Source: Gammaproteobacteria bacterium
GTDB lineage: Bacteria; Pseudomonadota; Gammaproteobacteria; Pseudomonadales; Pseudomonadaceae
DNA length: 32,068 nucleotides
NCBI GenBank assembly: GCA_012800475.1
Contig: JAAZJF010000213.1
Coordinates: 1-32,068, forward strand
Direction of reading: 5' to 3'
The translations under genes and the position numbers were made by a program. Shown here in pieces: positions 1-32,068 of the stretch. Positions within the stretch are counted from its first letter, which is position 1. The number at the start of each line of letters is the position of its first letter. The notes below the pieces were generated by a model, which was given only the letters and a program-made list of their open reading frames with translations, was not told where the DNA came from and ran no database searches.

Positions 1-1389
1 CAAGTCACAGGTTCGTGCTACTTGATCGAAACATACGACAAGAAGAATATTCTACTCGAATGTGGCATGCAGCAAGGTGGTGATAGCGAAGATAAACATG
101 ATGATGAGGGCAGCAATCGTTCCGCCTTTGCCTTTAACCCTGAAACCATTGATGCCGTTGTCATCTCTCACGCCCACATCGATCACAGTGGTATGTTGCC
201 ACGTTTAGTGTCTGAAGGTTTTCGTGGCCCCATTTATGCAACCGATGCCACCTGCGAACTGATGGAACTGATGCTGCTGGATTCAGCCCATATCCAAGAA
301 AAAGACGCTGAGTGGGAAAACCGTTGGCGCGCGCGCAAAGGTCGCAAGCCCATCAAGCCGATGTATGTCAGCGAAGATGCCGCACGCGTGATGAAACAAC
401 TGGTCGCAGTCAACTATGAAACTCTGACCCAGGTTGTATCCGGCGTTAAAGTCAGCTTCCACGATGCCGGTCATATTATTGGTTCTGCTATTGTCAATCT
501 TGAGTTCCATGAACCCAATGACAGCGTTCGCACGCTGGTGTTCTCTGGTGATTTAGGTGGCGATTGCTCACCGCTGATGAAATCCCCAGCTATTTTGAAG
601 CACGCCGATGTGTTGATGCTTGAGTCCACCTACGGCGACCGCGATCACCGTTGCAACGAAGACACACTCGATGAGTTAGCCGCTATCCTTCAGCAAGCCC
701 ATGAAGAAGGCGGTAACGTGATGATTCCTGCGTTTTCCGTCGGCCGCACCCAAGATATTTTATTTCACTTGGGTCGCTTTTATCAGGAAGGTCGCCTACC
801 CCAGCACACCGTCTATTTAGACAGCCCCATGGCGATTCGCGCCAATGACATCTATATGCGCCACCGTGAAGATTTTGATGAAGAAAATCGCGCGATGTTA
901 CGCAAAAATAGCTTTCATACCGCCGATGATTGGTTACCCATTTTAAAACTAACGCCAACGCCACAAGAATCGATGGCCATTAACAATGTGAAAAGTGGCG
1001 CTATTATCGTTGCCGGCAGCGGTATGTGTACCGGTGGGCGTATTATTCACCACTTTAAACACAACCTATGGCGTGAAAACTGCCATATGATTTTTACCGG
1101 TTTCCAAGCCCGTGGCACCACCGGTCGTGCCATTGTTGATGGCGCTAAAACCGTGCGCGTATTCCGTGAAGACATTATGGTCGGCGCACGCGTGCACACC
1201 TTAGGTGGTTTCTCAGCTCACGCAGGCCAATCCAAACTGATTGAGTGGGCCAGTCATTTTGAAAACCGCCCAGAACTGTATTTAATCCACGGCGAAGTGG
1301 AGAAAATGCGCATTTTGCAAGACGAGTTTAAACAACGTTTAGACTGGGATGCCAATATCCCAGAGCTCGGTGATCGTATTGCCTTATAA
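1..1389 (+). CDS. MBL-fold / beta-CASP RNA metallohydrolase, 5'-truncated by window edge
   Basis: SHAHIDHSG metallo-beta-lactamase motif plus C-terminal beta-CASP-like GGFSAHAGQ. The frame stays open to base 1 (QVTGSCYLIET...), so the TTG at 22 is probably not the true start. Confidence 0.9.
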   Translation, partial: QVTGSCYLIETYDKKNILLECGMQQGGDSEDKHDDEGSNRSAFAFNPETIDAVVISHAHIDHSGMLPRLVSEGFRGPIYATDATCELMELMLLDSAHIQEKDAEWENRWRARKGRKPIKPMYVSEDAARVMKQLVAVNYETLTQVVSGVKVSFHDAGHIIGSAIVNLEFHEPNDSVRTLVFSGDLGGDCSPLMKSPAILKHADVLMLESTYGDRDHRCNEDTLDELAAILQQAHEEGGNVMIPAFSVGRTQDILFHLGRFYQEGRLPQHTVYLDSPMAIRANDIYMRHREDFDEENRAMLRKNSFHTADDWLPILKLTPTPQESMAINNVKSGAIIVAGSGMCTGGRIIHHFKHNLWRENCHMIFTGFQARGTTGRAIVDGAKTVRVFREDIMVGARVHTLGGFSAHAGQSKLIEWASHFENRPELYLIHGEVEKMRILQDEFKQRLDWDANIPELGDRIAL

Positions 1390-1398
1390 GGAGTTGTT

Positions 1399-2478
1399 AT
1401 GACATTTCAAGATGAAAACTATTTATCCCGCCAGTACCAAGTCAGCAGCATTGATTTGGACGGTAAAGTGGATGAATTATTGAAGATGGCTGTACCACCG
1501 ACCAGCGCCAACCTTGAGCTGTATCGCGAAATGATGTTGACCGTTGCGCGCATGGCCGAAACCGACCGTAACCGCTGGGATGCAAAAATCATGCTGCAAA
1601 CCCTGCGCGAAATGGAAACCTCTTTCGGTATACTCGAGCGTTTTAAGCGCCGCCGTAAAGTGACTGTCTTTGGGTCAGCGCGTACTGAGCCTGAGCATCC
1701 GCTCTATCAGCAAGCCAAAGAGTTGGGCGAGATTTTAGCGCGCCATAACCTGATGGTTATCACCGGTGCCGGTGGTGGCATTATGGCTGCAGCTCATGAA
1801 GGTGCAGGTTTAGAAAACAGTTTAGGCTTAAACATTGCCCTACCTTTTGAGCAAGGGGCCAATGACACAGTCAATGGCAGCGGCAATTTACTGAACTTCC
1901 ACTTCTTCTTTTTACGCAAACTGTTCTTCGTAAAAGAAGCCGATGCTTTGGTTTTATGCCCAGGCGGTTTTGGTACTTTAGATGAAGCTCTAGAAGTGCT
2001 GACCTTAATCCAAACGGGTAAAAGCCCATTGGTCCCCATTGTCTTAATGGACCAAGAAGGCGGCACCTATTGGGATAAAGCGCTTGAGTTTATGCGCGAA
2101 GAGTTGGCTGATAAAAACTATATTTTGCCCAGCGATCTGCGCTTAATGCGCCAAGTGCGCACGCCGCAGGAAGCCGGTTTAGAAATTGCCCGCTTCTACC
2201 GCAGTTTCCATTCCACACGCTGGTTTAAAGATATGTTTGTGGTGCGCATCAACCACCCGCTCAACGAACAAGCACTGGAAACATTGCATAAAGAGTTTGC
2301 GGACTTATGTGTTAAGGGCGGCTTTGTGCAAGTGCCGTATTGCGCTCAAACCCATAACGAACCTGAGTTCTGCAACCAGTACCGCTTAGAGTTTGCGTTT
2401 AATCGTCGCGATCATGGCCGTTTACGTGAGCTGGTTGATTTTATTAACTTGCCACAAAACTGGAAAAGCAACAGCTGA
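1399..2478 (+). CDS. LOG family (TIGR00730-like Rossmann fold) protein, possible nucleotide 5'-monophosphate nucleosidase
   Basis: GAGGGIMAAAHEGA and PGGFGTLDEALE motifs; AAGGAG SD just upstream of ATG. Confidence 0.85.
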   Translation: MTFQDENYLSRQYQVSSIDLDGKVDELLKMAVPPTSANLELYREMMLTVARMAETDRNRWDAKIMLQTLREMETSFGILERFKRRRKVTVFGSARTEPEHPLYQQAKELGEILARHNLMVITGAGGGIMAAAHEGAGLENSLGLNIALPFEQGANDTVNGSGNLLNFHFFFLRKLFFVKEADALVLCPGGFGTLDEALEVLTLIQTGKSPLVPIVLMDQEGGTYWDKALEFMREELADKNYILPSDLRLMRQVRTPQEAGLEIARFYRSFHSTRWFKDMFVVRINHPLNEQALETLHKEFADLCVKGGFVQVPYCAQTHNEPEFCNQYRLEFAFNRRDHGRLRELVDFINLPQNWKSNS

Positions 2479-2485
2479 TCCAAGC

Positions 2486-2513
2486 TCTTGCGCCAGCTCA
2501 AACTGGCGCAAGA
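2486..2513. terminator. Perfect 11-bp stem, 6-nt loop hairpin between convergent LOG gene and pyrF
   Basis: tcttgcgccag-ctcaaa-ctggcgcaaga; no clear T-tract, so the terminator role is tentative. Confidence 0.5.
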
Positions 2514-2600
2514 CTGTTCACACTGCCGCAGTAAATCCCATTTCCCTACGCCGCCGACCCCTTGCATTGAGGCTCGGGTGCGCAGCTATGGCAGCAGACT

Positions 2601-3290
2601 TTAGGCCAGTTCAGCTAAGATATCGCGCAAAGCTTGCGCCGGATCCGCAGCTTGCGTAATCGGACGCCCCACCACTAAATAATCTGAACCCGCTTGCATG
2701 GCCTGCGATGGAGTCAAAATACGCTTTTGATCATCTTGCGCACTGCCTGCAGGACGAATACCCGGAGTGACTAACTGCCCAGCCGGCCATTGCTGCTTTA
2801 ATAGGCTGGCTTCTTGTGCAGAACACACCAAGCCATCTAAACCCGCTTGCTCGGCTAAATGCGCTAAACGCGCCACCTGTTGCGCGGGCGTCACATCTAA
2901 ACCAATACCGGCTAAATCGTCCTGCTCCATACTGGTCAAGACGGTGACCCCAATCAGCAAAGGCTTTTGACCTGCATGCTGATCAAGCACCTCGCGGCAC
3001 GCCTGCATCATCTTTAAGCCACCCGAACAGTGTACGTTCACCATCCAGACTCCCATTTCGGCAGCGGCTTTCACAGCCATCGCAGTGGTATTGGGAATAT
3101 CATGAAACTTTAAATCTAAAAACACCTCAAAACCTAACGCATGCAAGCCAGCAACCACTTGAGGCCCGCTGCGAGTAAATAATTCTTTACCCACTTTAAG
3201 ACGGCACTGCTGTGGATCTAAACGTTCGGCTAACGCTAAAGCTTGGCTCGCACTTGGAAAATCAAGGGCAACAACAATAGGACTGGGCAT
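2601..3290 (-). CDS. pyrF: Orotidine 5'-phosphate decarboxylase
   Basis: [25 protein letters not shown] and YLVVGRPIT motifs; 229 aa. Confidence 0.95.
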
Positions 3291-3513
3291 GACTTGAGTC
3301 TCGTATCAATAAAATCGGCAGCATTGTAGCCTTCCTCAAGGCTCAGTGTCGCATGCACTTTGCGTGATGATTAGTTTTGATAATAAAAACGATGCACAAG
3401 CGTAATCACAAAGTCTAATAGCGAAGTGCTATAATGACCCAATTCAATGTTCTTGCTGGTGATCCGATTCGAGTCATACACACGCTTAAGATTAAGGTGT
3501 AGTATCTTTGTTA

Positions 3514-3528
3514 TGAGACTTATTCTCA
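3514..3528. promoter_or_regulatory. Candidate Fur box
   Basis: TGAGACT-T-ATTCTCA matches the 7-1-7 pattern TGAGAAT-N-ATTCTCA with one mismatch; lies 24 bp upstream of the DUF2897 start. Confidence 0.6.
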
Positions 3529-3551
3529 TTTAAACAGAATTGGAGGCGTAT

Positions 3552-3722
3552 ATGCCTTGGTATATATGGTTGTTAATAGCCCTAGTGCTCGGATCCATTG
3601 TCGGCAGCTTAATGATGCTGCGCAGCACGGCCAACAAAATGCCGATCAGTCCTGAAAAACTCGAACTGATGCGTCAACGCAATGCTGAATTGGAAGCACA
3701 AGAGCAACAGCAAGATCAGTAA
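3552..3722 (+). CDS. DUF2897-family small membrane protein
   Basis: MPWYIWLLIALVLGSIVGSLMMLRSTANKMP...; SD TGGAGG before ATG 3552. The track start at 3540 is a TTG inside the SD. Confidence 0.75.
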   Translation: MPWYIWLLIALVLGSIVGSLMMLRSTANKMPISPEKLELMRQRNAELEAQEQQQDQ

Positions 3723-3751
3723 TTCCCTGCTTATATCGTTGGAGATGTGTA

Positions 3752-5197
3752 ATGTCGCGTACAGAAACCGATAGTTTAGGTGCCATTGAAGTTCCCGCAG
3801 ACGCTTACTGGGGCGCACAAACACAGCGTTCTAAAGAAAACTTTGCCATCGGCTCACAACAAATGCCATTGGCTGTCGTGCACGCTTTAGCCCATGTGAA
3901 AAAAGCGGCAGCACGGGTGAACTCACGCTTAGGTGAACTGCCCAAGGACATTGCGAGCTTAATCGAGCAAGCGGCCGATGAAGTGATTAGCGGCCAACTT
4001 GATGCTCACTTCCCCTTAGTGGTGTGGCAAACCGGCAGCGGCACCCAAACCAATATGAACCTGAACGAAGTCATTGCGGGTCGCGCCAACGAAATCGCCG
4101 GCCAAGGCCGTGGTGGTAAATCACCTGTGCACCCTAACGACCATGTCAATCGCGCACAAAGCTCAAACGACTGCTTTCCAACGGCGATGCATATTGCCGC
4201 CTTACAAGCCGTACAACACGATCTCTTCCCTGCAGTCAAAATGCTGCGCAATGGTTTAGACACACAAGCTAAGCGCTATGCCAACCTAGTGAAAACCGGT
4301 CGCACCCACATGATGGATGCCACACCGATCACCTTTGGCCAAGAGCTGTCTGCATTTGTCGCTCAACTCGATTACTCGCTGCATGCTATTGAAGCGACAT
4401 TGCCCGCTGTAGGCGAGCTCGCGCAAGGCGGTACGGCAGTGGGTACAGGTTTAAACGCTAACGCTAATTTTGCCGATAATATTGCCCGCGAATTGGCTTC
4501 TGCCACACGCTTGCGCCTCACTTCAGCACCCAACAAGTTTGCTGCTTTAGCAGGCCACGAGCCATTAGTGAGTTTATCCGGTGCTTTAAAAACACTGGCT
4601 GTAACCTTGATGAAAATTGCCAACGACTTACGCCTACTAGGCTCAGGTCCGCGTGCAGGCTTTGCTGAAGTGATGCTACCGGCCAATGAGCCCGGCAGCT
4701 CGATTATGCCAGGCAAAGTGAACCCCACGCAGTGTGAAGCCTTATCCATGCTGGCCTGCCAAGTGATGGGCAATGATGTGACCATTAATATGGCCGCAAG
4801 CCACGGCCACTTACAACTGAACGTCTTTAAGCCTGTGATTATTCACAACATCCTCGAATCCATTGAGCTAATGGCCGATGGTTGCCGTAATTTCCAAACG
4901 CATTGCGTGGAAGGCATGCAAGCCAATGAGCAACAAATGGCCGCGCATCTTGAGAATGGTTTGATGTTAGTGACTGCGCTCAACCGTCATATTGGTTATG
5001 ACAACGCCGCTAAAATCGCCAAGAAAGCGTACGAGGACAACCTCACTCTACGCGCTGCAGCCATTGAGCTAGGTTTAGTGACTGATGAGCAATTTAGCCA
5101 GTGGGTACGTCCAGAAGACATGCTGCATCCAACGCCGCATCAACAAGAAAAAGTTAAATCTAATTCAATAACCACGCGTCGTAGCTGGCAATCGTAA
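3752..5197 (+). CDS. fumC: Class II fumarate hydratase
   Basis: GSSIMPGKVNPTQCEA signature and SSNDCFPTAMHIAA. Confidence 0.95.
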   Translation: MSRTETDSLGAIEVPADAYWGAQTQRSKENFAIGSQQMPLAVVHALAHVKKAAARVNSRLGELPKDIASLIEQAADEVISGQLDAHFPLVVWQTGSGTQTNMNLNEVIAGRANEIAGQGRGGKSPVHPNDHVNRAQSSNDCFPTAMHIAALQAVQHDLFPAVKMLRNGLDTQAKRYANLVKTGRTHMMDATPITFGQELSAFVAQLDYSLHAIEATLPAVGELAQGGTAVGTGLNANANFADNIARELASATRLRLTSAPNKFAALAGHEPLVSLSGALKTLAVTLMKIANDLRLLGSGPRAGFAEVMLPANEPGSSIMPGKVNPTQCEALSMLACQVMGNDVTINMAASHGHLQLNVFKPVIIHNILESIELMADGCRNFQTHCVEGMQANEQQMAAHLENGLMLVTALNRHIGYDNAAKIAKKAYEDNLTLRAAAIELGLVTDEQFSQWVRPEDMLHPTPHQQEKVKSNSITTRRSWQS

Positions 5198-5210
5198 TCT
5201 AAACTTTACT

Positions 5211-5246
5211 CATTGAGGGCGTTAATTAACGCTCTCAATGCAGTTT
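5211..5246. terminator. Hairpin terminator between convergent fumC and pdxJ
   Basis: cattgagggcgtt-aatt-aacgctctcaatg (one G:T pair), followed by cagtttt. Confidence 0.7.
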
Positions 5247-5995
5247 TAACCCCGAGCAGCAGCACTCACAATCAATGCCTTCATTTCAGCTACTGCAGCT
5301 GGAAAACCAACAAACAAAGCATGCGCGATAATGGCATGACCAATATTGAGTTCATTGATCCCTGCAATCGCAGCAATCGGCTCAACGTTGTGATAATTCA
5401 GACCATGCCCGGCATTCACTACCAGACCTTGCTTTAAAGCAAACTCACACGCCTTACGAATCAACTGCAATTGTTCAGCTTGCTCAGCAGGTGTGACCGC
5501 ATCGGCATAGTGCCCTGTATGCAATTCAATCGTTGTGGCGCCCACTCGTTTGGCAGCCAGGATTTGCTGCTCTTGCGCATCAATAAACAGCGATACATCA
5601 CAACCCACTTTTTGTAAACGCTCAACTGCTGCAGCAATGCGCGCCTCTTGTGCTACGACATCCAAGCCACCTTCAGTGGTCAGTTCTGCACGTGTTTCTG
5701 GCACAAAGCAGGCATGCTCAGGACGGATCTCCTCAGCCAATGCGAGCATTTCCTCAGTCACACCCATCTCAAAGTTCATCGGTGTATGCATCACTTCACG
5801 CAACACACGCACATCACGGTCTTGAATATGGCGGCGATCTTCACGTAAATGCACGGTAATCCCATCAGCGCCCGCCTGCTCCGCATCCAAAGCTGCTTTG
5901 ACTGGATCAGGGTAACGCGTGCCCCGCGCCTGACGCACAGTCGCGATATGATCAATATTGACGCCTAACAAAATACGCTTGTTCAAATTCATCAC
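5246..5995 (-). CDS. pdxJ: Pyridoxine 5'-phosphate synthase
   Basis: [23 protein letters not shown] and [15 protein letters not shown]. Confidence 0.95.
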
Positions 5996-6675
5996 TTAGC
6001 CCTTTTTTGTACCAAAAACAATTCACGACTCATCAATGCTCGCCCACCTAAATGAGCGGCCAACGCTTGACGCATTAAACGCTTGGCTGTCTGCAACACA
6101 ACAGGTTGCTGCCAGTCAGCCACTGATAAGGCCAAAATATCTGCACCTAAAAAAACACCTGATTGCATTAAGGTCACTGCCTCAAAACCGTTCTCAGGTA
6201 GCAGACGATACAACATTTGTGCATTCAGTGCTTGCCCGTGCACATCCACCTCAAAAGAAAACCCATAGCCTAACTGCTCCAGCAAGCGCCACTCAAAAGT
6301 GCGCAACAAAGGCTCAAGCGCAACACCTTGGGCGAGGCCTTGTACAGAGAGCATATAGTGCTCAAATAGGATCGGTTGTGGATCATTGAGTGGCAGCAGA
6401 CGCACCAGCAGCTCATTAAGATACATGGCGCAAAACAGCGCTTGCCCCTGCAAGAAGTTAAACTCGCCAGCCGGCTCAATGCGGCTGATGGTTTTAAGTT
6501 CGCCGCGTCCGCGCAACTCGATCTCTAACGCTGAAAACGGACGTGCCACGCTGCCTAACTTACCGCGCGCGCCACGCAACACCGCACGCAAACGCCCTGC
6601 TGGCGTTAAAACATCCATCAGGGCACTGGTTTCTTTATAGGGACGACTGTGCAAAATAAAGGCTAACGACTGCAT
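5992..6675 (-). CDS. recO: DNA repair protein RecO
   Basis: N-terminal OB-like [20 protein letters not shown]; position between era and pdxJ; 4-bp overlap with pdxJ. Confidence 0.92.
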
Positions 6676-6729
6676 AGCTGCGCCTCAATATAGCGCGCAC
6701 TCAAGAACAGAGCGCGCACCCAACAAGAA

Positions 6730-7629
6730 TCAATATTCTTGATAACCTAATGAGCGCAAGGCACGCTCATCATCTGACCAACCGCCTTTCACTTTCACCC
6801 ACAAGTTCAACATGATCTTGGAGCCAAACATGGCTTCCATATCTTTACGGGCTTCTTGGCCAATGCGCTTAATACGCTCGCCTTTATCACCAATAATGAT
6901 TTTTTTCTGACCATCACGTTCAACTAAAATCAGCGCATGAATATGCAAGATACGGCCTTCTTGCTTAAACTCTTCAATCTCAACGGTGATCTGATACGGC
7001 AGCTCAGCACCCAATTGACGCATGATTTTTTCACGCACCAACTCAGCTGCTAAAAAGCGACTCGAGCGATCAGTGATCTGATCTTCAGGAAAGAAATGCT
7101 CACTTTCCGGTAAAAAATCTGACACAACACGCTCAAGCGTATCTAAATTATGCCCATGTAAAGCGGACATCGGCACAATCTGTGCGTTGGGAAGCTTTTC
7201 GGCCAACCAGCCTAAGTGGGCCAATAGCTGACTTTTATCTTCTAAACGGTCTGACTTATTCACCGCAATAATCAAAGGACAGGTCAGGTGCTGAATACGC
7301 TCAAACACCATCTCGTCTTCTTCAGTCCAACGCATCCGGTCCACAACAAATACCGCCACATCAATATCTTTCAGCGCTGTGATGGCACTGCGATTCATAT
7401 AGCGATTGAGTGCTGTTTTACCACCGATATGCAAACCTGGGGTGTCGACATAAATCGCTTGCACGCCACCTTCAGTTTTAATACCCAGCATATTATGGCG
7501 GGTGGTTTGCGGCTTGCGCGAAGTAATGGCCAGTTTCTGGCCAAGAATATGATTCACCAAAGTTGATTTACCCACGTTCGGGCGACCTACAATGGCGATG
7601 TAACCACAACGTGTTGCTTGTTCAGTCAT
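6730..7629 (-). CDS. era: GTPase Era
   Basis: [22 protein letters not shown] and KH-domain [17 protein letters not shown]. Confidence 0.97.
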
Positions 7630-8317
7630 GCTGATTATTACTCTCTATACCCAAGGCGATCAGTGCTAAAGACGCTGCCACTTGTTCAGCGATACGCCGA
7701 CTGGCACCTTGTCCTCGGGTTTTTTCATTAAGTAAGCTCACCTGACACTCCACAAGAAATGTGCGGCAATGCGGTTCGCCTTGAATATCCACCACTTCGT
7801 AATGCGGTAGATCACTGCTGCGTGATTGTAAAAATTCTTGCAGTCGTGTTTTTGGATCTTTATTGGTATCAACCAAGGTCAATTCAGAGAAATGCTGCTC
7901 AAGCCAAGCCAACACGCGCTCGCGCGCCACTTCCATTCCTGAATCAAGGTACATCGCACCGATAATAGCCTCAGTGGTATCGGCTAAAATTGAATCGCGG
8001 CGAAACCCACCACTTTTCAACTCACCTGAGCCTAAACGTAAATACTCACCTAAACCAAAGCCGCGCGCCAATACCGCCAAAGTTTCACCTTTGACTAAGC
8101 GCGAGCGCAAGCGCGACAGCTGACCTTCTTTGGCTTGTGGGAAGTGATGAAAGAGTTCCTCACCTGCCACAAAGTTTAAAATGGCGTCGCCTAAAAACTC
8201 TAAACGCTCATTATTACGCCCAGAAAAACTACGGTGTGTTAACGCAAGGGTCAACAACGCTGTGTCTTTAAAGGTGTAGCCGATTCTTTTCTGTAAAATC
8301 AGTAATGGATCACTCAC
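7622..8317 (-). CDS. rnc: Ribonuclease III (GTG start)
   Basis: [12 protein letters not shown] signature; dsRBD at the C-terminus; overlaps era by 8 bp. Confidence 0.97.
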
Positions 8318-8409
8318 TGGGCACGCACACGATGTTTTTTATCAAAAGTTACCACCAAATCAAGGTTTTCAATCAGCGCTAAGCGCCCTATATAGCTCAG
8401 GCACGGCGC
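8314..8409 (-). pseudogene. Probable remnant of the DUF4845-family gene normally between lepB and rnc
   Basis: Minus-strand frame reads (stop)[31 protein letters not shown](stop). LIENLDLVVxFDKxxRVR resembles the DUF4845 C-terminus. The stop overlaps the rnc GTG (GTGA); no start codon and an in-frame TGA upstream. Confidence 0.6.
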
Positions 8410-8479
8410 TCAAATACAGCTCAGGAGGCATTGAGCCTCGCGCTTGAGTATTTGACACTGCAACACCTGAGCACAAACC

Positions 8480-8501
8480 GTGCAGCTGATTTCAACTGCA
8501 C
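8480..8501 (-). terminator. Stem-loop just downstream of lepB
   Basis: Minus RNA GUGCAGUUGA-AA-UCAGCUGCAC (10-bp stem, one U:G), followed by GGUUUGUG. Confidence 0.45.
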
Positions 8502-8507
8502 ATACGA

Positions 8508-9359
8508 TCAGTGAATTAAACCAACTCGGCTGAAGCTGGGTAACATACCGAACTTCGGATCAGCCCATGACAACCAAATAGCAAAGGCTTTGCCGACAAT
8601 ATATTCATCCGGCACCATACCTTGTAACTCAAAGGGTATGCTGGGGTCGTCCCAGTAACGGCTGTCCTTGGAGTTATCGCGGTTATCACCCATCATAAAG
8701 TAATGACCGGCGGGTACAAACCATTGACGGCTTGGCTCAACACGACGGCGCGCTTCCTTACGAATATAATGTTCTTCTTCACCCAGTGTTTCGGTAAACA
8801 AACCCGCACTACCTAAGCTGCCAGGTTCTTCACCTAAAAACCGCTCATCAATCGCTTTACCATTCACCAAAATACGCTTATCTGAGGTGTAAGTGACCAC
8901 ATCACCTGGCAACCCCACTACACGCTTAATATAATTAATACGTGTATCTTCAGGGTATTTAAACACCATCACATCGCCGCGTTTTGGGTCATTGATCTCA
9001 ATGATCTTTTGATCGATAACAGGCAAGCGAATACCGTAAGCAAACTTATTCACCAGAATAAAGTCGCCCACTTGCAGAGTTGGAATCATCGATCCGGATG
9101 GGATTTGAAACGGCTCAACGATAAACGAGCGCAAAACAAAGACCACGGCCAGCACTGGAAAGAATGATTTCCCATACTCAATGAGCAACGGCTCTTTTTC
9201 TAAGCGCTCACGCACTTCAGAGTTGAGCGCCACCGCTTCTTTTTCATATTGAGCAATTGCTGCGCGACGACGGGGTGCAAAATACACCACATCCAGTAAC
9301 GCTAGAAAGCCTGTTACGCCAACAGCAATCACCAATATCAATGGGAAATTTAAGCTCAT
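8508..9359 (-). CDS. lepB: Signal peptidase I
   Basis: PSGSMIPTL (Ser) and YIKRVVGLPGD (Lys) motifs; GDNRDNSKDSRYW. Confidence 0.96.
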   Translation of the reverse strand: MSLNFPLILVIAVGVTGFLALLDVVYFAPRRRAAIAQYEKEAVALNSEVRERLEKEPLLIEYGKSFFPVLAVVFVLRSFIVEPFQIPSGSMIPTLQVGDFILVNKFAYGIRLPVIDQKIIEINDPKRGDVMVFKYPEDTRINYIKRVVGLPGDVVTYTSDKRILVNGKAIDERFLGEEPGSLGSAGLFTETLGEEEHYIRKEARRRVEPSRQWFVPAGHYFMMGDNRDNSKDSRYWDDPSIPFELQGMVPDEYIVGKAFAIWLSWADPKFGMLPSFSRVGLIH

Positions 9360-9362
9360 AGG

Positions 9363-11162
9363 TTATTCATCCACTCGCAAGACTGCTAGGAAGGCCTCTT
9401 GTGGGATCTCAACGTTACCCACTTGCTTCATTCTCTTCTTACCTGCTTTTTGTTTCTCAAGCAGTTTACGTTTACGACTCACATCACCGCCATAGCATTT
9501 CGCTAGAACGTTTTTACGCAATGCTTTAACCGAAGTACGCGCAACAATTTGCCCGCCTAATGCTGCTTGAATCGCCACATCGTACATTTGACGTGGAATC
9601 AGCTCTTTCATTTTATCAGCTAAGGCGCGGCCCTTGGATGCAGCTTTATCACGGTGCACAATCAATGCTAAAGCATCCACACGTTCGCCATTAATCAATA
9701 TATCAAGGCGTGACAAGTTGGCCACTTGGTAGCGATCAAAAGCATAATCTAAAGATGCATAACCACGACTGACTGACTTGAGGCGATCAAAAAAGTCCAA
9801 GACCACTTCATTCATCGGCAACTCATACACAACCTGTACCTGGCTGCCTAAGAAGTTCATATCGGTTTGCACGCCACGCTTTTCAATACATAACGTAATC
9901 ACGTTACCCAGGTGTTCTTGAGGCACAAGAATAGTGGCCTTAACGATCGGCTCACGCATTTCTTCAATCAACGATGGATCTGGCATGCGTGATGGGTTAT
10001 CGACGTAAATGATATCGCCATTTTTTAACACCACTTCGAAAATCACTGTCGGTGCTGTGGTGATCAAGTCCAGATCATATTCACGCTCGAGACGCTCTTG
10101 AATGATCTCCATGTGCAGCATACCGAGAAAACCAATACGGAAACCAAAGCCCAGTGCTTCTGAGCTTTCCGGCTCATATTGCAGTGCAGCATCGTTGAGC
10201 GTGAGCTTTTCAAGAGCATCACGAAAATCTTCAAAATCATCCGAACTGACAGGAAAAAGACCTGCATACACCTGCGGCTGTACACGTTTAAAACCGGGCA
10301 ACATATCCACGTCAGGGGTACTGGATAAAGTCAAAGTATCGCCAACCGGCGCGCCTTGAATATCTTTAATACCAGCAATAATAAAGCCCACTTCACCGGC
10401 TTTAAGGTCTGCAGTTTGCGTGTGCTTAGGGTTAAACACGCCAACACTGTCAACTTGGTGAATACGCCCCGTGGACTTCACTAGGACCTTATCGCCCTTT
10501 TTGATGCGACCGTGCTTGACGCGCACCAAAGAGACAATACCTAAGTAGTTATCAAACCATGAGTCAATGATCAGTGCTTGTAGCGGCGCATCGATTTCAC
10601 CAACAGGTGGCGGAATCACTTGCACTAAACGCTCAAGTACTTCATCCACACCTAAACCAGTTTTCGCACTGCAGGTTACTGCGTCCGTGGCATCAATACC
10701 AATCACGTGTTCAATCTCTTCTTGCACACGCTCAGGGTCAGCTTGTGGCAAGTCGATTTTATTGAGCACAGGCATCACTTCCAGCCCTTGCTCAATGGCT
10801 GTATAGCAGTTAGCAACCGACTGGGCTTCTACCCCTTGCCCGGCATCCACCACCAACAAAGCGCCTTCACAGGCTGCTAAAGAACGACTGACCTCATAGC
10901 TGAAGTCAACGTGACCTGGAGTGTCAATAAAGTTGAGTTGATACACTTTACCGTCACGCGCGGTATAGTTTAAGGTCACACTGTGCGCCTTAATCGTAAT
11001 GCCCCGCTCGCGCTCGAGATCCATAGAATCCAAGACCTGAGACGCCATCTCACGCTCAGTCAAGCCACCGCACATTTGAATCAAGCGGTCGGCCAAAGTG
11101 GATTTACCATGGTCGATATGGGCAATAATGGAAAAGTTACGGATATGACTCAAGTCGCTCAC
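9363..11162 (-). CDS. lepA: Elongation factor 4
   Basis: [37 protein letters not shown]-terminal [24 protein letters not shown]. Confidence 0.98.
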
Positions 11163-11290
11163 AGAACATCACTCTACAATTCAGTCCGTCAGCAGACTGC
11201 CAACAGAAAATAGCCAAAGAGTTTACCTGATTTATGGGGTTTAAGTCATCTATCCACGACTCAACTCATCAAAAACAGGACTCACAGCCC

Positions 11291-11325
11291 GTTAAAATTA
11301 AAAAGGCGACCTACAGGTCGCCTTT
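11291..11325 (-). terminator. Rho-independent terminator of the alg/muc operon
   Basis: Minus strand: aaaggcgacct-gt-aggtcgccttt followed by tttaattttaac. Confidence 0.85.
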
Positions 11326-11356
11326 CAGTGGACTACTTTATACCCTACCCGCTCAA

Positions 11357-12802
11357 TCAGCTGGACAGTTTAAAAGTGATAAAGCTTGCGCGGCCTTGAC
11401 GTAAAACACGCATGGACACTGAACGATTACTGGGCAAGCTTTGCGTAATTTTGGCGAAGGTTTTCGCCGAGTCAATCGCTTGATTGTTTAAGTGGGTAAT
11501 CACATCACCTGCACGTAAGCCAATCATAGCTGCTGCACCATCACGCACCTCTTGAATCAAAACAGCACCTTGCAAATCAATGGCTTTTTTCTGTTCTGCA
11601 GTCAAATCCACAACCGTGATGCCTAAGCGATCACTTTTACTGACTGCAGCGGTGCTATCAGCCAATGACATTTCCTCACCCTCATTGGGTAAAGAGCCCA
11701 CTTTAACTTTGATAGTTTTACGTGCGCCTTCACGCATCACGGTCAATTTAACGCTTTTACCCGGCTTGACCGATCCGACTAAGTGCGGCAAATCAGCTGA
11801 CATAATCACGGGGTGATCATTCATACTTAAAATAACATCACCGACTTTAAGACCACCTTTATCAGCCGGACCGCGCTCTAAAACTTGCGCAATCAGTGCG
11901 CCAGCAGGCTTATCCAGACCAAAGGATTCAGCTAAATCTTTATTCACTTCCTGAATCACGACACCTAACCAGCCACGATCGACCTTGCCATTGCTTTTAA
12001 GCTGATCGCTGACATCTAAAGCCACTTCCATAGGGATGGCAAACGATAGCCCCATAAAGCCACCTGAACGGGTAAAGATTTGTGAGTTAATCCCCACCAC
12101 TTCACCTTTAAGGTTAAACAGCGGACCACCTGAGTTACCTGGGTTAATCGCTACATCCGTCTGGATAAAGGGCACGTAGTTATCATTGGGTAAATTACGG
12201 CCCTTAGCCGAGACAATACCCGCGGTTACCGAGTGATCAAAACCAAAGGGTGAACCAATGGCCAACACCCACTCACCCACTTTTAAATCTTTAGATTGAC
12301 CCAGCTTCACAGTCGGTAAATCTTTGCCTTCTACTTTTAACAAAGCCACATCGGTGCGTGGATCGGTGCCCACTAAAGTGGCTTGCAATTCACTGCGATC
12401 AGCCAAACGCACAATGATTTCATCTGCGTCAGCAATCACATGGTTATTGGTTAAAATATAACCATCTTTTGAAATAATAAAACCTGACCCCAAAGACTGC
12501 GCTTCACGCTGACGACCTTTAGGACCTTGACCTGAACGTGGCGTCGGTAAGCTGCGCTCAAAAAACTCACGAAAGATCGGTGGCAAACCTTCAAGCTCTG
12601 GTAGAGAGTGAAAACCGCCTGCACCGGACTGACTTGGCGTTGTCTGTCGCGTACTGATATTCACTACAGCAGGCGCTGACTCTTCCACTAAGACTGTAAA
12701 ATCAGGTAGTTGCGCTTGCGCAGCTGGCATCACCAGCACCATTAAGGCTAAACATGCGCTAAACAATAATGACGTTTTTTTCTGCAGCATATGAGTCTCC
12801 AT
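11357..12802 (-). CDS. mucD: DegP/DegQ-family periplasmic serine protease MucD
   Basis: Catalytic His (TNNHVI), Asp (TDVALLK), Ser (NPGNSGGPLFN); two PDZ-like regions. ATG at 12790 (MLQKKT...) is a likely true start. Confidence 0.92.
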   Translation of the reverse strand: METHMLQKKTSLLFSACLALMVLVMPAAQAQLPDFTVLVEESAPAVVNISTRQTTPSQSGAGGFHSLPELEGLPPIFREFFERSLPTPRSGQGPKGRQREAQSLGSGFIISKDGYILTNNHVIADADEIIVRLADRSELQATLVGTDPRTDVALLKVEGKDLPTVKLGQSKDLKVGEWVLAIGSPFGFDHSVTAGIVSAKGRNLPNDNYVPFIQTDVAINPGNSGGPLFNLKGEVVGINSQIFTRSGGFMGLSFAIPMEVALDVSDQLKSNGKVDRGWLGVVIQEVNKDLAESFGLDKPAGALIAQVLERGPADKGGLKVGDVILSMNDHPVIMSADLPHLVGSVKPGKSVKLTVMREGARKTIKVKVGSLPNEGEEMSLADSTAAVSKSDRLGITVVDLTAEQKKAIDLQGAVLIQEVRDGAAAMIGLRAGDVITHLNNQAIDSAKTFAKITQSLPSNRSVSMRVLRQGRASFITFKLSS

Positions 12803-12811
12803 TACTTTAAA

Positions 12812-13270
12812 TCACACTTCAGATACAGTATTTAAAACAATCTGTGCCCTGAGTACAACGGGTTGCATCGTTGTTTCATCCAAATAACGCGCACTTAAAA
12901 AGCGCACACTCGCTGCACCACCGACAAAACCCAATACACCCGCTAAAATCACCCAAGGCTCTGACACCTCTAAAGTACTAACGGCTATAGCAGATGCCAA
13001 CATAGCCAATAATGGCAGCATATAAACCAAAAACGCACTACGCACCAAGGCATTCTCACTGACCCCTAAAGTCACTTGATCACCTTCACGTAACTGCAGG
13101 TCAGAGCGCACTTTAATGGTATGAGGTTGTTTATCGGCTGATAAACTATTGAGTATGCCCTGCCCGCACGCGGCTTTAGCTGAGCAACTGCCACAGGTGG
13201 TTTTACGTTGAGTGGCCACCCACACGCCATCGGTATCGACTGCTAGCACAATACCGGGTTCCTCAATCAT
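12812..13270 (-). CDS. mucC: SoxR-reducing system protein RseC / MucC
   Basis: CGSCSAKAACGQG Cys motif and two TM segments; start ATG 13270 (MIEEPGIV) overlaps the mucB stop. Confidence 0.88.
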   Translation of the reverse strand: MIEEPGIVLAVDTDGVWVATQRKTTCGSCSAKAACGQGILNSLSADKQPHTIKVRSDLQLREGDQVTLGVSENALVRSAFLVYMLPLLAMLASAIAVSTLEVSEPWVILAGVLGFVGGAASVRFLSARYLDETTMQPVVLRAQIVLNTVSEV

Positions 13271-14249
13271 GGCTCTCATCCTGCTGCGCATGTACAGATA
13301 AAGCTACACGCTCAGCACTACCCATGGGCAGCTCTCCAATGACGGTAACCATCGTATAACCATCACCATGCACGACTTTTTTGGACACCACAGACGTAGG
13401 ACCAGTCTGGCGACGCCCAGCCTCTACATTCGAGTCAGCTAGGGGCTCATAAAAAACTGAGAAATGCGCTAAACCATCTGAGTAGACTTGACTTAATACG
13501 CCACCACTTTCATCTGAGGCAGGCTTATAGTGGCTGCGCTGTAATACAAAACCAGGCGGTGTCCAGCTCACCACAGATTCACGCTCAACCTGCTGGGGTT
13601 GTGTGTCGCGCGCTTGTCGAATGGGCTCACAGGCTTCACTCGCGACGACGGCACTCAAAGCCTGAGCTTCAGCACCTGACTCAGTCTGAGCGTCAAACTG
13701 CACAAACTGTAAGCGCTCCAGCAACTCGCCATGCTCATTGAGTAACAATGTTTTCAGCGGTATCGCTGTGGCTTTATCCATATGCATTTCAACCGCATAA
13801 CGGTGCTGATCACGCGGTGCAAATAGCAATACAGCAGCAGCATGTCCAGCCACCCGCGAGTCTTTAAGCACACGCACATCATAAGAATGCTGCAATTGCT
13901 CAACATGCAGTGAAGTTGCCGGCCAAACATCCACAGCCGCTAATTCTTCAGCGACATTGGAGCTGATGCAAGAGATACGACCATCGGTACGCATCACTTC
14001 ATGCGCTGGTCCATTCAATTGCAAAAAGCGCTCAAGCAAGCGCCCTTGTGCATCGATCTGATGCCAAACCTGATGAGTTGAAAAGGCGCCCTTACGCTCG
14101 TATACAAAAGAGCCTTGATAGCTTTGCGCACTCTGCGCACCTTGTAAACGCTGCAGCCACTGCTCAGCTGTAGCTGGCTGAGCAGCGAATGTTTGACCCG
14201 CCAGCATCACACCTAAAGTGATGCTGGAACAAAGAGCTTTAACCTGCAT
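13263..14249 (-). CDS. mucB: Sigma factor regulator MucB/RseB
   Basis: QGSFVYERKGAFSTHQVWHQID; position in the operon. The track begins at TTG 14252, but ATG 14249 is a better start. Confidence 0.92.
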   Translation of the reverse strand: MQVKALCSSITLGVMLAGQTFAAQPATAEQWLQRLQGAQSAQSYQGSFVYERKGAFSTHQVWHQIDAQGRLLERFLQLNGPAHEVMRTDGRISCISSNVAEELAAVDVWPATSLHVEQLQHSYDVRVLKDSRVAGHAAAVLLFAPRDQHRYAVEMHMDKATAIPLKTLLLNEHGELLERLQFVQFDAQTESGAEAQALSAVVASEACEPIRQARDTQPQQVERESVVSWTPPGFVLQRSHYKPASDESGGVLSQVYSDGLAHFSVFYEPLADSNVEAGRRQTGPTSVVSKKVVHGDGYTMVTVIGELPMGSAERVALSVHAQQDESHD

Positions 14250-14260
14250 CAACCTGCATC
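14241..14260. repeat. 10-bp perfect tandem duplication spanning the mucB start
   Basis: + strand aacctgcatc aacctgcatc; minus strand GATGCAGGTTGATGCAGGTT. Confidence 0.95.
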
Positions 14261-14262
14261 CC

Positions 14263-14901
14263 TTATTGTCCTTCTAAGCTCGCAGCACGCGCATACGGCA
14301 AGCCACTTTCAGTTTTATTCACACCCGTTTGCTGAGCATGCTGACGCAAGTAGCTTGGTAAACGACGCTCATACCACGCATCTTGTCCATCCACAGCTTC
14401 AACAATCGGCGCTTTTTGACCTTGCGCAGCATAACTGGCTAATACCACCGAGCCCTGCGTGTGTGACTTGGCTTGTGTTTGCGTGTGCGCTTGAGTATGC
14501 GCAGGTAAACGCTGCTCACTTTGCGCTAGCATTGCATCTTGCTGCATGGTGTCTTGATTATAAAAACGCACGCCACCCAGCACCGCAAGCGTGACCGAGG
14601 CTGCAACAGCCACCCGTGACAACCACTGCATGTTAGTTTTCTTAACAATCGGCGCTGCGGTGGTTTGTTGATCAACAAGCGGGGCTTGCTCAGCATCAAT
14701 AGCAGCCATAATGCTGGCTGACAAATCAACTTGAGCATAGGCCGTTTCATTATGCATTGCTGCTCGCGCTGCGTGATAACTCGACCAATCAGCACGTACT
14801 TGTGGATCATCAATGGCATTGAGCACACGACGCAGTTCCATTTCATCGGCTTCATTGTCCATAAGCGCCGAAATGGACTGCTTTAGAATGTCTTGACTCA
14901 T
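14263..14901 (-). CDS. mucA: Anti-sigma factor MucA/RseA
   Basis: N-terminal anti-sigma domain (LSALMDNEADE-like), single TM, conserved tail RLPSYLRQHAQQ...ESGLPYARAASLE. Confidence 0.93.
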   Translation of the reverse strand: MSQDILKQSISALMDNEADEMELRRVLNAIDDPQVRADWSSYHAARAAMHNETAYAQVDLSASIMAAIDAEQAPLVDQQTTAAPIVKKTNMQWLSRVAVAASVTLAVLGGVRFYNQDTMQQDAMLAQSEQRLPAHTQAHTQTQAKSHTQGSVVLASYAAQGQKAPIVEAVDGQDAWYERRLPSYLRQHAQQTGVNKTESGLPYARAASLEGQ

Positions 14902-14936
14902 ATTATGACTCCTATTTTATCTTGCGCCGCGCATCA

Positions 14937-15515
14937 TTAAGCGTTTTGCAACAAGGGCCGTAAGGCTTTATCTACTGCCTCACGCGCTCGAAATATGCGC
15001 GAACGCACTGTACCTACCGGACACTGCATCACAACTGCAATATCCTCATAACTGAGACCTTCAAACTCACGTAAAGTTAGTGCTCGACGTAAATCTTCTG
15101 GTAATTGCTTAATACTGCGCTGTACCGTTTCATCAATCTCATCACGCAACATCAATCGCTCAGGCGACGCCATGTCTTTGAGGGCATGGTCGCCGTCATA
15201 GAACTCAGCATCACTTGAATCCACATCACTACTGGGTGGACGGCGATTGCGCGAGACCAAATAGTTTTTTGCTGTATTAATCGCAATACGATAGAGCCAA
15301 GTATAAAACGCACTATCGCCACGGAAATTGGCTAGCGCTCGATAGGCCTTAATAAAAGCTTCTTGAGTCACGTCTTGTGCTTCATGAGGGTCATGCACAA
15401 AGCGCACAACCAAACCTAAAATACGGTTCTGATACTTTAAAACTAATAAGTCAAAAGCTCGTTTATCACCACTTTGCACACGTTTGACCAACTGCTGGTC
15501 AGTATCTGCGGTCAT
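14937..15515 (-). CDS. algU: ECF RNA polymerase sigma factor AlgU/RpoE
   Basis: Sigma region 2 (VRFVHDPHEAQDVTQEAFIKAYRAL) and region 4 (LREFEGLSYEDIAVVMQCPVGTVRSRIFRARE). Confidence 0.97.
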   Translation of the reverse strand: MTADTDQQLVKRVQSGDKRAFDLLVLKYQNRILGLVVRFVHDPHEAQDVTQEAFIKAYRALANFRGDSAFYTWLYRIAINTAKNYLVSRNRRPPSSDVDSSDAEFYDGDHALKDMASPERLMLRDEIDETVQRSIKQLPEDLRRALTLREFEGLSYEDIAVVMQCPVGTVRSRIFRAREAVDKALRPLLQNA

Positions 15516-15577
15516 GCTGCGTCCCCAATCAAGACGCTCTTAGTTTTATTCTTCACAGCACATAGATTGTGCGCCAT
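15512..15577 (-). CDS. Candidate leader peptide upstream of and overlapping algU
   Basis: MAHNLCAVKNKTKSVLIGDAA, 21 codons; SD-like GTGGAGAG 6-7 nt before ATG; stop overlaps algU ATG as ATGA. Confidence 0.45.
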   Translation of the reverse strand: MAHNLCAVKNKTKSVLIGDAA

Positions 15578-15813
15578 AGCTAACTCTCCACATTAAACAT
15601 CTACAGCAGCCCGTCTGGTGTCGATAAAAAGACCCATCACAGCAGTGCCCCCGTTATTATTTAACTTTAACCTGTTTTTCTTGATAACGCGCAGTTTAAT
15701 GTTCTATGCCACTATTGAGCCATCAACCTATTTAAAAGTTCCATCCATTTGGAAGTATTTTGCAAAGCCAACCAGCGTTATACTCTTGAGCATCCTTGTT
15801 GTGGACCCCACTT

Positions 15814-17430
15814 ATGAGCCAATCTTACCTATATGATGTTTTGATTATCGGCAGCGGCGCTGCAGGTTTAACCACTGCATTAACGCTACCCAAGCATTTA
15901 CGCATCGCAGTTTTAAGTAAAGGTGATTTATCCAGCGGCTCAACCTATTGGGCACAAGGCGGTGTCGCGGGTGTGCTGGATGATACCGATACGGTTGAAT
16001 CGCACGTGCAAGACACACTCGTAGCCGGCGCAGGCTTATGTAAAGAAGAAGCCGTACGCTTCACTGTGGAAAACAGCCGCAGCTCCATTGACTGGCTGAT
16101 TGAGCAAGGGGTCCCCTTTACTCGCAATGACTCAACCAATACAGATGACATCCATTTTGATTACCACTTAACCCGCGAAGGCGGCCACAGTCACCGCCGC
16201 ATTATTCATGCTGCTGATGCGACCGGAGCGGCGATTTTTACCACTTTACTTGCTCGAGCGCGCCAGCACAGCAATATTCACCTCATTGAACAGCAAGTTG
16301 CAGTTGATTTAATCACCACTAAAAAACTGGGACGCGAGGGCAATGCCTGCTTAGGCGCCTATGTATTAAACCGCGCCACCAATGAAGTGGATACCTATGC
16401 GGCGCGCTTTACTGTTCTGGCAACGGGGGGCGCAGCCAAAGTCTATTTGTACACCAGCAATCCCGACAGCGCCTGCGGTGATGGCATCGCTATGGCTTGG
16501 CGTGCAGGTTGCAGTGTAGGCAACTTAGAGTTCAATCAATTTCACCCGACGTGCCTGTACCACCCGCAAGCGAAAAACTTTTTAATCACCGAAGCGCTGC
16601 GCGGTGAAGGCGCTCATCTCAAACTGCCCAATGGCGAGCGTTTTATGGCTCGTTTTGACAGCCGAGAAGAACTGGCGCCACGCGATATTGTGGCTCGTGC
16701 CATTGACCACGAAATGAAACGCCTTGGCATTGATTGCGTGTACTTAGATATCAGCCACAAACCGGCTGAATTTATCAAAGAACACTTCCCCACGGTGTAT
16801 GAGCGCTGCCTCACCTTTGGTATTGATATCACGCAAGAGCCTATCCCGGTGGTCCCAGCGGCACATTACACCTGCGGCGGTGTCGTGGTCGATCAACAGG
16901 GGCATACGGATGTAACCAACCTCTACGCCATTGGCGAAACCAGTTTTACGGGCTTGCACGGTGCTAACCGTATGGCCAGTAACTCACTGCTTGAATGCTT
17001 TGTTTATGCCCGCTCTGCAGCCAAGGATATCGCTCAGCAAGACACGCAGATCCCTGTGCCTGAAGCCTTACCTCAGTGGGATGCCAGTTTAGTGACTGAT
17101 TCAGATGAGGATGTGATTATTGCGCACAACTGGGATGAACTACGGCGCTTTATGTGGGATTACGTCGGGATTGTACGCACCAATAAGCGTTTGCTCCGCG
17201 CCTTACACCGCGTGCGTTTACTGCAATATGAAATTGATGAGTTTTATACCAATTATCGTGTCAGTGGCGATCTTATTGAGCTGCGCAATTTAGCCGTGGT
17301 GGCTGATTTAATTATTCGCTCAGCCATGCGCCGCAAAGAAAGTCGCGGCTTACATTACACGCTAGATTACCCCCAAGTCAGTGCTGTTGCTCAGGATACT
17401 ATTTTACGGCCTGCCAACGCTGACGGCTGA
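15814..17430 (+). CDS. nadB: L-aspartate oxidase
   Basis: [19 protein letters not shown] motif, [20 protein letters not shown]; start ATG 15814 preferred over 15796. Confidence 0.95.
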
Positions 17431-17854
17431 ATTTAAGCCGAACCCGCAGGCGGCGATGGCTGTCCTGCGGCATGCTATCAAAAGCAATTAAAGCGCTGCG
17501 ATAAAACCATTGATGCGCGTAGCGATAACGCAATAACACCAGCGCTGGAAGCGCCATACTGTCAGCCCGCAACTGCACAGCCCGCCAACCATGCTGAGCG
17601 CTCCACAACTGCCAGCCTTGTGCAGTATGTTTTAAACCACCCTGCAAGTGAGGCGTATGCAAAATACAGATACGCCGCCACTGCCTATACAAATGCGCAG
17701 CTAAATACAGTAGAACCAGCAATTTCAAGGGCGCAGCAATAGCGGCAAGACTCACAGCTACAGCAGCGAGCAAGAACACAGCCATCACTGTCTGTGACAG
17801 CCTGAGAGAAGGCTGCCAAAAACAGCTAAAGTGCTCTCTACTTAGGCTTGGCAT
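17399..17854 (-). CDS. YgfX-family membrane protein
   Basis: Position next to sdhE; two N-terminal hydrophobic helices; short basic protein with conserved W residues. Confidence 0.7.
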
Positions 17855-18092
17855 GATCTAAAATCAAGCCAACAATGCGTTTTAAATCGGCACTATCAGG
17901 CTCAGCACGCAACATACACCAGCCGAAAATATCCTGGTCTTCACAATCCAACAGCATGCGATACCTTTCACGGTCTGCATCATCAAGCTTTAAGTACTGT
18001 TCCTCCACAAACGGCACAAGCAACTGATCCAACTCCCACATGCCTCTGCGACTGTGCCAATAGAGACGTTTCACTTCAACTTCAATAGACAT
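17838..18092 (-). CDS. sdhE: FAD assembly factor SdhE
   Basis: [19 protein letters not shown] (RRGM motif) and DxDxxxW-like DQDIFGWCM. Confidence 0.9.
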
Positions 18093-18212
18093 GACGCACT
18101 CCAATTATTCGTAGACTTAGTATAAGACAGATTTAACAAAGTGGCATACGCTGACAAGAGACTATTAGCACTCTATGATAGACACATGCATTATTTAACA
18201 AGCGAGGCGCTC

Positions 18213-19154
18213 ATGACCGGTTGTGCAAGTTTCACCCCTTTAACCCACGAAGGCGTATTTGCCGTACGTGGACCCGATGCAAAAGCTTTTTTACAGGGCC
18301 AAATAACCTGCAACCTTGCCTACGTCAGCGATGAACGCAGCAGTCTGGGTGCTCGCTGCACACCTAAAGGGCGCATGTTATCAAGTTTTCGTGTGCTTTT
18401 AGAAAATGACGGCTATTTATTAGCCATGGATACACAGGTTTTAGACGTACAACTGGCTGAGATGCAAAAGTATGCAGTGTTTTCCAAGTCCAAGCTGAGC
18501 AACGACAGCGCTCTGTGGAGTCGTTTTGGCCTGTACCAAGGTGATGCAGCATTGACAGCCCTAGGGATTGATTTACCCCAAGAGGTCAACAGCACAGTAC
18601 ACAGCAATCAGATGATCGCGGTCCGTGTCTCTGAGCTTTTAACCGAACTTTGGGTGAGTGCTGACGAGGGCCCATGCCTGCATAAACGTCTGCTCAACCT
18701 ACTGCCAGAAGCACCACTCAATACTTGGCTGCTTGGGCAAATACGCAGTGGCATCGGCCATGTTTCCATGCAAACGCGTGAGCAATTTATTCCACAGATG
18801 CTTAACTTGCCAGCCCTGGATGCCGTCAGCTTTAAAAAAGGCTGCTACACAGGTCAGGAAATTGTCGCGCGCATGCAATACTTAGGCAAACTCAAGCGCC
18901 ATATGTATCGTTTCCAACTGGCTGTGTCTGAGGTTCCGGCTACTGGCACGCCCCTGCTCTCTCCTGTGCACTCAAGCGCTGTGGGTGAAGTGGTCAGTGC
19001 CGCACGCAGTGAGTATGGAGTTGAGTTGTTAGCCACAGCACTGGATGAAGCTGTAGGTGACGGCCGTATTTATTTAGACGGTCATGAAGCACAGGTCCTA
19101 GAGCAATTGGAGCTGCCGTATCTGCTGGATACCGAACGTGAGATTTTACGTTAA
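18213..19154 (+). CDS. ygfZ: Folate-binding protein YgfZ
   Basis: FLQGQITCNL and KKGCYTGQEIVARMQYLGKLKRH signature; start uncertain (18141 GTG, 18186 ATG or 18213 ATG). Confidence 0.88.
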   Translation: MTGCASFTPLTHEGVFAVRGPDAKAFLQGQITCNLAYVSDERSSLGARCTPKGRMLSSFRVLLENDGYLLAMDTQVLDVQLAEMQKYAVFSKSKLSNDSALWSRFGLYQGDAALTALGIDLPQEVNSTVHSNQMIAVRVSELLTELWVSADEGPCLHKRLLNLLPEAPLNTWLLGQIRSGIGHVSMQTREQFIPQMLNLPALDAVSFKKGCYTGQEIVARMQYLGKLKRHMYRFQLAVSEVPATGTPLLSPVHSSAVGEVVSAARSEYGVELLATALDEAVGDGRIYLDGHEAQVLEQLELPYLLDTEREILR

Positions 19155-19340
19155 GTACTCGCTGCATCGTGCTCACTTATTCACTTTAAACCAAGGTGAC
19201 TGAGTGGGCAGACTTGTTCTAACATGAGAATGACATGGCACACCGATGTGCCGCACGTTTGCCACGCTTTAACACAACCTGCACCTTAAGCAATCAAACA
19301 CCAACCCTTATGATCAAGCACACATCAACGGACGCTAACC

Positions 19341-19646
19341 ATGCCTACTGTACTGCAGATTGATTTTCCATTTGACGGCCCTTTTGACGAAGAGATGCAC
19401 CACGCGATGCACGCTTTGGCTGAGTCTATTATTGAAGAGCCTGGGCTGATCTGGAAAATTTGGACTGAAAACCCACACACTAAAGAAGCCGGCGGTATCT
19501 ACTTGTTCAGTGATCAGGCCAGCGCGCAGGCTTATCTTGACATGCACAGCGCACGCCTGACAGCCAGCGGCGTACAAGGTATTCGCGCTAAACTGTTTGA
19601 GGCCAATCAACCCCTAAGCCAGATCTGTAAAGGACCACTGCAATGA
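19341..19646 (+). CDS. YdhR-like monooxygenase-family protein
   Basis: LQIDFPFDGPF and GLIWKIWTENPHTKEAGGIYLFSD resemble YdhR. Confidence 0.75.
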   Translation: MPTVLQIDFPFDGPFDEEMHHAMHALAESIIEEPGLIWKIWTENPHTKEAGGIYLFSDQASAQAYLDMHSARLTASGVQGIRAKLFEANQPLSQICKGPLQ

Positions 19647-19996
19647 CCACCAGTAAGCTGGACAAAATCCTCGCCCAATCCTACCAAGAACGTGAAAGCG
19701 GTTACCGCCACAAAGCCCTCAAGATGTACCCGCATTTTTGTGGCCGTTGCAGCCGTGAGTTTAGCGGTAAAGGGCTGAGTGAACTGACAGTGCACCACCG
19801 CGATCACAATCACGACAATAACCCTGCTGATGGTTCAAACTGGGAGTTATTGTGTTTGTATTGCCACGATAATGAACATCAACGCCAAGTGGATATGCAT
19901 TACCAAAAAGAAGAGCGCGCAGGGCAAAAAGGCCCACAACAAACCTTTAAAGGTTTAGCAGGCTTAGCTGATCTTATGAAGAAAAATGACGCCTGA
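19643..19996 (+). CDS. yajD: HNH nuclease YajD
   Basis: CGRCSREF...LTVHHRDHNHDNNPADGSNWELLCLYCHDNEH. Confidence 0.88.
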   Translation: MTTSKLDKILAQSYQERESGYRHKALKMYPHFCGRCSREFSGKGLSELTVHHRDHNHDNNPADGSNWELLCLYCHDNEHQRQVDMHYQKEERAGQKGPQQTFKGLAGLADLMKKNDA

Positions 19997-20009
19997 CACA
20001 ACTGTTGCT

Positions 20010-20042
20010 GCACGCTGTGTGTTCATCCCATACACAGCGTGC
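20010..20042. terminator. Hairpin between convergent yajD and ycgN
   Basis: gcacgctgtgt-gttcatcccat-acacagcgtgc, 11-bp perfect stem. Confidence 0.55.
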
Positions 20043-20061
20043 TGTACTGCTCGAGCACACC

Positions 20062-20511
20062 TTAGCTCGATCTGAAAATCAAATGCTTTTCCCAGTCCTC
20101 ATCGGCCACATCCTCTTCGCTGACCATACGGCCTAAGCGGGAAATGTGTTCTGTATGCACCGCATCTGTATTACCACAGACTAGATGATGCCACACAAAC
20201 AAATCCTTACCTTCGCTGACTAAGCGATAGGCACAGGTGTTTGGCAGCCACTTAAACGACTCCGCCTGATCGGCTGTGAGCTGAATGCAATCAGCCACAT
20301 AACGCTTACGATCAGGGTAATTACTGCAGCGGGCGGTATCCAAATCCAATAATTTACAGGCAATATTGGTGTAATACACGGCGCCATCATCTTCATCTTC
20401 TAGCTTTTGCAAACAGCATAAACCGCAGCCATCACAGAGTGACTCCCACTCTTCCTGATCCAACTCTGCGAGGGTTTTGCGTTTCCAAAAGGGTTCAACA
20501 ATTGCGGCCAT
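20062..20511 (-). CDS. YcgN / UPF0260 Cys-cluster family protein
   Basis: [18 protein letters not shown]...[17 protein letters not shown]. Confidence 0.88.
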
Positions 20512-20555
20512 TCTTTACTCTACCTATGCTGACGCTCTGTTCAGCGGATATAAAA

Positions 20556-20870
20556 TTAATTGTGTTTACACTCAACATTGACACGCATTTTAATCACGGT
20601 GGTACTAAAACGAGCGGTTAAATGAGCCGTTTCACCTGCCGCTAAACGGGCTTTACGGGTGCGCGGACTTTCGGGTCCATTGCGAAAACGCACCTTACAT
20701 ACAGCCGGCTGTTGTCCGTAATTAGTGAGTGAAACTGAAGCGGTATTATGACCTAAATCCAAGGTCTGCACAGCAATTTGCGCTCCATTGAGTTGTTCTT
20801 CAACCGTAAATGGAAAAGCAAAAACTGCCATAGGGCACAGCAACGACAGCACAACTAGATACTTTTTCAT
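20556..20870 (-). CDS. Small secreted hypothetical protein
   Basis: Signal peptide MKKYLVVLSLLCPMAVFAFP; otherwise uncharacterised. Confidence 0.65.
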   Translation of the reverse strand: MKKYLVVLSLLCPMAVFAFPFTVEEQLNGAQIAVQTLDLGHNTASVSLTNYGQQPAVCKVRFRNGPESPRTRKARLAAGETAHLTARFSTTVIKMRVNVECKHN

Positions 20871-21081
20871 GGCTCTCTCACATATCAATCGTACTAATTA
20901 GTGTAACGCATCACTGCGCACAACAGGGCTCGCCATCTATACCGCACAGAAAAAATACTTTATTTGCCAGTAACAGCCATCTATCATCAGTTTAAGTATT
21001 TTATTGATTCAGTCACCGCAACACATCAACGCGCTATTGGCTGGCCTCTCTCCTTTTCCAACACAGTAATCAAACTCTCTT

Positions 21082-22425
21082 ATGGATACATTCAATACAG
21101 TCGTCACGGCGATTAATGACCGCGTATGGGGCACGCCGATGCTGGTCGCTATTTTAGGCAGTGGCTTGTTTTTAATGCTGGCATTGAAGTTTATGCCGGT
21201 GCGCAATATCAAGCGCGGCTTTTTAGAAATTTGGAATGGCCGTGCTAAAGGCGATGCAAGCAAGGGACAAATCAGCCCTTTTGCTGCCTTAATGACCACC
21301 CTCGCGGCAACGGTCGGCACAGGTAACATTGCCGGCGTGGCCACAGCCATTGTGTTGGGCGGACCGGGCGCGTTATTTTGGATGTGGTGCACGGCTTTAG
21401 TGGGCATGGCGACGAAATACTGTGAAGTGGTCTTAGCCGTCCATTTTCGTGAAAAAAACAGCAAGAATCATTTTGTTGGTGGCCCCATGTATGCCATTAA
21501 AAATGGCCTCGGTCGCCGCTGGGCATGGCTGGGCGCGTGCTTTGCTGTATTTGGCGGCTTAGCCAGCTTTGGCATTGGTAATATGGTGCAGGTCAACAGC
21601 ATGGCCGAAGCGCTCGCGGTCTCCTTTGCTATCCCTGCTTGGGTCAGCGGATTGTGCCTGATGGTATTGGTGGGGCTGGTGATTTTAGGTGGTATTCAAC
21701 GTATTGGCGCAGTGGCACAAACCCTTGTGCCTTTTATGTGCGTGGCCTATGTGCTGGCGACCCTGTTTATTTTGATCACGCACTACCAAGCTATTCCTGA
21801 CGCCCTACTCCTAATTATCGATTCAGCCTTTAATGGTCACGCAGCCGTTGGCGGCTTTGCGGGTGCAGCGATGATTGCCGCACTGCGCTTTGGTGTGGCG
21901 CGCGGCGTGTTTTCCAATGAAGCAGGTTTGGGTAGCGCCGGTATCGCACAAGCAGCAGGCACCAGTGATGATCCTGTGGTATCCGGTTTGATTGGTATGA
22001 TGGGCACATTTATTGACACGCTGATCGTATGCACCATGACGGGACTGGCTATTATTTGCTCGGGTGTTTGGAGCAATGGCTTAAGTGGGGCAGCACTATC
22101 ATCTGCAGCCTTTGAGTCTGCCATGCCCGGTGTGGGTCATTATTTGCTTACCACAGCTTTAGTAGTCTTTGCTTTCACCACCATACTGGGCTGGAGCTAT
22201 TATGGTGAGCGCTGCTGGGAGTTTTTATTTGGCGCGCGCGCCATTTTACCTTACCGCTTAATCTGGGTGGCTGTTGTACCACTCGGGGCCATGACCCAAT
22301 TGAATACCGTGTGGCTGCTGGCCGATACACTCAATGGTTTGATGGCCTTACCCAACCTTGTATCACTGCTGATATTAAGCCCCGTAGTGATTAAGCTGAC
22401 ACAAGCTCACTTTGCACAGCGTTAA
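21082..22425 (+). CDS. AGCS-family sodium:amino acid (alanine/glycine) symporter
   Basis: TVGTGNIAGVATAI, GGPGALFWMW, FSNEAGLGSAGIAQAA; multi-TM. Confidence 0.93.
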   Translation: MDTFNTVVTAINDRVWGTPMLVAILGSGLFLMLALKFMPVRNIKRGFLEIWNGRAKGDASKGQISPFAALMTTLAATVGTGNIAGVATAIVLGGPGALFWMWCTALVGMATKYCEVVLAVHFREKNSKNHFVGGPMYAIKNGLGRRWAWLGACFAVFGGLASFGIGNMVQVNSMAEALAVSFAIPAWVSGLCLMVLVGLVILGGIQRIGAVAQTLVPFMCVAYVLATLFILITHYQAIPDALLLIIDSAFNGHAAVGGFAGAAMIAALRFGVARGVFSNEAGLGSAGIAQAAGTSDDPVVSGLIGMMGTFIDTLIVCTMTGLAIICSGVWSNGLSGAALSSAAFESAMPGVGHYLLTTALVVFAFTTILGWSYYGERCWEFLFGARAILPYRLIWVAVVPLGAMTQLNTVWLLADTLNGLMALPNLVSLLILSPVVIKLTQAHFAQR

Positions 22426-23309
22426 TTTGCTGCGTCACTTAATGCACTGTAGACAGCGTCTGGCACACGCGACAGTACAATATTGACTCGGCGATTCAGT
22501 GCGCGATTGGCTGCAGTATTATTGGGTTTAATGGGGTAGCGCTCTCCGTGAAAGCGCACAACGATCTGCTCCTCAGGGATACCTTGATCAAGAAAGTATT
22601 GCTGGACCGTCAGTGCGCGCTGTCTGGAAATTTCACGATTGGTTAAGCGATTACCCCAACTGTCAGAATGCCCATCGACTTCAATCTTATTAACACTTGG
22701 GTCCTCTTTCAGATAATCCACAATGGCCTTTAAACGCCCTAATGCAGATTCACTGAGCACCATATTGGTATCCACAAAGGCAATGCGTGTTTGCTTGAGT
22801 TGATCAAAATTATAAGGCAGCAAACCGGCTGTACATTCTAAATAGCGCTGGTAAGCATCGGAAAATCGAGCCGGCATAATCCGCACTTCCAAGCGGTCAC
22901 CTTGCTGGGTGCGATGACGGATCAAAGGTCCGCGCCCTTCAAGCAAGCCACTTAATAAGCGCCCGGCCTGCAATGGCGAGGTATACAACGCATCACTGCT
23001 AACCGGCACCAAGACAATACCTAAATTAATATCACCTTGCCCAGCGCGCCACGGGGCAGCCGCGGCCAATAAAGTCGCCGAGCCACGACTCAGCCAAGCC
23101 TCTTGCGCTTGCAGCCGAAAAGTTGGCCCTTCACCCGCACGGCGCACAAACTCACCTTGGCCAAAGCCTTTCACCGGCTGCGCCAAGCGGCATTCAAAGC
23201 GATCACCTTCCACACTCCACTCGACATGCTCCAAGGGTGTTTGAAAGGTTAAAGCCAATGCAGGTCTTACCAGTAAGCCTACTAAAATCAAAAATACAGC
23301 TAAGCGCAT
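22422..23309 (-). CDS. motY: OmpA-family flagellar stator accessory protein MotY
   Basis: Signal peptide and OmpA-like VDGHSDSWGNRLTNREISRQRALTVQQYFLDQGI; next to pyrC-rnt, as in Pseudomonas. Confidence 0.82.
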   Translation of the reverse strand: MRLAVFLILVGLLVRPALALTFQTPLEHVEWSVEGDRFECRLAQPVKGFGQGEFVRRAGEGPTFRLQAQEAWLSRGSATLLAAAAPWRAGQGDINLGIVLVPVSSDALYTSPLQAGRLLSGLLEGRGPLIRHRTQQGDRLEVRIMPARFSDAYQRYLECTAGLLPYNFDQLKQTRIAFVDTNMVLSESALGRLKAIVDYLKEDPSVNKIEVDGHSDSWGNRLTNREISRQRALTVQQYFLDQGIPEEQIVVRFHGERYPIKPNNTAANRALNRRVNIVLSRVPDAVYSALSDAAN

Positions 23310-23443
23310 TGCGCTCTCCCGTCACCAAAATGCTCAACTATGTTATCGGTCAGACTGAAGAAAACTTTAAAGCAGATGCCCACACCACGCTTTTACGGTA
23401 GCATTCCCTCTATTAAAGATAAATTGACCGACTGGAAGCCTTC

Positions 23444-24490
23444 ATGATTGACCGCCTGACCTTGCTGCGCCCCGACGATTGGCATATTCATTTACGTGAT
23501 GGTGCAGTATTGCCGCACACCGTTGCCGATGCCGCACGTACTTTTGCGCGCGCTATTATTATGCCGAACTTAGTACCGCCTGTACGCAATACAGCCCAAG
23601 CCGATCAATACCGTGAGCGTATTTTAAACGCACGTCCTGCGCAGAGTACTTTTGAGCCTTTAATGGTGCTCTACCTGACTGACCAAACCTCAGCGCAAGA
23701 TATCAAAGAGGCCCAAGCCAGCGGCTTTGTACACGCAGCTAAGCTCTACCCAGCGGGTGCCACCACCAACTCTGACTCAGGTGTGACTGCACTCCAAGCA
23801 TTGTATCCAGCTCTAGAAGCCATGAGTGAAGTGGGCATGCCCTTACTGATTCACGGTGAAGTGACGCACAGCGATGTGGATATTTTTGACCGTGAAAAGC
23901 GTTTTATTGATGACCAACTCGTTGGCCTAGTAAACCGCTTTCCCGACCTGAAAGTCGTTTTAGAGCACATCACCACCGCGGATGCAGCACAGTTTGTCAG
24001 CGCCGCCAGTGATAAAGTGGCCGCGACCATCACGGCGCACCACTTGTTGTATAACCGCAATCATATGCTGGCTGGCGGTATTCGCCCGCACTTTTACTGC
24101 TTGCCTATTTTAAAGCGCAACACGCACCAAGAAGCTCTGCTTGATGCAGCGACCAGTGGCAATGCTAAGTTTTTCTTAGGCACCGACTCAGCGCCTCACG
24201 CGCAAAATGCTAAAGAAATAGCTTGTGGCTGTGCCGGCTGCTACACCGCCTACGCAGCCATTGAGTTGTATGCTGAAGCTTTTGAGCAGCGCAATGCTTT
24301 AGATAAGCTGGAAGGTTTTGCCAGCCACTTTGGCGCAGATTTTTATGGTTTAGATCGCAACCAAGATACCATTACTTTAGTGCGCGAGCCTTGGACTGTT
24401 CCAGATTCCTTTAACTATGGCGAGCAACAACTGGTACCTCTACGTGCTGGCGAAACATTAAACTGGCGCGTATTAGGAGCCCAAGCATGA
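23444..24490 (+). CDS. pyrC: Dihydroorotase
   Basis: [38 protein letters not shown]. Confidence 0.96.
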
Positions 24491-25191
24491 GCCACGATAT
24501 CCCTGATTACGAATTCGAAGATTACGTTAATAAAGAAGCCAGCAACGGTCACGACAAACACAGCGGCGGATTAAAATCAGCCATGGCACGCCGTTTTCGT
24601 GGCTACTTACCTGTGGTCATTGACGTGGAAACCGGTGGTTTTAACTGCGCGACAGACGCGCTTTTAGAAATTGCTGCTGTGATTCCTGCCATGGACGATG
24701 AAGGCCTGCTGTACGCAGAGCACACCTTATTTTTCCGTGTTAAACCTTTTGAAGGCGCCAATATTGAGCAAGCTGCGCTCGATTTTACCGGTATTAAACT
24801 CGATCACCCATTGCGCATGGCAGTGACTGAAGATCATGCCTTGGGAGAAGTCTTCAAAAGCGTGCGCAAATCTTTGAAAGCTGCAGGCTGCAAGCGTGCG
24901 ATTTTGGTGGGGCACAACAGTCACTTTGACTTAGGTTTTCTCAACGCCGCTGTTGAGCGTTGCGGTATTAAACGCAATCCTTTCCATCCCTTCTCAAGCT
25001 TTGATACCGCCACGCTCGGCGGTTTAGCCTATGGGCAAACAGTGCTTGCTAAAGCCTGTGAAGCTGCTGAAATCAGCTTTGATACACGTGAAGCTCATAA
25101 CGCTCGCTACGATACTGAAAAAACAGCTGAGCTGTTTTGTGGCATCGTCAATCGCTGGAAAGAAATGGGCGGTTGGGATGAGTTTGAGTAA
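24487..25191 (+). CDS. rnt: Ribonuclease T
   Basis: [10 protein letters not shown] exonuclease motif and [18 protein letters not shown] overlap with pyrC. Confidence 0.95.
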
Positions 25192-25220
25192 AGCAACACC
25201 TCAACTCTAGAACCAAAGAT

Positions 25221-25257
25221 AACAGGCGCCGCACACTCTGCGTGTATAGCGCCTGTT
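25221..25257. terminator. Hairpin between convergent rnt and ppsR
   Basis: aacaggcgc...gcgcctgtt with internal acac/gtgt pairing. Confidence 0.55.
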
Positions 25258-25286
25258 GCTGAACAGCCTATTACAGATGAAAGCTG

Positions 25287-26105
25287 TTACTTAAAGCGAC
25301 GCTCAATACCCTTCTCAACCAAGATCTTTGCTGAAATCTCTTCAACCGAAAAATGCGTGGTATTAATAAAGTTAATATTATCGCGCTTAAACAAGCCTTC
25401 CACTTCACGCACTTCAAACTCGCACTGTGCATAACTGGCATAACGGCTATTGGGTTTACGCTCATTGCGTATCGCGGCGAGACGATCAGCATCAATGGTT
25501 AAACCAAACAACTTATCTTGATGTTCTTTTAACGACTTGGGCAGCTGCAGGCTTTCCATATCATCTTCAGTCAGCGGATAGTTGGCCGCGCGAATGCCAT
25601 ACTGCATGGCCATATATAAACAGGTCGGTGTTTTTCCGCAACGCGATACGCCCACTAAAATAATATCTGCACTATCGTAATGACGCGTGCGTCCACCGTC
25701 ATCATTATCTAAGGCAAAATGTACCGCCTCAATGCGCTCCATATAATTGGCGCTATGAGTAATAGAGTGCGATTTGCCTACCGAATAGGATGAGCGATCA
25801 TCCAGCTCTTCTTCTAGCGGCGAGAGAAAACTTGAGAATATATCCACTTTAAAAGCATTTGCAGTGGATAAAATATCGCGGATTTCAGTATTCACAATGG
25901 TATCGAAAACGATCGGACGTATGCCCTCACTTTCCGCAACCGTATTAATTTGTTGTACCATTGCATGTGCTTTTTCAACGCTATCAATATAAGGTCGAGT
26001 TAAGCGACGAAAATCGATATTATCGAATTGTGCCAATAGACTTTGTCCAAGCGTTTCGGCAGTGATACCCGTTCCATCAGAAATAAAAAAAGCTGTGCGT
26101 TTCAT
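25287..26105 (-). CDS. ppsR: PEP synthase regulatory protein (kinase/pyrophosphorylase, DUF299)
   Basis: [19 protein letters not shown] and P-loop [15 protein letters not shown]; divergent from ppsA. Confidence 0.93.
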
Positions 26106-26256
26106 AATTGCCAAAAGCCTTAAGTCGTGAACATTTCTCGGTTAGTATAGACAAGTTATTGCATCGCATGTTGCCCGGCAACATTGTGACCCATTTTTTC
26201 TAAACCAGGCCAATAGATTGAACTGGCCCTTTCAATATAGACGTGGAGAGATCACC

Positions 26257-28623
26257 TTGGTTGAATACGTAGTTTCCCTCGATAAGCTCGGTAACCATGA
26301 CGTTGAGCGTGTAGGGGGCAAAAACGCTTCCCTAGGCGAGATGATCAGCAACCTTGCAGGCGCCGGTGTTTCAGTACCGGGTGGTTTTGCGACCACAGCA
26401 CAAGCCTACCGTGACTTTATTGAGACCAATAATCTAGATGCACGCATCCACGACTTACTGGATGTACTGGACACCGATGACGTCAATGCACTGGCTCAAG
26501 CCGGCGCGCAAATTCGTCAATGGATCCTCGAAGGCCACTTCCCTGCCCAACTGGATGCCGATATACGTGCAGAATTTGCCAGAATGGCCAATGGTAACGA
26601 CAATATGGCCGTTGCCGTGCGCTCATCAGCCACGGCTGAAGATTTGCCTGACGCATCCTTTGCAGGACAACAAGAAACCTTCTTAAACATCCGCGGTGTG
26701 GACAATGTGATCTACGCAGCTAAAGAAGTCTTCGCGTCACTGTTTAACGACCGCGCTATTTCGTACCGTGTGCACCAAGGTTTTGATCACCGCAACGTCG
26801 CCTTGTCTGTGGGCGTACAGCGCATGGTGCGCTCAGAAACTGCAGCCGCAGGTGTGATGTTCAGTTTGGACACCGAATCAGGTTTTCGCGATGTAGTGTT
26901 TATTACCGGTGCCTATGGTTTAGGTGAAACAGTCGTACAAGGCGCAGTGAACCCCGATGAGTTCTATGTGCACAAACACACTTTAGCTGCAGGACGCCCT
27001 GCGATTTTACGCCGCAACTTAGGTAGTAAAGCGCTGAAGATGATCTACGGTAGCGATGCCAGTGCCGGCAAATCAATCAATACAGTGGATGTTGATCCTG
27101 CAGACCGGATGCGTTTTTGCTTAACCGATGCCGAAGTCAGCAACCTCGCACAACAAGCGGTGATCATTGAGCAGCACTACGGCTGTCCAATGGACATTGA
27201 GTGGGCCAAAGACGGTGATGACGGCAAGCTGTATATCGTCCAAGCCCGCCCTGAAACAGTTAAAAGCCGCAGCAACCTCAACGTAATGGAACGCTACCTG
27301 CTTAAAGAGCAAGGCACAGTGCTCGTTGAAGGTCGCGCCATTGGTCAGCGTATCGGTGCAGGCCGTGTGCGAGTGATTAATGATGTGTCGCAAATGGATA
27401 AAGTCCAGCCAGGCGATGTATTAGTCTCCGACATGACCGACCCCGACTGGGAGCCGGTGATGAAACGCGCCAGCGCCATTGTCACTAACCGTGGTGGACG
27501 CACCTGTCACGCTGCGATTATTGCGCGTGAATTGGGTATTCCAGCTGTTGTAGGCTGCGGCAATGCCACGGCATTGCTTAAAGATGGCCAAGGCGTGACT
27601 GTATCTTGTGCAGAAGGTGATACTGGCTTTGTTTTTGAAGGCGAGCTCAATTTTGATATTCGCACCAACTCTGTTGAAGCGATGCCTAATCTGCCGTTCA
27701 AAATTATGATGAACGTGGGCAACCCAGATCGTGCCTTTGATTTCGCTCAATTACCTAACGCTGGTATAGGTTTGGCGCGTCTTGAGTTTATTATCAACCG
27801 TATGATTGGCGTGCACCCTAAAGCGCTGCTCAATTTTGATAGCCTACCCAGCGATCTACAAGATAGCATCGAAAAGCGTACTGCTGGTTATGCCAGCCCA
27901 GTTGATTTTTATGTCGACAAACTGGTGGAAGGTGTCAGCACCTTGGCAGCAGCATTCTGGCCGAAAAAAGTCATTGTGCGTTTATCTGACTTTAAATCCA
28001 ACGAATACGCCAACCTGATCGGCGGCAAGCTCTACGAGCCAACCGAAGAAAACCCGATGTTGGGTTTCCGTGGTGCATCACGCTATATCAGCGAATCATT
28101 CCGTGACTGTTTTGAACTGGAATGCCGCGCGATGAAGCGCGTGCGCGATGTGATGGGCTTAACCAACGTTGAGTTGATGGTGCCGTTTGTGCGTACAGTC
28201 AATGAAGCAGCGCAAGTTGTGAGCTTGCTTGAGGATTATGGTCTTAAGCGCGGTGAAAATGGCTTACGCCTGATCATGATGTGTGAATTACCTTCCAACG
28301 CCTTACTGGCTGACGAATTCCTTGAGCACTTTGATGGTTTCTCCATCGGTTCCAACGATATGACGCAGCTGACCTTAGGTCTGGACCGTGATTCAGGTGT
28401 GATTGCTCATTTGTTTGACGAGCGTGACCCTGCAGTTAAAAAACTGCTATCAATGGCCATTCAAGCCTGTAATAAAGCGGGTAAGTACATTGGTATTTGT
28501 GGTCAAGGCCCGTCGGATCATCCTGATCTAGCGCGCTGGCTAATGGAGCAAGGCATCGAAAGCGTGTCGCTCAATCCAGACTCCGTACTGGATACGTGGT
28601 TCTTCCTCGCGGAAAACAACTAA
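26257..28623 (+). CDS. ppsA: Phosphoenolpyruvate synthase (probable TTG start)
   Basis: [51 protein letters not shown]. The conserved N-terminus (V)[10 protein letters not shown] begins at TTG 26257, preceded by GGAGAG. Confidence 0.95.
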
Positions 28624-28630
28624 GCCCCAC

Positions 28631-28664
28631 CCCTTGTGTGCGCTGCTGCAAGCGCACACAAGGG
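28631..28664 (+). terminator. Hairpin downstream of ppsA
   Basis: cccttgtgtgcgct-gctgca-agcgcacacaaggg, 14-bp perfect stem. Confidence 0.7.
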
Positions 28665-28790
28665 TTATATCTTCAGCTGTATACTGCATAAGCACCTACT
28701 TTAATATCCCGCCTGCCTCTCCTCACACGCTTAGACAGTGTTGCTCACTGAGCTCGCTTAAAAATACAGTTATAAGAAACTCGTTTTATA

Positions 28791-28804
28791 TAACCATATA
28801 GTTA
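28791..28804. promoter_or_regulatory. AT-rich imperfect palindrome upstream of the rhodanese gene, candidate operator
   Basis: TAACCATATAGTTA; 12 of 14 positions symmetric. Confidence 0.3.
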
Positions 28805-28868
28805 ATCATTCCTTCTGCAGCTGCAGGCATTGTGCGATCATTGCGCCACAGTTATAGGAGTCACCGCT

Positions 28869-29813
28869 ATGAAAATTTTTTACGCCAGCGTGGCGTTATG
28901 TGTATCCCTGATATGCACCAGCCTACAGGCTGCAATCTATCCACCTTTACTGGAAGCACCTGCACTGGCTGAAGCGATCAGCGCACGCCCGCAGTTACAG
29001 ATCATTGATATCCGCGCTCCCGAAGACTATGCCAAAGGGCATATTGCCCACGCAGTTTCGGCGCCCTATGGGCAGTGGCGTGGTCCAGCTAACAATCCTG
29101 GACAACTGGAAAATGATGCCTACTTTCAACAACTGGTACGCAAACTGGGGCTGACTCAAGAGCAACCTATTGTTGTGTATTCCAGTGGTGTCGATGAAAC
29201 TGATTTTGGTGCTGCAGCACGCGTGTACTGGACGCTCAAGTATTTAGGTTTTAGCGACTTAAGTATCCTCAACGGAGGCTTACAGCAATGGGAGCAACCT
29301 ACCACAACGCAGGTTTCAACGGTGCAGAGCAGCCAAGTTAGCGTACAAGGCAACCCCAAACTGGTGATTTTTAAAGACGAGCTCTTGGATAAAATCACTC
29401 AGCACGATACCCGCTATCAACTCTTGGATGCGCGCCCACCGATTTTTTACCAAGGCCAAGTCAAAGCACCCACAGCCAGCACCAGCGGCACCATTGCCAC
29501 GGCACAAAGCCTGCCATTTGGGCAGTGGTTCAATAACAATGACACGCGCATACGACCTGTTGCCCAGATCAAGCGCTTAGTTCAAGAGCAAGAGCTCGAT
29601 CAAGCCCAAGAGACTGTTTCTTTTTGTAATACAGGGCACTGGGCCGCCACCAACTGGTTTGTTTTGTCAGAGCTTGCTGAGCTTAAAGATGTGCGCCTCT
29701 ACCCCGCCTCACTGGCCGAATGGACGCAAGAAAAATCAAGCTTGCCGATGGACAATACGCCCAGTCGCTTAGAACAAATCAAGTCCAAGTTTTCTCAACT
29801 GGTGAACAAATAA
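28869..29813 (+). CDS. Exported two-domain rhodanese (sulfurtransferase)
   Basis: Signal peptide; first domain IIDIRAPEDYAKGHI lacks catalytic Cys (VYSSGVDETD); second has SFCNTGHWAATNWFVL. Confidence 0.87.
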   Translation: MKIFYASVALCVSLICTSLQAAIYPPLLEAPALAEAISARPQLQIIDIRAPEDYAKGHIAHAVSAPYGQWRGPANNPGQLENDAYFQQLVRKLGLTQEQPIVVYSSGVDETDFGAAARVYWTLKYLGFSDLSILNGGLQQWEQPTTTQVSTVQSSQVSVQGNPKLVIFKDELLDKITQHDTRYQLLDARPPIFYQGQVKAPTASTSGTIATAQSLPFGQWFNNNDTRIRPVAQIKRLVQEQELDQAQETVSFCNTGHWAATNWFVLSELAELKDVRLYPASLAEWTQEKSSLPMDNTPSRLEQIKSKFSQLVNK

Positions 29814-29814
29814 C

Positions 29815-30906
29815 ATGAACAATCGTTTAGCGCTCGCTGCGGTCTTCGCAGTGTTTACCGCATTTTTATTTTGGTTTGTCTCGGTACGCCAAAGCTTATT
29901 ATTTATTGTCGGTATCGGGCTGGGTACTGTCTTAGCCGGTGCACGCTTTGGTTTCACCACCGGCTGGCGCAACCTGATTGAAAAGCGCGATGCCAGCGGT
30001 GTCTTTGCACAGATACTGCTCTTGGCTATTGCTGCTGCGCTCTCCATGCCGTTACTGGCCAGCTTCCCAACGGAGCTGAGCGCTGCATTAGGCCCACCGA
30101 GTATCAGCTTGCTGGTGGGTGCTTTAGTCTTTGGTGGCGCTATGCAAATTGCTGACGGCTGTGGCTCAGGCACACTCTATAAAGCGGGCTTAGGCATTCC
30201 GTTAAATATGGCGATTTTGCCTGTTTTTGCTTTAGGTAGTTTTTTAGGCTCAGCCCACCTAGGCTGGTGGCTGGACTTAGGTCACTTAGAGCCGGTGGGC
30301 TTAGTTGAAGAAGTGGGCCTAGGTGGCGCACTGGGTCTAACCTACTTGGGCTTGCTACTGACTGGTTTAGCCGCATGGTGGTGGTCAAGAAACAGTGCTG
30401 TAGCGCACACCCTATTTAATAAAAAACTGATCATCGGCGCCGTACTGATCGCCGTACTGGCTGTGTTGATCTTAGTGATTGCCGGTAAACCTTGGGGTGT
30501 GGTGTATGGCTTTGGTTTATGGGCGGCGAAAATTGCACAAGCAGGCAATCTGTTTGACCCCACCACCAACGCCTTTTGGAGTCAGTCCGTCAACGCTACA
30601 GCGCTCGAGCAATCGGTATTTTTAGACCTGACCTCCATTACCAATATCGGTATTTTAGCCGGTGCCTTATGGATTTTCTCACGCAAGAAAAGTGGCGAAT
30701 CCAATAAGCTCAATACCCAGCAATGGATTGTTGGCATTATCGCGGGCTTTTTACTGGGCTACAGTTCACGCTTAGCCTTTGGCTGTAACGTTGGCGCGAT
30801 GGTCAGTGGGATTTCAACAGGCAGTATTCACGGCTGGATTTGGGTGGTCATGGCCTTTTTAGGCTCATTGATTGGTGTACGTGTGCGCCGTTACTTTGGA
30901 TATTAA
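29815..30906 (+). CDS. YeeE/YedE-family (thiosulfate/sulfur-compound) transporter
   Basis: ADGCGSGTLYKAGLG and LAFGCNVGAMVSGISTGSIHGW sulfur-transport motifs; multi-TM. Confidence 0.88.
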   Translation: MNNRLALAAVFAVFTAFLFWFVSVRQSLLFIVGIGLGTVLAGARFGFTTGWRNLIEKRDASGVFAQILLLAIAAALSMPLLASFPTELSAALGPPSISLLVGALVFGGAMQIADGCGSGTLYKAGLGIPLNMAILPVFALGSFLGSAHLGWWLDLGHLEPVGLVEEVGLGGALGLTYLGLLLTGLAAWWWSRNSAVAHTLFNKKLIIGAVLIAVLAVLILVIAGKPWGVVYGFGLWAAKIAQAGNLFDPTTNAFWSQSVNATALEQSVFLDLTSITNIGILAGALWIFSRKKSGESNKLNTQQWIVGIIAGFLLGYSSRLAFGCNVGAMVSGISTGSIHGWIWVVMAFLGSLIGVRVRRYFGY

Positions 30907-30907
30907 G

Positions 30908-31066
30908 ATGAATAAATTACGTATTGTAGTGTTTTGGACACTCTTGGTTGGTTTCTTTGTGTGGGACTGGCACAGCGCGCAACCCGTTAACTTGCGCCTT
31001 GAAGCACCCATTATTGCGATCGGTTCAGGCCAAGCGCCGGCCGGCGGCCATTGCGCAACCTTTTAA
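30908..31066 (+). CDS. 52-aa single-TM protein with Cys-containing tail GSGQAPAGGHCATF
   Basis: MNKLRIVVFWTLLVGFFVWDWHSAQPVNLRLEAPIIAIGSGQAPAGGHCATF; starts 1 bp after the transporter stop; hairpin follows. Confidence 0.6.
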   Translation: MNKLRIVVFWTLLVGFFVWDWHSAQPVNLRLEAPIIAIGSGQAPAGGHCATF

Positions 31067-31080
31067 CACTGAAAGCCTAC

Positions 31081-31110
31081 AGCCGAACTCACAGCAATTT
31101 GAGTTCGGCT
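31081..31110. terminator. Hairpin between convergent small ORF and methyltransferase
   Basis: agccgaactca-cagcaatt-tgagttcggct, 11-bp perfect stem. Confidence 0.6.
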
Positions 31111-31143
31111 TACTCATCAGTCAAGCACATCAGTTGCGCAACA

Positions 31144-31920
31144 TTACACCGCTAAGCGCACACCCACCGAGACTTGCTTACTGTCCACCGCGGGCAGCAA
31201 AGTACCATCCTGATAATCAGACATAAACACTTCAGCAGCCTGAGTCACGCGCGTTTGAATCACTAAGCGCACGCGTCGACCCAGCACTTTTGCTTCCACC
31301 AGCTCCACCTGCTCGCCATCAATCCATGCTTGGCCGCTGAGCATTTGAAAGGTTTGATCCAAAACAACGCGGTACACTTGCCCTTCATCGCCAAGCCACT
31401 CCCACGTGCCTTGCAAAGGTGCGGGTACCACCCATTTGTATAAATACACACCGCCCATCGCGCGCTTTGCATCCGGCTGCCAGCGGCCCATATTAAAAGC
31501 ATGCGCAATAATACGCGTACCCGGTTGCAGCTCACTTAAAATACGTGCCTTTAACTTCACATTTAATGAAGGCAGCAAATACAAAGTCACCACAGTGGCA
31601 TCACTGAAGTCGACTGTCAGCAAATCTTCTTGCATAAAGGTGACACGGTCTTCCACGCTGATGGCTTGAGCCAGTGCATTCGCTTCAGCAATACGACGCG
31701 GATCCATATCAACTCCGATCGCCCGTGCACCACGCTCCATGGCGGCAGCCACGACAATACGGCCATCACCACAACCTAGGTCATAAAGAATATCATCCTT
31801 GGTTACGGCAGCCATTTTCAGCATCGCCTCAACCACCAGCTCATCGGTTGGTACAAAGATCACATCCAATTGTGCATCCACTTTGGTCAACCCTTCTTCA
31901 AAAACAAGTTCACTAAACAA
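31144..31920 (-). CDS. Class I SAM-dependent methyltransferase
   Basis: LYDLGCGDGRIVVAAAMERGARAIGVDMDP (motif I/II), LDVIFVPTDELVVEAML; TTG start uncertain. Confidence 0.78.
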   Translation of the reverse strand: MFSELVFEEGLTKVDAQLDVIFVPTDELVVEAMLKMAAVTKDDILYDLGCGDGRIVVAAAMERGARAIGVDMDPRRIAEANALAQAISVEDRVTFMQEDLLTVDFSDATVVTLYLLPSLNVKLKARILSELQPGTRIIAHAFNMGRWQPDAKRAMGGVYLYKWVVPAPLQGTWEWLGDEGQVYRVVLDQTFQMLSGQAWIDGEQVELVEAKVLGRRVRLVIQTRVTQAAEVFMSDYQDGTLLPAVDSKQVSVGVRLAV

Positions 31921-32068
31921 TACAATACCCAGCCGGTTAACAAAAATTTAACGTGTGTTGCTCTGCAAGCTCAAATGCACGCGCATCGATTTCATCAGCG
32001 ATACGCTGCACTTCAGCTTCGATCTGCGCTGCATTGTATACCTATGCAGCGATAAACCCCTAAAACGA

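Follow-up and report, generated by a model that had tools for sequence, protein, structure and literature searches.

What role could a membrane protein of 52 residues play that is encoded directly behind an exported rhodanese and a YeeE/YedE-type transporter, and that carries a cysteine close to its C-terminus? The question arises from a three-gene locus in the window, i.e. the stretch of 32,068 nucleotides analysed here (Table 1). The small protein, MNKLRIVVFWTLLVGFFVWDWHSAQPVNLRLEAPIIAIGSGQAPAGGHCATF, is encoded from an ATG at 30908 to a TAA at 31064–31066; the stop codon of the transporter gene (TAA) occupies 30904–30906, leaving one base between the two genes. These positions agree with the initial annotation, which had put a 52-residue open reading frame 1 bp past the YeeE stop; the cysteine, which it had placed five residues before the stop, is actually Cys49, which is followed by only three further residues.

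Table 1. Features of the rhodanese–YeeE–small protein locus in the window
Feature	Coordinates	Strand	Evidence
Exported two-domain rhodanese, 314 aa, first gene of module; signal peptide ~residues 1–21	28869..29813	+	PF00581
Rhodanese active-site loop CNTGHWA, catalytic Cys253	29625..29645	+	sequence
YeeE/YedE-type sulfur transporter, 363 aa, second gene	29815..30906	+	PF04143
YeeE Gly46, at position of the third relay Cys (Cys22) of TsuA	29950..29952	+	phmmer alignment to 6leo
YeeE Cys116, equivalent to TsuA Cys91, in subfamily motif DGCGSG	30160..30162	+	alignment to 6leo
YeeE Cys324, equivalent to TsuA Cys293, first pore Cys from the periplasm	30784..30786	+	alignment to 6leo; Cys order PMC11073785
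Small Cys-tailed membrane protein, 52 aa, third gene	30908..31066	+	ORF, homologues, purifying selection
Predicted transmembrane helix, residues 3–23, with invariant Asp20 at its end	30914..30976	+	AlphaFold2; Asp in 63/63
Conserved tail GSGQAPAGGHC, predicted periplasmic and flexible	31022..31054	+	63-protein alignment; pLDDT about 45–60
Cys49, invariant in 63/63 aligned homologues	31052..31054	+	alignment
Hairpin after operon, probable terminator	31081..31110	+	fold z = -5.1

In a same-genus search, the small gene was found in 11 of 12 genomes, with 82–94% identity in the ten others. Among 16 close homologues, mean pS is ~0.66 as against a mean pN of ~0.09; omega (dN/dS) of homologues versus the window copy is about 0.02–0.08, and the variable sites are distributed over the three codon positions as 23/9/44, the third position accounting for 44 of 76. 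The conservation within the genus, the large excess of pS over pN and the third-position bias put the open reading frame far beyond chance: it is a real gene under purifying selection. A chance or decaying, untranslated open reading frame might be suggested by its shortness, the missing annotation and the lack of a family model, but the probability of this explanation is negligible, as it is ruled out by the low omega values and by conservation, including that of the cysteine, in three bacterial classes. No Pfam or NCBIfam model matches the protein, the gene being so short that the searched profile libraries contain no model for it. No solved relative was found; the sole structure match, to cytochrome b (E 0.33), is a chance match of a helix. 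A phage origin was likewise discarded, no relative being present among viral contigs. Only one annotated copy was found; it lies on a Palleronia plasmid, is labelled “hypothetical protein” and is preceded by genes for a “rhodanese-like domain-containing protein” and a “YeeE/YedE thiosulfate transporter family protein”, in line with the earlier statement that the protein is uncharacterised.

Behind the small gene, the terminator hairpin described initially was recovered as a strong fold whose stem comprises 11 bp (-21.4 kcal/mol for the stretch). As it lacks a clear T-run and is absent from the terminator scan, it is only a likely terminator. In several relatives, the equivalent place is occupied by a hairpin of another sequence. 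Downstream, a gene resembling SAM methyltransferases (window 31144–31920, minus strand) converges on the operon. It is kept within the genus; since a different downstream gene is found elsewhere, it probably does not belong to the module.

GTDB genomes were scanned with the peptide pattern [IF]A[ILF]GSGQA[PA] only, resulting in 59 loci from Gamma-, Beta- and Alphaproteobacteria, among them Denitrificimonas, Thiopseudomonas, Marinospirillum, Pseudomonas flexibilis, Candidimonas, Thauera, Tepidiphilus, Massilia, Rhodovulum, Roseivivax and others. As judged by tblastn with the window proteins, a YeeE gene is present at all 59 loci and a rhodanese gene at 54, the remaining five being cut by contig ends, and the triad persists with YeeE identities down to about 42%. 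The start of the small gene mostly lies between -4 and +20 bases from the YeeE stop, in a few cases at 40–55 bases. The small gene, proposed from the window as the third gene of a rhodanese–transporter unit, is the third member of a conserved rhodanese and YeeE gene set in three proteobacterial classes. Weak family matches (E 0.0015–0.01; L020–L032) were rejected on account of wrong context or internal stops.

Because these 59 loci had been chosen by the small protein, a search based on YeeE was run in the phylum and in two families. In one YeeE subfamily (clade A, usually with the motif [DLM]GCGSG), the small gene is present at all 38 complete loci, and a small gene of the GSGQAxxGGHC type was found in none of the sister subfamily (GGGC[GA]SG). 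In a tree of 83 YeeE rows, those with and those without the small gene are split on one branch with a support of 100/100, most of the “with” rows coming from the scan based on the small protein. Among the residues that tell the two subfamilies apart are G42, G156, V230, T276, A310 and S317. One genome of the genus (G004, 99% complete) has neither this YeeE nor the small gene, the other 11 genomes having both; it represents a natural loss of the whole module. The small gene marks a defined three-gene module in Thauera, Denitrificimonas, Thiopseudomonas, Marinospirillum, Rhodovulum and other genera.

Such a perfect tie to one YeeE subfamily with defined residue differences, and a tree that splits on a single branch, would also fit a structural or gating subunit, whose helix stabilises the membrane domain of YeeE while its tail closes the periplasmic mouth like a plug, or lines it, and the cysteine serves as a fixed extra pore thiol. 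One-helix subunits of other complexes are exemplified by CydX and AcrZ. We regard such a structural or pore-lining subunit as the main rival to a sulfur relay, but as an unlikely one, for reasons that emerge from the predicted structure and from the sister clade.

In the alignment of 63 small proteins, the Asp at the helix end, the motif Ala-x-Gly-Ser-Gly and the cysteine are all invariant, whereas Gln and His of the tail occur in 60 and 61 of the 63 proteins, respectively. The cysteine lies outside the search pattern, so its invariance was not imposed by the search. Further members retrieved via YeeE keep the cysteine; the Gln is variable, and Phe sometimes replaces His. The initially proposed motif GxGxxxxGGHC is close to the real one, which reads GSG, then usually QA, followed by x-x-G-[GA]-[HF]-C; the expectation that the cysteine tail be conserved beside other YeeE genes was borne out at the 59 pattern loci, by the 63 aligned proteins and at the 38 complete subfamily loci. 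The nearly invariant His48-Cys49 pair (61/63) would fit a metal or redox accessory, i.e. a tail that binds copper or zinc, or that keeps the thiols of rhodanese and YeeE reduced or disulfide-linked, and the Cys-rich repeat tails of the sister clade described below point the same way. However, several alphaproteobacterial members (L106, L107, L139, L142, L145–L147 and L149) have Phe for His, a single cysteine makes a poor metal site, and the module contains no metal gene; this explanation appears quite improbable.

AlphaFold2 predicts the one transmembrane helix that had been suggested from the window sequence, and a disordered tail. By charge, the N-terminus is inside in 59 of the 63 small proteins, with four ties; since the charges put the N-terminus inside, the tail should be in the periplasm, on the same side as the exported rhodanese. 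The window protein has the features of the GSGQAxxGGHC family, namely one N-in helix ending in Asp, AxGSG, a near-terminal cysteine, and a position directly after a rhodanese-linked YeeE. A fusion of YeeE and the small protein, obtained by in-frame read-through of the YeeE stop codon in Thiopseudomonas denitrificans (L062), was also modelled. Its transporter and helix are predicted with confidence (mean pLDDT 87.4, pTM 0.88), and the model matches the TsuA structures 6leo and 8k1r (Foldseek, E about 2e-9). Most of the last 14 residues have pLDDT values <50, and AlphaFold2 does not place the tail of the small protein near a cysteine. A tail that is predicted to be disordered even when fused to YeeE argues against a structural plug, but the rigid GSG motif favours it.

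Of the partner proteins, YeeE belongs to the Sulf_transp/YeeE-YedE family (PF04143, E 2.7e-42, 145.9 bits vs a cut-off of 27). It keeps two of the three relay cysteines of TsuA (Cys22, Cys91 and Cys293): the positions of Cys116 and Cys324 are occupied by cysteine in 83/83 YeeE rows, and Gly46 is invariant in both subfamilies. In TsuA, thiosulfate has been proposed to pass from Cys293 via Cys91 and Cys22 to Cys17 of TsuB (PMC11073785), and the two-Cys transporter YedE1E2 was reported to import zero-valent sulfur (PMC10812762). The window YeeE does not reach the cut-offs of the TsuA equivalogs NF052577 (35.7 of 400 bits) and NF041049 (25.2 of 645 bits). The idea that the tail cysteine replaces Cys22 of TsuA was rejected, since the tail is predicted to lie on the opposite membrane side and Cys22 is likewise missing from YeeEs that have no small gene. 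The same genome carries a separate YeeE match on another contig (C242:3988–4609, minus strand; L002, L179), with an adjoining TusA/YeeD-type gene, at the contig end; the module is therefore not the genome's only YeeE.

The rhodanese (PF00581, E 4.9e-25, two stretches) has an N-terminus, MKIFYASVALCVSLICTSLQAA, that reads as a Sec signal peptide, and the loop CNTGHWA is found in 52 of 54 homologues. A module for selenium rather than sulfur was considered, as the selenium transporter model YedE/FdhT (NF033796) gave the best NCBIfam transporter score for YeeE, 79.5 bits, and the rhodanese scored 62.5 bits against the selenite/tellurite protein ExtH. Both values, however, are far below the cut-offs of 350 and 200 bits, respectively. 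Moreover, two genomes that are 99–100% complete (G006, G007) have the module but no SelD over cut-off, and in G004 SelD is present but the module is absent. With no tie to SelD within the genus, the selenium reading was rejected as highly improbable.

Sister-clade YeeEs with a nearby rhodanese are directly followed by other one-helix small open reading frames with different cysteine tails: CAPCGAPCPS (L112, L114, L123), NPCA repeats with 20–28 cysteines (L117, L126, L130), four PC motifs (L109) and MPCGLGG (L108). Their helices all end in Asp (Asp-His), and none of the eight matches a Pfam or NCBIfam family over cut-off. Taking both clades together, with clade-A genes taken from the HMM where a simple hydropathy scan had missed them, a Cys-tailed small open reading frame follows 45 of 46 rhodanese-linked YeeEs vs 1 of 26 for which no rhodanese was found (Fisher p about 4e-17, a value that is overstated because related loci are not independent). 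The one exception among the 46 is L154, of the GGGCGSG type, with no Cys-tailed small open reading frame directly downstream in the stretch read; the one among the 26 is L153, for which the contig comprises only 881 bases upstream. That the linkage tracks the rhodanese too, and that the multi-Cys repeat tails look like carriers and not like plugs, speaks against a purely structural subunit. We tentatively propose, at somewhat less than even odds, that rhodanese-linked YeeEs generally need a membrane-tethered, Cys-bearing periplasmic arm, realised by unrelated-looking tails (GSGQAxxGGHC, CAPCGAPCPS, NPCA repeats, MPCGLGG) on a common N-in helix that ends in Asp. If true, such arms would form a new class of sulfur-delivery subunits, feeding protein-bound persulfide straight into the importer, with no soluble Sox carrier.

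A different arrangement was observed for YeeEs without a rhodanese or small partner, which often end in a C-terminal cysteine of their own (SGC, LTGC, PTAC, AASC; L110, L113, L118–L120, L122, L124, L125, L127, L128, L131, L132). This cysteine is probably on the cytoplasmic side.

The reading we prefer for the small protein, with a probability of about 0.5, is that of a membrane-anchored arm whose periplasmic cysteine transfers sulfane sulfur between the rhodanese and YeeE. Its one helix, with the N-terminus inside, would probably pack beside YeeE and hold the Gly-rich flexible tail with its invariant cysteine in the periplasm. The exported rhodanese would accept sulfane sulfur from a donor such as thiosulfate or polysulfide on the catalytic cysteine of its CNTGHWA loop and hand it over to the tail cysteine as a persulfide; the tail would present the sulfur to Cys324 of YeeE, the first pore cysteine, from where it would proceed via Cys116 to the cytoplasm. 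The working mode might resemble that of the non-homologous swinging arm of SoxY. The data establish the gene, its conservation, its strict linkage to one YeeE subfamily and to the rhodanese, and the invariant cysteine; we infer the topology, the contact with YeeE, the sulfur loading, the direction and the substrate of this relay. Consistent with such a relay are the triad, the tie to clade A, the invariant cysteine, the charge-based N-in orientation, the flexible tail, the rhodanese-linked Cys tails, the two TsuA relay cysteines kept in YeeE, the zero-valent sulfur import reported for the two-Cys YedE1E2 (PMC10812762), and the published Cys relay in TsuA (PMC11073785). Counted against it are the spacing GSG-x-x-x-x-G-x-C, which is more rigid than a mere flexible linker needs and fits docking, the AlphaFold2 models, in which the tail is not placed near a cysteine, and the Cys-to-Cys gap of about 7 Å in TsuA, because of which other authors have questioned whether persulfide hops directly (PMC11582611).

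We rate the module as known in kind, being a YeeE-family sulfur-uptake system, and its Cys-tailed subunit as undescribed in the open-access literature. That literature describes YeeE with TusA, the YTD cluster, Sox systems and one Cys-less one-helix protein, and no Cys-tailed partner; as subscription papers were mostly outside this survey, an earlier description is possible. The authors of the SoxT study leave unsettled which carriers and which sulfur species are involved and how sulfur passes from Cys to Cys (PMC11582611). A tethered Cys arm in nearly every sampled importer locus that adjoins a rhodanese offers a concrete single-residue test of persulfide delivery.

Among the known systems, the YTD cluster found in cable bacteria and their relatives (PMC13047784) likewise belongs to sulfur metabolism and places small uncharacterised proteins beside a YeeE, but the two hypothetical proteins in it are reported as components of a DsrEFH-like complex, and no one-helix Cys-tailed protein is described. 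PmpAB/YedE1E2 shares the two conserved pore cysteines and the reported inward transport of zero-valent sulfur; it consists, however, of two half-length proteins linked to PDO, again with no Cys-tailed helix described (PMC10812762). Hden_0678, a protein of 56 residues encoded near soxT1A (PMC11582611), is similarly small and without an assigned function, with one helix and its N-terminus in, near a YeeE-family gene; unlike the small protein it is without cysteine, and the likeness is one of description.

The C-terminal arm of SoxY carries the motif GGCGG, and the tail of the small protein reads GGHCATF. SoxYZ and SoxT (PMC11582611, PMC11237559) resemble the module in that a periplasmic cysteine near a flexible C-terminus acts as carrier, as would be the case for the small protein, next to a YeeE-family importer, and the SoxY arm is thought to feed SoxT (PMC11582611). 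SoxY, however, is soluble and folded and has a different arm, whereas the small protein is membrane-anchored; no sequence relation between the two was found, no SoxY domain was detected with Pfam or NCBIfam, and the module contains no sox genes. TsuA-TsuB (YeeE-YeeD; 6leo, 8k1r; PMC11073785) has in common with the module the YeeE fold, two relay cysteines and an adjoining gene for a small Cys-bearing partner. The partners differ, as the small protein has neither a Pfam match (TusA, PF01206) nor a CPxP motif: TsuB, of the TusA family, is a soluble enzyme in the cytoplasm, at the exit, whereas the small protein is one helix without a TusA domain, with its cysteine predicted at the periplasmic entrance of a YeeE that is without a Cys22 equivalent and to which an exported rhodanese has been added.
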